Origin: Chryseobacterium gotjawalense | GTDB lineage: Bacteria; Bacteroidota; Bacteroidia; Flavobacteriales; Weeksellaceae | NCBI RefSeq assembly: GCF_030012525.1 | Contig: NZ_CP124855.1 | Location: 2,790,001 to 2,854,000, forward strand | DNA length: 64,000 nucleotides | Direction: 5' to 3' | Part shown: positions 1 to 64,000 of the stretch, piece by piece | Numbering within the stretch: position 1 is the first letter of the stretch | How the letters are laid out: each line of letters starts with the position of its first letter | Position numbers and translations under genes: made by a program | Notes under the pieces: model-generated | Database searches by the model: none | What the model was told of the DNA's origin: nothing | What the model saw: the letters and a program-made list of their open reading frames with translations, nothing else

Positions 1-920
1 AACTTCCTGCTGTAGAGATGAAGCCGATGACTTACATACCGACTTTCCCTATTTTCTGTTTTGTGCAGCGCCTTTTGTTTCCGTTTGGCACCATTTCCCG
101 AATGGCAGAAAGCAATACCGCTTTGAATTCTTTTCTGACTGGCTTGAATCGCCAACCTGCGGTATAAAAACTCCTCTTTTGAGCCAATATTCATCCGCAC
201 CTTATTGGCTTGTACCACGATCGGATGTTCCAAAGACAGGGAAGCTTCAGCAATAATTTCGGGTTTTAAAAGGTGCTCCTCTTTTTCAAATTCAAATACG
301 GCGAGCCAAAAGATTTTCCCTGCCTTCAACTGAATCTGTGAGGTACGAAGCGCGATGTCTTTTCTTAAGAGGCGTTCCAGGATCTCCCGCTTATCAGAAA
401 AGTCTCTCCCTAAATACGTTTTTACCGGAATCGCAAGCATATTGAAGCAAAACGCTTTTTTATCCGGATCATACCTCATTTTGGTGGTGTATTTTACCGG
501 AACAGGAATGGGAATGTCCTTTTTAAAGTTTCTCAATGATTTTAAGCCTTTCCAGTAATCCACTTTGTCTTTAGAAAAGTTAGACTGTATCGTATTGTTC
601 AGGCTTCCCAGAATATCGACGGGAATCTCCCCTTTGAAGCGGTCGAAAACCATGCGTGCGGTGGTGTGCGTTTTCGAACGGGTAAATATTCCCATTTCAT
701 CTTTTTTTTCATCAGCCAGCTTGTATTGGATTTCTTCCGTGAGGTAAAAGAAATCTTTGATCATTTCCTGCACATAGAGATGGGAAACAATTAAATTAGC
801 CGCCCGGAAACAGCGGTTCTGATAGCGGTAGAGTTTTTCCCACATCTCTCTTTTTTCATCTGCAGGAACGTCGATCAGGAGCTGAATTTTTCGGGTCAAT
901 GTCATTGTGGATTTTTCCAT
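1..920 (-). CDS. Cas12f-like protein, probably nuclease-dead (dCas12f); partial, C-terminus outside window
   Basis: An open minus-strand frame runs from ATG at 920 to the window edge, giving about 306 residues without a stop. Residues 1-225 look like the Cas12f/TnpB wedge and recognition part, including a segment of the type GLKSLRNFKKDIPIPV. Residues 220-306 align with the RuvC-I start and the following bridge helix (EEFLYRRLAIQ, then a GNGAKRKQKAL stretch and a YVSHRLHLYSRK stretch). In active members RuvC-I reads roughly G-[IV]-D-[LI]-G followed four residues later by a proline. Here it is EASLSLEHP, so the catalytic Asp becomes Ser227 and the following Gly becomes Ser229. RuvC-II and -III are not visible. 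The start is one base after the sigma-factor stop, which implies translational coupling; ATG at 905 is an alternative. I infer an RNA-guided DNA-binding protein that works with the sigma factor, not a nuclease. A TnpB-derived repressor is the main alternative, but the linked sigma gene argues against it. Confidence 0.78.
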   Translation of the reverse strand, partial: MEKSTMTLTRKIQLLIDVPADEKREMWEKLYRYQNRCFRAANLIVSHLYVQEMIKDFFYLTEEIQYKLADEKKDEMGIFTRSKTHTTARMVFDRFKGEIPVDILGSLNNTIQSNFSKDKVDYWKGLKSLRNFKKDIPIPVPVKYTTKMRYDPDKKAFCFNMLAIPVKTYLGRDFSDKREILERLLRKDIALRTSQIQLKAGKIFWLAVFEFEKEEHLLKPEIIAEASLSLEHPIVVQANKVRMNIGSKEEFLYRRLAIQASQKRIQSGIAFCHSGNGAKRKQKALHKTENRESRYVSHRLHLYSRK

Positions 921-921
921 G

Positions 922-1737
922 TCAAAGTTTTATTTCAGAAGTTTTTTGATTTTGTAGATATTGATAGGCATACAGAAATTCCCGATGTACTTCCTTTTCA
1001 GGTAATTTAAGTTCTTGGGCAATCACCGCAAAAGAAGATTTCTGTTCAAACCTTCTTTTCATGATCTCCAATTGTTGACTGCTTAGTTTATCTAGTTGCT
1101 TTTCATTATCGAAAGCTTTTTTCTGTGACTGTTCAAAAGAACTTCTATTCAAAATTTTCCGAAGATCATCGATGGCTCTGCTCACCTCATTGCTGATGCC
1201 TGTCACGCTGCTTCCCATTGCTTCTGCGATGGGCTTGTACTGAAAGCCATATTCAAGGCAAAGTTCAATCAGGTGTTTCCTTTTGGGGTTCAGTACGTTT
1301 AAAACCTTTTGTACTTCATCAAAATTTCTTTGATCAGCTTCCTGACTGAGAAGATGCTCTTTATCCTGCTGGGGATCGTAACCTGCGAGGTAATCTTGGT
1401 AATTCTCATACCGTTCAAGGGAATTGATTAAACGGGAAAATTTATTCCTGGGCGCGTTAAAATAAGTTATACAGTCCCTCTTCAAAACAAACCGTAAAAA
1501 GCCAATGATATGATTCGGAGTTTCAATAGAGTCGCGGTGTAACCACAATTTAAGGAAGGTATCCTGAACAAGCGTTTCCACAACAAAATCATCGTCAAGC
1601 ATTTGTTTTCCGAGCCAGAACAGCAATCTTTTGTAGCGTAGATGAATGTGTTCCATGGATGCAGGATCGCCTTTTTTCAGCAGTTCGTACAACTGAAGAT
1701 CGGTCAACTTCCGGGGCAAAGAGTCTGTATTTTTCAT
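922..1737 (-). CDS. ECF-like sigma factor with an extra C-terminal HTH, linked to dCas12f
   Basis: The protein has 271 residues. Region sigma-2 is at about 10-95 (LVQDTFLKLWLHRDSI, then FLRFVLKRDCITYF). Region sigma-4 is at about 138-196 (LNPKRKHLIELCLEYGF, then PIAEAMGSSVTGISNEVSRAIDDL). Ordinary ECF sigmas are about 170-200 residues and stop there. This one continues for 75 residues, and residues 217-262 (LSSQQLEIMKRRFEQKSSF, then VIAQELKLPEKEVHREFLYAY) look like a second sigma-4-type helix-turn-helix. No anti-sigma gene follows. The next gene is the Cas12f-like protein, one base downstream. Inferred role: the sigma is recruited to promoters by the guide-RNA-loaded dCas12f and brings core RNA polymerase. 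ATG 1737 is used; a longer in-frame start is not evident. Upstream lies a structured leader RNA. Confidence 0.85.
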   Translation of the reverse strand: MKNTDSLPRKLTDLQLYELLKKGDPASMEHIHLRYKRLLFWLGKQMLDDDFVVETLVQDTFLKLWLHRDSIETPNHIIGFLRFVLKRDCITYFNAPRNKFSRLINSLERYENYQDYLAGYDPQQDKEHLLSQEADQRNFDEVQKVLNVLNPKRKHLIELCLEYGFQYKPIAEAMGSSVTGISNEVSRAIDDLRKILNRSSFEQSQKKAFDNEKQLDKLSSQQLEIMKRRFEQKSSFAVIAQELKLPEKEVHREFLYAYQYLQNQKTSEIKL

Positions 1738-1841
1738 AAGCAGCGTTTTTTAACCATTGCTGGAAGGAACTGCTTAGATCTTTATATGAATTCTCTGCAT
1801 CATTCAAAACACTATCTCACTACATCTTGCCCAAAATAAAA

Positions 1842-2003
1842 GGCGTGGAACTCAACTTACTGACTAGAGGTACTGGTATACCTGTGTACGATAAGTGAGC
1901 CCACGCCGAGGTCGTGGGCACATTTACTTATCAACTCGTACACATAAAAATTACCAGTTTTCTAGTCGAGAATCTAAGCAATAGCTTCGATTGTTATTGA
2001 AGT
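1842..2003 (-). ncRNA. Structured leader RNA, candidate guide-RNA scaffold for the dCas12f-sigma system
   Basis: Nested complementary segments form one long imperfect hairpin over 1862-1967: GACTAG(1862)/CTAGTC(1962), ACTGGTA(1872)/TACCAGT(1952), TGTGTAC(1883)/GTACACA(1938), GATAAGT(1890)/ACTTATC(1926), GCCCACG(1899)/CGTGGGC(1913). A second hairpin lies at 1978-2008. Read on the minus strand, the apical stem contains GGCGTGG (1907-1901), which is fully complementary to CCACGCC at 1848-1842, giving a possible pseudoknot. Long stems plus a pseudoknot are the style of Cas12f tracr/guide scaffolds. A guide would then follow at about 1841-1820. Alternatively the 7-bp pairing followed by TTTTATTTT is an attenuator or terminator. 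A plus-strand orientation is less likely because the good promoter is on the minus strand. Confidence 0.6.
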
Positions 2004-2007
2004 ATTG

Positions 2008-2039
2008 CAAAGTTACTTTTATTGTAACTTATTTAGCAA
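2008..2039 (-). promoter_or_regulatory. Promoter for the leader RNA and dCas12f-sigma operon
   Basis: On the minus strand there is TTG at 2039-2037, a 21-base spacer, then TAACTTTG at 2015-2008. This matches the Bacteroidota housekeeping promoter TTG-N19-21-TAnnTTTG. Transcription would start near 2003-2000, within the first hairpin. Confidence 0.6.
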
Positions 2040-2126
2040 ATATAAAACATTTTTCTTAATGTAGGTTAATTCGACTACAATAATTTATTGAAATCTTATC
2101 ATTTTGTTTGTTCAAAGTTAATCGCA

Positions 2127-2351
2127 ATGGATAAATTAGAATTTAGAATAGCATTTGGTAAAAGAGTTGAGGAGTTTAGGAAAAAGCTGAATTTGAGTTA
2201 TAGAGAGTTGGCTCAAAAATGTGATGTAGATCATAGTAATATTAGCAAAATAGAAAAAGGGGAAGTAGATGTTAGAATCTCTACTGTTCAAGAGTTAGCA
2301 AAAGGGTTAGATGTGCATCCACAGGAACTATTTGATTTTAAATTAAAGTAA
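2127..2351 (+). CDS. XRE-family HTH regulator, probable controller of the adjacent restriction-modification operon
   Basis: From ATG 2127 this is a 74-residue protein that is almost entirely one helix-turn-helix domain (GKRVEEFRKKLNLSYRELA, then DVDHSNISKIEKGEVDVRIS). It is of the compact XRE class, which includes C-proteins that time expression of restriction-modification genes. An in-frame ATG at 2088 would add 13 residues (KSYHFVCSKLIA) that do not resemble the family, so 2127 is preferred. It lies 465 bases ahead of hsdM on the same strand, with its own terminator, and is divergent from the dCas12f-sigma operon. Regulation of hsdM is inferred from position and from a palindrome at the hsdM start. 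Confidence 0.8.
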   Translation: MDKLEFRIAFGKRVEEFRKKLNLSYRELAQKCDVDHSNISKIEKGEVDVRISTVQELAKGLDVHPQELFDFKLK

Positions 2352-2395
2352 GAAAAATTACTCTTGAACAATTTTTTAAACTTATAAATGAATAA

Positions 2396-2421
2396 AATAC
2401 CGACGAGAATTGGTATTTTTC
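2396..2421 (+). terminator. Rho-independent terminator after the XRE gene
   Basis: Stem AATACC (2396-2401) and GGTATT (2412-2417) with a 10-base loop, followed by a T-rich run. Confidence 0.6.
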
Positions 2422-2815
2422 TATTTTGTAAAAATGATTAGAATGTGGGATAAATATTACATTAGATAAAATGTTGTCTGATAACTTTTACCACTGTAAC
2501 AACAATCAAACAAGAACTTACACTCATATCATTGGGTTTACGGAATATCCGCAGTTTTCTGTTACCAATACGATAGCCTACCCGTTGCGTTGATTTTTTA
2601 TTTTTATAACGCAAGTAAAAGTATTCGACCTCAAAAAATTATCACTGAAACTTTTCAAAAATTAATTTTATTTTAACCTGCATCTAATTTTGGCTTGTAA
2701 AATAAAAAAAGTTAAAAAAAACATTGATTATACGGTTTCCCGTTTTTTCCTTTATCTTCCTTTAGTTATATTTAACGATTAATAAATGCAAAAGTAATCT
2801 CGCTATTGAGATTAA
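2422..2815. other. Intergenic region upstream of hsdM
   Basis: No gene was recognised. The stretch is AT-rich, with one GC-richer island around 2530-2620 containing the arms TTGCGTT (about 2585) and AACGCAA (about 2608). I see no clear TAnnTTTG promoter; TTATATTTA near 2766 is the nearest. It may be decayed mobile sequence, but nothing identifies it. Confidence 0.4.
2795..2814. promoter_or_regulatory. Inverted repeat overlapping the hsdM translation start
   Basis: TAATCTC (2795-2801), 6-base loop, GAGATTA (2808-2814) is a perfect 7-bp palindrome ending one base before ATG 2816. It could be an operator for the nearby XRE protein or a hairpin that limits initiation. This is inferred from position only. 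Confidence 0.4.
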
Positions 2816-4381
2816 ATGAATATGGCTAAAAAAGTACAAACTAAAAACACCGAAGAAATCCTCTGGGATTCTGCCAATAAATTAAGAGGTTCCGTAGAAC
2901 CGTCCGAATATAAACACGTAGTGTTGAGTTTGATTTTCCTCAAGTTTGCGAATGACAAATTTCTGAGACGGAGACAAGAACTCATCAATGAACACAAAGA
3001 AGCTTTCTTAGAAATTCCCGAATTTTATCAGGCAGAAAATGTCTTTTATCTGCCGGAAGAATCGCGCTGGACTTATATCATTGAAAATGCAAAACAGGAA
3101 GACATTACCCTGAAAGTAGATTCTGCCCTGAAAACCATTGAGCGCACCAACAAATCTCTGGAAGGTGCTTTGCCCGATAATTATTTTACCCGCCTCGGAT
3201 TGGATCAGTCTAAGTTCTCGGCTTTGCTGGATACCATTAACAATATTGATACACTGAAAGATGAATCCCAAGACATTGTGGGTCGTGTTTACGAATATTT
3301 CTTGAGCAAATTTGCCATTGCAGAAGGGAAAGGAAAAGGAGAATTCTACACGCCAAAATCTATTGTAAACCTTATCGCTGAAATGATAGAACCTTACAAA
3401 GGGAAAATCTATGATCCTTCCTGTGGTTCGGGTGGGATGTTTGTACAGTCGCTAAAGTTTATAGAAAAACATAAGGGAAACAAAAAAGATGTTTCTATCT
3501 ATGGTCAGGAACTGACCAATACGACGTACAAACTGGCAAAAATGAATCTCGCCATCCGTGGGATTTCTTCTAATCTGGGAATTAAAGCGGCAGATACTTT
3601 TGGGGATGACCAACACAAGGATCTGAAAGCCGACTACATAATGGCAAATCCGCCATTTAATTTAAAAGATTGGCGTGCAGAAAACGAACTGACCAATGAT
3701 CCGCGATGGGCAGGATATGAAGTGCCGCCGAAATCGAATGCCAATTATGCGTGGATTCTGAATATGATTTCTAAACTTTCTCAGAATGGCGTTGCCGGAT
3801 TTATTTTGGCAAACGGTGCTTTGAGCGGTGGTGGCGAAGAATATAAAATACGGAAGCAGATTATTGAAAATGATTTGGTGGAAGCGGTGGTGATATTGCC
3901 AAGAGCAATGTTTTATTCTACCGATATTTCGGTTACGCTTTGGATTCTGAACCGCAACAAAAACGAAAGAACTTTTGAAGTGAACGATGGCATAAAAAAT
4001 TACCGTAACCGAAATGGCGAAGTTTTGTTTATGGATCTGCGCCAGAAAGGTGAACCGTTTGAAAAGAAATTCGTTCAGTTTGGCGAAGAAGAGATTACTG
4101 TGATAGCAGCTCATTATCACAGTTGGCAACAGAACAACTGGAAAGAAAGTTATCAAGACATTCCTGAATATTCTTACAGTGCGAGTCTGGAAGACATCCG
4201 TAAAAAAGATTATTCTTTGGTACCGAGTAAATATATTGAATTTGTGAACCGCGATGAAAGTCTGGATTATGATGAGCAAATGCAGAGTTTACAGACTGAT
4301 TTAAAAGATTTGTTTCAGCAGGAAAGTGAGTTGAAAAAAGAGGTTTCCAATGTTTTTAAAACTTTGGGATATGAGTTATAA
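2816..4381 (+). CDS. hsdM: Type I restriction-modification DNA methyltransferase subunit
   Basis: The protein has 521 residues, normal for HsdM. An N-terminal helical domain (LWDSANKLRGSVEPSEYK, residues about 16-34) precedes the N6-adenine methyltransferase fold. FYTPKSIVNLIAEMIEP begins the catalytic part, DPSCGSGGMFVQS (about 199-211) is SAM motif I, and NPPF (about 278-281) is the catalytic motif IV. With HsdS it methylates adenine in a bipartite target, and with HsdR it forms the restriction complex. ATG 2822 (MAKK) is an equally good start. The 3' end overlaps hsdS by 11 bases. An uncharacterised giant gene sits between hsdS and hsdR in the same operon. Confidence 0.96.
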   Translation: MNMAKKVQTKNTEEILWDSANKLRGSVEPSEYKHVVLSLIFLKFANDKFLRRRQELINEHKEAFLEIPEFYQAENVFYLPEESRWTYIIENAKQEDITLKVDSALKTIERTNKSLEGALPDNYFTRLGLDQSKFSALLDTINNIDTLKDESQDIVGRVYEYFLSKFAIAEGKGKGEFYTPKSIVNLIAEMIEPYKGKIYDPSCGSGGMFVQSLKFIEKHKGNKKDVSIYGQELTNTTYKLAKMNLAIRGISSNLGIKAADTFGDDQHKDLKADYIMANPPFNLKDWRAENELTNDPRWAGYEVPPKSNANYAWILNMISKLSQNGVAGFILANGALSGGGEEYKIRKQIIENDLVEAVVILPRAMFYSTDISVTLWILNRNKNERTFEVNDGIKNYRNRNGEVLFMDLRQKGEPFEKKFVQFGEEEITVIAAHYHSWQQNNWKESYQDIPEYSYSASLEDIRKKDYSLVPSKYIEFVNRDESLDYDEQMQSLQTDLKDLFQQESELKKEVSNVFKTLGYEL

Positions 4382-5600
4382 AATTCTTGGCAATTATATA
4401 AGAAAGGTTGACAATAAAAATAAAGATTTTAAAGTACTTAATCTACAAGGACTGAGTATGAAGAAAGAATTTAGAAAATCAACATCTAATATTGTAGGAA
4501 CGGATTTGTCTAAATATAAAATTGTTAAACAAGGTCAATTCTGTTGCGATTTTATGTCTGTAATTCGAGTCCATAAATTACCCGTAGTATTGAATAATCT
4601 TGGAGAGGATGTTATCATTTCTCCTGCATACATTGTTTTTGAAATTACAGATAAAGATGTGCTTTTGCCAGAATATCTAATGATGTGGTTCAGAAGATCA
4701 GAATTTGACAGATATGCGGATTTCAGATGTGATAGCTCTATTCGGGGAGGTTTTCAGTGGGAGGAATTATGTGAAGTTGAACTTCCGGTTCCCTCAATTG
4801 AAGAACAGAGTAAGGCAGTAGAACAGTATCAAAGCGTAACAAACAAAATAAAAGTCAACGAGCAGATTTGCTCAACATTAGAAGCTACTGCGCAAGCTTT
4901 GTATAAACATTGGTTTGTGGATTTTGAGTTTCCAAATGAAGAGGGAAAACCTTACAAATCTTCCGGCGGTAAAATGGTTTGGAATGAAGAGCTTGGGAAG
5001 GAGATTCCGGAGGGGTGGGAAGTGAGGAGTTTGAAAAGTTTAGGGAATGTAATTACGGGAAAAACACCTTCAAGTTCTAATCCTGAAGATTTTGGAAACG
5101 AGTTTCAATTTGTAACTCCAAGTGATTTTGTTGGAAATAAAGTTATTACGGATTCTTCAAGAAAGTTATCAAAAATTGGAAGAAATAGACTTTCAAATAA
5201 GATCAATCCTAAGAAATCAGTCTTAGTAACTTGTATTGGTTCAGATATGGGTAAAGTTTCTTTGAATATAGAAGAATGTATTACCAATCAACAGATCAAC
5301 AGCATAGTTGGAAATAAAGAATATTATTCTGAATTTCTATATTATAAATTGAATGAACTTAAAGAAGAATTAAAAAGTATCGCTGTTGGTGGTTCAACTA
5401 TGCCGATGTTAAGTAAATCACAATTTGAAGCAATCGAAATATTAAAACCATTTGATGAGATAATGGAAAGTTTTTCTAATATTACTTGTGATATAACTGA
5501 TTATTATTCAATACAAAAAAAGCAAAATCGAAAACTCTCACAACTGCAAAGTTTGTTGTTGTCGCGGTTGGCGGTTGGGGAGGAAGAAAAGGTATTGTAA
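4371..5600 (+). CDS. hsdS: Type I restriction-modification specificity subunit
   Basis: The protein has 409 residues from ATG 4371, which overlaps the hsdM stop in the usual coupled way; an upstream ATG at 4350 lies deep in hsdM and is less likely. There are two target-recognition domains, about residues 1-150 and 200-350. Each is followed by a conserved helix: IEEQSKAVEQYQSVTNKI then ALYKHWFVDFEFP, and IQKKQNRKLSQLQSLLLSRL near the end. PEGWEVRSL marks the start of the second domain. The two recognition domains differ, as expected for a bipartite target. Base composition in the recognition domains is more AT-rich than hsdM, a common sign of domain swapping. Confidence 0.95.
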   Translation: MSYKILGNYIRKVDNKNKDFKVLNLQGLSMKKEFRKSTSNIVGTDLSKYKIVKQGQFCCDFMSVIRVHKLPVVLNNLGEDVIISPAYIVFEITDKDVLLPEYLMMWFRRSEFDRYADFRCDSSIRGGFQWEELCEVELPVPSIEEQSKAVEQYQSVTNKIKVNEQICSTLEATAQALYKHWFVDFEFPNEEGKPYKSSGGKMVWNEELGKEIPEGWEVRSLKSLGNVITGKTPSSSNPEDFGNEFQFVTPSDFVGNKVITDSSRKLSKIGRNRLSNKINPKKSVLVTCIGSDMGKVSLNIEECITNQQINSIVGNKEYYSEFLYYKLNELKEELKSIAVGGSTMPMLSKSQFEAIEILKPFDEIMESFSNITCDITDYYSIQKKQNRKLSQLQSLLLSRLAVGEEEKVL

Positions 5601-5616
5601 GGACGAAAGTAAGTAT

Positions 5617-5638
5617 GGGCGAATTGCAATTTGCCCCA
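5617..5638. repeat. Small inverted repeat after hsdS
   Basis: GGGCGAATTG and CAATTTGCCC form a near-perfect palindrome. There is no T-run, so a terminator is doubtful. Confidence 0.35.
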
Positions 5639-5783
5639 ACGGAAAAAACTAAAACTGATAACCATAGAAAATTGAAAAGAAATGGTATGAACCCCCAAAA
5701 TATATAAACTACCTTCTTACTGATTAAGTAAGATTAATTTACATTCATTCGAGAATACCATTATTAATATCACTATTTATAAA

Positions 5784-8700
5784 ATGATACATTCCAAACA
5801 CAAGAAATATAGACTAGAATCGATTACAGATAATACGGCATGGGTTTATGATATTGCTAATCAAATGCAACATCGTTGTTTTGTTTTAGACCACAAAATA
5901 GGTGATGAGTTTTATCTTTTTGAGAGAGAAATGAACATATTCAATGGTCATATTACTTTTGAGTACAGTATTCTCAATCTTTACGAGGTAGGTAAAATAT
6001 ACAACTTTGAAATTGTGAAGGAAACCGAGAAAGTAATTGTGGTTTCTAATTATAGCAGACTAGAGATTGCTGTTCCGCTATCTTTTAAAGAATCAGAAGA
6101 TCAGGAAGATATTGATTTGGAGATCTATGATTTAGATTTGGCGCATAATAAACTTAAGTTTAAAAGTAAGGGAAATTTTTCTTCGAATGGTGGCGAACAG
6201 TCAGAGGTCGACTATACTGTTTTTAATGAGAACGAGATTTATACCTTACCTGTAAGCAAGACCTACATTAATAGGAATAATAATTTATTTGCAGTAGCTG
6301 AATACCAAGGAAAGCAATTTAGTATAAACATTCCTCCAACATTGATTCAGGAACAAATTGGGAATAATATTACTATTCATTTAGGGTTTTTTAGTGATGG
6401 AAGACCGACCTTAAAAGTAGTTCGTTCTTTCGTTACCTCCAAACTTTACAAAGTGGGTGATCGTTCTAATTTTATTATCGATAAGCAAATTCACGATTCA
6501 GAAAGCGGGATGACATATTGGTCTCTTAAAGATCAATATAATATGTATAATAATTATCATCCGAGTAACGATATTTCATTTAGTGTAGCGATGAATAATC
6601 TGCAGGAAGGTGATTCTCTTAGTTTATATATTTTTAGAATTACAGAAAAAGGGTATTTGGATTTAGTGAATGAAATCACTGACTGGGACAGTATAAATTA
6701 TTTGATAGAAGATGTTTTTGAGGCAATAGGTTATGAGGATGAAGAAGACAGGTATTTTTTTAACCTTCTCTCAGATTTTGAAAATGTAGATGATCCCTTG
6801 GTAGAGAAAAAAAACCTGTCATTTATTGATCAATATAATGATGGTGAGAATTTATGGGTATTTACTTATTTAGCATTTTTAGATTCAGAGATTTTTAAAA
6901 AATTAGATGAAGGTGAATATGAAGAAGCAAAAACGCTCACCGATATTTATATTAAAATTGAAAAATGGATACTAGAAGGATCTGACTATCTGAAGAACTT
7001 TAGTTTGCACAAAACCACAGAGATTATTCAGAAGGCAGAGAGTAAAATTGAAAAATTAGAAGCAATGCTTAACGCCATTGATCTTTATTTGGAGGATAAA
7101 GATCAAGATTTTCTATTGGGAATCAAAGACAGCCTGAATCGATCACCATATTTAAGTAAATCCAATAAAAACATTCTAAAAGAACTGGTGAAGATCTCGC
7201 AATTCTTTAACGCAGATTCAAACGATGAAAATTTGTACGATGCTATTTTCTTGATGATTAAACATGGCTTTATTCAAGATGACGATCGTTACACTTATAT
7301 TCGCTCCATCGAATCTAAAATAAGCAGAGTAAGAGATAAAATTTTAGAAGCTCGCTCCGAAAATTTTATTGAAGATGAGAATGTGAATCTTCGATTTCTC
7401 GTTTCTAATCAATATTTGCTGGTCATTTTCAATGTACTTGACAAAAACTATTTTAGAGCAAGTATCTCCTCTATTAATCTTCTGCGTTTTCTTGCTATTT
7501 ATTATAATGACGTTGAATATTTAAATTTTGCAATTAAACTTGCAGTAAGACAAGGATATTTACATCCGAATATTCTTAGACATAGCGATATTTACGACAT
7601 TTCTCTCCCTGAACTAAAAAAACTTAGTGTAGATTCTGAAATTAAAGATACGTATTGCCCTGGCGCAGGAAGAATTTTTTGTTCACAAGCAGGATTAGAA
7701 TTCGTGCCGAGAAATCTTTACAGGAAAAATTTAATAAAGGACAAAGTGCAAATAGCTGCACTTGATACTTTTAATTTATTTATTTCGTCAACGCTAGAAA
7801 CAGATCCTATTTGTTCCGAGGATGATTTAAATGATCTTCTTAAAAAAATCATAGCGAAAATATCTTTTGCTAAACAAAGAAAGGAGAAAGTAGAAGAACC
7901 TCTTTCAGATAATGTATTGAATAAAATTTATAGCGGAAGGATAAAATCTTTTCATAATGATAATCAAAGTATCTGCTATTTAAGGTGCGATATAGATGGT
8001 ATAAAAAAGGATACTCTTTTACACATCAATTCCTACCACAAAGTAAAAGCGCTAAGTAATGTGGCTGATTTTCTTCAGATCAATGACCTTATTCATTTTG
8101 AGATTATTGGTATTGAAGGTGAAAGGATAGTGATTTCACCGAAGTTTGCATTAGATGCATATACTGATGAGCTTTTATATGAGCCTGTAGATACAATTGG
8201 TAAAGTAGTTAAGGTTTATGGAGACAAATCTTATGTAATCACCCAAGAGGGCTGGCCAGTTTTTTTACCAAAATCTAATTTAACGGTTAATGATATACTT
8301 GAAGTAACAGTATCAGATTATTCGCAAGAACATCAGTCTTTTTACACGTCGAATTATAGGTTAACCGATCAGCAGTATGTCGGTGAAACTGAAGATAATT
8401 ATCGAAATTATCTTATTTCTGCAGGGATGCTTTGTGAATATATTGACGGGAAGGAAACCAATGAAGACCAAACTGAACACGATAATGTACAAAGTTCTGA
8501 AGAAACAGAAACAGAAGTTCTGTACGACCAAAATCTAAAAATCATCTCAAATTTGGTTCTAAATTGCTTAGAACAACGCTTGTTTTATATAAAGGAACCA
8601 AAAGAACTTACACTTAATTATTTCTTTTTAATCGTAATTTCGGGGATTATAAAAAGTAATAAATCATTTATCTACAATAGTAAACTAAATGATTTAGCGG

Positions 8701-10253
8701 AAATTGTAAAACTGGAATATGAAGAGGATTTCGAAGTATTATCGACACCGGAGACAGAATCAGAAAATGGTATTGCTAATTTGCAACTTGATCAAGACTC
8801 AGAGGTTTTTTTATTAATCAAATATATCAATACTGAGATTTTAGATCTTCCGATTAATTTACCTCCAGATTCGAAGTTTTATATTCTTAAAAAATTAATA
8901 GAATCTAATAATTTATTTTTCTCATTAGATAAAAATGCATCTGTTCTTAAGTATTTGCGCAAAGTTATTATTAGCGAACTTTATAATGTTACGATTACAG
9001 GAGATAAAAACTCTATTAAAGAGTTTGAAGCTGTTCTACTTGGTGATAGTACAAGTGAAGAGAATGAAAATAATAAAAAGGTGATTACAAATCTTGGCGC
9101 AGAGTCAAAAAATAAAGAGTTTAAAACATCTGTTTTTTATTCTGCATCAGATGAACCACAGCAAAAAGTAATCTTAAGAACAATAGCAGGATTTTTAAAT
9201 TCTTACGATGGCGGAGGTTCTTTATTTATCGGTGTAGATGATTCAGGTGATATTAAAGGGTTAAAAAATGATTTAAGTTTTGATGATAAAATTAATACGC
9301 TGGATAACTACCAAAATTATATTCAGTCACTTGTAGTGTCGGTATTTCCAAAAGAAATAAATGCCTTGTTGGATTATAAATTTCATAAATCAAATTTGTT
9401 AAATTATCTCGAAATTGTAGTGCCAAGATTTGACAAACCGATTCCTTTTGAAAATGAGTTCTACCAAAGACAAGGAGTACAAACAAGAATTTTAAAAGGT
9501 GCAGACCTGGTAGATTTTATGTATCGAAAGGTTAATATAAGTAATCGAATAATAAATATACAAGATGAAGTTCAAACTGAGGACGAAGTCGAATTTCAAA
9601 CATTTGATAATGTACATCAATTAAGTTTTGAAGAATTTGATAATAAAACTGAACTTGAAATTCAAATCGAAGATTTTTATGCAGACCTAAAAAAAGAGGG
9701 CGACAGAAGCGCTAATTATGAAAGTTTGACAAGAGAAAATTTATTAGGATATCTGTATATATTCAAAGATAATACTTACATGATGTCATCTGCGGAGTTT
9801 GATGATTACCTATTTCGAGTCGAAATTACTGAAAAATACAAATTTGCACATCTTCTATTATGTTATGATAATGCATGTGTCAACAAAGTTGAAATTAGAA
9901 GCATTTTGAATAGACCTTTTAATAAAAGGTATATGAATGCTATGAGTGACTATGGGAAATTAATGTCGATATTCCCTTTTCTTCCGAATTCAGAAATTGC
10001 AATTATAACGCAGAGATTTGATAAAACATATATTAAGTTATTTGAAACAAAAAAAATATCCGAACACCGTATTATAGGATTAAAAGGAAATTGTATTGTA
10101 CAGGAAGATTTTGATCAGGTTTTAGCCTATCATCCTACTGAAAAATTACCCGAAGATTTTGATTTATTTAGGCGAGAGTCTAAACAAGGTTTAGGTTGTG
10201 AGACTAGTAAAGACCCAAAATTATATAATGTTCTAATTAAAGACCTTTCTTGA
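5784..10253 (+). CDS. Giant OB/S1-like and AlbA_2 (Schlafen) domain protein inside the hsd operon
   Basis: The 1489-residue protein is unlike any standard restriction subunit. Residues 1-300 contain repeated beta-rich segments resembling OB folds. Residues about 300-700 are mostly helical. Residues about 715-865 resemble tandem S1/OB domains (IYSGRIKSFHN, LLHINSYHK, ERIVISPK, then IGKVVKVYGDKSYVI). Residues about 1095-1240 form an AlbA_2/Schlafen domain: GAESKNKEFKTS, IAGFLNSYDGGGSLFIGVDD, then a DNYQNYIQSLV segment. AlbA_2 domains occur in nucleic-acid-binding and tRNA/DNA-cleaving proteins. The last 250 residues are unrecognised. No Walker motif or PD-(D/E)xK motif was seen. It lies between hsdS and hsdR, 10 bases before hsdR, and is much more AT-rich than hsdM or hsdR, which suggests insertion. 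Inferred role: an accessory anti-phage effector or silencer that acts with, or is guarded by, the type I system. Confidence 0.75.
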   Translation: MIHSKHKKYRLESITDNTAWVYDIANQMQHRCFVLDHKIGDEFYLFEREMNIFNGHITFEYSILNLYEVGKIYNFEIVKETEKVIVVSNYSRLEIAVPLSFKESEDQEDIDLEIYDLDLAHNKLKFKSKGNFSSNGGEQSEVDYTVFNENEIYTLPVSKTYINRNNNLFAVAEYQGKQFSINIPPTLIQEQIGNNITIHLGFFSDGRPTLKVVRSFVTSKLYKVGDRSNFIIDKQIHDSESGMTYWSLKDQYNMYNNYHPSNDISFSVAMNNLQEGDSLSLYIFRITEKGYLDLVNEITDWDSINYLIEDVFEAIGYEDEEDRYFFNLLSDFENVDDPLVEKKNLSFIDQYNDGENLWVFTYLAFLDSEIFKKLDEGEYEEAKTLTDIYIKIEKWILEGSDYLKNFSLHKTTEIIQKAESKIEKLEAMLNAIDLYLEDKDQDFLLGIKDSLNRSPYLSKSNKNILKELVKISQFFNADSNDENLYDAIFLMIKHGFIQDDDRYTYIRSIESKISRVRDKILEARSENFIEDENVNLRFLVSNQYLLVIFNVLDKNYFRASISSINLLRFLAIYYNDVEYLNFAIKLAVRQGYLHPNILRHSDIYDISLPELKKLSVDSEIKDTYCPGAGRIFCSQAGLEFVPRNLYRKNLIKDKVQIAALDTFNLFISSTLETDPICSEDDLNDLLKKIIAKISFAKQRKEKVEEPLSDNVLNKIYSGRIKSFHNDNQSICYLRCDIDGIKKDTLLHINSYHKVKALSNVADFLQINDLIHFEIIGIEGERIVISPKFALDAYTDELLYEPVDTIGKVVKVYGDKSYVITQEGWPVFLPKSNLTVNDILEVTVSDYSQEHQSFYTSNYRLTDQQYVGETEDNYRNYLISAGMLCEYIDGKETNEDQTEHDNVQSSEETETEVLYDQNLKIISNLVLNCLEQRLFYIKEPKELTLNYFFLIVISGIIKSNKSFIYNSKLNDLAEIVKLEYEEDFEVLSTPETESENGIANLQLDQDSEVFLLIKYINTEILDLPINLPPDSKFYILKKLIESNNLFFSLDKNASVLKYLRKVIISELYNVTITGDKNSIKEFEAVLLGDSTSEENENNKKVITNLGAESKNKEFKTSVFYSASDEPQQKVILRTIAGFLNSYDGGGSLFIGVDDSGDIKGLKNDLSFDDKINTLDNYQNYIQSLVVSVFPKEINALLDYKFHKSNLLNYLEIVVPRFDKPIPFENEFYQRQGVQTRILKGADLVDFMYRKVNISNRIINIQDEVQTEDEVEFQTFDNVHQLSFEEFDNKTELEIQIEDFYADLKKEGDRSANYESLTRENLLGYLYIFKDNTYMMSSAEFDDYLFRVEITEKYKFAHLLLCYDNACVNKVEIRSILNRPFNKRYMNAMSDYGKLMSIFPFLPNSEIAIITQRFDKTYIKLFETKKISEHRIIGLKGNCIVQEDFDQVLAYHPTEKLPEDFDLFRRESKQGLGCETSKDPKLYNVLIKDLS

Positions 10254-10263
10254 AAAAGTTACT

Positions 10264-13200
10264 ATGAAATACACCGAATCCCAATTAGAAAAATCATTCA
10301 TCCATCTTCTGAAAGAAGAAGGGTATGAGTATGTGAATGGCAGAGATTTATTTCGGGCATCTCATCAGGAGGTTTTGATTCGGGAAGATCTGAGTGGTTT
10401 TCTGCTGTCGCGTTATCCTGATTTGGAAGCGATAGAGCTGGAAACCCTTATCAATGAACTGGCGTATCAACCTGCTTCCAATCTCTACGACAGCAATAAA
10501 TACATTGGGAAACTTTTGGCAGACGGTCTGATTTTTAAGAGAAACAATCCTTCTAAAAAAGATTTGCACATCCGCTACATCGATATTGATTTAACTAGTC
10601 TTTTGAAAACCAATCGGTTTAAGATTGTGAATCAGCTGGAGATTCAGGGAAAAGAACTGCGCATTCCCGATTTGATTCTTTATATCAACGGGATTCCGGT
10701 GGTGGTTTTTGAGTTTAAAACAACGATAGAAGAAGAGATTACCATTTATGATGCTTACAAACAATTGAGCATACGCTACCGAAGAGATATTCCGGAACTG
10801 ATGAAATACAATGCGTTCTGCATCATCAGCGACGGCGTGAATAACAAAGCAGGTTCTCTGTTTGCGCCTTATGATTTCTTTTACGGGTGGCATAAAATAA
10901 CAGGTGAAGAAAAGAAAGCACTGACGGGAATTCATACAGCGACTTCCATCGTTCACGGAATGCTGAACAAGCAAAGGCTTTGTGATATTCTGCATCATTT
11001 TATCCTGTTTCCCGATACATCAAAAAAAGAAGAAAAAATCTTGTGCCGTTATCCGCAGTATTACGCAGCCAACAAACTTTTCGATAATATCCAAAAACAT
11101 CGCAAACCGGAAGGCGACGGAAAAGGAGGAACGTATTTCGGAGCGACAGGTTGTGGGAAAAGTTACACGATGCTGTACCTTTCGAGATTACTGATGCGTT
11201 CTACGCAATTGGCAAGTCCGACCATCATTATTATCTCCGACCGTACCGATCTGGATGACCAGTTGTCGAGAGATTTCACTAATGCCAAGGATTTTATTGG
11301 CGATGAAAATGTTATCAATATAGAATCTCGAGCCGATCTTCGGGCAAGATTGCGAGGCAGGGAAAGTGGCGGAGTCTTTCTGACCACCGTTCAGAAATTT
11401 GTGGAAGACGATGATGTATTGAGTGACCGCACCAATATCATCTGTATTTCAGATGAAGCCCACCGTTCGCAAGTCAATCTGGATTTGAAAGTTCGCATCG
11501 ATGAAGATGGTGTAAAAAAATCGTATGGTTTTGCCAAATACCTTCACGATGCTCTTCCGAATGCCACTTATGTAGGATTTACGGGAACGCCCATTGATAA
11601 AACGCTGGATGTTTTTGGTCCTGTGATAGATTCTTATACGATGTTTGAATCTGTGGTGGATGAAATAACGGTTCGTTTGGTCTATGAAGGACGTGCCGCG
11701 AAAGTAAACCTGAACCATACCAAAGTGGTTGAAATTGAACAGTATTACCAAAATGCTGTTGCAGAAGGCGCTTCGGAATACCACGTGGAAGCCAGCCAAA
11801 AAGCGATTGCCAGAATGGAAGTTATTTTGGGTGATCCGGGAAGAATTGAAGCGATTGTGCAGGATTTTATCAGTCACTACGAAAAAAGGATTGAGGAGAA
11901 AGCAACCGTTGCCGGAAAGGTACTATTTGTGTGTGCCTCGCGTGAAATTGCTTATAAACTCTTTAAAGAAATCATCAAGCTAAGACCGGAGTGGAATGAA
12001 AAAAGCATTGCGGAGCATCTTAGCGAAATCGAACAGAAAGAAATAAAGTCAGTTGAACGCATCAAAATGGTAATGACCAGAAATAAAGATGACGAAGAAA
12101 GTTTGTGGAATCTGCTCGGAAATAAAGAAGACCGAAAAGAACTGGATCGGCAGTTTAAACAAATCCATTCCAATTTTAAAATAGCCATCGTTGTCGATAT
12201 GTGGTTGACCGGTTTTGATGTTCCGTTTTTGGATACGATTTATATCGACAAGCCGCTGCAAACCCACAACCTGATCCAGACCATTTCGCGGGTCAACCGG
12301 AAGTTTGAAGGCAAAGACAAAGGTTTGGTAGTAGATTATATCGGCATCAAGAAAAACCTGAACCACGCTTTGGGATTATTCAATCACAGCACAGCAGCCG
12401 ATGATTTTGAAGACCTAGACAAAGCGGTGATCATCGTAAGAGATCAGTTGGATTTACTGCGGCAGTTTTTCTATGAGTTTGATACAACTGATTACTTTAC
12501 AGGATCTCCTATAGAGCAGTTGAATTGTCTGAACCGTGCGTCTGAATTGGTTCTGCTTACAGAAAAGTCGGAAAAATTCTTTGTGGATGTGACGAAGAAA
12601 TTGAAAGCAGCATACAATCTGACCTGCGGTTCAGAAATCTTTAATGAGAAAGAAACCGATGAGATTCATTTTTACTTTGCCATCAAATCGATTGTCGTCA
12701 AGCTCACCACAGGTGAAGCTCCCGACACCGCACAGATGAACGCGAAAGTGAGCAAAATGGTTGAAGATGCCATTGTTTCTGAAGGGGTAGAGGAAATCTT
12801 TAAACTCGACGATCATAAAGCCAATGCCATTGATTTGTTTAATGATAAGTTCCTGGAGAAGATCAATGCACTGGAACTGCCCAATATGAAGATTAAAATT
12901 CTTGAAAGGCTCTTGAAACAGGCGATTTCAGATTTCAAAAAAGTGAATAAAGTAAAAGGTATTGAATTCTCCGAACGGCTTCAGAAAATCATCAACAGCT
13001 ACAACGAGCGGAGTGAAGGCGACCTGCTGGATTATGACGGCATACAGGCCGATACCTCTGAACAGATTCTCGACCTGATCCTAAAATTGCGCACCGAAAT
13101 GGCATCTTTTGAAGATCTCGGAATCAACTATGAAGAAAAGGCATTCTACGATATTCTCGAAATGATTTGCAGGCAATACGGTTTTGAGTTCGACAAAGAC

Positions 13201-13407
13201 AAAATGCTCGAACTGGCCAGAGAAATCAAAAAGATTGTAGATGACACCGCCAAATATCCCGACTGGAGCGACAGAGACGACATCAAAGCGCAACTCAAAA
13301 TGGATATCATTGTAAAGCTGCACCAGTATGGCTATCCACCCATTACGCAGGATGAGGTGTATAAAAATGTGCTGGAGCAGGCAGAGAATTTTAAGAGGAA
13401 CAGGTAA
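10264..13407 (+). CDS. hsdR: Type I restriction enzyme endonuclease/translocase subunit
   Basis: The protein has 1047 residues. The N-terminal nuclease domain carries PDLILYINGIPVVVFEFKT, where the D and the E-x-K form the PD-(D/E)xK site near residue 150. The SF2 motor follows: GATGCGKS Walker A (about 294-301), DEAHR (about 396), FTGTP motif III, and a later helicase half with MWLTGFDVPFLDTIYIDKP and QTISRVNR. The C-terminal helical domain contacts HsdM. It cuts unmodified DNA far from the recognition site after ATP-driven translocation. All motifs are intact, so the system should be active. It is the last gene of the operon, and no terminator was seen after it. Confidence 0.96.
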   Translation: MKYTESQLEKSFIHLLKEEGYEYVNGRDLFRASHQEVLIREDLSGFLLSRYPDLEAIELETLINELAYQPASNLYDSNKYIGKLLADGLIFKRNNPSKKDLHIRYIDIDLTSLLKTNRFKIVNQLEIQGKELRIPDLILYINGIPVVVFEFKTTIEEEITIYDAYKQLSIRYRRDIPELMKYNAFCIISDGVNNKAGSLFAPYDFFYGWHKITGEEKKALTGIHTATSIVHGMLNKQRLCDILHHFILFPDTSKKEEKILCRYPQYYAANKLFDNIQKHRKPEGDGKGGTYFGATGCGKSYTMLYLSRLLMRSTQLASPTIIIISDRTDLDDQLSRDFTNAKDFIGDENVINIESRADLRARLRGRESGGVFLTTVQKFVEDDDVLSDRTNIICISDEAHRSQVNLDLKVRIDEDGVKKSYGFAKYLHDALPNATYVGFTGTPIDKTLDVFGPVIDSYTMFESVVDEITVRLVYEGRAAKVNLNHTKVVEIEQYYQNAVAEGASEYHVEASQKAIARMEVILGDPGRIEAIVQDFISHYEKRIEEKATVAGKVLFVCASREIAYKLFKEIIKLRPEWNEKSIAEHLSEIEQKEIKSVERIKMVMTRNKDDEESLWNLLGNKEDRKELDRQFKQIHSNFKIAIVVDMWLTGFDVPFLDTIYIDKPLQTHNLIQTISRVNRKFEGKDKGLVVDYIGIKKNLNHALGLFNHSTAADDFEDLDKAVIIVRDQLDLLRQFFYEFDTTDYFTGSPIEQLNCLNRASELVLLTEKSEKFFVDVTKKLKAAYNLTCGSEIFNEKETDEIHFYFAIKSIVVKLTTGEAPDTAQMNAKVSKMVEDAIVSEGVEEIFKLDDHKANAIDLFNDKFLEKINALELPNMKIKILERLLKQAISDFKKVNKVKGIEFSERLQKIINSYNERSEGDLLDYDGIQADTSEQILDLILKLRTEMASFEDLGINYEEKAFYDILEMICRQYGFEFDKDKMLELAREIKKIVDDTAKYPDWSDRDDIKAQLKMDIIVKLHQYGYPPITQDEVYKNVLEQAENFKRNR

Positions 13408-13523
13408 AGTACCAAATAGATAGCATAAGTCAACTGTTACTAGCGAATCCGAAAGTAAAGGATATCGGGGCTGCGCTAATTATGGACTTAGTTTAGCAAT
13501 TACCACCATCACAAAAGTAAGTT

Positions 13524-14051
13524 ATGATTGAAAATTTAGAATTAGAGCAGACCATCAATAAGTTGGGTTTTGCCAAAGAGGATTACCTTTTCCTAACTAT
13601 TAAAACAGTTTACCTGTACCATATGAAATCGGGAGAAAAGAATGTGGAATACCGCGAGCCAGGTGACTTTATTCTGTCACGCCTTTATAAAGATTTCCGA
13701 AAGAATAAATTTTCAGAACCTAAAGAACTCTCCCATGTTTTATTTCAGGCCGGTTATAATCCGGACAGTCCACGCATGCTTATTGAACTGCGCGGTTGGA
13801 ATCATCAGGGCGAAAATCATCCCAAGAACCTAAATACATCAGGTCACGAAATTGACCGCTATTCTGTAAATCTTTTGCTGGGAAAAATAGAGTACGAAAA
13901 TCTGGATATGTCCAGAGAGCAGGAATTTTTGAAAAAAAGTGACCGGGAATATGCTTCCGCTCCAAAATCTGCAGTAGCAAAGGCCGCACTGCAACAGAAA
14001 CTTTCTGCGCGCAGAAGTATAATACACAAGGGAAGTAATAGAAAAAGATAA
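13524..14051 (+). CDS. Hypothetical protein downstream of hsdR
   Basis: 175 residues, not recognised. It is soluble, has no signal peptide or membrane segment, is mixed alpha/beta in the first 115 residues (an RMLIELRGWNHQGENHP stretch is distinctive), and ends in a strongly basic tail (QKLSARRSIIHKGSNRKR) that could bind nucleic acid. It lies 117 bases after hsdR and before a remnant of another hsdR tail, so it may be cargo picked up by recombination in the island. No function is assigned. Confidence 0.6.
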   Translation: MIENLELEQTINKLGFAKEDYLFLTIKTVYLYHMKSGEKNVEYREPGDFILSRLYKDFRKNKFSEPKELSHVLFQAGYNPDSPRMLIELRGWNHQGENHPKNLNTSGHEIDRYSVNLLLGKIEYENLDMSREQEFLKKSDREYASAPKSAVAKAALQQKLSARRSIIHKGSNRKR

Positions 14052-14083
14052 GGTATTTAAAAATTACTGCAGTCAACCAATAA

Positions 14084-14197
14084 ATGGCACTTACCTCAAT
14101 CAATATAGATCCTCAAGAGTTTAGCTATCCGCCGATTACAGAGAATGAGGAGTATAAGAACGTGCTTTTTTTATGGCATTGTTTTGTATATCAAATA
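14084..14197 (+). pseudogene. Remnant of an hsdR 3' end
   Basis: This short frame encodes SYPPITENEEYKNVL, closely matching the HsdR C-terminus just upstream (GYPPITQDEVYKNVLEQ). The rest of the gene is absent and the frame runs on into unrelated sequence. It looks like the scar of a second or previous type I system. The 37-codon frame from ATG 14084 is unlikely to be a gene in its own right. Confidence 0.6.
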
Positions 14198-14209
14198 ATT
14201 ATACATTTG
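14179..14209 (+). promoter_or_regulatory. Promoter of the Panacea toxin-antitoxin pair
   Basis: TTG (14179-14181), 20-base spacer, TACATTTG (14202-14209) is a full match to the Bacteroidota consensus. The start would lie about 35 bases before ATG 14250. Confidence 0.65.
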
Positions 14210-14249
14210 TAATGCGAAATTTGTATTTTTGCAAAACCATTTAACAACC

Positions 14250-14867
14250 ATGTCTGCACATACTGAACATATCAAAATTGCTAACGCGCTCATTTATATT
14301 GCTGAAAAGTTAGGCGGTGTCTATTTAACGAAGGCATTGAAACTGCTTTATCTGTTAGATGAAACTTCGGTGAAGGAAACTGGCGTGCCTTTTTCCTGGA
14401 TGGAATATAAAGCATGGAAAATGGGTCCTGTGCCAAAAGAATTATATACGGATTTACGCGAAGTTCTTCCTCACCAAAAGGAAGAGATTTATCTTTCGGA
14501 ATTTATTGCCGTAAATAAAGTGCCTAATCCTGTGTCATCGGAAACACGTGATGCGTATGTCATCGTACCGAAAAAGCAATTTTCTGAAGATGAATTCTCA
14601 GAATATGATATTGAATTAATGGACAGGGTTTTAAAAGAATATGGACATTTATCTGGTGCCGATATCATTGAAATGCTTCATACTCAGGGTTCACTGTGGG
14701 ATACCGTAGTTAAAGATAAGGAGTTGCAGCTGCAGTTTGCACTGATGCAGAACAGAAGCGATTTCACAATACCATTCACTGATCTGATTAAAGACGACGT
14801 GTATAAACAGATGGCCTATAAATCTGCATTTGAATCTTCGCTTTCGCACAACGAATTTTCTTTGTAA
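14250..14867 (+). CDS. Panacea (DUF4065/SocA-like) domain antitoxin
   Basis: The protein has 205 residues from ATG 14250; a TTG 21 bases earlier also opens the frame but is less likely. The Panacea signature is clear: IANALIYIAEKLG, LTKALKLLYLLDETSV, then SWMEYKAWKMGPVPKELY. The domain is known as a general antitoxin or chaperone-like partner (SocA, GepA, PanA) in many toxin-antitoxin pairs. The stop codon is immediately followed by ATG of the next gene, the usual tight arrangement. The C-terminal half (residues 110-205) is less conserved and probably contacts the partner. Family assignment is sure; activity is inferred. Confidence 0.85.
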   Translation: MSAHTEHIKIANALIYIAEKLGGVYLTKALKLLYLLDETSVKETGVPFSWMEYKAWKMGPVPKELYTDLREVLPHQKEEIYLSEFIAVNKVPNPVSSETRDAYVIVPKKQFSEDEFSEYDIELMDRVLKEYGHLSGADIIEMLHTQGSLWDTVVKDKELQLQFALMQNRSDFTIPFTDLIKDDVYKQMAYKSAFESSLSHNEFSL

Positions 14868-15326
14868 ATGTTTACGAAGGGTAGTATTTATTTTATTGCA
14901 AACTATCGATATGAAGATGGAGGAACGCCCACGAATAAAATATTGCTCGTAGTCGGAATAGATGATGAAAATTCCTTATTACTTCGTGCATTAACAACAT
15001 CACAGCAAAAGATACCGGATGATCTGGTAAAACACGGATGCACTAATAATGATTTCTTTTCTTTTTTCAGCTTTCTAAAAGACAGGATTATTGGAACTGA
15101 TAAGAATGGAGGTGATTTTAGTTTTGATAAAAATACCTTTGTTTTTTTTAGAGACAATATTGAAGTAATTTCCTATAAAACCATTTTAAGTTATTTTCCA
15201 GATGACGCAAAATTAATGGGTCAGTTGTCAGAAGTAGAGTATAAAAGATTTCTAAAATGTATTACCGGAAGTAAACTGCTTCGTAAAAAACACCGGGAAT
15301 TCCTGCTTTTAAATTTATCTGATTAG
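14868..15326 (+). CDS. Probable toxin partner of the Panacea antitoxin
   Basis: The 152-residue protein starts directly after the antitoxin stop. The N-terminus (FTKGSIYFIANYRYEDGGTP, then NKILLVVGIDDENSLLLRALTT) has the pattern of a PemK/MazF-like SH3-type barrel, in which a G-x-I...F-x-DGGTP loop precedes beta strands. The match is weak and the second half (residues 75-152) is not recognised. PanA-linked toxins are diverse and include translation and membrane toxins. No membrane segment is seen here, so an RNase or a translation inhibitor is the better guess. Confidence 0.55.
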   Translation: MFTKGSIYFIANYRYEDGGTPTNKILLVVGIDDENSLLLRALTTSQQKIPDDLVKHGCTNNDFFSFFSFLKDRIIGTDKNGGDFSFDKNTFVFFRDNIEVISYKTILSYFPDDAKLMGQLSEVEYKRFLKCITGSKLLRKKHREFLLLNLSD

Positions 15327-15360
15327 CGCATTCAAAGATTGCGTATTAAATCAAATAACA

Positions 15361-15396
15361 AAATATCCCGAGAACATTCTCAGGATATTTGTTTTA
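15361..15396 (+). terminator. Terminator between the Panacea pair and the hip genes
   Basis: AAATATCC...GAGAA and TTCTC...GGATATTT form a strong hairpin with a T-rich tail. It also lies at the end of the convergent minus-strand genes, so it may serve both. Confidence 0.65.
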
Positions 15397-15403
15397 TAAT
15401 ATT

Positions 15404-15601
15404 TTATTTCTCTTGAATAAATTTTTCCAACCGCCCCATCATCTTATCCTTCTCTTTCAACATCCTTTCATATAAAGCAATTTTGGGCTCAGGATTTTCA
15501 GAATTAAGGTCTTCAGAATCATACTGAAAATGATACCCTTCACTATCTTCCGTAATAATTCCTGCAAAATTGTTGTGCATAAAAACTTTACCGCTCTTCA
15601 T
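15404..15601 (-). CDS. HipA N-subdomain-like (HipS-like) mini protein
   Basis: 65 residues. Residues 1-32 (KSGKVFMHNNFAGIITED, then GYHFQYDSEDL) match the small N-terminal subdomain of HipA kinases, the part that is a separate protein (HipS) in tripartite HipBST systems. Residues 35-65 are a charged helix (IALYERMLKEKDKMMGRLEKF), of a type seen at the C-terminus of some Bacteroidota XRE regulators. No HipA/HipT kinase follows. It overlaps hipB by 14 bases. It may be a remnant of a HipBA locus, or a standalone regulator. Confidence 0.65.
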   Translation of the reverse strand: MKSGKVFMHNNFAGIITEDSEGYHFQYDSEDLNSENPEPKIALYERMLKEKDKMMGRLEKFIQEK

Positions 15602-15800
15602 GATCTGTTATTTTAGTTGGAGATAACTCATGACCGAACAATGATAAAACCTGATTCACTTTATCCATTCTTAGAGTGGGCTTGCCTTGTTCAAGTTCAC
15701 GAATAAATCGTAAACCAACTCCTGCTTTTACAGACAAATCTTCTTGGGTGAGGCCTGTCGACTTTCTTTTTTGTTTCACAAAATCACTTAAATTACTCAT
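15588..15800 (-). CDS. hipB: HipB-family XRE transcriptional regulator
   Basis: The 70-residue HTH protein has the HipB-type sequence FVKQKRKSTGLTQEDLSVKAG followed by RFIRELEQGKPTLRMDKVNQVL. It overlaps the HipS-like gene by 14 bases in an operon. HipB normally represses its operon by binding spaced palindromes, and upstream of this gene are three TATACC/GGTATA sites. Kinase HipA is missing, so it should now act only as an autoregulator or on other genes. Confidence 0.82.
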   Translation of the reverse strand: MSNLSDFVKQKRKSTGLTQEDLSVKAGVGLRFIRELEQGKPTLRMDKVNQVLSLFGHELSPTKITDHEER

Positions 15801-15802
15801 AA

Positions 15803-15899
15803 TATACCTTTTCGGGTATAAAGATAGGGAAATATTTTATATTGTACCCTAAAGGGTATAAATATCAATCTTTAATGTTTTTATACCCGATAGGGGTTT
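15803..15899 (-). promoter_or_regulatory. Three spaced palindromic operators upstream of hipB
   Basis: Site 1 is TATACC-N6-GGTATA at 15803-15820, touching the start codon. Site 2 is TGTACC-N6-GGTATA at 15843-15860. Site 3 has an intact TATACC half at 15882-15887 and a degenerate right half. Centre spacing is about 40 and 39 bases, near four helical turns, which suits cooperative HipB binding. Confidence 0.6.
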
Positions 15900-15913
15900 C
15901 TAAAAGTGAACGG

Positions 15914-16016
15914 AGTAAAGATAATAGAGAAAAGATAATAGAAAAAAGATAATAGAGTAAAGATAATAGAGAAAGATATTAAACCATAGATAACAGAGAG
16001 AAAAGATCATAGAGGA
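15914..16016. repeat. Degenerate tandem repeat, unit about 14 bases (AAAGATAATAGAGT-like)
   Basis: About seven imperfect copies of a 14-base A-rich unit fill the gap between hipB and arsR. The region 15801-16122 holds only this repeat, the hip operators and the arsR promoter. Similar motif tracts are near 33716, 47470 and 51000. Confidence 0.7.
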
Positions 16017-16093
16017 ACGATGATGTAAGAAAGAACCAAATAGAAAATCAGCATTTTTACGAAAAAAACATTTCGCTCTGAAAAACATATCGT

Positions 16094-16105
16094 AATATTG
16101 CAATA
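16094..16105. promoter_or_regulatory. Probable ArsR operator/promoter
   Basis: TATTGCAATA (16096-16105) is a perfect 10-base palindrome. It overlaps TAATATTG, a one-mismatch -7 element, 18 bases before the arsR start. Confidence 0.45.
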
Positions 16106-16122
16106 GAATAATACAGAAGAAT

Positions 16123-16455
16123 ATGGGGCTTACAAAAACAGAACATTTTACCGACGAACAGAATGAAATGGCGGTGCTGCTAAAGGCGATGGCGCACCCC
16201 GCCAGAATTGCGATTATCGATTACCTGCTTTCCACCGATACCTGCATCTGCAATGATATTGTGGACGTACTTCCATTGGCGCAGGCTACCGTATCGCAAC
16301 ATTTAAAGGAACTGAAAAATGCCGGAATCATTCAGGGAACCATCGAGGGAGCCTCAATAAAATATTGCATCAACAAAGAAACCATCCATCAATTCCAAAC
16401 CTTTATCGACCATATTTTTCACAAAATCGAAAAACAGGAAAGCGGCTGCTGTTAA
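16123..16455 (+). CDS. arsR: ArsR/SmtB-family arsenic-responsive repressor
   Basis: A 110-residue winged-helix repressor. MAHPARIAIIDYLL and TDTCICNDIVDVLPLAQATVSQ cover the metal-sensing helix and recognition helix; the Cys-x-Cys in TCICND replaces the classic ELCVCDL metal site. An extra cysteine pair ends the protein (SGCC), which may also bind As(III). It is first gene of the arsenic operon, so it should repress its own operon in the absence of arsenite. Confidence 0.9.
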   Translation: MGLTKTEHFTDEQNEMAVLLKAMAHPARIAIIDYLLSTDTCICNDIVDVLPLAQATVSQHLKELKNAGIIQGTIEGASIKYCINKETIHQFQTFIDHIFHKIEKQESGCC

Positions 16456-16483
16456 ACTTTAACGTCATTAAAATCAACCAAAT

Positions 16484-16948
16484 ATGAAACTTTCAGAAAT
16501 TAAAAACATCCTCAACGATCTTCAGGAACTTCACTTTGTTCTGGAAAACGGTGAGCAGGTTCCCCAACATTTTCACGTCACCGAAGTGGGTCAGATCAAC
16601 AAAAGATTTATCGATTGTGGAGGGGTGATGCGCGATGAAAAAGCCATCAACTTCCAGCTGTGGTTTTCCACAGACAATGACCACCGGCTGGAAGCGGAAA
16701 AACTAAAAAAAATCATCGCTCTTTCCGAAGAAAAACTGGGTCTTGAAGATGCAGAAATTGAAGTGGAATACCAACAGGCTACCATCGGTAAATTTGGGCT
16801 GGATTTCAACGGAAGCGCATTTGTGCTTACTGCAAAAACCACCGCGTGCCTTGCAGAGGATGCCTGTGGAATTCCGCAGGGAAAACCGAAACTTAAAATG
16901 GCTGATCTTCAGGGCAGCACCTGCGCTCCGGGATCCGGCTGCTGCTAA
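16484..16948 (+). CDS. DUF6428-like protein of the ars operon
   Basis: 154 residues, soluble. The N-terminal part (KLSEIKNILNDLQELHFVL, then VPQHFHVTEVGQINKRFID) is the family seen next to arsR in many Bacteroidota. The biochemical function is unknown to me. The C-terminus (STCAPGSGCC) carries three cysteines in a tail like that of the ArsR here, suggesting As(III) binding or delivery to the exporter. It starts 29 bases after arsR and is cotranscribed with it. Confidence 0.75.
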   Translation: MKLSEIKNILNDLQELHFVLENGEQVPQHFHVTEVGQINKRFIDCGGVMRDEKAINFQLWFSTDNDHRLEAEKLKKIIALSEEKLGLEDAEIEVEYQQATIGKFGLDFNGSAFVLTAKTTACLAEDACGIPQGKPKLKMADLQGSTCAPGSGCC

Positions 16949-16999
16949 AAAAGAAAACGGAATCATTCAATTCTTCTTTAATCAAAACACCATAACAGC

Positions 17000-17608
17000 A
17001 TGTTCAAAAACGTAATGGAAAGCATTGAGGTCATTGCCATGATGACGATATCAGATAAAAGAATGGAAATCTTGAAGCCGCTGGCGGAATTCATCCAGAA
17101 AAAGGCAGACGCCGGTGAAAGAATCAACCTCAACTTTATCTGCACTCATAATTCGCGCAGAAGCCACCTTTCCCAGATTTGGGCGCAGGTGATGGCAGAA
17201 CATTTCGGTATCAAAAATGTGTACTGTTACTCCGGCGGAACCGAAGCCACGGCAATGTTTCCTAAAGTGGCAGAAACACTGGAATGGCAGGGACTGCAGA
17301 TTCAGAAACTTTCAGAAACAGAAAATCCGGTGTATGCTGTAAAATATGCGGAAAATGCGCATCCGGTCATCTGTTTTTCCAAGAAATATGATGATGCCTT
17401 CAATCCGGTTTCAGGCTTTGCCGCCATCATGACCTGTTCTAATGCTGATGCGGGCTGTCCTTTCATAGCGGGAGCTGAGAAGCGAATTTCCGTACAGTTT
17501 GAAGATCCCAAATCCAGCGACGGTACGCATGAAATGGACCGCACCTACTTCAACCGTAGTCTGGAAATCGCAGCGGAAATGCATTATGTAATGAGCCGGA
17601 TTAAATGA
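17000..17608 (+). CDS. arsC: Arsenate reductase of the low-molecular-weight phosphatase family
   Basis: 202 residues. The phosphatase loop is C48-THNS-R-R54-S (ICTHNSRRSHLSQIW), the C-x5-R signature of LMW protein tyrosine phosphatases and thioredoxin-type ArsC. A conserved acidic region ends the fold (SVQFEDPKSSDGTHEMDRTYF). It should reduce As(V) to As(III) for export by Acr3. The N-terminal 30 residues form a helix typical of this Bacteroidota subgroup. Its stop overlaps the next start by 4 bases (ATGA). Confidence 0.85.
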   Translation: MFKNVMESIEVIAMMTISDKRMEILKPLAEFIQKKADAGERINLNFICTHNSRRSHLSQIWAQVMAEHFGIKNVYCYSGGTEATAMFPKVAETLEWQGLQIQKLSETENPVYAVKYAENAHPVICFSKKYDDAFNPVSGFAAIMTCSNADAGCPFIAGAEKRISVQFEDPKSSDGTHEMDRTYFNRSLEIAAEMHYVMSRIK

Positions 17609-17865
17609 TCAGACCAGGTTCGCAGGAAGATTTGAAAACAGCTGGCATCAGTCCCTACGCGTGGATGATCAACCAAAGTTTATCCATGGTTCCGGGAATC
17701 ACCGATCCATTGCTGAAAAGCCGTGCCCGCGCAGAGGAAGAAATCATCAGTAACATTAAGGAAAATCTGACTGAAAGAATTTTCGGCATTCCATATATGC
17801 CTGTCAAAGATTTACTTCCGGAATTATTGGAAAATGTAAAAACAAACTCCTCTCTTAAAAAATAA
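17605..17865 (+). CDS. Orphan C-terminal fragment of ArsA arsenite ATPase
   Basis: 86 residues: DLKTAGISPYAWMINQSL, then TDPLLKSRARAEEEIIS and IPYMPVKDLLPELL. This is the end of ArsA, after its ATPase half; the Walker A and metal-site parts are absent. It is translationally coupled to arsC by an ATGA overlap and followed 3 bases after by acr3, so it is being translated. It may be a retained piece with a regulatory role, or simply a remnant. ATP-driven export by ArsAB cannot occur from this fragment. Confidence 0.7.
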   Translation: MIRPGSQEDLKTAGISPYAWMINQSLSMVPGITDPLLKSRARAEEEIISNIKENLTERIFGIPYMPVKDLLPELLENVKTNSSLKK

Positions 17866-17868
17866 ACA

Positions 17869-18927
17869 ATGTCAGCAAACAACTGTACACCCCACGAAAG
17901 AAAAGAGCTTTCCTTCCTGGATAAAAACCTTACGCTCTGGATCTTCCTGGCGATGTTCCTCGGAGTGGGTATCGGATATTACTATCCGGGTTCTTCCGCC
18001 GTGATCAATAAATTTTCTTATGGCACCACCAATATTCCGCTGGCCATCGGTTTGATTCTGATGATGTATCCGCCTTTTACAAAAGTACGGTACAAAGAAC
18101 TGCCGAAGGTTTTCAAAAACACAAAGATCCTCGGAGTCTCCCTTCTTCTGAACTGGGTGATCGGACCCCTTCTGATGTTTCTTCTGGCTGTTATTTTCCT
18201 GCATGATAAACCGGAATACATGACCGGACTGATCCTCATCGGTTTGGCAAGATGTATTGCGATGGTCATGGTCTGGAACGAACTCGCCGATGGAAACCGC
18301 GAATACGCAGCCGGACTCGTGGCAATCAACAGCATCTTTCAGGTGATTTTCTACAGCATTTACGCTTATCTTTTTATCACCGTTTTGCCACCGCTTTTTG
18401 GAATTTCGGGCTCAGAAGTCGATATTACGGTTGCGCAGATCGCTGAAAGTGTGGCCATTTATCTGGGGATCCCTTTTGTTCTTGGTTTTTTGACGCGATA
18501 TTTCCTGCTGAAGACCAAAGGGGAGGAGTGGTATGCCAGCGTTTTCATTCCGAAGGTTTCACCCATTACCTTAATCGCGCTGTTGTTCACAATCGTGCTC
18601 ATGTTCAGTCTGAAAGGGGACATGATCGTGCAGATCCCTTTTGATGTGCTGCGCATTGCTGTACCGCTCGTCCTCTATTTCGCGCTGATGTTTCTGGTAA
18701 GTTTCTTTCTCGGCAAAAAGCTCGGTGCGGATTATTCGCAAAATGCGGCGGTTTCCTTTACCGCTGCGGGCAATAATTTTGAACTCGCTATTGCCGTGGC
18801 GATAGGGGTTTACGGCATCAATTCCGGGCAGGCTTTTGCGGGAGTAATCGGTCCTCTGGTGGAAGTTCCCGCGCTGATCGCCTTGGTAAATGTCGCCTTT
18901 TGGCTGAAACGGAAATGGTATCCTTAA
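17869..18927 (+). CDS. acr3: Arsenite efflux transporter Acr3
   Basis: 352 residues with about 10 membrane helices. The two residues considered essential in Acr3 are present: Cys129 in [13 protein letters not shown] and Glu305 in [10 protein letters not shown]. These positions match the numbers I recall for characterised Acr3 proteins. It exports As(III) by secondary transport across the inner membrane and is the last gene of the ars operon. Confidence 0.94.
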
Positions 18928-19142
18928 GAAAACCGAAAGACTCAGTTATCTTAAAATAGATAAAGTGCAGGCGCGCTGCATTCCGGCAAACATGCAACTT
19001 CCTGAACAGACCCATTGAATGTCAGGAATATTAAATAAAAAGAGGGTAGATTATAACAGATTTTTTTATCCGGTAGATAATAACTGCATTAATCTGTGCC
19101 GTCGTTTTTCTCTGATGCTGTTAATAAATTATTGCTTTCCCA

Positions 19143-21554
19143 TTATTGCTGTTTGACCAGACCATTATCGGGTTTCCTCCTCTTTAATTCTGCTTTTGAT
19201 ATATTTTCAATCCCTTTAATCAATGAATCGGGTGTAAAAGAAATGGAATCGATACCCTGCTCCACGAGGAACTGGGAAAACTCCGGAAAGTCGCTGGGTG
19301 CCTGACCGCATAAACCGATTTTAATGCCTGCTTTTTTTGCTGCAGCAATGGCCTGCGCAATCAGGATGGTGACCGCTTCATTGTTTTCATCAAATAAATG
19401 GCTTACGATATCCGAATCCCTGTCAAGACCCAAAGTTAGCTGAGTAAGGTCGTTGGAGCCGATCGAAAAACCATCGAACAGTTGTGCAAACTGATCTGCC
19501 AGTATCACATTGCTTGGGATCTCGACCATCACATATACTTCCAACCCATTTTCGCCTCGTTTTAATCCGAATGATTCCATGGTCTGCAATACTTTCTTCG
19601 CTTCATCAATTGTTCTGCAGAAAGGGATCATCACTTTTACATTCGTGAGGCCCATTTCATTTCTCACTTTTAGCACTGCCTCACATTCCAGTCCAAAACC
19701 GGGTAAATAACGCTGGTCGTAATACCGGGATGCACCACGGAAACCAATCATCGGGTTTTCTTCTTTCGGCTCATAATACTGTCCGCCAACGAGTGAAGCA
19801 TATTCATTGGTTTTAAAATCACTCATCCGCAAAATCACCTGATTGGGATAAAAGGCTGCTGCCACTTTTGCTATCGATTCCGCCAGCTGCTGTACAAAAT
19901 ATTCGGTTTTACTGTTATAGTCCGTTGTCATCTGAGCAATGGTGTTTTTCACCGGACCTTCCGGCAACTGGTCAAACTGTACCAGTGCCATGGGGTGGAT
20001 AAGGATACTGTTATTGATGATAAACTCCATCCGAAGCAAACCCACACCCTTGGCTGGATAATGTGAAAGCTCAAATGCCCGGTCCGGATCCGCCAATATA
20101 AAGAGTGGGGTGGTTTCCGTTTTCGGCACTTTCGATAAGTCGGTGGTCACCATTTCAAACGGGATATTGCCCTCCAATACATGGCCTTCATCGCCTTCGG
20201 TATTGGCGACTGTTATTATTTGCCCATCTTTGATCACCTGTGTGGCGTTGCCTGTTCCTACAATTGCGGCAATACCCAGTTCACGGGCAACAATGGAAGC
20301 ATGACTGGTACGGCCACCTTTGTTGGTTACAATACTTACGGCTTTGCGTAAAAGGGAATTCCAGTCGGGGTTCGTAATGTCTGCAACCAATATGTCGCCT
20401 TGCTGTAATTTGTGTGCTTCGCTTAATGAATGAATGATGCAGGCACGGCCACTGATAATTTTTTTACCTACTGCTTTTCCCCTGCAGATCACCTTGCCTT
20501 TTTCTTTTAATTTATAAGTGTAAACTTTCCCATGGGTTTTCTGTGAATGAACCGTTTCGGGCCTTGCCTGTAAGATGTATATTTTATTACTGACGCCATC
20601 TTTTCCCCATTCGATATCCATTGGAACCCCATAGTGTTTTTCAATTTCATAGCTCCATTTGGCTAACTGTAAAACTTCGGGATCAGATAAAATCCAGGCG
20701 GAACATTTATCCAGAGGAGTCTCAACGGTTTTAATTGGTCTACCCGATTCACCTGTTTCATCATACACCATCATGTGTGTTTTTTCTCCTTTTTTACGGC
20801 TGATCAGTCCGTTTTTACCCTGAGAAAGTGTGTGCTTGAATACCCAGAATTCATCAGGGTTGACAGCGCCCTGCACCACATTTTCACCCAGACCCCATGC
20901 TCCTGTTATATAAATGGCATTTTCAAATCCGCTTTCGGGGTCAATGGTAAAGATTACACCAGCGCAGCCTTCATCTGACCGCACCATGTATTGCACGCCT
21001 ACCGATAAACCCACCTGCATGTGATCAAACCCATTATCAATCCGGTATTTTATTGCCCGGTCATTGAACAGAGAGACATAACACTGTTGTACGGCATTCA
21101 GCAAATTTTCCTCACCCCGAACATTTAAAAAGGAATCGTGCTGTCCGGCAAAGCTGGCGGTAGGCAGATCTTCAGCGGTAGCACTGCTCCGGACCGCTAC
21201 CGATAAATTATTTTTATCGGCTGCCAACAGGCGGTACGCGTTGATTATTTCAGTCTTCACCTCTTTCGGCATATGGGCATTTGTTATCAGTGTGCGGCAC
21301 TGCGAGGCCACTTTTGGAAGATTGGAAAGCGATTCGCAGTCGATGGTATCCAGTAATTCTTTGAGGGTTTCCTGCAGTTGATTCTGCGACAGAAACGACC
21401 GGTAGCTTTCAACGGTCACCGCAAAACCATCCGGCACTTCAATACCGAGTGGAGATAGCTTATTGAACATTTCGCCCAGAGATGCATTCTTGCCTCCTAC
21501 CTGCGGAAGGTCACTAAGATCGATCTTGTTAAAGGGAATGGTATATGCGTTCAT
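19143..21554 (-). CDS. ppsA: Phosphoenolpyruvate synthase
   Basis: 803 residues, normal length. The ATP-grasp part starts GGKNASLGEMF and contains RSSATAEDLPTASFAGQHDSFLNV. The swivelling phosphohistidine domain has GGRTSHASIVARELG, with the catalytic His near residue 417. The PEP-binding TIM barrel ends GLCGQAPSDFPEFSQFL. It converts pyruvate, ATP and water to PEP, AMP and phosphate, for gluconeogenesis. The universal stress protein gene lies about 100 bases upstream on the same strand, so the two are probably cotranscribed. Confidence 0.95.
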   Translation of the reverse strand: MNAYTIPFNKIDLSDLPQVGGKNASLGEMFNKLSPLGIEVPDGFAVTVESYRSFLSQNQLQETLKELLDTIDCESLSNLPKVASQCRTLITNAHMPKEVKTEIINAYRLLAADKNNLSVAVRSSATAEDLPTASFAGQHDSFLNVRGEENLLNAVQQCYVSLFNDRAIKYRIDNGFDHMQVGLSVGVQYMVRSDEGCAGVIFTIDPESGFENAIYITGAWGLGENVVQGAVNPDEFWVFKHTLSQGKNGLISRKKGEKTHMMVYDETGESGRPIKTVETPLDKCSAWILSDPEVLQLAKWSYEIEKHYGVPMDIEWGKDGVSNKIYILQARPETVHSQKTHGKVYTYKLKEKGKVICRGKAVGKKIISGRACIIHSLSEAHKLQQGDILVADITNPDWNSLLRKAVSIVTNKGGRTSHASIVARELGIAAIVGTGNATQVIKDGQIITVANTEGDEGHVLEGNIPFEMVTTDLSKVPKTETTPLFILADPDRAFELSHYPAKGVGLLRMEFIINNSILIHPMALVQFDQLPEGPVKNTIAQMTTDYNSKTEYFVQQLAESIAKVAAAFYPNQVILRMSDFKTNEYASLVGGQYYEPKEENPMIGFRGASRYYDQRYLPGFGLECEAVLKVRNEMGLTNVKVMIPFCRTIDEAKKVLQTMESFGLKRGENGLEVYVMVEIPSNVILADQFAQLFDGFSIGSNDLTQLTLGLDRDSDIVSHLFDENNEAVTILIAQAIAAAKKAGIKIGLCGQAPSDFPEFSQFLVEQGIDSISFTPDSLIKGIENISKAELKRRKPDNGLVKQQ

Positions 21555-21652
21555 TGGTTTGTGTTTTTAAACTTTATCGGCAGGCTTTAAGAGCCTTCGT
21601 TTTGTATGGCAAAGAAGCAGAACCGTAATTTTCGAAGTGCTCGAAGATGTTG

Positions 21653-22492
21653 CTAAAGATGTGCGATAAACAACGGCGTATCCAGCTCTGTCATCAGTAT
21701 ATCTGCCAGGCTGGTCTTCAGCCAGCGGCTAAATTCACTGCGCCGGTAGGCACCGAGCACGACCAGTTCATTTTCCTTATGATGGCGTAAGTGGCCGGTA
21801 ATCTGCTCTTTAACAGTGCCTTTAATAACAGTAAAACTGGCTTTCGGGAAATGTCTTTTGATAAACTCTCTCATCAGTTTATTATCAGGCAACCTTGATG
21901 TAGCCATTGCATCCTCTTTTATAGTCACCACCTCCACCGGTACCTCCGTAAAACTGTCAAAAAGGTAGCTGAACATTTTTACCGCATATAAAGAGGAAGA
22001 TCCCCCATCATACAGTAGGACTATTTTGTCAACGGGTCTAAAATTATTGGGCACAACCAGTACCGGACACTGCACATCGCGAAGCAGATCTTTGATAAAC
22101 CCTGTCGGCGATTCCTGTTTGTTTCTGGTGAATGCTTCAAACTCATTGATGACCACCAGATCGGCAAACATGCTTTCCTGTTTCAGGTCGTTAATGGCAA
22201 AACCCTTATCTCGGTGGATGGAAAAATGGATACCGGCTTTGTTACATGCTTTCTGAAATTTCTGGGCAGCCCCATCTCTTTTCTTTTGATCTTTTTCGTC
22301 CAGTTCTTTCATTTTTTCTTCGTAATTCTCGTACGTCTTTATCACTTTTACCAGATTATAGCTTCGGTAAATAAATTCATCGAGAAATACACCCACCAGA
22401 TGGGCATCTGCAATTTTTGTAAACTGTATGGCATAATCCAATGTGCTTTTTGACATGTTAAATCCATCAAAAACTGCTAGAAATTTTTTCAT
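21653..22492 (-). CDS. Universal stress protein with two USP domains
   Basis: 279 residues from ATG 22492; the frame continues upstream but the family start MKKFLAVFDGF is at 22492. Domain 1 is at 1-145 and domain 2 at about 155-279. ATP-binding type motifs are partly kept in domain 2 (VVLGAYRRSEFSRWLKTSLAD). It probably senses energy or redox stress and is cotranscribed with ppsA. Confidence 0.88.
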   Translation of the reverse strand: MKKFLAVFDGFNMSKSTLDYAIQFTKIADAHLVGVFLDEFIYRSYNLVKVIKTYENYEEKMKELDEKDQKKRDGAAQKFQKACNKAGIHFSIHRDKGFAINDLKQESMFADLVVINEFEAFTRNKQESPTGFIKDLLRDVQCPVLVVPNNFRPVDKIVLLYDGGSSSLYAVKMFSYLFDSFTEVPVEVVTIKEDAMATSRLPDNKLMREFIKRHFPKASFTVIKGTVKEQITGHLRHHKENELVVLGAYRRSEFSRWLKTSLADILMTELDTPLFIAHL

Positions 22493-22597
22493 ATTATATT
22501 GTTTTGGATAGGGAATACTACTCGTCTTTGTTGTTCTGATTGATGTAAAAGTAGCAGAGAAATCAGTTTGAGGCAATGATGTTGGTCATGATATAGA

Positions 22598-22620
22598 ATG
22601 ACAGTTGTCATTACTGTCAT
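22598..22620 (-). promoter_or_regulatory. Overlapping palindromes upstream of the usp-ppsA operon
   Basis: ATGACA (22598), TGTCAT (22606) and TGTCAT (22615) lie in 23 bases. They make ATGACA-N2-TGTCAT and ATGACAGT-N7-ACTGTCAT. This looks like the site of a CRP/FNR-family regulator about 100 bases ahead of the usp gene. Regulator identity is not known. Confidence 0.45.
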
Positions 22621-22802
22621 CGGTAGTAAAAAAAATAGCTCAATGCAGGCGATCTGTATTATTTACTAAAAAATTTGCGGTTTTTGATATCAACAATAAT
22701 TCTACGCTTCTGTATTTTTTGAAAGTTTAATGGGTTTATAAAAACTTAACTTTTAACGGCTTTATTTTCCTTTAAAAATTTCCTGCTTCAATCTTTTAAA
22801 AA

Positions 22803-22810
22803 TATCTTTG
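22803..22810 (+). promoter_or_regulatory. -7 element of the nucleoid-associated protein gene
   Basis: TATCTTTG lies 21 bases before ATG 22832. No TTG was seen at the right distance upstream. Confidence 0.5.
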
Positions 22811-22831
22811 CAGTCTTAATTTGTCTAAACA

Positions 22832-23845
22832 ATGATCACCAAAATAATCATCCATAAAGTCGGGAACAAAATCAATCAGGAATCGCTGGTTCTTTCACAG
22901 GAGGAATATCAACCTGAAGAAGGGATGACGGAATTACTCGAAGATTTTTTCCTCAAAGCCTTTAAATCAGAAGAACAGTTTCAGTTTTACAGTGATACCT
23001 ATTTGGTCAATAATCCTGTGTTCAGTTCGGTTTCAGAAATTTTCGAAGACCTGACCAAGTTCAGGTATGAGTCTGAAAATATAGCCGAACATCTCTATGA
23101 TATTACCGATAATCCGCGTGTACAGCCAGGTGAGCTTTTTATATGTTATTTCGAAGGTGAAGAAACCGATGGCGTAAAAATAGATTCTATCGGAATTTTT
23201 AAAACAGAAAATAAAAACCCTTTCCTGAAAATTTTCCCCCAAGGCGAAACGTTTGAAATCGAAAAAGATTACGGAATCGGACTTACAAAACTGGATAAAG
23301 GCTGCATCATTTACAACAATTTCAAAGAATCCGGTTATGCAGTTTCTGTTGTAGACAATAATAAGAACGGCGATATGTATTACTGGTTCGAGGATTTTCT
23401 GAAGGTAAAACAACGCGACGACGAATATTTCCATACTCAGGAAACATTGTCCGTATACAAAGAATTCATCACCAAACAATTGCCTCAGGAATTTGAAACT
23501 ACAAAAGCTGATCAAGCGGAATTCCTTAATAAATCAATTGAGTTCTTCAAAGAGAAAGAACAGTTCGACTACGAGGAATTTACCAAAGAAGTTTTGCGGG
23601 ATGAGAACGTGATCGAAAGTTTCGGAAACTTTAAATCCGATTACGAACAGGAAATGCAGGTGTCTATTTCAGAAGATTTTGCCATCAACGAATCTGCGGT
23701 GAAAAAACAGAGTCGCGGTTTCAAAAGCATTATCAAGCTCGACAAAAACTTCAGTATTTATGTCCACGGTGACCGTAAAATGATTGAACAGGGCCAGGAT
23801 GAAAACGGAAAATATTACCGACTGTATTTCGAGAAAGAACAATAA
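22832..23845 (+). CDS. 37-kDa nucleoid-associated protein (NdpA/YejK family)
   Basis: 337 residues. Family landmarks are an N-terminal KIIIHKVGNKI, a central LFICYFEGE and IGIFKTENK, and the late KKQSRGFKSIIKLDKNFSIYVHG. Members bind nucleoid DNA; YejK is the E. coli relative. It is followed after 39 bases by the Nei/Fpg-like gene and may be cotranscribed with it. Confidence 0.85.
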   Translation: MITKIIIHKVGNKINQESLVLSQEEYQPEEGMTELLEDFFLKAFKSEEQFQFYSDTYLVNNPVFSSVSEIFEDLTKFRYESENIAEHLYDITDNPRVQPGELFICYFEGEETDGVKIDSIGIFKTENKNPFLKIFPQGETFEIEKDYGIGLTKLDKGCIIYNNFKESGYAVSVVDNNKNGDMYYWFEDFLKVKQRDDEYFHTQETLSVYKEFITKQLPQEFETTKADQAEFLNKSIEFFKEKEQFDYEEFTKEVLRDENVIESFGNFKSDYEQEMQVSISEDFAINESAVKKQSRGFKSIIKLDKNFSIYVHGDRKMIEQGQDENGKYYRLYFEKEQ

Positions 23846-23884
23846 TCCGTTCGACTGTTTTATTCAAATTTTAAAAATTAAAAA

Positions 23885-24613
23885 ATGCCGGAAGGACCAT
23901 TCCTACTTTTTCTGAAAAATAAACTCCAGCGCTATAAAGGAAAAACCATTGCTGAAGTTTCGGGTGACGCCGCAATCGATCACTCTTTGTTTGAAAATGT
24001 AAATCTGATCGATATTCAAACTTTCGGTAAGAATTTCCTTTTTATTTTTAAAGGTTTCTTCGTGGCGATTGAAGTTAATTCAGTTGGTAACGTTTTGGTG
24101 AACAAACGAAAGAAAATCAACGCTGGTTTTTCATTCCATTTTGAGGAAAATGAAATCAATTTTTATAATTCCGAGCCTACAGTTTATCAGGGAAAACCAA
24201 CCGATTATTTTAATTTTAAAACAGATATATCAAAACCGGAATTTGATGCTGAATTTGTTTTAAATGAATTACAAGCCAACCACACCGAAGAAAGCATTGG
24301 CGAGGCTTTATTAAATCAAAATATTCTTGCAGGTGTCGGACCGGTCATCAGAACTGAAACTTTATACCACGCCAAAATTCATCCTGATAGTTTGATCAAA
24401 GCTATTCCGGAGAAAAAAATAATATTTCTCCTGAAAATGGTCGTGGATTACGCCGAAGAAATCCTGACCTTATTAAAAACAGACAGCGTAGAAAAAAATG
24501 CCTTAATTTTTGAAAAGAAAATCTGCCCGAAAGATAAAACTCCAATTTTAATTGAAGAAGTGGGAAATATGAAAACGTATGTTTGTCCCAAGTGTCAGAA
24601 ATTATTCAAATAA
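23885..24613 (+). CDS. Formamidopyrimidine/endonuclease VIII-like DNA glycosylase
   Basis: 242 residues. Pro2-Glu3 (MPEGP) is the catalytic N-terminus of Fpg/Nei enzymes. The helix-two-turn-helix is LLNQNILAGVGPVIRTETLY, and the zinc finger ends the protein (CPKDKTP, then CPKCQ). It removes oxidised bases by base excision repair. MPEGP is more like Nei than MutM. The damage specificity cannot be told from sequence alone. A strong terminator follows. Confidence 0.88.
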   Translation: MPEGPFLLFLKNKLQRYKGKTIAEVSGDAAIDHSLFENVNLIDIQTFGKNFLFIFKGFFVAIEVNSVGNVLVNKRKKINAGFSFHFEENEINFYNSEPTVYQGKPTDYFNFKTDISKPEFDAEFVLNELQANHTEESIGEALLNQNILAGVGPVIRTETLYHAKIHPDSLIKAIPEKKIIFLLKMVVDYAEEILTLLKTDSVEKNALIFEKKICPKDKTPILIEEVGNMKTYVCPKCQKLFK

Positions 24614-24615
24614 AA

Positions 24616-24640
24616 AAATCCTGCGTTGTGCAGGATTTTA
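24616..24640 (+). terminator. Terminator after the Nei/Fpg-like gene
   Basis: AAATCCTGC-N5-GCAGGATTT perfect 9-bp stem followed by T and A residues. Confidence 0.75.
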
Positions 24641-24690
24641 CGTTAAGTCTTTTTTCTCTTCAAGAGAAATTCTTTAAACTTTATGAGTCA

Positions 24691-24716
24691 AAACTTTTGT
24701 GACTGTTGTGGTTAAA
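24691..24716. repeat. Dispersed repeat, ACTTTTGTGACT/TTGTGGTTAA type
   Basis: The tract matches a family found also at 26745, 26850, 29923, 29972, 32463 and 39264. Units read AACCACAA...GTCACAAAAG or its complement and lie only between genes. Confidence 0.55.
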
Positions 24717-24748
24717 AAACTTCTTGTTAAACTTCCAGTGTCACCACA

Positions 24749-25681
24749 TTACGCCTTGTAAAGGTTCTCCTCAAAAAGACCTTCCACAGACCAATATCTT
24801 TCGCCAGTATCGTAATTAAAGGTTAAAATCCTGGAGCCTTCCGGAATTTCTGCCAGTTTTTTATTAATCGCTGCGAGCGAAGCGCCTGTAGAAATTCCAC
24901 CTAAAATTCCTTCTTCGCCGGCCAGTCTTTTTGTAAAGGCAAAAGCTTCGTCTTTTTCTACCTGAATTGTTCCATCTAATATTGCGGTATTCAAAACTTT
25001 TGGAACAAAGCCAGCGCCAATTCCCTGCAAAGGATGCGATCCGGGAGCTCCTCCTGAAATCACGGCTGAGTCTTTCGGTTCAACCGCGAAGCTTTTTAAA
25101 TTGGGAAAATTCTGTTTCAAAACTTCAGTGACACCGGTAATGTGACCGCCCGTTCCAACTCCGGTGATGAGGTAATCAAAGCCTTCTGGGAAATCATTCA
25201 GGATTTCCTGAGCTGTTGTTTTTACATGAATTTCCGGATTGGCGGGGTTCTCAAACTGCTGCGGAATCCAGGAGTTTTCTATTTCATTGGCCATTTCCGT
25301 CGCTTTGGCAATGGCGCCTGAAGTTCCTTTTTCTTTCGGCGTGAGAACAAATTGAGCGCCGTATGAACTCATCAGTTTTCTGCGTTCAACGCTCATGCTT
25401 TCAGGCATCACCAAAACGAGTTTGTAGCCTTTTACCGCGCAGACCATGGCTAAACCAACACCGGTATTTCCTGAAGTGGGTTCAATAATTAAAGTGTCCT
25501 TATTGATTTTTCCTTCTTGCTCCGCTCTTTCAATCATTGCCAAAGCGATCCGGTCTTTTAAACTTCCGCCGGGATTTTGTCTTTCTAATTTCATCCAAAC
25601 CTCTACGTTGGAGGGGAAAATTTTATTGATTTTCACGATCGGTGTATTTCCGATGGCTTCTAATATGGTATTCAATTTCAT
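24749..25681 (-). CDS. cysK: Cysteine synthase A
   Basis: 310 residues of the PLP fold-II family. Lys42 in PGGSLKDR forms the Schiff base, PTSGNTG binds the substrate, and [10 protein letters not shown] binds the PLP phosphate. It makes cysteine from O-acetylserine and sulphide. cysE lies 62 bases upstream on the same strand, so the two make one operon for the last two steps of cysteine synthesis. Confidence 0.95.
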
Positions 25682-25743
25682 AACTGATTTTTTTTGGTTA
25701 GTATTTGTGTTCGTAATTGTTATTAATCGTAAAATGATGGTAT

Positions 25744-26559
25744 TCAGATACTGAAAATGATCGGTTCATTCCCCGGGAATTTATTTTTTACCGTGACCTG
25801 TCCTTTATGGAAAACCACCGAATTCGGGGCAATGCTTTCTGTAATCCAGACGTTTCCGCCAATCAGCGCATTTTCTCCGATGACCGTATCGCCACCGAGA
25901 ATGGTGGCGTTGGCATAAATGACCACATGATCTTCAATCGTCGGGTGCCGCTTGGTATTCTGTAAATTTTTAGTCACCGAATGTGCGCCCAAAGTAACGC
26001 CCTGATAGATTTTCACATGATTTCCAATAATTGTTGTTTCACCGATGACGATTCCTGTACCGTGATCGATAACGAAATTATTACCAATTTCTGCTCCCGG
26101 ATTGATGTCGATTCCGGTTTTACTGTGGGCAAATTCGGTCCATATTCTTGGGATTAACGGAACATTGCTTTTGTAGAGTTCGTGGGCGAAGCGATATACT
26201 GCGATGGCGAAAAAGCCCGGATAAGAAAACATGACCTCTTCGATGCTTTTTGCGGCAGGGTCGTTATCAAAAATTGCCTGGGCATCTTTTTCGAGAGATT
26301 CGTAGATTTTGGGGAAACTTTCAAAGAAAAGTTCTGTTTCGGGACTTTCTTTATCATCCGTAACCGAATAGAGGATTTCTTTAAACTCATTTTTAAAATG
26401 ATTCAAACGCATTTGGATGTCACTAAGTTCCGAACACCGCTGATATTCCAGAAAAAATATAAAGCGGAAAAAGCTGTCGATGAAATGTTCGATCTTCTTT
26501 TTATCAAGGTCATATTTTCGGTGGGCATAACCCTCATGTAAGCGTTTAGAAAAATCCAT
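25744..26559 (-). CDS. cysE: Serine O-acetyltransferase
   Basis: 271 residues from ATG 26559; an ATG at 26580 would add 7 residues. The N-terminal helical domain precedes a left-handed beta-helix built of hexapeptides, e.g. [20 protein letters not shown] and [14 protein letters not shown]. The active-site pair is DHGTG and the later H-x-x-I motif ([13 protein letters not shown]). It forms O-acetylserine for CysK. Confidence 0.92.
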
Positions 26560-26678
26560 TCGGTATTTATATTTGAACAAACTTACAGCATAAGCTTTGC
26601 CAAACAGGTTGATCTACGGTAATAAATAAAATAAAGATCATCATCGGGCTCAAAAAGGAACTTTAATAACTTCAAAAA

Positions 26679-26709
26679 TTGGTCAAAACTTTAACATTTC
26701 GTAAATTTG
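26679..26709 (+). promoter_or_regulatory. mdh: Promoter upstream of mdh
   Basis: TTG (26679-26681), 20-base spacer, TAAATTTG (26702-26709) fully match the consensus. The leader would be about 280 bases. Confidence 0.6.
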
Positions 26710-26744
26710 AATTCTCAAGGAAATGTTTAGAATAGGAAAATAAT

Positions 26745-26770
26745 AGCCACAAAAATTACAAAAGTTTTAT
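26745..26770. repeat. Dispersed repeat, CCACAAAAATTACAAAAG copy
   Basis: A second copy of the family described at 24691, in the opposite orientation. Confidence 0.5.
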
Positions 26771-26896
26771 TTCTTTTAAGATTTTCAAAAGTATCTCAAG
26801 CAGTATGAAAAGAGCTTTCTCATTTTGCAGACTTTTGAATTGCTTATTTTCAGTATTTTCTTTTGGTACTTATGCGGTAGAAACAGAAATTGACCG

Positions 26897-26990
26897 ATGA
26901 AAACGCAAGTTTTCTTATCATAAATAATAAATTAATAAATATGAAAACGCAAGTTTCCATACCATCATTAAAAATCAATAAATAAATAGA
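26897..26990 (+). repeat. Duplicated leader ahead of mdh
   Basis: GATGAAAACGCAAGTTT occurs at 26896 and again as TATGAAAACGCAAGTTT at 26940, each followed by AATAAAT-like sequence. Both copies open tiny frames: MKTQVFLS then stop, and MKTQVSIPSLKINK then stop. They may be a leader peptide pair or a recent tandem duplication. Both are short enough to be chance. Confidence 0.4.
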
Positions 26991-26991
26991 T

Positions 26992-27918
26992 ATGAAAGTT
27001 ACCGTAGTTGGAGCAGGAGCAGTTGGCGCAAGTTGCGCAGAATACATTGCGATGAAAAATTTCGCGGCAGAAGTTGTTTTAGTAGATATTAAAGAAGGTT
27101 TCGCAGAAGGAAAAGCCATGGATTTAATGCAAACCGCTTCTCTGAATGGATTCGATACCAAAATTACAGGAACAACCGGAGATTACAGCAAAACCGCTGG
27201 GTCAAAAGTGGCCGTAATTACTTCAGGAATCCCAAGAAAACCAGGAATGACCCGTGAGGAACTGATCGGGATCAACGCAGGAATCGTGAAAGAAGTGACT
27301 GCAAACTTGGTAAAGCATTCACCAAACGTAATCATCATCGTGGTTTCTAATCCAATGGATACGATGGCCTATTTGGTTCACAAAACTTCTGGTTTACCAA
27401 AAAATCAAATCATCGGAATGGGTGGAGCACTCGATTCTGCACGTTTCAAATACAGATTGGCAGAAGCTTTGGAATGCCCAATTTCTGATGTGGATGGAAT
27501 GGTAATCGCTGCTCACAGTGATACGGGAATGCTTCCTTTGATGAGCAAAGCAACCAGAAACGGCGTTCCGGTTACTGAATTCTTAAGTGCAGAACAACAA
27601 AATTATGTTGAAGAAGAAACCAAAGTTGGTGGAGCAACATTAACGAAATTATTAGGAACTTCCGCTTGGTACGCACCAGGGGCAGCGGTTTCTGTAATGG
27701 TACAGGCAATTCTTTGCGACCACAAAAAAATGATTCCGTGTTCATTAATGTTAGATGGTGAATATGGTGAAAGCGATATCTGTTTAGGTGTTCCTGCAAT
27801 TATCGGTGCCAACGGTGTTGAAAAAATCGTGGAAATCAGTTTAACTGATGCTGAAAAAGAAAAATTCGCTACGGCAGCAAAAGCAGTAAGAGAAGTGAAT
27901 GGAGATTTAAAATTCTAA
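26992..27918 (+). CDS. mdh: Malate dehydrogenase
   Basis: 308 residues. GAGAVG is the NAD-binding turn, VDIKEG follows beta2, IPRKPGMTREEL is the mobile substrate loop, and VSNPMD precedes the catalytic region. The catalytic motif is AAHSD rather than the usual GGHGD, but the His and Asp are kept. This is the LDH-like MDH branch common in Bacteroidota. It interconverts malate and oxaloacetate in the TCA cycle. Confidence 0.94.
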   Translation: MKVTVVGAGAVGASCAEYIAMKNFAAEVVLVDIKEGFAEGKAMDLMQTASLNGFDTKITGTTGDYSKTAGSKVAVITSGIPRKPGMTREELIGINAGIVKEVTANLVKHSPNVIIIVVSNPMDTMAYLVHKTSGLPKNQIIGMGGALDSARFKYRLAEALECPISDVDGMVIAAHSDTGMLPLMSKATRNGVPVTEFLSAEQQNYVEEETKVGGATLTKLLGTSAWYAPGAAVSVMVQAILCDHKKMIPCSLMLDGEYGESDICLGVPAIIGANGVEKIVEISLTDAEKEKFATAAKAVREVNGDLKF

Positions 27919-27940
27919 GAAATTTCTGAAAATATATTGA

Positions 27941-27970
27941 AAGCGCATCTTGAAAAAGGTGCGTTTTTTT
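27941..27970 (+). terminator. Terminator after mdh
   Basis: GCGCATCTT and AAGGTGCG pair around a short A-rich loop, followed by T7. Confidence 0.75.
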
Positions 27971-28185
27971 ATTGGTTTAAAACAGCAATGATTCTTCATT
28001 ATTAAATTGAAAATACGACTTCTGAAAAAGCTCAAAAAAGATAAACACCGAGAACATGCCGCCCGCAGTTTTTGTAAATATTCCAGATCTGCTTGTAAAC
28101 CTAAACCCCAAAACCTTTCAGATGATGAAACGTTTTTAAAATCTGATAAGAAACATTACCTTTACCAAAGCTAAAAATTTATTAA

Positions 28186-29829
28186 ATGTTCAGAAAAATT
28201 CAGATTATTGGGATTCTTGCGCTTTCCACTTTTTCGTTGAATGCACAGAAAAATAGATCAACACAACTCGAAAGACCCAAACTTGTGGTTGGATTAGTCG
28301 TCGATCAGATGCGTTGGGATTTTCTCTACCGCTATTATGAAAAATATGGGAATGACGGTTTCAAAAGATTGTTGAGTCAGGGTTATTCCCTCAATAATGT
28401 CCACATTAATTATATTCCGACCTATACGGCAATTGGTCACACTACGATTTATACCGGTTCTGTTCCTGCAATTCACGGGATTTCAGGCAATGACTGGTTT
28501 GATAAAACGACCGGCAAGAATGTTTACTGTACCGGAGATGACTCGGTAAAGCCGGTTGGTACCACCGATGCTAAAGTCGGCAGTCATTCACCAAAAAATT
28601 TGTGGTCAACGACTATTACAGACGAACTTCTGTTGGCTACCAATTTTAAAGCGAAAGTGGTAGGCGTTTCTTTAAAGGATCGCGCGTCGATTCTTCCTGC
28701 CGGCCATAATCCTACGGGAGCTTATTGGTTCGATGATACCACCGGAAATTTTGTAACAAGTTCTTATTACAGGAACGAATTACCAAAATGGGTCAATGAT
28801 TTTAACAGTCAGAAAATGGGAGATCAACTGGTAAAAAACGGCTGGAACACTTTGCTTCCTATTGCCGAATATACTGAGAGCTCACCGGATAATTCTCCCT
28901 GGGAAGGGCTTTTGGGAAGTGCCAAAACATCGACTTTTCCTTACAGTAATTTAGCGGCAGATTATCAAAATAAAAAAGACAACATCCGTTCTACGCCTTT
29001 CGGAAATACTTTAACATTTAAATTAGCAGAAGCTGCCATCAAAGGAGAGCAACTGGGCGCTGATGCCATTACCGATTTCCTCGCCGTCAACCTGGCTTCT
29101 ACCGATTATGCGGGACACAAATTCGGCCCGAATTCTATTGAAGTTGAAGATGTTTATCTGAGATTAGACCGGGATTTGGCAGATTTCCTTAAATATTTGG
29201 ATCAAACAGTTGGCAAGGATCAATATACCGTTTTCCTTTCTGCAGATCATGGCGGCGCGCATTCCGAAGGTTTTATGGAAGAACATAAAATGCCGACCGG
29301 TTTTTATGGAGAGGACAATAAGGAATTTAATAAACAGTTAAAAGATAAATTTAACGTCGATAAATTAATTACTAAAATAACCAACAATCAGGTGTATCTG
29401 GATGACCAATTAATGGCGGATCATAAACTGGATGCAGAACAGGTGAAGCAATATCTAATCGATATTCTGAATAGAGACAAATCGGTCTTATTCGCAGTTG
29501 ATATGAAAAAAGCAGGTTCGTCCTCTGTTCCGGAACCGATTAGAACGCGGATTGTGAATGGCTACAACTGGCAGAGAAGTGGCGATATTCAGGTGATTTA
29601 CCACGATTCCTGGTTGCCAAGTTATTCGAAACTGGGCACTACGCACGGCTCGTGGAATTCTTATGATTCCCATATTCCTTTAATTTTTATGGGTTGGGGA
29701 ATTAAAAGCGGCGAGAGCAATAAAGATTACAATATGACCGATATCGCACCCACTTTGTCTGCATTATTAAGAATCCAGTTCCCAAGTGGAAATATCGGAA
29801 ACCCGATTGTAGAAGCGATTGGGAAATAA
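28186..29829 (+). CDS. pafA: Alkaline phosphatase of the PafA type
   Basis: 547 residues with an N-terminal signal peptide (IIGILALSTFSLNAQ, cleavage near residue 20). The nucleophile Thr79 lies in YIPTYTAIGH. Other metal and substrate residues are in VVDQMRWDF, SGNDWFD, LKDRASIL, STDYAGH, SADHGG and TTHGSWNS. These match the Thr-nucleophile PafA phosphatase described from Elizabethkingia. It is periplasmic, releases phosphate from phosphate monoesters, and is rather insensitive to phosphate inhibition in known members. No Pho-box was sought. Confidence 0.93.
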   Translation: MFRKIQIIGILALSTFSLNAQKNRSTQLERPKLVVGLVVDQMRWDFLYRYYEKYGNDGFKRLLSQGYSLNNVHINYIPTYTAIGHTTIYTGSVPAIHGISGNDWFDKTTGKNVYCTGDDSVKPVGTTDAKVGSHSPKNLWSTTITDELLLATNFKAKVVGVSLKDRASILPAGHNPTGAYWFDDTTGNFVTSSYYRNELPKWVNDFNSQKMGDQLVKNGWNTLLPIAEYTESSPDNSPWEGLLGSAKTSTFPYSNLAADYQNKKDNIRSTPFGNTLTFKLAEAAIKGEQLGADAITDFLAVNLASTDYAGHKFGPNSIEVEDVYLRLDRDLADFLKYLDQTVGKDQYTVFLSADHGGAHSEGFMEEHKMPTGFYGEDNKEFNKQLKDKFNVDKLITKITNNQVYLDDQLMADHKLDAEQVKQYLIDILNRDKSVLFAVDMKKAGSSSVPEPIRTRIVNGYNWQRSGDIQVIYHDSWLPSYSKLGTTHGSWNSYDSHIPLIFMGWGIKSGESNKDYNMTDIAPTLSALLRIQFPSGNIGNPIVEAIGK

Positions 29830-29860
29830 GTTTTAAATTCTTAAATTCAGTATCAATATA

Positions 29861-29885
29861 AAACCGCTTTTGGGCGGTTTTTTTT
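29861..29885 (+). terminator. Terminator after pafA
   Basis: AAACCGC-loop-GCGGTTT then a long T-run. Confidence 0.8.
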
Positions 29886-29922
29886 GGTCTGAAAAAATAC
29901 TTTTGAACTGAAAATGTCCTCT

Positions 29923-30012
29923 TTTCTTTTGTCTCTTTTGCGGTAGAAATTTTTTGTCATGTATTAAAAAAAACACACTACAAAAACATGGCTCTTTGTG
30001 GTTTAAAAAAAA
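29923..30012. repeat. Pair of dispersed repeat copies
   Basis: CTTTTGTCTCTTTTGCGGTAG (29928) and CACACTACAAAAACATGG...CTCTTTGTGGTTTA (29970-30005) match the AACCACAA/CTTTTGTGG family. Confidence 0.5.
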
Positions 30013-30052
30013 GACTGATTTTGTAACCAGTCTTCTCTATGTTTAAATAAAA

Positions 30053-30586
30053 TTATTTATTTCTGTTCGGCGGATAATTTGCCATGATCTCAGCAACAAT
30101 TTCCGGAATCTGTTTTTGTTTCGCTTTTGGTGAATCTACCGAAATCCCACTTCCTATTCCCTGCCAAACCAGTTTTTGGGTTCTTGCATCAATTAAATCC
30201 ACAATCAAAGCACCTTGCGTGTAATTCTGTGTCCAGGTTCTGTTCATTCCCATTCCCCAACCGAAAGGTCCGCCCCAGCCATAGATTCCGTAAGGGCTTG
30301 AAGACTGAATGTCCTGAATTTTTTTATGGTTGGCTTTTACATTCACAATCAAGTCCGGAGTTTCTGAAACACTCAACCCTTTGGTTTGCAATTGTTTCGA
30401 AACTTCATTCAGTACCCGGTCTTTATCAATATCGTTTAGTTTCAAATCGTCGATTCTTAATTTATACGTTTTGTAAAGATTGAAATTGGCAGTTGCAGCA
30501 TAATCAGATTTTACCTGAAAAGGACTGCAAGAAGCAAGTCCCAGTGTGGCAGAAGCCAGCAGCAGTAAGATAAGTTTTTTGCTCAT
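30053..30586 (-). CDS. DUF4136 lipoprotein
   Basis: 177 residues. The signal peptide is MSKKLILLLLASATLGLASC, with a lipobox LASC giving Cys20. The rest has the DUF4136 pattern (DYAATANFNLYKTYKL, DLIVNVKANHKK, GALIVDLIDARTQKLVWQG). A GIYGWGGPFGWGMGM turn is common in this family. It is anchored in the outer membrane or periplasm; function unknown. Confidence 0.88.
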   Translation of the reverse strand: MSKKLILLLLASATLGLASCSPFQVKSDYAATANFNLYKTYKLRIDDLKLNDIDKDRVLNEVSKQLQTKGLSVSETPDLIVNVKANHKKIQDIQSSSPYGIYGWGGPFGWGMGMNRTWTQNYTQGALIVDLIDARTQKLVWQGIGSGISVDSPKAKQKQIPEIVAEIMANYPPNRNK

Positions 30587-30660
30587 GACGTTATGTTTTT
30601 GTTTTATTTTAATTTAAAAAAAAGTTTAGTTTTATATCTCAGTCGCCCAAATATCATTAG

Positions 30661-30858
30661 TCACGTCCCAAATCTCTTTGTCTCAGGTTTAACAATCTTT
30701 TTAAACGTATCCGTTTTCTTATCATAACCATAGGGACAATGTTTACAACCGCTTTTGCAGCAATAACCTCGTTTTAAGTGGAATGTTTCCGTGAAAACCT
30801 TATAACCCTGTTCGTTATAATAAAAGTCCTCATGTTCTTTGATGATTTTCTGGTGCAT
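30661..30858 (-). CDS. DUF5522 cysteine-rich small protein
   Basis: 65 residues. A conserved core GYCCKSGCKHCPYGY carries four cysteines, which could hold a zinc or an Fe-S site. The family is small and of unknown function. Divergent from the HExxH protein gene, 39 bases away. Confidence 0.75.
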   Translation of the reverse strand: MHQKIIKEHEDFYYNEQGYKVFTETFHLKRGYCCKSGCKHCPYGYDKKTDTFKKIVKPETKRFGT

Positions 30859-30897
30859 AAGTTAAATCAGATTTCCCGAAATGAATATCTTTGTTTC

Positions 30898-31230
30898 ATG
30901 ATTGTGATTTGCCAAAGACTTCTCAAAAATACGAAAATTTCAGGGATTACTCTTTTCCCGTTCATCATTCTGAGAAAGCCGGAATATAAGCACGATCCCA
31001 TTCTCATCAATCACGAAAAAATCCATCTGAGACAGCAATTGGAACTTTTAATTATTTTTTTTTATTTCTGGTACGTGATCGAGTATTATTATTGGTTTTT
31101 CAAACTGAAAAATCACGATCTCGCCTACCGATCCATTTCCTTCGAACGCGAAGCCTACGCTATGGAAAACAATTTGAATTATTTGGAAAACAGGAAACGC
31201 TGGAGTTTCTGGAAATATATTTTGGAGTAA
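30898..31230 (+). CDS. Small membrane protein with an HExxH motif
   Basis: 110 residues from ATG 30898. It has HEKIH at about residues 38-42 (ILINHEKIHLRQQLELL), a hydrophobic segment at about 50-67 (LIIFFYFWYVIEYYYW) and a downstream FEREAYAM that could give the third zinc ligand. It looks like a minimal membrane metallopeptidase, known only as an uncharacterised family to me. Peptidase activity is inferred. An alternative start at 30778 would overlap the DUF5522 gene antisense. Confidence 0.65.
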   Translation: MIVICQRLLKNTKISGITLFPFIILRKPEYKHDPILINHEKIHLRQQLELLIIFFYFWYVIEYYYWFFKLKNHDLAYRSISFEREAYAMENNLNYLENRKRWSFWKYILE

Positions 31231-31557
31231 TTATTTACTTAGGCGCACATTTGACTTCATCAAATAGGTAAATGATATTTTTTTGGGCGCCTGTTTCCGC
31301 CCTCCGTTCCCGCTTTTTTGTTCGTCGTGCCTCCTCACAAAAAGAGCTCCACTCAGGTCGGGGCGCAGATTGGGTGTGAAATGAAATTTATTTTAGAAGC
31401 CTGGAGGTTTAGTTTTATAGATTTTTAAATTAATCTGTTGCTATTAGGCTTAATTTTATTGGATTTATGGTGTAATATTGCATGATTTATCTTTAACTAT
31501 ATACATAGTTTTCTTTAATTAGTATACTCATTCAATTATTTCCCCGAAATTTGCGCC
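31231..31557. other. Intergenic region with a GC-rich structured repeat
   Basis: No gene is seen. A GC-rich block at 31285-31375 stands out from the AT-rich rest and looks like a copy, on the minus strand, of the element at 40055 and 45113. From 31376 to 31557 I see only AT-rich sequence. Confidence 0.5.
31285..31375 (-). ncRNA. Structured dispersed element, GATAGAAG family, divergent copy
   Basis: On the minus strand it reads GCCCCGACCTGAGTGGAG, then T5, then A6 and GCGGGAACGGAGGGCGG. This parallels GCCCCGATAGAAGCGG, T6/A7, GCGGATAGCGGG at 40055. The match is partial. Confidence 0.4.
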
Positions 31558-32463
31558 ATGAAAATCCCTGCAATTTCAATTCCCATTGTCGAAATCCCTT
31601 TAGAAAAAAACATCCGGCTTTTTCTGAAAAGAGAAGACCTCATTCATCCACAGATTTCAGGGAATAAATACTGGAAATTATTTTATAATATCAATTCCTA
31701 TTTAGAGCAGAACCCGGCAGATCCTTTCCTGATTACTTTTGGTGGCGCTTTTTCCAATCACATTGCAGCAGTTGCCGCTTTGGGAAAAGAAGGTCATTTA
31801 AAAACTGTAGGAATTATCCGGGGGGAAGAACTTCAGGATAAATGGCAGGAAAATCCAACCTTGAAACTCGCGCAGGAAAACGGTATGGATTTTCGGTTTG
31901 TGACGCGCGAAATGTACAGAGACAAAGAAACTTTAACCCAAATTTTAGAAAAAGAATTTCCCCAGGCTTTGATTATCCCGGAAGGTGGAACCAATGAACG
32001 CGCTGTGCAAGGCATAAAATACATGCTCACAGAGGAAACAAAAAGTTTTGATTATCTTTGCACCGCAGTCGGAACAGGCGGAACAATCGCCGGAATTTCG
32101 AAGTATGCGGGAAAGAAACAGCAGGTTTTGGGTTTCAAAGCAGTAGATGACCAGTCCTTATATAATAAGGTGTCGGAACTTTCTACCAGAAATAACTTTC
32201 AACTGATTGAAGCGCACGATGGAAAGTACGGTAAAATAACCGACGAAAATATCCGTTTTATCAATGACTTTAAACAAAAGTTTGGTATTCAGCTCGACCC
32301 GGTTTATACCGGAAAGATGATGAAGAAGCTTTTCGAAATGATTGAAAAAAAGGAGTTTCCGGAAGAGAGCAGGATTCTGGCTTTTCATACCGGTGGCTTG
32401 CAGGGGATATTTGGAGCTAATGAATTGCTGAAAAAACAAAACCGTGAACTGATTAGATTTTAA
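31558..32463 (+). CDS. D-cysteine desulfhydrase / ACC deaminase family protein
   Basis: 301 residues, PLP fold II. Lys37 in SGNKYWKL binds PLP; FGGAFSNHIAA is the substrate loop; EGGTNERAVQG and TAVGTGGTIAG follow. Family enzymes split D-cysteine or, rarely, aminocyclopropane carboxylate. Substrate cannot be fixed here. Confidence 0.86.
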   Translation: MKIPAISIPIVEIPLEKNIRLFLKREDLIHPQISGNKYWKLFYNINSYLEQNPADPFLITFGGAFSNHIAAVAALGKEGHLKTVGIIRGEELQDKWQENPTLKLAQENGMDFRFVTREMYRDKETLTQILEKEFPQALIIPEGGTNERAVQGIKYMLTEETKSFDYLCTAVGTGGTIAGISKYAGKKQQVLGFKAVDDQSLYNKVSELSTRNNFQLIEAHDGKYGKITDENIRFINDFKQKFGIQLDPVYTGKMMKKLFEMIEKKEFPEESRILAFHTGGLQGIFGANELLKKQNRELIRF

Positions 32464-32575
32464 ACCACATAGATTTAACCACAAGCATGTGAAGATGTTC
32501 AAAATATAAGTTCATAAAGATGATCTTATTGAATGAAAATTAAAACGAAACTTTGTGACTTTATGGTTCATCACG
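32463..32575. repeat. Dispersed repeat, paired arms
   Basis: AACCACATAG and TTAACCACAAGC at the left, CTTTGTGACTTTATGGTTC at the right, same family as 24691. Confidence 0.45.
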
Positions 32576-32606
32576 CAATCAGTTTAAAAGTCCTTAAATA
32601 TAATAT

Positions 32607-33656
32607 ATGAAGAAAATATTTTTTGCTCTTGCATTAATATTATTTGCAAAATTCAACGCCCAAGGTTGGAAGACGGATGAGCAATACATTCAGAAATTTG
32701 CGACCTACGCCGTCGAAGAAATGGAAAAATTTAAAATTCCGGCTTCAATTACTTTAGCACAGGGACTTCTGGAAACCGGTGGCGGACAAAGCCGGCTCGC
32801 ACAACAGGGAAATAATCATTTCGGCATCAAATGTAAAGAAGATTGGAACGGAAAAACCATGACACATACTGATGATGCGCCGAATGAATGTTTCCGGGTT
32901 TATGATGATCCGCGGGATTCTTACGAAGATCATTCAAAGTTTTTAGCGTACAGACCGTATTACGTGAATCTTTTCAAACTCGACATGATGGATTATAAAG
33001 CGTGGGCACATGGTTTGAAAAAAGCCGGCTATGCGACGAATCCAAGATACGCCTATATTCTGATCGATAAAATTGAAAAAAATAGACTCTACGAATTCGA
33101 TAAAACCAATTCCAAAGAAGTGCTGTATGCTGTTTTAAAAATGTATCCTGATTTAAAGAATGACCGTATTTTTATGGCGCAGCTGGATCAGAGCGGAATT
33201 ACCGGTAAACCAGTCACCGTAAAGGTTCCGTACGAACAGACCTCTTATGCAAAACAGCAGAAAAATGTAGAGAAAATAGTCTCAAAGGCAGAAACCTTAC
33301 AGTCAATTTTAATTAAAAGTCATCCTAATGGCGGTAAGAAATTCGTAATTGTTCCTGAAGATATTGATTTGGCCGCAATTTCTAAAAAATTCCAGATTAC
33401 AGAAAATACGCTGATGAAATGGAACGAGCTCGACGGAACTCAATTAAAAAGAAATGACATTCTGTTTCTGGAACACAAATCTTCCACCGGAAACGTAGCG
33501 ACTTATAAAGCCCAGGTTGGAGAATCGATGCACGACATCGCCCAGAAATTCGGAATCAAACTCAAGAAGCTTTATTCCAAAAACCGAATGGATTACGGCC
33601 AGCAACCAACAAGCGGCCAGTTAATTTACCTTCAAAGCAAAAAACCTAAAAAGTAA
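32607..33656 (+). CDS. Exported glucosaminidase with LysM-like repeats
   Basis: 349 residues. A signal peptide ends near residue 18 (FAKFNAQ). The glucosaminidase domain (GH73 type) spans about 20-170, with the catalytic Glu in LLETGGGQSRLAQQGNNHFGIK. Two LysM-like modules follow, about 225-290 (VPEDIDLAAISKKFQITENTLMKWN) and 295-345 (YKAQVGESMHDIAQKFGI). It cleaves peptidoglycan during growth or division in the periplasm. Confidence 0.9.
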   Translation: MKKIFFALALILFAKFNAQGWKTDEQYIQKFATYAVEEMEKFKIPASITLAQGLLETGGGQSRLAQQGNNHFGIKCKEDWNGKTMTHTDDAPNECFRVYDDPRDSYEDHSKFLAYRPYYVNLFKLDMMDYKAWAHGLKKAGYATNPRYAYILIDKIEKNRLYEFDKTNSKEVLYAVLKMYPDLKNDRIFMAQLDQSGITGKPVTVKVPYEQTSYAKQQKNVEKIVSKAETLQSILIKSHPNGGKKFVIVPEDIDLAAISKKFQITENTLMKWNELDGTQLKRNDILFLEHKSSTGNVATYKAQVGESMHDIAQKFGIKLKKLYSKNRMDYGQQPTSGQLIYLQSKKPKK

Positions 33657-33715
33657 TCAAAGGCCGAAAACTTGATAAATGGAAATCGAAAATGAATTCT
33701 TTGATCTGCCAGTCA

Positions 33716-33781
33716 TCTATTCGTCTATTATCTATTCGTCTATTATCTAATATCTCATATCTAATATCTCATATCTAATAT
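33716..33781. repeat. Short tandem repeats (TCTATTCG / ATATCTCAT units)
   Basis: TCTATTCGTCTATTATCT occurs twice, then ATATCTCATATCTA repeats. It lies directly before hemL and belongs to the same low-complexity type as 15914. Confidence 0.7.
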
Positions 33782-33788
33782 TTAAAAA

Positions 33789-35072
33789 ATGTTATACCAA
33801 AGAAGTTCAGCTTTATTCGATGAAGCCTACCAATATATTCCGGGCGGGGTAAATTCCCCGGTTCGTGCTTTTAAATCCGTGGGCGGTGTTCCCATTTTTA
33901 TGAAATCTGCAAAAGGCGCATATATGACCGATGAAGATGATAATCAATATATTGATTACATTAATTCTTGGGGTCCTGCGATTCTTGGACATACGCATCC
34001 CGAAGTTTTAGAAGCCATTAAAAAGCAGGCAGAAAAGGGGTTTTCTTATGGAACTCCTACAGAACTCGAAACTGAAATTGCAAAGTTTATTGTAGAAAAC
34101 GTTCCTAATATTGATCAGATCAGAATGGTTTCTTCTGGAACGGAAGCGTGTATGAGTGCGATCCGTTTGGCCAGAGGTTTTACCGGAAGAGATAAATTCA
34201 TCAAATTCGAAGGGTGCTATCATGGGCATTCCGATTCTTTTTTAATTAAAGCCGGAAGCGGTGCTGCCACTTTCGGAAACCCAAATTCTCCCGGAGTCAC
34301 TGCCGGAACGGCAAAAGATACGTTGTTGGCAAGATATAATGATATTGAGCAGGTGGAAGATCTTTTCCGACACCATCAGGGAGAAATTGCCGCAATTATT
34401 GTAGAGCCTGTTGCCGGAAACATGGGCTGCGTTCTGCCTGAAAACAATTTCCTCCAGAATCTGAGAAAACTCTGCGACGAAAACGGGGCCTTGCTCATTT
34501 TTGATGAAGTAATGACGGGATTCCGTTTGGCTTTTGGCGGCGCGCAGGAATTATACGGCGTGAAAGCTGATTTAGTGACCTTCGGAAAAGTGATCGGTGG
34601 CGGACTTCCCGTAGGTGCATTCGCAGGAAGAAATGAAATCATGGATCATCTGGCTCCAAAAGGTGCGGTTTACCAAGCCGGAACGTTAAGCGGAAATCCT
34701 CTGGCGATGCGGGCGGGTTTAACCACTTTGCAACTTATTAAAAATGATGAAAATTTTTACCAAAATATCAATAAAACGACAGAAACTTTAGACTTTGAAA
34801 TCGGGAAAATTCTCAACCATAAATCAATTCCGCACCGGATCAATAGAAAAGGGTCGATGATGAGTGTTTTTTTCCACGTGAATGCCGTTTCGAATTTTGA
34901 AGAAGCAGCCAATGCCAATCATGCTTTGTTCAATAATTTCTTCCACCAGCTTTTAAAAAAAGGAATTTATTTACCTCCAAGTGGTTATGAAACCTGGTTT
35001 ATTTCTAATTCCATTAAGGAAAAGGAAATCGACAGAACTTTGGAAGTCATCAGAAATTTTGAATATTCATAA
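33789..35072 (+). CDS. hemL: Glutamate-1-semialdehyde 2,1-aminomutase
   Basis: 427 residues, class-III aminotransferase fold. Characteristic motifs are [33 protein letters not shown], and [17 protein letters not shown] with the PLP lysine near 267. It makes 5-aminolevulinate for tetrapyrrole synthesis. A strong terminator follows. Confidence 0.96.
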
Positions 35073-35075
35073 AGA

Positions 35076-35113
35076 AAAATCCGCTTCAAATATTATTGAA
35101 GCGGATTTTTTTT
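35076..35113 (+). terminator. Terminator after hemL
   Basis: AAAATCCGCTTCAA-loop-TTGAAGCGGATTTTTTTT, a perfect stem with a long T-run. Confidence 0.85.
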
Positions 35114-35123
35114 GCGATAATTT

Positions 35124-35169
35124 TTGCCACGAATTCACGAATAATAACTCATTCGTGCATTCGTGGCAA
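35124..35169. repeat. Long inverted repeat between convergent genes
   Basis: TTGCCACGAATTCACGAAT (35124) and ATTCGTGCATTCGTGGCAA (35151-35169) match 18 of 19 as an inverted repeat with an 8-base loop. It may be a dispersed palindromic element or a second terminator. Confidence 0.6.
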
Positions 35170-35177
35170 TTTTAATA

Positions 35178-36227
35178 TTAAATTCTCGCTCTTTCGTATT
35201 GGTGCGGAAAATCGCAATCTCCTTTGCCCTCAAAAGCTCCCTGAATTGCCAGATATGGATTTCTTAAAATTTCACGGGCAACAAGAATTAAATCTGCTTC
35301 CTTTTTCTGTAGAATTTCTTCCGCTAGTTCCGCTGTTTTGATCAAACCGACCGCGCCCGTTTTCATTCCTGCTTTGTTTTTAATTTCTGCGGCAAGCGGA
35401 ACCTGATAACCATCAAACAAAGTGATTTTTGCTCCGTGAATATTTCCACCGCTTGAGATATCCATTAAATCGACATTTTTATCTTTCAGGATTTTGGCAA
35501 GCTGTGCGCTTTCTTCAATATCCCAACCATTTTCAGCATATTCAGTGGCGGAAATCCTGACCAGTAACGGATGGTTTTCGTCCAGTACTTCATTCACAGA
35601 TTCCACGATTTCTACCAAAAAACGAATTCTGTTTTCAAAACTTCCACCGTATTCGTCGGTTCTTACATTGGATAATGGAGATAAAAACTCATGAATGAGA
35701 TAACCGTGCGCAGCGTGAATTTCAATCAAGTCAAAACCGGCATCGATTGATCTTTGGGCAGCCGCTTTAAAGTCCTGAACCAGTTGTTTGATTTCTTCAA
35801 CCGTTAATTCATGTGGGATTCTTTCCCCTTCAGCATAAGGGATTTTTGAAGGCGCAACCGTTTCCCAGCCTTCTTCCAGAGAAAGTTGTTGACCATTCCA
35901 GGTTGAAGCTTTTCTTCCGGCGTGACCTAACTGGATTCCAATTTTACTTTGAGAATTTTGGTGCACGAAATCCACGATTTTTTTCAGGCTTTGCGCCTGC
36001 TCATCATTCCAAAGTCCCATGCATTTGTGCGTGATCCGACCTTCGGGAACCACGCCGGTTGCTTCTACAATGAGCAAACCTGTTCCGCCTTGTGCGCGGC
36101 TACCGTAATGTACAAAATGAAAATCATTGGCAACGCCGTTTTCGCAGGAGTACATACACATCGGCGACATCACCCAACGGTTTTTGAGTTCGAGATTTCT
36201 AAGTTTTAGCGGAGAATATAAAATCAT
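35178..36227 (-). CDS. Old Yellow Enzyme, YqjM/NamA class NADPH:flavin oxidoreductase
   Basis: 349 residues from ATG 36227; the frame stays open upstream but the family start MILYSPLKLRNLELKNR fits here. The FMN barrel has SPMCMYS with the class-III cysteine, IQLGHAGRKAS, EIHAAHGYLIHEFLSPLSN with the substrate His pair, and RTDEYGGSFENRIRF. It reduces activated C=C bonds; the physiological substrate is not known. Confidence 0.92.
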   Translation of the reverse strand: MILYSPLKLRNLELKNRWVMSPMCMYSCENGVANDFHFVHYGSRAQGGTGLLIVEATGVVPEGRITHKCMGLWNDEQAQSLKKIVDFVHQNSQSKIGIQLGHAGRKASTWNGQQLSLEEGWETVAPSKIPYAEGERIPHELTVEEIKQLVQDFKAAAQRSIDAGFDLIEIHAAHGYLIHEFLSPLSNVRTDEYGGSFENRIRFLVEIVESVNEVLDENHPLLVRISATEYAENGWDIEESAQLAKILKDKNVDLMDISSGGNIHGAKITLFDGYQVPLAAEIKNKAGMKTGAVGLIKTAELAEEILQKKEADLILVAREILRNPYLAIQGAFEGKGDCDFPHQYERARI

Positions 36228-36374
36228 ATTTCTTATTATTTTTATTAAAGTTCCAAATTTACGAAAAGGGTAGTGGACAATGTAGTTTACATTATTTATA
36301 ATGCCTATGATAACACAAAAAAGCAATCACAAAGAAAAATTTCAATGTGTAAATTAGGGCGAAAAAAAACAGCT

Positions 36375-36932
36375 TTAATTTTTGAAGCCCTCCACATGAG
36401 ACGCCAGAAAAGTATTGATGATGTCATCTAAGTTGTTGGAAATATACTCTTCTTCCTCCTGGACACTGATTGCCAGTAAAGTGGCCGCTTTATAATAGTT
36501 CAGATTGATGGCTAAATGAGCCAAACCACTATAAGAAGCAGTTTTATAATGAGCAAGTTTTTGCGAAAAAAGAATAAGCGCAATTTCCCAGTTGACGATA
36601 TCAGCTGAAAAAATGGAAAGATGATTTTTTCCTTCAGAAAGTAAAGCATTAAAGGTTGGAGAAGTCTTACTTTTTACAGGTTCATTTCTCAGTTGGAAAA
36701 CTTTTTCGAGCCGCATCTTATGTTTCAGGTGAATTTCATAATGGGTTTTAAGAATTTCCCTTAACTTTAAAGAGACAATTTTATGCTTTATAAGACCGAA
36801 TTCTTCTGCTATCGCAGTTTCTGCAAAATACATTTCCTGTAAAGAATGAGTAAAAAAGGTTTCCAACAGAGATCTGGAATAGGCAAGTTCATCTTTTTTC
36901 GCTGATTGAAGAGGGTGGTGTAAATTTGGCAT
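36375..36932 (-). CDS. DUF892 ferritin-like protein
   Basis: 185 residues, all helical. LLETFFTHSLQEMYFAETAI and VNWEIALILFSQKLAHYKTASY match the DUF892 (YciF-like) ferritin fold. Several of the usual iron-binding Glu/His positions seem altered, so metal binding is uncertain. Probably stress-related. Confidence 0.75.
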   Translation of the reverse strand: MPNLHHPLQSAKKDELAYSRSLLETFFTHSLQEMYFAETAIAEEFGLIKHKIVSLKLREILKTHYEIHLKHKMRLEKVFQLRNEPVKSKTSPTFNALLSEGKNHLSIFSADIVNWEIALILFSQKLAHYKTASYSGLAHLAINLNYYKAATLLAISVQEEEEYISNNLDDIINTFLASHVEGFKN

Positions 36933-37239
36933 GAGTCTTATTTATTGGGTTGATCAATGCAGAAAATCAGAAATCGCGTACTTGAAAATGAATATTTATT
37001 ACATAACGTTTTTTCTGTACACTTATTTTTTAGCTCAAAATAATGAATTTATAATCAAAATCCAGACCTAATGTATGAAATTCATAATTTATTCCCAAAA
37101 ACGCATAAGAGATTCATGCCCAAAGTAATAATTGGTAAATGATATTTTTTTAAAGAACCCATTAAGCAGCTGTTGCTTTTAAAAGAGAATACAGGCAATC
37201 TAAAAAAAAGCCTTATCTTTACTCTCCGATTTTTAATAA
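36933..37239. other. Intergenic region before cdd
   Basis: AT-rich with no frame of note. TATCTTTA near 37212 is a weak -7 element for cdd. Nothing else was recognised. Confidence 0.4.
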
Positions 37240-37719
37240 ATGGAAAAACAATTTAAAATTAATTTCGAAGCCATCGAAAGTTACGACCACCTCGATGCGA
37301 TGGAGAAAACGCTCTTTGATAAAGCAATGCAAATCCGCGATTTAGCGTACGCACCCTATTCTGATTTCACCGTTGGTTGTGCCATTTTGCTGGAGAACGG
37401 CGAAATTATAACCGGAAGCAACCAGGAAAATGCGGCTTATCCTTCGGGACTGTGCGCAGAAAGAACAACAATTTTTTATACCGGAGCTAATTTTCCGGAA
37501 GTGAAAATTAAAAAACTCTTTGTAATCGGTGCACCGAGAAAAGCAACTTCTTCTATTCCAATTCCGCCGTGTGGCGCTTGCAGACAGTCGATTCTGGAAT
37601 ATGAAGCGAAACAGAAGGACGAAATAGAAATCTATTTTGCTTCACTTGGTGGCGAAATTTACAAAACCAAGTCGATTCGGGAATTGTTACCGTTTTCTTT
37701 CGACGCTTCTTACCTTTAA
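37240..37719 (+). CDS. cdd: Cytidine deaminase
   Basis: 159 residues. The zinc site is C72-A-E74 in GLCAERTT and PCGAC (Cys111, Cys114), with Glu74 as the proton shuttle. It salvages cytidine and deoxycytidine to uridine forms. Confidence 0.94.
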   Translation: MEKQFKINFEAIESYDHLDAMEKTLFDKAMQIRDLAYAPYSDFTVGCAILLENGEIITGSNQENAAYPSGLCAERTTIFYTGANFPEVKIKKLFVIGAPRKATSSIPIPPCGACRQSILEYEAKQKDEIEIYFASLGGEIYKTKSIRELLPFSFDASYL

Positions 37720-37820
37720 AACTCAAAAATAAAATTTTCGATCGCTGAATTTACCCGGGTTTTGGCATTATCTTTTGTGGATTTTAAGAGCAATTTTATA
37801 AAATTTATTTTTAAAAACGA

Positions 37821-38705
37821 ATGAGAATAGCAGCGATAGATATCGGAAGTAATGCAGCCAGACTGTTGATTAATGAAGTAACGGAACCCAAAAAAGGGAA
37901 ACCGCAATTTACCAAACTCAATCTTCTCCGGATTCCACTGCGTTTGGGAATGGATGTTTTTACCAACGGTGAAATTGGTCCGGAAAGAGAACAGATGGTG
38001 ATTGATTCCATGACTGTTTTCAGTAATTTGATGAAAATTTATAAAGTCGAGCATTTCCGTGCTTGCGCGACCAGTGCGATGCGCGATGCAAAAAACGGGA
38101 AAGAAATCATCAGACAGGTTAAAAAATCTAGCGGGATTGATATCGAAATTATTACCGGCGATGAGGAAGCTGCTTTGGTTTTCGAAAATCACGTGGCAGA
38201 CGCGCTCGATAAAAACAATGCCTATCTTTATATCGATGTTGGCGGTGGTTCTACAGAACTCATGTTTTATGAAAACGGCAAGATGGAGTATGAAAAATCC
38301 ATTAACATCGGTACCATCCGGTTGCTGAATGGTTTGGTAAAAGACGACTTGTGGAAGGAGTTAAAAGAGGAAATCCGCAAAAACATCAACAGTAAAAAAC
38401 AGATTGTTGCCATTGGTTCCGGCGGGAACATCAATAAAATTTTCTCGATGAGCAAAACAAAAGACGGTAAACCGATGTCAACTGCTTTTCTGAAAAAATA
38501 TTACAAAGAAATGAACGGTCTTTCGGTAACCGAAAGAATGAGCAAATTCAATCTCCGCGAAGACCGGGCCGATGTTTTGGTTCCGGCGTTGCAGATTTTC
38601 AATAATGTGATGTCCTGGAGTGATATCGATAAAATATTTGTTCCGAAAATTTCTGTTGCCGACGGTTTGATTCACAGTATTTATGAAGAGTTACGACAGA
38701 AATAG
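37821..38705 (+). CDS. Ppx/GppA-family phosphatase
   Basis: 294 residues of the ASKHA fold: AIDIGSNAARLL, ATSAMRDAKNG, ITGDEEAALVF, and IDVGGGSTELM. This single-domain short form hydrolyses polyphosphate or pppGpp in relatives. It lies 101 bases after cdd on the same strand. Confidence 0.9.
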   Translation: MRIAAIDIGSNAARLLINEVTEPKKGKPQFTKLNLLRIPLRLGMDVFTNGEIGPEREQMVIDSMTVFSNLMKIYKVEHFRACATSAMRDAKNGKEIIRQVKKSSGIDIEIITGDEEAALVFENHVADALDKNNAYLYIDVGGGSTELMFYENGKMEYEKSINIGTIRLLNGLVKDDLWKELKEEIRKNINSKKQIVAIGSGGNINKIFSMSKTKDGKPMSTAFLKKYYKEMNGLSVTERMSKFNLREDRADVLVPALQIFNNVMSWSDIDKIFVPKISVADGLIHSIYEELRQK

Positions 38706-38717
38706 GCTCAGTATATT

Positions 38718-39194
38718 CTAGAATTCCCCATAATCATCTTCGTCCAAAAAATTGAGTTCATCATCTCTTTGTTCGTAATCCTGTGGAATTCCCGGGGGAT
38801 TAAAAAGGCCCCATTCATCTACAATGAAATGTTTAGGATTAAAGCTCGCTACCCAATCTCTGAACAGCAAACGGAATTCTTCCAATTGTACCCGCACAAT
38901 TTGGTAATAATCTGCGTCGGAAAAGCCAAATGCTTTCAGCGAATGCTGAAGAACCATTAATTCTCTCGCGCACTTTCTGATAAGAGCGGCATTTTCCATT
39001 TTTAAATCCCACAATTTTACGGCTTCAGCACCCACCAGTTTTGCCTGTATGGTGTAAATGTTTTCTAAAATGTGCTGTTTGGTAAATTCTAAATGTTCGT
39101 TTTCCTCAGGAATTAAGTCGGTGATAATCCGTAAAGTGTCAAAGATTTCCTGCGATTTTTTAAAGATCTGCGTATTGCGGTATTTTTGCATCAT
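38718..39194 (-). CDS. Hypothetical helical protein
   Basis: 158 residues, not recognised. Residues 1-110 are mostly helix with charge repeats, resembling four-helix bundles; the C-terminus is acidic (LNFLDEDDYGEF). No signal peptide. Convergent with the Ppx gene. No function is assigned. Confidence 0.6.
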   Translation of the reverse strand: MMQKYRNTQIFKKSQEIFDTLRIITDLIPEENEHLEFTKQHILENIYTIQAKLVGAEAVKLWDLKMENAALIRKCARELMVLQHSLKAFGFSDADYYQIVRVQLEEFRLLFRDWVASFNPKHFIVDEWGLFNPPGIPQDYEQRDDELNFLDEDDYGEF

Positions 39195-39263
39195 TTTACA
39201 TTATTAATTAGAGTGATAATATTCATCAAAATAAGTTAAAAGCCTGTTTTAAATTTGTTTTAA

Positions 39264-39380
39264 AAACCACAACAGTCACAAAAGCGATACTTTAAGTTTT
39301 TCAAAAGATCAAAAAAAGGGAAGTGGTCTAAAAAGTTGCTTTTTTGGCGGTTTCTCTTTCAATTTTTCTTTTGTGGTTTA
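39264..39380. repeat. Dispersed repeat, paired arms
   Basis: AACCACAACAGTCACAAAAG at the left and TTTTTCTTTTGTGGTTT at the right, forming a large imperfect palindrome of the 24691 family between two converging genes. Confidence 0.6.
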
Positions 39381-39431
39381 ATTATTTTTTATCATTTAGG
39401 TATCCGTAAATTTAATAAAAATGAAACTTTT

Positions 39432-39923
39432 CTACTTTTTCCCCAGTTCAATCACTTCCAGATTTTCGATTTGATCGCCGTTGATTTCAAAACGCATCAT
39501 GGTGCGCATCTGATGCCAACCGACTTTTCCCATCGCACCAGGATTCAGGTGAAGGAGTTTGTTTTTCTGATCATACATTGCTTTCAGAATATGAGAATGT
39601 CCGGAGATAAAGAGTTTCGGCGTTTTTTCTTCAATTTCTTTTTTGGCCAGAGGCGTGTATTTGCCGGGATAACCACCAATGTGAATCATCAGAACTTCTA
39701 CATCTTCGCATTTGAATCTTAAAACTTCGGGGAATATTTTCCTGATTTCTGTTCCGTCAATGTTGCCGTAAACGCCGCGTAAAGGTTTTATTTTTTCCAG
39801 TTTCTCAATGACTTCCATATTTCCGAAATCTCCGCAATGCCAGATTTCGTCTGCGCTTTTGGCGTAATCTAAAATTCGGTCATCGATATAAGAATGAGAG
39901 TCGGAGAGGAGGAGTATTTTCAT
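39432..39923 (-). CDS. YfcE/MJ0936-type metallophosphoesterase
   Basis: 163 residues. Motifs LLSDSHS, WHCGDFGN, GVYGNIDG, IHIGGYPG and SGHSH are the calcineurin-like dimetal site (D-x-H, GD, GN, H, GHSH). The family are phosphodiesterases of unknown native substrate. Confidence 0.9.
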   Translation of the reverse strand: MKILLLSDSHSYIDDRILDYAKSADEIWHCGDFGNMEVIEKLEKIKPLRGVYGNIDGTEIRKIFPEVLRFKCEDVEVLMIHIGGYPGKYTPLAKKEIEEKTPKLFISGHSHILKAMYDQKNKLLHLNPGAMGKVGWHQMRTMMRFEINGDQIENLEVIELGKK

Positions 39924-40054
39924 GTTGTAAATTTCTTAATTTTTTTTAAAAGGTAATCTATCAATTAGAAATTTTCCGGTGATATTCAATTGCTCGCACG
40001 ATTTCTTTAATTTTTGATCCTAAAAAATTGTGAAAAACAATCTGCTTTATACTT

Positions 40055-40126
40055 TAGCCCCGATAGAAGCGGCATCCTCTGGCTTTTTTGAAAAAAAGGC
40101 AGAGATATAGCGGATAGCGGGACTGC
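40055..40126 (+). ncRNA. Structured dispersed element, GATAGAAG family
   Basis: AGCCCCGATAGAAGCGGC, ATCC, a hairpin CTCTGGCTTTTTT/AAAAAAAGGCAGAG, then TATAGCGGATAGCGGGACT. ATCC pairs with GGAT and CCCCG with CGGG. A related copy lies at 45113-45250 on the other strand. I recall this motif as widespread in Flavobacteria between genes; the name is not certain. Confidence 0.6.
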
Positions 40127-40168
40127 TTTCCAAACATATTTCCCATTTTGTGGCTCCTGAAAATTCAG

Positions 40169-40176
40169 TAAATTTG
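40169..40176 (+). promoter_or_regulatory. truA: -7 element of truA
   Basis: TAAATTTG lies only 6 bases before ATG 40183, with TTG 18 bases upstream. The mRNA would be leaderless or nearly so. Confidence 0.5.
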
Positions 40177-40182
40177 CAGGCG

Positions 40183-40914
40183 ATGAGGTATTTTATAGAG
40201 TTTTCGTATTCGGGTAAAAATTATTTTGGCTATCAGATTCAGCCGGACCAAATTTCTGTTCAGGAAGTTTTGGAAAAAGCCTTATCTACCATTCTTCGTG
40301 AGCCTATTAAAACGACCGGTGCGGGGCGTACCGATACCGGCGTGCATGCGAAGAAAATATTTGCGCATTTCGATACTGAAAAAAATATCGGTGATAATCT
40401 GGCTTATCAGCTGAACAGTTTTTTGCCGCAAGATATAGCGGTGAAAAGAATATTTGCGGTAGAAAATGATTTCCACGCCCGGTTCGATGCGACTTTTCGA
40501 ACGTATGAATATTATATTTCTCTAGAGAAAAATCCCTTTACGCAGGATTCTTCGTGGCAAATCTGGAAACGGGATTTGGACATGAGCCGGATGAATGAAG
40601 CCTGCAAAATTCTGTTTGAGTACGAAGATTTCACGAGTTTTTCTAAATTACACACCGAAAATAAAACCAATAACTGCAAAATTTATAAGGCTTTTTGGGA
40701 GCAGAATGGTTCTGAACTGAAATTCACCGTTTCTGCGGACCGCTTTTTACGGAATATGGTTCGGGCAATTGTGGGCACTATGGTTGAAATCGGAAACGGA
40801 AAATTGGCACCGCAGGATCTGCATAGAATTATAAAAGATAAAAACCGAAATTCTGCGGGAACATCGGCACCGGCGCAAGGTTTGTTTTTGGTGGATGTGG
40901 GCTATGATTTTTAA
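40183..40914 (+). CDS. truA: tRNA pseudouridine(38-40) synthase
   Basis: 243 residues from ATG 40183 (MRYFIEFSYSGKNYFGYQ); a GTG start 33 bases earlier is possible but falls inside the promoter. The catalytic Asp is in GAGRTDTGVHA. It modifies the anticodon arm of many tRNAs. Confidence 0.94.
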   Translation: MRYFIEFSYSGKNYFGYQIQPDQISVQEVLEKALSTILREPIKTTGAGRTDTGVHAKKIFAHFDTEKNIGDNLAYQLNSFLPQDIAVKRIFAVENDFHARFDATFRTYEYYISLEKNPFTQDSSWQIWKRDLDMSRMNEACKILFEYEDFTSFSKLHTENKTNNCKIYKAFWEQNGSELKFTVSADRFLRNMVRAIVGTMVEIGNGKLAPQDLHRIIKDKNRNSAGTSAPAQGLFLVDVGYDF

Positions 40915-40976
40915 TTTTCGACTGTGATAATTTCAAAACTCAATCTTTAAGCGTCCTTCATCCCTGCAAAATTCTG

Positions 40977-40984
40977 TATTTTTG
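40977..40984 (+). promoter_or_regulatory. -7 element upstream of the ABC exporter gene
   Basis: TATTTTTG lies 21 bases before the start at 41006. Confidence 0.5.
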
Positions 40985-41005
40985 CAAAGAATTTTTAAAT
41001 AAAAT

Positions 41006-42748
41006 ATGAAGAAGCAATCGACCTGGGATATTATTAAACGACTGTTTGTAATCGGAATGAAATTTCGTTTCTGGTTTATTTTGACGCTGATTATTTCCAT
41101 CGTTCTGTCGGTCATTTCGACCTATCGACCGTATTTGACGATGCAGATTGTAGATACAGACATCATTCAGCTTCGCGATGAGGGGTTGATGATGAAACAT
41201 ATTTACATTTTGGTGGCGCTGGTTTTTGGTGAAACGGTTTTGAATTTCTTCCTGGTTTATTTTTCCAACTTTATTTCTCAAAACGTAATTCGCGATATCC
41301 GTGAAAGACTGTATCATAAACTGATTTACTTCCGGACTTCTTTCTTTGATAAAACCGCGATCGGGCAGTTGGTAACAAGAGCAGTTGGCGATGTAGAAAC
41401 GATTGCCACGGTTTACACCGATGGATTCCTGATGGTTTTCGGTGACATTCTGCGCATTGTTTTCGTGCTGATTATGATGTTTCAGGTGGATGTTCATTTA
41501 AGTTATATTTCTTTGGCGATTCTTCCGCTGATGGTTTTGATTACGAGATTTTTTCAGAAAAGATTAAAGAAGGCCTTTGGCGATGAAAGAACCTGGACGT
41601 CTAACCAGAATTCATTTGTACAGGAAAGACTTTCGGGAATGTCGATTGTACAGGTTTTCAACAGACAGCAGGCAGAATTCAAAAAATTCGATGATATCAA
41701 TATTATCTTGAAGTCGGCTTTGCTGAAAACGGTTTTTATTTTTTCGCTGTTTTTTCCCGTTGTCGAATTAATCTCTTCCTTATTTATAGGATTCATCCTT
41801 TTCTACGGCGGATTTATTACCATTAAAGCAGGAGCGGTAATCGCTTTTATTCAATATATTTCGATGTTGATCCGTCCGCTGCGGCAAATTGCGGATCGTT
41901 TTAATAATATACAAAGAGGAATTGTTGGTGCAGAAAGAGTTCTTGGGGTCATGGACGAAGATTTCGCGATGCCGAATCACGGTACAATTGCTAAATCTCA
42001 TTTTGAAGGAAAAATAGAATTTAAGAATGTTCACTTTTCTTATGACGAAAAACAGGAGGTTTTAAAGGGTATCAGTTTTAAAGTAAATCCGGGTGAAACC
42101 GTTGCTATTGTTGGCGCGACCGGTGCCGGAAAATCTACGATTATCAGTTTGATTACAAGATTATATGATATTAATTCCGGTAAAATTTTATTGGATGATG
42201 TTGAGTTAAAAGAATATGAACTTTATAACCTGAGAAGTCATATCGGCGTTGTTTTGCAGGATGTCTTTTTATTCCACGGAAGTATTTTTGAGAATCTTGC
42301 TTTCGGTGACGAGACCGTTACTTTAGAAAAGATAAAAAGTATTGCGAAAGATATTGAAGTTGATGATTTTATTGAAAGTCTTCCAGGTGGTTACGATTAC
42401 GTTGTCCGCGAAAGAGGTTCTTCGATTTCTTTGGGGCAAAGGCAGTTATTATCATTTTTAAGGGCTTATCTTTCAGATCCGAAGATTTTAATTCTTGATG
42501 AAGCAACATCTTCCATCGATCACGAAAGCGAAAAATTAATCCAGCGTGCTACTGAAAAAATTACCAAAAACCGAACGTCAATTATTATTGCACACCGGCT
42601 TTCCACGATTGAAAATGCAGATAAAATAATTGTGATGGAACACGGGAAAATTGTCGAGGAAGGTAAGCATGCCGAACTTTTAGAAAGAAACGGTTATTAC
42701 GCTACTTTACATAGATCACAATTAAAAGTTGAAGCGAAAACATTGTAA
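41006..42748 (+). CDS. ABC exporter, fused membrane and ATPase half-transporter
   Basis: 580 residues, MsbA-like. A six-helix membrane domain covers about 1-310 and the ATPase domain 335-575. Walker A is GATGAGKST (about 370), the signature is SLGQRQ, Walker B is ILILDEATSSID, and the switch His is in IIAHRLST. It probably works as a homodimer in the inner membrane exporting lipid or drug. The substrate is not known. Confidence 0.9.
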   Translation: MKKQSTWDIIKRLFVIGMKFRFWFILTLIISIVLSVISTYRPYLTMQIVDTDIIQLRDEGLMMKHIYILVALVFGETVLNFFLVYFSNFISQNVIRDIRERLYHKLIYFRTSFFDKTAIGQLVTRAVGDVETIATVYTDGFLMVFGDILRIVFVLIMMFQVDVHLSYISLAILPLMVLITRFFQKRLKKAFGDERTWTSNQNSFVQERLSGMSIVQVFNRQQAEFKKFDDINIILKSALLKTVFIFSLFFPVVELISSLFIGFILFYGGFITIKAGAVIAFIQYISMLIRPLRQIADRFNNIQRGIVGAERVLGVMDEDFAMPNHGTIAKSHFEGKIEFKNVHFSYDEKQEVLKGISFKVNPGETVAIVGATGAGKSTIISLITRLYDINSGKILLDDVELKEYELYNLRSHIGVVLQDVFLFHGSIFENLAFGDETVTLEKIKSIAKDIEVDDFIESLPGGYDYVVRERGSSISLGQRQLLSFLRAYLSDPKILILDEATSSIDHESEKLIQRATEKITKNRTSIIIAHRLSTIENADKIIVMEHGKIVEEGKHAELLERNGYYATLHRSQLKVEAKTL

Positions 42749-42752
42749 AAAA

Positions 42753-42783
42753 AACCTTCAAGATGTCTATAATCCTGAAGGTT
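42753..42783 (-). terminator. Terminator between the exporter and the aldehyde dehydrogenase
   Basis: AACCTTCA-loop-TGAAGGTT. The T-run after the stem is on the minus strand, so it mainly serves the aldehyde dehydrogenase gene, but lies at the end of both. Confidence 0.65.
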
Positions 42784-42810
42784 CTGGTTTCTGATGATTA
42801 AAATTGGCTT

Positions 42811-44097
42811 TTAATTTCCAACTACAGTTCTTACATTTACAAATTCCTTCAGCGCAACCAATGACAGTTCTGTTCCATAACCGGAAGATTTCGTGCCGCC
42901 AAATGGCAGTCTCGGATCTGAACTGGTTCCTTTATTAATGCTTACCGTTCCAGATTCCAAATTGTCGATATAGAATTGCTGTCTTTTTTTATCTTTAGTC
43001 CAAACCGAATCAGATAATCCAAACGGGATTTCATTCGCCAAGTTCACGGCTTGTTGGTCATCTTTAGCAATCATCACCATTCCGAGTGGTCCGAAAAGTT
43101 CTTCCTGCAAAATGGGATTTCCAGATTTTACTTTAATTAGTCCCGGTATAAATTCATTTGCTGAAAGTCTTACGAGCGGCAAAATAATTTCGGCACCGTT
43201 TGCAAGTGCTTTATTATATTGCTGTTCCAACTCATCAGCCAAGTCCGGACGCGCCATTCCCGCCATATTGGTTTTCTTTTTTAAAGGATTACCAGCGACG
43301 AACTTCTGATATTCTTTAACAAAGATTGGAAGGAATTCCTTTTCAATATTTTTCTGGATGATAAATCTCTTCGCAGCATTACAGGCTTGTCCGCAATTCA
43401 TCAATCTTGATTTTGCACCACTGTTTGCGGCGGCTTTAAAATCTGCATCATCCAAAATGATGAAAGCATCACTTCCACCCAATTCCAGCAATGATTTTTT
43501 AATGTTTTTTCCGGCAATTGAAGCGACTTCTCCACCGGCTTTTTCGCTGCCGGTTAAACTTACACCTCTAACAATTGGATTTTCCAATACCATTTTCACC
43601 TCTGCATGTCCAATTTCTAAATTCTGGAAAACTCCTTTCGGAAAGCCGGCTTCCAAGAAAATCTTTTCGATTTCATTTCCACTTCCGAAGCAAATGGAAG
43701 CATGTTTTAATACTACCGTATTTCCTGCCAAAATCGCAGGAACTGCAAAACGGATAACCTGCCAAAAGGGAAAATTCCACGGCATTACTCCCAAAATAAC
43801 GCCCTTAGGGATATAATGGATTTTCGAAACTCTGAATTCTGTTTTTATCTTTTCCGGTTTAAGGATGTTTTCCGCGGCGGCATAATACCTAACCATCGAA
43901 GCGCACTTTTTAACTTCTGCGATGGACTGCGTGATCGGCTTGTTCATTTCCTTAGTGATGATTTTTCCGAATTTCTCAGCATTATCGTCCAGAAGTTTTG
44001 CTAAAGTTTTGAGCAGTTGTTGCTTATCTTTAAATGGAACAGTTTTCCACGTGTTAAAAGCTTTTTGGGAGATTTTTAATTTATTTTCGATGTTCAT
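42811..44097 (-). CDS. NAD(P)-dependent aldehyde dehydrogenase, succinate-semialdehyde type
   Basis: 428 residues, slightly shorter than the usual 450-490. PWNFPFWQ, LELGGSDAF with the general-base Glu, and NCGQACNAAKR with the catalytic Cys are present, as is EELFGP near the end. Best fit is the succinate-semialdehyde group; substrate is inferred. Confidence 0.88.
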   Translation of the reverse strand: MNIENKLKISQKAFNTWKTVPFKDKQQLLKTLAKLLDDNAEKFGKIITKEMNKPITQSIAEVKKCASMVRYYAAAENILKPEKIKTEFRVSKIHYIPKGVILGVMPWNFPFWQVIRFAVPAILAGNTVVLKHASICFGSGNEIEKIFLEAGFPKGVFQNLEIGHAEVKMVLENPIVRGVSLTGSEKAGGEVASIAGKNIKKSLLELGGSDAFIILDDADFKAAANSGAKSRLMNCGQACNAAKRFIIQKNIEKEFLPIFVKEYQKFVAGNPLKKKTNMAGMARPDLADELEQQYNKALANGAEIILPLVRLSANEFIPGLIKVKSGNPILQEELFGPLGMVMIAKDDQQAVNLANEIPFGLSDSVWTKDKKRQQFYIDNLESGTVSINKGTSSDPRLPFGGTKSSGYGTELSLVALKEFVNVRTVVGN

Positions 44098-44364
44098 TTT
44101 TTTAAAATTTTTTGAAATTGCAACGTGCTCTTAGTAAAAAAGTAAAAGGCAGCACAAGACAATATATTAATTTAGAATGAGCAAATTTAAGAAAACAAGA
44201 TAAATTAAAGTATTGATGTGGACAATAATCATCATTTTCAAATGGTAAGATGGTTCAATTACAACAACGCACGTACTGAATCGTAGAAATGTGTTTGCGA
44301 AAAACGAGAGAAACTTTTGAATATCACATTATTTTAATTATTTTTGAAGAATAAAATTAAAAAA

Positions 44365-44742
44365 ATGAATTTACCAGTTGAATTAAAGTACACCAAAGAT
44401 CACGAGTGGGTGAAGATTGAAGGAAACACCGCAACCATAGGAATTACAGATTTTGCACAAGGCGAACTGGGTGATATCGTTTTTGTAGATGTTGATTCCG
44501 TAGACGATGAACTTTCTGCAGGAGATGTTTTCGGAAGTGTGGAAGCCGTGAAAACAGTTTCAGATTTATTCTTACCGTTGAAAGGGACTGTTTCAGCATT
44601 CAATACAGACCTGGAAGATCAGCCGGAACTTCTAAATACCGATCCTTACGGAAACGGATGGATTATTAAATTAGAAATAGCAGAGGACGCTGATCATTCA
44701 GAACTCCTTTCTGCAGAAGAATACCAAGCATCACTTGGATAA
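44365..44742 (+). CDS. gcvH: Glycine cleavage system H protein
   Basis: 125 residues from ATG 44365; the frame opens 21 bases earlier, but this start (MNLPVELKYTKDHEWV) is the family's. The lipoyl lysine is K63 in GSVEAVKTVSDL. It carries the aminomethyl group between P and T proteins. The next gene starts inside its stop region. Confidence 0.96.
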   Translation: MNLPVELKYTKDHEWVKIEGNTATIGITDFAQGELGDIVFVDVDSVDDELSAGDVFGSVEAVKTVSDLFLPLKGTVSAFNTDLEDQPELLNTDPYGNGWIIKLEIAEDADHSELLSAEEYQASLG

Positions 44743-45094
44743 GATATTAAAAATATTTCGTAAGATATTGCCCATTTACTGGGCATTTCTTACTTATATG
44801 CTCCTGAAACCCGGTGTAGAAAATGTCGAATATCCTTTTATGTTTGAGGGTATAGATAAGGTTCTACATTTAAGTATTTTCACGTTCCTGGGGTTTTCTT
44901 TCATCGCAGCGTTTCCGAAAATCAAGTTTGGTTATTTTATTCAGATTATGATTATCTATGGTTTGCTCACCGAAATTCTTCAGGACGAAATGGGTTTAGG
45001 CCGCTCCCTGGAAGGTCTGGATTTAGTAGCAGACATTATTGGAGTCCTTATCGGATACTTTATCTTTAAAAAATTACAGCGTACTATTATATAG
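44735..45094 (+). CDS. VanZ-family membrane protein
   Basis: 119 residues from a TTG at 44735 that overlaps gcvH by 8 bases; no ATG is near, so TTG is probably the start. Three to four membrane helices. The VanZ-like core is FEGIDKVLHLSIFTFLGF and LTEILQDEMGLGRSLEGLDLVADIIGVLIGY. Function unknown in this group. Confidence 0.78.
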   Translation: MDKILKIFRKILPIYWAFLTYMLLKPGVENVEYPFMFEGIDKVLHLSIFTFLGFSFIAAFPKIKFGYFIQIMIIYGLLTEILQDEMGLGRSLEGLDLVADIIGVLIGYFIFKKLQRTII

Positions 45095-45107
45095 TGCGTT
45101 TTTTTAT
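45078..45107 (+). terminator. Terminator of gcvH-vanZ
   Basis: AGCGTACTAT and ATAGTGCGTT pair with two wobbles and are followed by T7. It overlaps the 3' end of the VanZ frame. Confidence 0.6.
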
Positions 45108-45112
45108 TTAGG

Positions 45113-45262
45113 GCGGTCCCCTCTGCGGGGCTCGCCAAGCACCATATCGTTTTCCCACTTTCGGGTCGGGCTATCCGTTGCAATTCCTCGCGCCGTGGCT
45201 AAAGCCGATGCTTGCTGCGGGATTTCCACTTCTATCCCTACCGCAAAAAGGATGCTATAGAT
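45113..45262 (-). ncRNA. Structured dispersed element, GATAGAAG family, large copy
   Basis: On the minus strand it starts GCATCCTTTTTGCGG, then GGGATAGAAGTGGAAATCCC, a long middle stem, and CGGATAGCCCGACCCG. It shares GATAGAAG-GG-ATCC and GGATAGC with the plus-strand copy at 40055. It sits just before the rRNA promoters. Confidence 0.55.
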
Positions 45263-45353
45263 AAAGTGGATAACTTTACGAAGCTGTAGTATTCTGTAAA
45301 TCATAGCATTGTAAAAACATTTTCTTCAATATTAATAAAAGTTCACAAAAGAG

Positions 45354-45384
45354 TTGCAAGATATAGATAGTAAGTCTACATTTG
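45354..45384 (+). promoter_or_regulatory. rRNA promoter P1
   Basis: TTG, 20 bases, TACATTTG. Confidence 0.7.
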
Positions 45385-45481
45385 CACCACTCTAAAAAAC
45401 AGAGTAGCGAAGTAGACAGGACAGGTAATATATATAGAAAGAATAAAGGATTAAACTTCTTTTATTTAATTTAAAAAAAGC

Positions 45482-45511
45482 TTGTGGATTAACAAAAACT
45501 TCTTATCTTTG
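45482..45511 (+). promoter_or_regulatory. rRNA promoter P2
   Basis: TTG, 19 bases, TATCTTTG. Confidence 0.7.
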
Positions 45512-45616
45512 CAATCCCAAATCGAAAGAGTGGGGAGCGAAGTAGAAGCGGATTGAATGAGGATGAGAGGGTATTAATGGTTACTTAAAAAACTTTTAAA
45601 TTTCTTCGATAAACAT

Positions 45617-45647
45617 TTGGTCATTAATAAAAAACTTTATACTTTTG
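45617..45647 (+). promoter_or_regulatory. rRNA promoter P3
   Basis: TTG, 20 bases, TACTTTTG. P1, P2 and P3 are about 130 bases apart. Confidence 0.7.
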
Positions 45648-45707
45648 CACTCGCAATTCGGAACCAACGACAGAAAGAGTTTCCGGATATAAGCGAAAAG
45701 AACAATA

Positions 45708-45722
45708 GATCATTGACATACA
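45708..45722 (+). promoter_or_regulatory. Leader motif GATCATTGACAT, copy 1
   Basis: AGATCATTGACAT occurs ahead of 16S here and again ahead of 23S at 48012. It is a boxA-like antitermination or processing signal by position. Confidence 0.5.
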
Positions 45723-45786
45723 AATAACAACCAAAAAAGTAAGGAAAAACTAAAGCGATAATAACTTTGAGTGAGTCAGACAAACA

Positions 45787-47303
<1,517 letters not shown>

Positions 47304-47378
47304 TTTGAGACTCTTCGTTAGGAGAGTATAAACAAACAACACGATACGCAAGTATCAGAGCACTTGCTCAAAGTTAGC

Positions 47379-47402
47379 TTCAGTTTTTTCTTATTTGGAC
47401 GG
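47379..47402 (+). other. Trailing arm of the pre-16S processing stem
   Basis: GCTTCAGTTTTTTCTTATTTGG is complementary, with a few gaps, to the leader segment 45731-45757 ending CTAAAGC. Such a stem is an RNase III target. Confidence 0.5.
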
Positions 47403-47459
47403 TTGATTATTTAAAAATATACCCACTAGGATTAGTAATCAGGGAAAGAGAGACCAGAG

Positions 47460-47525
47460 ATGGGTAGATAATAGATGAGAGACATAAAGTCTAATATCTA
47501 AAGTCTAAAAATCTCAAATCTAAAT
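47460..47525. repeat. Low-complexity TCTAATATCTAAAG repeats in the spacer
   Basis: Same type as the tracts at 15914 and 33716. Confidence 0.5.
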
Positions 47526-47527
47526 GA

Positions 47528-47601
47528 AGTCTCGTAGCTCAGCTGGTTAGAGCGCTACACTGATAATGTAGAGGTCGGCAGTTCGAGCCTGCCCGAGACT
47601 A
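47528..47601 (+). tRNA. tRNA-Ile (GAT anticodon)
   Basis: Acceptor AGTCTCG/CGAGACT, D-arm TAGCTCAGCTGGTTAGAGC, anticodon GAT at 47562-47564, T-arm GGCAGTTCGAGCCTGCC. CCA is not encoded. Confidence 0.95.
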
Positions 47602-47695
47602 CTAATAATAAGACGGGAAGGTAAAAGAAGCAAGATAAAAGACGATTTATTAGTCTTTACTCTTTATTCTTTACTCTTCAAAGTCTCATACTAGC

Positions 47696-47769
47696 GGGGA
47701 ATTAGCTCAGTTGGCTAGAGCGCCTGCCTTGCACGCAGGAGGTCAAGGGTTCGACTCCCTTATTCTCCA
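47696..47769 (+). tRNA. tRNA-Ala (TGC anticodon)
   Basis: Acceptor GGGGAAT/ATTCTCC, anticodon TGC at 47730-47732, T-arm AAGGGTTCGACTCCCTT. Confidence 0.95.
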
Positions 47770-48011
47770 CAAGTTATAGGAATATAACGGGAATAGTTAC
47801 AGAAATGTAACGAAAAGCTTCAAAAAAGAAGCAAGCATAGAAGATAATTACATTACAGATTTAAGAATTATGCCAGGAGGCAGAGCGGACTAAGTAATTA
47901 GTAAGTTTGATAGGATCGATACCTATATTATTCACATATTATGACTTTGATTTAAAAGTTACGGAAAGAGCCAAAAACAATTTCTGTTCATCAGGGAAGT
48001 AATAAGATACA

Positions 48012-48024
48012 AGATCATTGACAT
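48012..48024 (+). promoter_or_regulatory. Leader motif GATCATTGACAT, copy 2
   Basis: Identical 12-base motif to the one at 45709, about 125 bases before 23S. Confidence 0.5.
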
Positions 48025-48027
48025 TAA

Positions 48028-48048
48028 CGATAAGAACATCACAAAGAG
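48028..48048 (+). other. Leading arm of the pre-23S processing stem
   Basis: CGATAAGAACATCACAAAGAG pairs with CTCTTTGTGAACGTTTTTATCG at 50935-50956. Confidence 0.6.
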
Positions 48049-48144
48049 AAAACCGAGCACTTTCGAGTGCCGAGTTTAAATAAAACTAGTCTAACAGCAA
48101 TGTTAGACAACAAAACTGAACTAATATATTATTAGGAAAGAAAT

Positions 48145-50910
<2,766 letters not shown>

Positions 50911-50984
50911 TACTTGGAAGTGCAACAAGGTTTGCTCTTTGTGAACGTTTTTATCGATTTTTTAGTTAGACTGAAAGAACCAAG

Positions 50985-51045
50985 ATTAAAGAAGCAAGAC
51001 TGTAATGTCTTTTATCTTTCTTCTATCATCTTTTATCTACTAATA
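50985..51045. repeat. TCTTTTATC low-complexity tract
   Basis: Between 23S and 5S: TCTTTTATCTTTCTTCTATCATC, same flavour as 15914, 33716 and 47460. Confidence 0.45.
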
Positions 51046-51081
51046 ACATATACTGTACATCCTTTTGTACAAAACAACCTT

Positions 51082-51189
<108 letters not shown>

Positions 51190-51195
51190 TTTTTT

Positions 51196-51232
51196 AAAAC
51201 CTCAATCATTTATTTGATTGAGGTTTTTTTTG
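51196..51232 (+). terminator. Terminator of the rRNA operon
   Basis: AAAACCTCAATCA-loop-TGATTGAGGTTTTTTTT. Confidence 0.85.
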
Positions 51233-51361
51233 TGACCTAAACCCAGGAAAAAAACTGAAATACAAAAGTAGGGCAATAAATTATACGTTTTTTATAAAGT
51301 TCTGTTTTTGGAATCAAACATTTGTCATAACTTTTATTGATTCTAAATAGCAAAAATTCCG

Positions 51362-51369
51362 TAAATTTG
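51362..51369 (+). promoter_or_regulatory. -7 element of mrp
   Basis: TAAATTTG lies 24 bases before ATG 51394; TTG is 22 bases upstream of it. Confidence 0.5.
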
Positions 51370-51393
51370 ACATTCAATTTATTATATAGAATT

Positions 51394-52497
51394 ATGTTGA
51401 CAAAAGATAAAGTTCAGGCGTTTCTGAAAGAAATAGAAGTAGATGATTTGGTTCAGAATTTCCAGGTTATGGGGAATGATGTATATATCGATATGACAGC
51501 GCATTCACCTGCAATGCACGAAAAGAAAAAATTAGAAGCTGCCATGAAACAGGCCTTTGCTTCTGAATTTGGAGAAGAAATCATTTTGAAATTAAAAATC
51601 GCTTCTCCGGAACCGTCCGAAATTCAACAAAGTCAGATCAAAGGAAAGCAGATTAAAGGCATTCAAAATATTATCGCAATTGCTTCCGGTAAAGGTGGTG
51701 TTGGGAAATCTACGGTTGCAGCAAACATCGCGGTAACTTTAGCACAAATGGGTTTCAAAGTTGGGATCTTAGATGCCGATATTTACGGACCATCTGTTCC
51801 GACGATGTTTGATACGGAAGGCGCAAAACCAATCTCGGTAGAAATTGACGGTAAAAATTTAATGAAACCCGTTGAAAATTACGGCGTCAAAATGTTGTCT
51901 ATTGGCTATTTCTCAGGAGCTAACCAAGCCGTAGTTTGGCGTGGGCCAATGGCCTCTAAAGCTTTGAATCAAATGATTCGTGATGCAGCTTGGGGAGAAT
52001 TAGATTTCCTTTTAATCGATTTGCCTCCGGGAACAGGCGATATTCACTTGTCTATTATCCAGGAAGTGCCGGTAACAGGAGCGGTTATCGTAAGTACACC
52101 ACAACATGTTGCGCTTGCCGACGTGAGAAAAGGAATCGCAATGTTCCAAATGGAAAGCATTAATATTCCGGTTTTAGGTTTAATCGAAAATATGGCGTAT
52201 TTTACCCCCGAAGAATTACCAGATAATAAATATTATATTTTCGGAAATCAAGGAGCACAATATTTAGCAGAAGATTTAGGAATTCCTGTGTTAGGAGAAA
52301 TTCCTTTAATTCAAAGTATCCGTGAAGCGGGTGATGTTGGCAGACCTGCTGCTTTGCAGGAAGGCTCGCTGATTTCTGGAATTTATAAGAAGACCACTCA
52401 GAATATGATTGAAAGTCTGGTCGAAAGAAATAAAAACCTTCCCGCGACGGAAGCAGTAAAAATCACAACCATGGCAGGTTGTTCTCCTAAAAAATAG
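51394..52497 (+). CDS. Mrp/ApbC-family iron-sulfur cluster carrier ATPase
   Basis: 367 residues from ATG 51394; the frame opens 57 bases earlier. An N-terminal MIP18-like domain (about 1-90) precedes the ParA-type ATPase, with the deviant Walker A SGKGGVGKST, ILDADIYGPSVP and DLPPGTGD. A short Cys tail (TMAGCSPKK) ends it. It carries Fe-S clusters to apo-proteins. nfuA follows after 86 bases, supporting this role. Confidence 0.94.
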   Translation: MLTKDKVQAFLKEIEVDDLVQNFQVMGNDVYIDMTAHSPAMHEKKKLEAAMKQAFASEFGEEIILKLKIASPEPSEIQQSQIKGKQIKGIQNIIAIASGKGGVGKSTVAANIAVTLAQMGFKVGILDADIYGPSVPTMFDTEGAKPISVEIDGKNLMKPVENYGVKMLSIGYFSGANQAVVWRGPMASKALNQMIRDAAWGELDFLLIDLPPGTGDIHLSIIQEVPVTGAVIVSTPQHVALADVRKGIAMFQMESINIPVLGLIENMAYFTPEELPDNKYYIFGNQGAQYLAEDLGIPVLGEIPLIQSIREAGDVGRPAALQEGSLISGIYKKTTQNMIESLVERNKNLPATEAVKITTMAGCSPKK

Positions 52498-52583
52498 GAA
52501 ACTATAATTCGGAGTGTCAAAAAAAAAAATTTAAGAATTTTTTTTGACGGGTGGTTTACAATAACAAATCATGATTTAAAACG

Positions 52584-52832
52584 ATGAACAAAGAAATGAA
52601 ACACGAAGAAACAGTAACCAAAGTGATGGATGCCCTCGAAAGTATTCGTCCGTTTCTGAATAAAGATGGCGGAGATATCGAACTCATCGATGTACAGGGA
52701 CAAACCGTTTTGGTGAAGCTTCATGGGAACTGTAACGGTTGCCCAATGAGTTTTTCTACCATGAAGTTGGGCGTGGAGACCACTGTAAAACAATTTGCTC
52801 CGGAAATTCTGGAAGTGTTGGCAATAGAGTAA
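52584..52832 (+). CDS. NifU C-terminal domain Fe-S carrier
   Basis: 82 residues. ALESIRPFLNKDGGDIELI and GNCNGCPMS (Cys50, Cys53) are the Nfu domain with its cluster-binding C-x-x-C. It works with the Mrp neighbour in cluster transfer. Confidence 0.94.
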   Translation: MNKEMKHEETVTKVMDALESIRPFLNKDGGDIELIDVQGQTVLVKLHGNCNGCPMSFSTMKLGVETTVKQFAPEILEVLAIE

Positions 52833-52856
52833 TTTTAAAGATTTGATACAATTGGG

Positions 52857-52880
52857 AAACGGACTTTTGTCCGTTTTTTA
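52857..52880 (+). terminator. Terminator after nfu
   Basis: AAACGGAC-TTTT-GTCCGTTTTTT. Confidence 0.8.
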
Positions 52881-52979
52881 TTTGAAGTGCTTTTCACAGC
52901 AAGACATTCAATTATTTCTTTAAATGTAAAATGGATTTGAAATTAAATTAATATTTTAGCAGATTAAACGAATTAGTAT

Positions 52980-53840
52980 ATGATTGCCATAATAGACGGC
53001 GGTTCTACCAAATGTGATTGGGTGATCCTCGATAACGCAGGGAAACCTCATTTGAAAACAACAACTTTGGGCTTTAATCCCAATATTATAAATCCCGATT
53101 TTATCGGCCAGGAAATCGATAGAAACCAAGACTTGTTCTTTGTAAAAAATCACATCGAGAAAGTGTTTTTTTATGGGTCAGGTTGTGGAACTCCCGCCAA
53201 TGTTAAGAAGGTGGAAAGTGAGTTTGCAAAAGCTTTTCCGCAGGCAGAGGTTCGGATTAAAGAAGATTTAACTGCGGCTGCTTATGCCGCCTACAATGGT
53301 AAGCCAGCAATCGTTTGCATTTTGGGAACCGGTTCTAATTCCTGCTTCTTCGATGGCGAAAAAATTAGGGTAGATTTGCCTTCCCTCGGATTTTTAATTG
53401 GTGATGAAGGAAGCGGAAGTGCTTTAGGAAAACATTTGCTGCGTCGTTTTTTTATGAAAAAACTGCCGGCGGATTTAGAGCGCGAGTTTAATAAAACTTA
53501 TCATCTGACGATTGAAGAGGCCATCAGAATGATGTACCATAATCCTCGGGCAAATGCGTACCTGGGAGAATTTAATAAATTTATTGCTGACCATAAAAGC
53601 CATCCTTATTTTCAAAATATGGTTTTCGATGAAATGAAAAATTTTCTCGATTACCAGGTTTTGCCTTATCCGGAATCGGGAGAAATCGAAATAAATTTCA
53701 TTGGCTATATCGCTTATATTTATGAAGATATTCTGCGCGCCGCCGCTGCCGAACTTAATTTAACCATCGGAAAAGTGGTTCAGAAACCGATAGAAAGCCT
53801 GGTCGGTTATCATAAGAAATACATCTTAAACCTCCACTGA
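52980..53840 (+). CDS. BadF/BadG-type ATPase, N-acetylglucosamine kinase-like
   Basis: 286 residues. DGGSTKCDW is the phosphate-1 loop, ILGTGSNSCFF phosphate-2, and GFLIGDEGSGSALGK the adenosine site. It resembles the amino-sugar kinases of Bacteroidota (NAGK-like) and may salvage cell-wall sugars. Exact substrate is not known. Confidence 0.82.
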   Translation: MIAIIDGGSTKCDWVILDNAGKPHLKTTTLGFNPNIINPDFIGQEIDRNQDLFFVKNHIEKVFFYGSGCGTPANVKKVESEFAKAFPQAEVRIKEDLTAAAYAAYNGKPAIVCILGTGSNSCFFDGEKIRVDLPSLGFLIGDEGSGSALGKHLLRRFFMKKLPADLEREFNKTYHLTIEEAIRMMYHNPRANAYLGEFNKFIADHKSHPYFQNMVFDEMKNFLDYQVLPYPESGEIEINFIGYIAYIYEDILRAAAAELNLTIGKVVQKPIESLVGYHKKYILNLH

Positions 53841-53923
53841 TTTTTCTACAAACAGTATTAAAAGAAACTATTTAAAACATACATCAATAGAGGTTTCGTA
53901 CCTTTATATAAAATCAATATATT

Positions 53924-56209
53924 ATGTCCAGTAAAAATAATAGAGACGAAAAAAACTTTAACCAGGCAGCACTTGATTATCATAGCGTTGAACCAAAAGG
54001 AAAAATTGAAGTAGTTCCTTCCAAACCACATACTTCACAAAGAGATTTGTCCCTTGCTTATTCTCCCGGAGTCGCTATCCCTTGTTTGGAAATTGAAAGA
54101 GATCCAAAATTAGCTTACGAATACACCGGGAAAGGAAATTTAGTAGCGGTAATCTCAAACGGAACGGCTGTTTTGGGATTGGGAGATATCGGTGCAGAAG
54201 CTTCAAAACCGGTGATGGAAGGAAAAGGGCTTTTGTTTAAAATCTTTGCCGACATCAATGTTTTTGATATTGAAATTGATGAAAAAGATCCTGATAAATT
54301 CATCGAAATCGTTAAAGGAATTGCCCCAACATTTGGAGGAATCAATCTGGAAGACATCAAGGCTCCGGAAGCATTTTACATCGAACAGAGATTAAAAGAA
54401 GAACTCAATATTCCGTTGATGCACGATGATCAGCACGGAACTGCGATTATTTCTGCGGCGGCATTATTAAATGCCCTTGAAATCGCGGGGAAAAATATAG
54501 GGGAGGTAAAAGTAGTTGTTAATGGTGCTGGAGCTGCCGCAATTGCCTGTACCAAACTCTATCTGGAACTCGGACTGAAAAAAGAAAATGTGTTGATGTG
54601 CGATTCCAAAGGAGTCATCAATCACAAAAGAGAAAATTTAACTCCGGAAAAAATTGATTTTGTAGCCAATACCGAAATCGAAACCTTAGCAGATGCATTA
54701 AAAGGCGCAGACGTTTTCATCGGACTTTCCAAAGCAGATGTCATGACGGCAGAAATGCTTTTGACCATGGCAGACAATCCTGTAGTTTTCGGGTTGGCAA
54801 ATCCAAACCCTGAAATCGAATACGATTTGGCCATGGAAACCAGAAAAGACACCATCATGGCGACCGGAAGAAGCGATTATCCTAACCAGGTGAATAACGT
54901 TCTTGGTTTTCCGTATATTTTCCGTGGTGCGCTGGATGTTCAGGCAACCGGAATTAATGAAGCTATGAAACTGGCGGCAGTTCATGCCATTGCAAATCTG
55001 GCCAAAGAACCCGTTCCTGAAGCGGTAGTTCTAACCTATAATTTAAAGAATTTGAGTTTCGGCCGAGAATATTTCATTCCAAAACCTTTTGATAACCGAT
55101 TGATTACAAGAGTTTCAAAAGCAGTAGCCCAAGCCGCCATGGACAGTGGAATCGCAGGCAAACCGATTGAAGATTTCGACGAATACGAAAATACGCTTCT
55201 CGACAGAATGGGCCGTGACGAAAAACTCATCCGAATGATGCAGAACCGTGCAAAAGCCAATCCAAAAAGAGTTACCCTTGGAAATGCAGAAGAATACAAC
55301 GTGCTGAAAGCGGCGCAGATTCTTTATGAAGAAGGAATTGCACAGCCGATTCTGTTGGGTGATAAAAAATACATCCAGAAGCAGATGAAGAAATTCGGGA
55401 TTGAACTTAACGTTCCGATTGTGGATCCTGCAGATGACGATCAGGAAGAAAACCGTAAAATATACCGGGATGACCTTTGGAAACTCCGCCAGAGAAAAGG
55501 CATGAACGAATATAAAGCCAAAAGATATGTCCGCCAGAGAGATTATTTCGGCCCTTTGATGCTGAGAAACGGTGATACCGATGCGCTGATTGTTGGGTTC
55601 TCCAAAAACTATTCTTCTACGCTGAGACCCGTGCTGGAGGTGATTGAAAAAGAAAAAGGCGTGGACAAAGTGGCGTCGATGATGATGATTCTCACCGAGA
55701 AAAAACCTATTTTCTTTGCCGATACTTCGATCATTCAGAATCCTACCTCTGAAGATTTGGTGAACATTGCTAAAATGTCGGAAATGGTGGTGAAATCTTT
55801 TGCTATTGAACCAAGAATTGCGATGCTTTCTTTTGAAAACTTTGCAGGGATTTCCGAAACGTCGAAAAAAGTAGCGAAAGCGGTTTCCATGCTTCATGAA
55901 AAATTCCCGAACATGATTGTAGACGGAGAAATTCAGCCCGATTTTGCGATGGATGCTGATCATCTTTCAGATTATCCGTTCTCGAAATTAGGAACTACAC
56001 CGGCGAATGTCTTTGTTTTCCCGAATCTTGAAAGCGCGAATCTTTCCTACAAAATTATCCGCGGCATGAAAGTGGCGCAGGTAGTAGGACCTATTTTAAT
56101 GGGACTGAAACAACCGGTTCACGTATTGCAGATGCGCGCAAGTGTAGATGAAATTGTGAATCTGGCGACCATTGCTGTGCTGGATGCCCAGATGAGAGAA
56201 AAGAAATAA
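53924..56209 (+). CDS. maeB: NADP-type malic enzyme with phosphotransacetylase-like domain
   Basis: 761 residues. The malic part (about 1-430) has SLAYSPGVA, NGTAVLGLGDIGA, and MHDDQHGTA. The C-terminal part (about 440-760) resembles phosphate acetyltransferase and is thought to regulate MaeB allosterically; the catalytic activity of that part is usually absent. It makes pyruvate and NADPH from malate, feeding PpsA and lipid synthesis. Confidence 0.93.
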   Translation: MSSKNNRDEKNFNQAALDYHSVEPKGKIEVVPSKPHTSQRDLSLAYSPGVAIPCLEIERDPKLAYEYTGKGNLVAVISNGTAVLGLGDIGAEASKPVMEGKGLLFKIFADINVFDIEIDEKDPDKFIEIVKGIAPTFGGINLEDIKAPEAFYIEQRLKEELNIPLMHDDQHGTAIISAAALLNALEIAGKNIGEVKVVVNGAGAAAIACTKLYLELGLKKENVLMCDSKGVINHKRENLTPEKIDFVANTEIETLADALKGADVFIGLSKADVMTAEMLLTMADNPVVFGLANPNPEIEYDLAMETRKDTIMATGRSDYPNQVNNVLGFPYIFRGALDVQATGINEAMKLAAVHAIANLAKEPVPEAVVLTYNLKNLSFGREYFIPKPFDNRLITRVSKAVAQAAMDSGIAGKPIEDFDEYENTLLDRMGRDEKLIRMMQNRAKANPKRVTLGNAEEYNVLKAAQILYEEGIAQPILLGDKKYIQKQMKKFGIELNVPIVDPADDDQEENRKIYRDDLWKLRQRKGMNEYKAKRYVRQRDYFGPLMLRNGDTDALIVGFSKNYSSTLRPVLEVIEKEKGVDKVASMMMILTEKKPIFFADTSIIQNPTSEDLVNIAKMSEMVVKSFAIEPRIAMLSFENFAGISETSKKVAKAVSMLHEKFPNMIVDGEIQPDFAMDADHLSDYPFSKLGTTPANVFVFPNLESANLSYKIIRGMKVAQVVGPILMGLKQPVHVLQMRASVDEIVNLATIAVLDAQMREKK

Positions 56210-56250
56210 ATTTATATCAAAACTATAAACTTCAGTATAAAAAACACAAA

Positions 56251-56835
56251 ATGATTTATTCTTTAAAAGGAATTGTTCAACAACTTAATCCAACTTCCAT
56301 TGTTATTGATGTACAGGGAGTTGGGTATTTGGTTGGGGTCAGTTTGCAAACTTCCGAGAAATTAGTGTTAGGAAAAGAAACATTTTTAAACATTCAACAG
56401 ATTATCCGGGAGGACGCCAATCTGCTTTTCGGTTTTAACACAATTTTAGAGAAAGAAATGTTTAATCTGTTAATAAGTGTTAATGGAGTGGGGCCGGTTT
56501 CTGCCCTGATTATGCTTTCTTCTTTGTCCCTTACAGAGATTGCGGCAGGCATCCTTTCAAACAATAGTGCCCTGTTGCAAAAAGTAAAAGGAATCGGTGT
56601 TAAAACTGCGGAAAGAATCGTGGTCGACTTGAGAGACAAAGTCCAAAAATTCAGCATTTCCGATGAAAATATTTCTATATATGTGAATAATAAAGTGAAA
56701 GAAGAATCGTTATCTGCATTAGAGGTTTTGGGCATTTCCAAGAAGATGAGTGAGAAAATTGCAGACCGAATTCTAAAGCAGAATCCTGATCTTCGGGTAG
56801 AAGATCTGGTGAAGCAAATTTTAAAAAATATTTAA
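56251..56835 (+). CDS. ruvA: Holliday junction DNA helicase subunit RuvA
   Basis: 194 residues. N-terminal OB fold (1-64), two helix-hairpin-helix motifs (VNGVGPVSALIML and VKGIGVKTAERIVVDL), then the flexible linker and RuvB-binding C-terminus. It targets RuvB to Holliday junctions. sprA follows only 3 bases later. Confidence 0.95.
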   Translation: MIYSLKGIVQQLNPTSIVIDVQGVGYLVGVSLQTSEKLVLGKETFLNIQQIIREDANLLFGFNTILEKEMFNLLISVNGVGPVSALIMLSSLSLTEIAAGILSNNSALLQKVKGIGVKTAERIVVDLRDKVQKFSISDENISIYVNNKVKEESLSALEVLGISKKMSEKIADRILKQNPDLRVEDLVKQILKNI

Positions 56836-56838
56836 CAT

Positions 56839-59800
56839 TTGGAGAAGAATAGTTTTTTTCAGTATAGATTTTTAGTTTTTATTTTGACGTGTTTCTCTTT
56901 TGTAAGCAGTTTTGCTCAAGAGAAGCCGACCGACAGTTCATCAGTTAGGACAGATTTTTCTTTGCCCAACCCGATGCGATATGATGCATTTTACGATGTG
57001 TCAAGCGGAATGTATATTCTCTATCCAAAAATCGGAAATACGGTCGTCGGAAATCCCATGTCCATGACCTCTGCGGAATATCATCAGTACATGCTCAAGA
57101 ATCAGTTGAGTGAATATTACAAAGAAAAATCTGCAACAAATGCTTTAGGTTATAGAAAAGACCAAACCGAAGCCATTAAAAAAGGATTGCTCCCAAGTGT
57201 TGATATTAAAAATAAGATTTTCGAGAGTTTATTCGGTGGTAATAAAATCGAGATTATTCCGCAAGGTTTCGCCTCGTTCGATATCGGCGGCCTTTACCAA
57301 AAAATCGACAATCCTTTAATTTTACCTCAAAACAGAACCAATTTCGCTGTTGATATCCAGCAGAGAATCCAAATGGGATTAATCGGTAAAGTTGGTGAAA
57401 ACCTGCAGCTTAAAGCCAACTATGATACCCAAAGTGGTTTCGCTTTTGAGAACAGAATGAATCTGGTGTGGCAGGCAAAAGGATCTTGGAAAGATTTACA
57501 GTCAAAAGGTCTTACCGATAAAACCACAGGCGGCGAAGATAAAATTATAAAAAGAGTAGAATTCGGAAATGTTAATATGCCGCTTTCTACCAATTTAATT
57601 CGCGGGTCAGAATCTTTGTTTGGTTTAAAGACCGAATTTCAGTTAGGCAAAACGTACGGAACTTTGGTGTTTTCCCAACAGCAGGGTGAGGCACGGACCA
57701 TCATCGCGCAAGGTGGCGGCGTAATGAATTCCTTTAAATTAAATGCAATTGATTATGAAGATAATCAGCATTATTATTTAGACCATTATTTCTTAAATAA
57801 TTACGACAAAGCACTTCTGAATTATCCACAGATCAATTCAAGAATCAGCATTACCAGAATTGAAGCCTGGGTTTTGGACCAGGGTTCAGGAAGCCTTCAG
57901 GATCAAAAAGGGATTTTGGGAATTCGGGATTTAGGTGAAGGGATTTCCGGTTATCCGGATAATTCTCAAAATAATTTATATCAAAGTATTTCCACTGCTA
58001 TCGGGATTCCGAGGGATGCAGGAACAGATTATGGAAACATCATCAAAGGTCAGCTTTTTCCCAATGCAAACGGTTCGCCGGAAGCATATTCTGACGGAGA
58101 GCAATATATTTTCAACAGAAAAGCCCGGAAATTAAATCCAAACGAATTTACATTTAATCCGCAGTTGGGATATATGTCGCTTAACCAAAGATTAAATGAC
58201 AACCAGCTTCTGGCAGTTTCTTACAGTTTTACGTTGAATGGAGATAATAAGGTGTACAAAGTCGGAGAGTTTTCAGAAGAAAGTCCGGTTTTGATAACCA
58301 AAGTTTTGAAACCAAACAGTACCGTAAAAACCACTTCGCCAATGTGGGATTTGATGATGAAGAATATTTATCCATTAAATACCAATCAAATCAATCCGGA
58401 CGGATTTTTATTAAATGTGTATTACCGTGATCCACAAAATGGCGGAAAAGTAAATTATCTGCCAACAACTGTGAATTCCCCAACAACGCAGATTAATCCT
58501 AACCTTTTGAAATTATTCAACTGGGACCGTTTGAATATGAATAACGATTTACAGGAAGGTGGCGGAGAAACCGGAGACGGTATTTTCGACTTCGTGCCGG
58601 GAATAACGGTGGATCCTGAAAATGGAAAAGTGATTTTCACCAAAGCAAAACCTTTCGGTGCCTATCTGCAAAATGTTTTGGGAACAAGTGATCCTAAATT
58701 TGTTTTTAATGAATTATACGACCAACAGAAACAGGTAGCTTCTCAAAGCAATTTGGCGCTGCGTTACACGATGGAAGGTCGGTTTAAAGGAACTCAGGGT
58801 TCCGGTATTTCTCTTGGCGCGATCAATGTTCCGCAAGGTTCTGTAAAAGTTTCTGCCAACGGTGTTCAGCTTCAGGAAGGGGTGGACTATACGGTAGATT
58901 ACATGTTGGGATCGGTAAACATTATTAATGAAACGGTGAAACAATCCGGCCAGGCGGTAAGTATTTCTCTGGAAAATCAATTGATTTTTAATACCCAAAG
59001 AAAAAGATTTTTAGGTTTAAACCTGGAAAGAAAATTCAATGAACACCTTACCGCAGGTGCAACTGTTGTTAATTATGCCGAAACTCCATTAACTCAGAAA
59101 GTAAACTTTGGCCAGGAAGCGGTGAATAATACCATGGCAGGATTCAATATTTTATATAATAATGAATTGCCGTTTTTAACCAGATTAACCGATAAAATTC
59201 CTTTTATAAATACAGAAGCGCCGTCGAATTTGAGTTTCCTTGCAGAAGGTGCTTATTTAATTCCGGGACAGAATAAAGGAATTGGCGACCAGTCATATAT
59301 CGATGATTTCGAACAAAGTACTTCCAAGATCTCACTGAAAGAACCGGCGATGTGGAGCTTGGCTTCAAAGCCGGAAAAAAATCCTGAACCTTTCTTTTTA
59401 AATGGAGGATTAAATGATAATCTTGCTTCCGGAAACGGTAGGGGATTATTAACCTGGTATAACATCGACCCGAGATTTTACGGAATTGGCGGGAAAGCTC
59501 CGAACGGAATTAATGCGGCTGCGGTTTCTAATCACGCTTCACGACGCGTGCAAATGTCGGAATTGTACAACAGCAGGGATTTCGTGGCGGGGGAGCAATT
59601 ATACACCAATACCTTTGATATCAGTTATTTTCCCAATGAAAGAGGGCCTTATAACATCAATAAAAATATAGAAACAACAAAAGAAAGATGGGCAGGTTTA
59701 ATGAGACCGGTTTCGGTTTCTAATTTCGTGAATTCCAATATTGAGTATGTAGAATTCTGGATGATGGATCCGCATGCTGATGGAAATCCTTTGGGAACCA

Positions 59801-62800
59801 ATCCGAAATTACTTTTACATTTAGGAAATGTTTCTGAAGATGTTTTGAAAGACGGTAAACTGATGTACGAAAACGGATTGCCTACGCCGAGCACTCCGGC
59901 AAATACCACGACTACCAATTGGGGAGTTCAGCCCAGTCAGTTTCCTGTTCTTTACGCTTTCTCCTCAGAAAATGAAGATAGAGCGGCACAGGATTTAGGA
60001 TATGATGGTTTAGATGCTGAAGGTGAAGCAGCGAAATTCGGAACAAATTTTGTGAATCCGGTGACCAATGTTATGGATCCTGCTTCCGATGATTTCGTGT
60101 TTTATCTGTCGGATAAATTTCAGGGAAATCAAGCGTCTTCTTTAACGGAGCGCTATAAATATTTCCGTGGACCGGAAGGAAATTCGAAAAGCAATACTTT
60201 GGAAGTTGCCACTCAAATGCCGGATGCCGAGGACATCAACCGGGATTATAATTTAGATCAAAATGAAAATTATAACCAATATACCATTGAACTTGACAAG
60301 AATAAGATGGTGCTGGGCGAGAATTTCATTGTTGATGTCAAGGAAGTAGAAGCTAAATTCCAGAACGGGCAAACCGGAAAAAACAAGTGGTTTTTATTCC
60401 GTGTTCCTGTGGCGCAGTTTGATCCGTCAAGTATTGGTGGCGAGGCAGATGCTTCTATTTTAAATAATGTCCGTTATGCCAGAATGTTATTGACAGGATT
60501 TGACCAGGCTTCAACCATTCGTTTCGGAACCTTGGATTTGGTGAGAAGTGACTGGAGAAAATACACCAAAAATATTGCAACCAATACAACCGATAACGAT
60601 GAAGGAACTAATTTTGTGACTGATCAGAATTTGGATGTTGGAAGTGTAAATTTAGAAGAAAATGGTTTAAACGAACCTCCTTATGTACTTCCTCCCGGAA
60701 TCGAAAGACAGATTCTCAGCGGAAATGCAGGTGCACAAAGACAAAACGAAGCGTCATTATATATGAAAGCGCAGCCATTGGAGAAAAATTCTTCCCGTGG
60801 AGTTTTCAAAAATGTGGCATTGGATATGCGCCGTTATAAGAATTTAGAATTATTCGTTCACGCAGAAGATTTGAAAAATGTGAATTCATCGGACTATGAT
60901 GAAGATGCAAAATTCTTTATCCGTTTCGGAAGCGATGCTACTGATAACTATTATGAATACGAAGCATCTTTAAAATACACCTCTAAAAACGCAAGATCGC
61001 CACTGGAAATTTGGCCATCTGAAAATACAGTGAATCTTGCCATTCAGAATTTTGTGGAGGCGAAATTAAGAAGAGATCAGAATTTCCCATCGGGAATAGA
61101 TATCCGTCGTGAAGATGTGGAATATGGCTCGCAGGATCCTAACAAAAAAATCTATATCAAAGGTCGCCCAAGTTTAGGAAATGTGACCACGATTATGCTG
61201 GGAGTTCGAAATAAAAATACCCTGATTAATAAAGAAGTGGTTTTATGGGTAGATGAAATCCGTCTCTCAGAAATTGAAAATAAAGGCGGTTATGCCGGAA
61301 ATGCAAGCGTGAATTTCAACCTCGGAGATTTTGCTTTAGTCAATGCGAATGCTTCTTATTCAACAATCGGTTTCGGTGGAATTGCAGAAAAACCTTCTGA
61401 AAGATCGCAGGCGGAACATTCTGCGTATAGCATTAACGCTACGGTAAATGTTGATAAATTCTTGCCGGAAAAAGCAGGTATGAAAATTCCGGTAAACTAT
61501 TCTTACACGCAAACGATCGAAGATCCGAAGTATAATCCACTGGATAATGATGTGACTTTCGAAAATGCACCAAACCGGGAAGAACTGAAAAAAGTGGCCA
61601 GAACTTATACGCAACAAAGAAGTTTGGGCGTGGTGAATATGCGTAAAGACCGGATGAATCCAAATAAGAAAGCGAAGTTCTACGACGTAGAAAACGTGTC
61701 GGTAACTGCGATTTATAATGACGATTATTACCGGGATGTTTATACGAAAAAGAATTACAGACAATATTTGAGAGGATACGCAGATTATAACTATTCTTTC
61801 AAGCCATTTGTCATCAGACCGTTCAATAAAATGGTAAGTGACACTGCAAAATCTTATAAATATTTAAGATGGCTGAAAGAAGTAAACATTAATCCGGTTC
61901 CTACGAGATTATCTTTCAGAACAGAAATCGACCGTAATTATAACGAATTGGAGTTCAGAAATATCGATGCTGTTCTTGGCGGAAATGCCGGTCAGGACTT
62001 TGATGTCATTAGAAACAGAAACTTCTATTTCGGCTGGCAATATGGTTTAGGATTTAATTTTACCAAATCACTGAAGTTGGAAATTAATTCTTCTATGCGA
62101 ACTTTAAATGACAATCTGAGTGTTTATAAAATGAACAACAAATCGATTTTTGCTGATCCTTTCAGAGCAGGCCGCCCTGTTTTATACAACCACCGTGTTC
62201 AGCTGAATTACAGATTGCCGTTTGAATATTTGCCTTATTTAGATTTTATTAATGCTGAATTGGGCTACGGTTTTACCTATAACTGGAATGCCAGAAGTAC
62301 CGTGATGACCAATTTCGTAAATCCGGAAACCAACCGTGCAGAAAGTTTGGGTAGCATTGGTCAAAATACCAGTAATATCATTGCGACTTCCTCCGTTGAT
62401 GTGCCGAAATTCTTTGGAAAATTTAAGTATTTCCAAAACATCAGTTCCAAAATGCAGAAGCGCAAACAGGAAATCGATTCCCTGAATAATGTGTACAATC
62501 TGGCTTGGCAAAAGACCAATCAGAAAAAAACATTCAAAAGTTATAAATTCAAAAATAAACTGAATCCGATGCAGAGTATTGCTTATGCATTAACTTCAAT
62601 CAAGCAGATGGATGTTTCTTATAATGAAAATAATGGTACCGTGTTGCCGGGATTGCTTTCTGCGCCCAATTGGTACGGTTACGGACAAACTCTCGGCGGA
62701 CCAACTTACGGTTTTCTTTTAGGCTCACAGGCAGATATCCGCAGAACAGTTTTGGAGCGGGGCTGGATTTCTGATTCAGATTATATGACCGATCCGTACA

Positions 62801-63924
62801 TGCAGATGAAAAACCAGAATTTCCTGGCGAATGTGCAGATCGTGCCGGTGAATGAATTTAGAATTGACATTAATTTCTTAAAAAATTACACCAGTAATTT
62901 CACGCAGTCAGGCTACAACGTAAGACAAAACTTAGACTATCCGAATCATGATTTTGCCTTCGGAACAGATATGATTACCTATTCCAGAACAGCGTGGACT
63001 TTCGGAACTTCATTTACCGATGGTAAAAATATTTATGATAATATCATTTCGAATGCAAGAATTATCTCCCAGCAAATGGGTGGTACTCTTGATGCTAATG
63101 GATTTACAGATGGACATTCCTTAGCCAATGCCTACGTTTTAGTGCCGGCTTTCCAAGCGGCGGTCGAAGGAAAAACACCAAATGGACCACTAACCAATCC
63201 GAAGAAATCAGGCTTCCCACTTCCAAACTGGAGAGTAATTTATTCTGGTTTGAAAAACATCCCGTTGGTCAACAGTCAGTTTTCTAAGTTTGATCTTCTT
63301 CACGGTTATACTTCTACCTATACAGCGTCGGGAATTCAGTCGAGTATTGATTATTTTAATGTTCAGAAGAACGGAGCTTCGGACAGAGATGCGTTTGGTG
63401 ATATTTATAATCCTTACACTTTCTCTCAGGTCGGTTATGTAGAAGCGTTTGCACCATTAATCGGAGCCGATGTTACGATGAGAAACAACATGCAGTTCCG
63501 CGCACAATATAATGTTGACCGCTTATTGATGCTGGGATTGGTAAACCATACTTTAACGGAAGATATGGGCAAAGAATACATTCTTGGATTTGGATATATT
63601 CTGAAAGATTTAAAAATGAAGATGAACTTCAAAGGAAAAGAAAAAACCATTAAAAGTGATTTAAATATCCGTGGAGATTTCTCTTTAAGAGACAGCCAAA
63701 CCAGAATCACCAATATTTTACAGGATGATTCGCAGATCACTGGAGGACAGAAATTGATGAGCGTTAAATTATCTGCAGATTATAATATGTCTCAGAATTT
63801 TAATATCAGATTTTTCTACGATCAGTTGATGACGAAATATAAAATTTCGACCGCCTTCCCACTTTCAACGGTGCGGGCAGGTTTAACGGCAACATTTACC
63901 TTCGGTGGAAGCAGCGGTTTCTAA
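56839..63924 (+). CDS. sprA: Type IX secretion translocon protein SprA (Sov family)
   Basis: 2361 residues, complete, starting at TTG 56839 because no ATG opens the frame before the signal peptide (FLVFILTCFSFVSSFAQ, cleavage near residue 26). SprA is the 36-strand outer-membrane barrel that exports T9SS cargo. Recognisable parts are the early FDIGGLYQKIDNP and NQLIFNTQRKRFLGL, and the repeated aromatic-rich barrel strands to the end (TATFTFGGSSGF). The length is normal for the family. It is coupled to ruvA, as in many Flavobacteria. Confidence 0.95.
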   Translation: MEKNSFFQYRFLVFILTCFSFVSSFAQEKPTDSSSVRTDFSLPNPMRYDAFYDVSSGMYILYPKIGNTVVGNPMSMTSAEYHQYMLKNQLSEYYKEKSATNALGYRKDQTEAIKKGLLPSVDIKNKIFESLFGGNKIEIIPQGFASFDIGGLYQKIDNPLILPQNRTNFAVDIQQRIQMGLIGKVGENLQLKANYDTQSGFAFENRMNLVWQAKGSWKDLQSKGLTDKTTGGEDKIIKRVEFGNVNMPLSTNLIRGSESLFGLKTEFQLGKTYGTLVFSQQQGEARTIIAQGGGVMNSFKLNAIDYEDNQHYYLDHYFLNNYDKALLNYPQINSRISITRIEAWVLDQGSGSLQDQKGILGIRDLGEGISGYPDNSQNNLYQSISTAIGIPRDAGTDYGNIIKGQLFPNANGSPEAYSDGEQYIFNRKARKLNPNEFTFNPQLGYMSLNQRLNDNQLLAVSYSFTLNGDNKVYKVGEFSEESPVLITKVLKPNSTVKTTSPMWDLMMKNIYPLNTNQINPDGFLLNVYYRDPQNGGKVNYLPTTVNSPTTQINPNLLKLFNWDRLNMNNDLQEGGGETGDGIFDFVPGITVDPENGKVIFTKAKPFGAYLQNVLGTSDPKFVFNELYDQQKQVASQSNLALRYTMEGRFKGTQGSGISLGAINVPQGSVKVSANGVQLQEGVDYTVDYMLGSVNIINETVKQSGQAVSISLENQLIFNTQRKRFLGLNLERKFNEHLTAGATVVNYAETPLTQKVNFGQEAVNNTMAGFNILYNNELPFLTRLTDKIPFINTEAPSNLSFLAEGAYLIPGQNKGIGDQSYIDDFEQSTSKISLKEPAMWSLASKPEKNPEPFFLNGGLNDNLASGNGRGLLTWYNIDPRFYGIGGKAPNGINAAAVSNHASRRVQMSELYNSRDFVAGEQLYTNTFDISYFPNERGPYNINKNIETTKERWAGLMRPVSVSNFVNSNIEYVEFWMMDPHADGNPLGTNPKLLLHLGNVSEDVLKDGKLMYENGLPTPSTPANTTTTNWGVQPSQFPVLYAFSSENEDRAAQDLGYDGLDAEGEAAKFGTNFVNPVTNVMDPASDDFVFYLSDKFQGNQASSLTERYKYFRGPEGNSKSNTLEVATQMPDAEDINRDYNLDQNENYNQYTIELDKNKMVLGENFIVDVKEVEAKFQNGQTGKNKWFLFRVPVAQFDPSSIGGEADASILNNVRYARMLLTGFDQASTIRFGTLDLVRSDWRKYTKNIATNTTDNDEGTNFVTDQNLDVGSVNLEENGLNEPPYVLPPGIERQILSGNAGAQRQNEASLYMKAQPLEKNSSRGVFKNVALDMRRYKNLELFVHAEDLKNVNSSDYDEDAKFFIRFGSDATDNYYEYEASLKYTSKNARSPLEIWPSENTVNLAIQNFVEAKLRRDQNFPSGIDIRREDVEYGSQDPNKKIYIKGRPSLGNVTTIMLGVRNKNTLINKEVVLWVDEIRLSEIENKGGYAGNASVNFNLGDFALVNANASYSTIGFGGIAEKPSERSQAEHSAYSINATVNVDKFLPEKAGMKIPVNYSYTQTIEDPKYNPLDNDVTFENAPNREELKKVARTYTQQRSLGVVNMRKDRMNPNKKAKFYDVENVSVTAIYNDDYYRDVYTKKNYRQYLRGYADYNYSFKPFVIRPFNKMVSDTAKSYKYLRWLKEVNINPVPTRLSFRTEIDRNYNELEFRNIDAVLGGNAGQDFDVIRNRNFYFGWQYGLGFNFTKSLKLEINSSMRTLNDNLSVYKMNNKSIFADPFRAGRPVLYNHRVQLNYRLPFEYLPYLDFINAELGYGFTYNWNARSTVMTNFVNPETNRAESLGSIGQNTSNIIATSSVDVPKFFGKFKYFQNISSKMQKRKQEIDSLNNVYNLAWQKTNQKKTFKSYKFKNKLNPMQSIAYALTSIKQMDVSYNENNGTVLPGLLSAPNWYGYGQTLGGPTYGFLLGSQADIRRTVLERGWISDSDYMTDPYMQMKNQNFLANVQIVPVNEFRIDINFLKNYTSNFTQSGYNVRQNLDYPNHDFAFGTDMITYSRTAWTFGTSFTDGKNIYDNIISNARIISQQMGGTLDANGFTDGHSLANAYVLVPAFQAAVEGKTPNGPLTNPKKSGFPLPNWRVIYSGLKNIPLVNSQFSKFDLLHGYTSTYTASGIQSSIDYFNVQKNGASDRDAFGDIYNPYTFSQVGYVEAFAPLIGADVTMRNNMQFRAQYNVDRLLMLGLVNHTLTEDMGKEYILGFGYILKDLKMKMNFKGKEKTIKSDLNIRGDFSLRDSQTRITNILQDDSQITGGQKLMSVKLSADYNMSQNFNIRFFYDQLMTKYKISTAFPLSTVRAGLTATFTFGGSSGF

Positions 63925-63944
63925 TCAATTGTAAAACTAAAATT

Positions 63945-63975
63945 AAAACTCAGGATTTCAATTCTGAGTTTTTTT
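63945..63975 (+). terminator. Terminator after sprA
   Basis: AAAACTCAG-loop-CTGAGTTTTTTT. Confidence 0.75.
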
Positions 63976-64000
63976 GTTTACAATTAAAATCGTTCTTGAA

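What the first reader, a model, noticed from the sequence alone, without database searches (positions are those of the whole stretch)
1..2039. A dCas12f-like protein, a sigma factor and a structured RNA form one operon: probable RNA-guided transcription initiation
Seen: on the minus strand a consensus promoter, a long folded RNA, a sigma factor and a Cas12f-like frame follow one another with a 1-base gap between the proteins. Known: nuclease-dead Cas12f proteins paired with ECF sigma factors in Bacteroidota have recently been reported to recruit RNA polymerase to guide-specified promoters. Inference: this is such a system, in Weeksellaceae, in which promoter choice is written in an RNA guide, not in the sigma. 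The target is not in the window.
Basis: partly seen in the sequence, partly recalled or inferred. Interest (0 to 1): 0.97.

Follow-up and report, generated by a model that had tools for sequence, protein, structure and literature searches.

The report
RNA-guided sigma aimed at RNA switches
A nuclease-dead Cas12f gene and a sigma-factor gene sit beside predicted guide RNAs whose short guides match DNA in the system's own leader and in front of nutrient-uptake (SusC-type) genes, where the pair would likely start transcription on command of an RNA.

Summary
The minus strand carries a promoter-like box, a conserved folded leader, an ECF sigma and a Cas12f-like frame with a 1-nt gap. Completed beyond the window, the Cas protein (364 aa) is 65% identical, end to end, to the solved "Nuclease-deactivated Cas12f"; the sigma matches the RpoE chain of one of those entries. 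All three RuvC residues are gone.

The predicted guide RNAs lie past position 1, right after dcas12f, here four tandem units. The folded RNA in the window is an attenuator-like leader with two mutually exclusive covarying helices, found in 240 of 320 family genomes; 30 of 40 sampled copies precede a SusC-type gene. Guide 4 (GGCGTGGGCTC) occurs exactly twice in this genome: in the guide and in the switch arm of the operon's own leader (window 1907-1897), so a likely target IS in the window. Guide 2's core matches the switch arm of a second leader class, guide 1 a site before SusC. Salegentibacter's guide matches its SusC leader over 16 of 16 nt.

Best reading: RNA-guided initiation aimed at attenuator switch arms, likely overriding attenuation and feeding back on itself. 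Binding, start sites and sign of the effect are untested.

The parts
1..920 (-). dcas12f, 5' part (306 codons); full gene is 364 aa, G000:C1:2789826-2790920
   Evidence: ORF; 65% identical over full length to PDB 9n9c_A Nuclease-deactivated Cas12f, E 4.5e-158; RuvC D->S227, E->K322, protein ends before ZnF/RuvC-III
922..1737 (-). ECF-type sigma factor, 271 aa
   Evidence: Sigma70_r2 and r4, Sig70_bacteroi1 below its cut-off, PDB 9n9q_C RpoE E 1e-80, 49% identity over 246 residues
1831..1986 (-). class A leader RNA (attenuator-like), 156 nt
   Evidence: model R2 match 188 bits, a sequence the model was built from; covariation; no Rfam family at E<=1
1913..1919 (-). 5' arm GCCCACG of the upper hairpin
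   Evidence: pairs with the switch arm; that helix has 3 pairs with changes on both sides; position
1897..1907 (-). switch arm GGCGTGGGCTC = exact match to guide 4 (predicted dCas12f target, 5'-G in front of the GCGTGGG core)
   Evidence: only exact copy in the genome besides the guide itself; alternative helix with the tail
1842..1853 (-). tail GAGTTCCACGCC, complementary to the switch arm
   Evidence: 98.7% of cells paired, 5 pairs with changes on both sides, 0/500 shuffles on four of five measures
1833..1841 (-). T-rich run after the tail (TTTTATTTT): intrinsic-terminator-like end
   Evidence: sequence
2037..2044 (-). TATATTTG, Bacteroidota-type -7 box (motif recalled) 5' of the leader
   Evidence: conserved at the same place in the 14 leaders aligned; position
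2088..2351 (+). divergent Cro/C1-type HTH gene (ATG at 2127)
   Evidence: HTH_3 E 2e-14; a divergent ORF starts 70-160 nt 5' of 37 of 40 other leaders, 8 of 10 scanned are HTH

Best explanation
This is a dCas12f-sigma operon whose predicted guide RNAs, encoded just past the window edge, carry guides that match the DNA of the switch arm of attenuator-like leaders in front of its own operon and of SusC-type uptake operons, and the dCas12f-sigma complex is predicted to bind there and recruit RNA polymerase to start transcription further downstream. Shown by sequence: the dead, truncated Cas12f; the partner sigma; four scaffold-plus-guide units after the gene; the leader family with two mutually exclusive covarying helices; the guide matches. 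Inferred: that the guide RNA is made and bound, that an R-loop forms at the switch arm, and that sigma recruits RNA polymerase as recalled for the solved homologue. Inferred further: the promoter upstream makes transcripts that must pass the leader's terminator-like helix, whereas RNA-guided starts 3' of the switch arm would give transcripts that lack that arm and cannot form the helix. The system would thus override attenuation of its target operons and activate itself (positive feedback).
For: Homology to solved dCas12f and RpoE chains, the latter in one of the same entries. Scaffold and dCas12f co-occur: 76 and 75 of 320 genomes. Guide core GGCGTGGG after the scaffold in 53 of 57 loci. Exact GGCGTGGGCTC in 16 genomes that I chose, all with dCas12f: 38 hits against 2 for the reversed pattern; of the 30 fetched, 18 are leaders, 7 guides, 5 other; of the 8 not fetched, 6 fall in leaders and 1 behind a scaffold listed is unclassified. 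In this genome only guide and own leader. Second leader class: guide 2 core GAGCGGTTTTC = switch arm before SusC at G000:C1:251089, and in G277 the guide GGGGCGGTTTTC = that genome's own variant arm. Salegentibacter guide 16 of 16 in a leader before a SusC-type gene of the same genome. Nine class-A-like guides match the leader set better than shuffled guides do (0-6 of 200 as good). SusC signature after 30 of 40 sampled leaders.
Against: No expression, binding or start-site data. The leader occurs in 168 genomes without dCas12f and keeps GCGTGGG there as often (17 of 20 against 15 of 20), so it works alone. Only 28 of 57 loci have exact GGCGTGGG in the leader before sigma; others are mismatched (GGCAAGG, GGCGTGAG), decayed or absent. 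This genome's class A SusC leader reads GGCGTGAACTC, two mismatches to guide 4. Guide 1 targets have A, not G, on the 5' side and no switch-arm role was seen. Guide 3 has no exact target here. Guides of genus g11 match leaders of their own genomes only in part (best 11-13 of 14-16), Leeuwenhoekiella 12 of 16, Mesonia 9 of 10. G269 carries class B guides but no class B leader was found. G240 and G321 have no exact 11-mer. Activation rather than roadblock is not shown.
Confidence: 0.6

Rival explanations
1. The complex binds the switch arm but works mainly as a roadblock: the R-loop lies inside the transcribed leader, stops polymerase from the upstream promoter, and so represses susCD and its own operon (negative feedback), as TnpB-derived TldR repressors do.
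For: The target lies 3' of the TATATTTG box inside the leader. TldR repressors are known (abstract and other passages of PMC13418256 seen).
Against: A dedicated sigma lies 1 nt upstream of dcas12f in 52 of 57 loci, and a solved entry holds both dCas12f and RpoE, which fits recruitment better. Guide orientation puts the R-loop's far end towards the genes.
Confidence: 0.19
2. The guide-like 3' end acts on leader RNA, not DNA: it copies the switch arm and would pair with the leader's 5' arm or tail, tipping the terminator/antiterminator balance.
For: The guide is the switch arm itself and is therefore complementary to both the 5' arm and the tail. For two of nine guides the best antisense match to the leader set is as long as the best same-sense match (G207 14/14, one G205 guide 13/13).
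Against: For the other seven the same-sense match is better, most clearly GCGTGGGCTCTCTTAT (16 against 11) and GCGTGGGCTCACTT (14 against 11); a second guide is shifted along the leader to AGCTCACTTATCGTT. Cas12f relatives bind DNA (recalled).
Confidence: 0.11
3. A decaying TnpB relic: guide-leader identity reflects an old capture of leader DNA next to the gene with no present function.
For: Five of 57 loci have broken dcas12f frames and some leaders are decayed; array units carry remnants of the gene's 3' end.
Against: Guide core near-invariant in the 57 loci; guide variants follow leader variants in G277 and Salegentibacter; 48 of 57 frames are 364 aa.
Confidence: 0.07

Closest known systems
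dCas12f-sigmaE RNA-guided transcription systems (PDB 9n9c, 9n9m, 9n9o, 9n9q; paper recalled, not held in the library: Exapted CRISPR-Cas12f homologs drive RNA-guided transcription, Hoffmann et al.)
   Same: Full-length homologous dead Cas12f (65%) with the same early C-terminal end, homologous sigma (49% over 246 residues), adjacent genes, neighbouring predicted guide RNA.
   Different: Here four tandem guide-RNA units, guides that copy attenuator switch arms, and a match in the system's own leader; whether the paper reports any of this could not be read.
TldR (TnpB-like nuclease-dead repressors)
   Same: Nuclease-dead TnpB-type protein with a guide RNA and host-gene targets (passages of PMC13418256).
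   Different: TldR represses and has no partner sigma (recalled); here a sigma lies 1 nt upstream.
Transcription attenuators and riboswitch leaders
   Same: Two mutually exclusive helices, the later one followed by a T-run.
   Different: No Rfam 15 match at E<=1 in the 4 kb searched; ligand or signal unknown; one arm is copied into a guide RNA.
Active Cas12f (PDB 9nzo Cas12f Effector, 9nzr Cas12f Nuclease)
   Same: Sequence homology over residues 83-361, E 8e-39.
   Different: RuvC D and E replaced; third D and zinc finger missing here (residue roles recalled).

Membership tests
dCas12f-sigmaE RNA-guided transcription system | Cas12f homologue without RuvC catalytic residues | tested here: met
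   D->S227, E->K322, frame ends at residue 364 before ZnF/RuvC-III
dCas12f-sigmaE RNA-guided transcription system | adjacent partner ECF sigma | tested here: met
   1-nt gap; 54 of 57 related loci
dCas12f-sigmaE RNA-guided transcription system | sequence homology of both proteins to the solved chains | tested here: met
   9n9c_A E 4.5e-158; 9n9q_C E 1e-80
dCas12f-sigmaE RNA-guided transcription system | guide RNA encoded beside dcas12f | tested here: inconclusive
   conserved scaffold plus variable 3' end right after the stop; model R1 in 76 of 320 genomes versus 75 with dCas12f; that it is transcribed and bound is not shown
dCas12f-sigmaE RNA-guided transcription system | 5'-G target-adjacent motif (recalled) | tested here: inconclusive
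   G before the core in 67 of 69 distinct leaders and in class B, but A at guide 1 sites; the G may also be kept by leader pairing
dCas12f-sigmaE RNA-guided transcription system | guide-dependent RNA polymerase recruitment and start sites | not testable with these tools
   needs RNA and ChIP data
IS200/IS605 TnpB transposon | intact RuvC nuclease | tested here: not met
IS200/IS605 TnpB transposon | tnpA partner and transposon ends | not tested
   no tnpA-like ORF noticed by eye in the 14-kb ORF list; no model or end search was run
Transcription attenuator | mutually exclusive helices, the later one before a T-run | tested here: met
   both helices covary; T-run
Transcription attenuator | regulated termination | not testable with these tools
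   needs in vitro or in vivo transcription
Known Rfam family | match at or near threshold | tested here: not met
   0 matches at E<=1 for L003:6500-10500

The most novel reading that the evidence does not exclude
A gene-control layer in which guide RNAs are written as copies of the switch arms of transcription attenuators: an RNA-guided sigma reads those arms as DNA addresses, starts transcription past them, and so overrides RNA attenuation of a whole regulon of SusC/SusD uptake operons and of its own operon, with multi-guide arrays that follow sequence-unrelated leader classes as these change.
Probability: 0.42. Interest if true: 0.93.

Novelty: new variant of a known kind. Interest (0 to 1): 0.8.

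Why it matters
It proposes natural targets for RNA-guided sigma systems and a reason why one guide core is nearly invariant across genera: it addresses a leader element that is itself constrained. It ties CRISPR-derived transcription initiation to classic attenuation, adds an RNA family without an Rfam 15 match (present in 240 of 320 family genomes), and gives exact sites, one of them in the operon's own leader, at which the idea can be tested.

Tried and rejected
Guide RNA = the folded RNA in the window: rejected, because that RNA is found in many genomes without dCas12f and before SusC-type genes, and the scaffold lies 3' of dcas12f.

Guide 3 (GGGGCGGTTTTC) target in this genome: no exact site outside the array; the nearest seen is the class B arm, 10 of 11 of the core. 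Guide 2 core GAGCGGTTTTC, searched with G or T in front, has four exact sites outside the array in this genome, only one in a class B leader; the reversed pattern had 2 hits here, so that single match is weak alone. Its weight comes from the arm position, the 5' G and the G277 pair. Class B in 3 of 4 genomes with such guides versus 2 of 32 others, P=0.005, ignores that G000 and G267 are near relatives.

A possible third leader class (L179, arm GCGGGGGATAG) and the GGGGGAT guides of genus g11: no convincing pair found; left open. In one search guides 1-3 of this genome and guide 1 of L004 gave no clear excess over shuffles against class A leaders (28, 196, 199 and 200 of 200 as good), as expected if they aim elsewhere.

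Passages only were seen of PMC12803034 and PMC13418256. So I cannot say whether natural targets or leaders are already in print.

Not done: structure prediction, fold search, and searches of viral, phage, plasmid or metagenome collections.

Full report
WHERE IT LIES. The window is G000:C1:2790001-2854000 of a 3,266,523-base single-contig genome.

OBSERVATION. On the minus strand TATATTTG (2044-2037), a folded leader (1986-1831), sigma (1737-922) and a Cas12f-like frame (920 to beyond 1) follow each other; sigma stop and Cas start are 1 nt apart. The flank completes the frame to 364 aa.

THE PROTEINS. By sequence the Cas protein matches PDB 9n9c_A, "Nuclease-deactivated Cas12f", end to end (E 4.5e-158, 238 of 364 identical), and the sigma matches 9n9q_C "RpoE" (E 1e-80, 120 of 246 identical); 9n9q also holds the Cas12f chain. 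Against Cas12f effectors 9nzo and 9nzr the first RuvC aspartate is S227, the glutamate K322, and the protein ends before the zinc finger and third motif (which residues are catalytic is recalled). In 57 relatives the first site is S in 51 and the second K in 49; 48 are 364 aa, five are broken. A sigma homologue lies directly upstream in 54 of 57; the exceptions are L046, L051 (contig ends) and L054. 75 of 320 family genomes have a match to the protein, fragments included. A protein search gave 806 relatives at E<=1e-10; 120 were listed, the named ones as hypothetical protein or transposase.

THE GUIDE RNAs. Right after the dcas12f stop lies a conserved element of about 67 nt ending TATATACAAC, followed by a short variable stretch and a T-run. 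I take it as guide-RNA scaffold plus guide (inference). Here there are four tandem units, separated by remnants of the gene's 3' end (one still spells FQCTRCGH by eye, a zinc-finger-like piece missing from the gene). Scaffolds: G000:C1:2789743-2789809, 2789606-2789672, 2789068-2789134, 2788752-2788818; guides AGAGCTCCTCACATT, TGAGCGGTTTTC, GGGGCGGTTTTC, GGCGTGGGCTC. L004 and L010 have three units and L056 four; 53 of 57 loci show one, and L008, missed by that pattern, shows one. GGCGTGGG follows the scaffold in 53 of 57 loci; the exceptions are L028, L051, L054 and L056. The scaffold model finds 76 of 320 genomes, close to the 75 with the protein, with a few scaffolds away from it (G294, G074, G125).

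THE LEADER. The folded RNA in the window is a separate element. 36 copies (31 before sigma, 5 before SusC-type operons) align over 180 columns. The consensus fold has 39 pairs; 99.1% of cells pair, 16 pairs change on both sides, and no shuffle of 500 reaches this on four of five measures (30 do on the fifth). A second helix, which uses the hairpin's 3' arm (GGCGTGGGCTC) with a tail (GAGTTCCACGCC) just before a T-run, pairs in 98.7% of cells, with 5 pairs changed on both sides and 0 of 500 shuffles on four of five measures (50 on the fifth). The two exclude each other, as in an attenuator. For this copy the hairpin form scores -59.7 and the form with the second helix forced -49.6 kcal/mol, so the default may be read-through. 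Rfam 15 has no match at E<=1.

The leader model hits 240 of 320 family genomes. Read off the lists, 72 of 75 genomes with a dCas12f match and 168 of 245 without one have a leader. I fetched 40 listed copies outside sigma operons: a SusC signature occurs in the first ORFs downstream of 14 of 20 (genomes with dCas12f) and 16 of 20 (without). A divergent ORF starts 70-160 nt upstream of 37 of 40, and 8 of 10 scanned are Cro/C1-type HTH. The window's own HTH gene (2088-2351) has this position. Pfam confirms SusC-type receptors for two operons of this genome and SusD for one.

GUIDE MEETS LEADER. Guide 4's 11-mer occurs exactly twice in this genome: the guide, and the switch arm of the operon's own leader (window 1907-1897). 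In 16 genomes that I chose (all with dCas12f) there are 38 exact hits against 2 for the reversed pattern. Of the 30 returned as loci 18 are leaders, 7 guides, 5 other sites; of the other 8, by coordinates, 6 lie in leaders and 1 behind a scaffold, 1 is unclassified. GCGTGGG is kept in leaders of genomes without dCas12f (17 of 20) as well as with it (15 of 20), so the guide has presumably been fitted to a constrained site; that would explain its near-invariance (inference). Salegentibacter's guide GCGTGGGCTCTCTTAT matches a leader of the same genome, before a SusC-type gene, over 16 of 16 nt with G in front. Genus g11 has GCGTGGGCTCACTT, GCGTGGGTTCACTTAC and a shifted guide AGCTCACTTATCGTT; these match the leader set better than shuffles do, but leaders of their own genomes only in part (11 of 14, 13 of 16, 11-13 of 15). 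Mesonia matches 9 of 10, Leeuwenhoekiella 12 of 16 in their own leaders. Of nine such guides the same-sense match is better than the antisense one in seven and equal in two. A guide with the sense of the transcript would pair with the template DNA strand.

SECOND LEADER CLASS. Guide 2's core GAGCGGTTTTC lies at G000:C1:251089, 1.6 kb before a SusC gene, in a leader with a different switch: 5' arm GTGAAATCGCTCC, arm GGAGCGGTTTTCAC, tail GTGAAACCGCTCC and a T-run, again with a TATATTTG box and a divergent HTH-like gene. In G277 the arm reads GGGGCGGTTTTCAC and that genome's guide reads GGGGCGGTTTTC. Seven such leaders, two of them alike, share the three-part layout. They occur in 5 of 36 genomes of the genus: 3 of the 4 with such guides, 2 of the 32 others; G269 has the guides but no such leader was found. 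The second copy here (130 kb) has the arm GGAGTCGGTTTTCAC, one base longer.

GUIDE 1. AGAGCTCCTCACATT recurs 543 nt before SusC (G000:C1:3005548), at 3007482, and before SusC or TlpA-like genes (named by eye) in G267 and G277, in a repeated element downstream of the leaders. Its 5' neighbour is A; no switch role was seen.

MECHANISM. Known for the family (recalled): guide-directed binding with a 5'-G motif, sigma recruitment, start sites set by distance from the R-loop. Here G precedes the core in 67 of 69 distinct leaders. I infer that dCas12f-sigma binds the switch arm and starts transcription 3' of it; such transcripts would keep the tail but lose its partner, and so escape the terminator-like helix. 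At its own leader this would be positive feedback. A roadblock with the opposite sign remains possible.

AGAINST. Only 28 of 57 loci have exact GGCGTGGG in the leader before sigma; the rest have mismatched, decayed or no leader, or lie too near a contig end. This genome's class A SusC leader differs from guide 4 at two positions, though the same operon has the guide 1 site. Guide 3 has no exact target here. G240 and G321 have no exact 11-mer. No experiment supports any step.

NOVELTY. The operon is a member of the dCas12f-sigma kind. The attenuator-switch matches, the self-match and the multi-guide arrays make it, as far as I could check, a new variant; the key paper was not readable.

Noticed in passing
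window 2816-5600 (+): Type I restriction methyltransferase and specificity subunit genes next to the operon.
   Followed up: partly
window 5784-10253 (+): 1489-aa protein with a Schlafen AlbA_2 domain (residues 1107-1236) and no PADLOC match.
   Followed up: partly
L003:6750-7850 (-): Array units carry remnants of the dcas12f 3' end, one with a zinc-finger-like FQCTRCGH that the gene itself lacks: possible traces of the ancestor's C-terminus.
   Followed up: no
L064, L170, L171, L173-L179, L181: A repeated hairpin-like element (GGATTTGTCTTTAGTGGGGAAG...CTTTCCCCTAAGGCGATCC) in the long 5' regions of SusC-type operons of several genomes of the genus.
   Followed up: partly
L179, about 3900-4080 on the reverse strand: A possible third leader class with arm GCGGGGGATAG before a TlpA-like/SusC-type operon; genus g11 guides GGGGGAT may aim at such an arm.
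   Followed up: partly
L221, L227, L235, L238, L240, L247: Some leaders are followed not by SusC but by an ORF of 174-197 aa with a similar start (by eye); the one scanned, of L235, has no Pfam match.
   Followed up: partly
L298, L299, L300, L301: Guide-RNA scaffolds away from a listed dcas12f, one in a genome without a match to the protein (G294).
   Followed up: no
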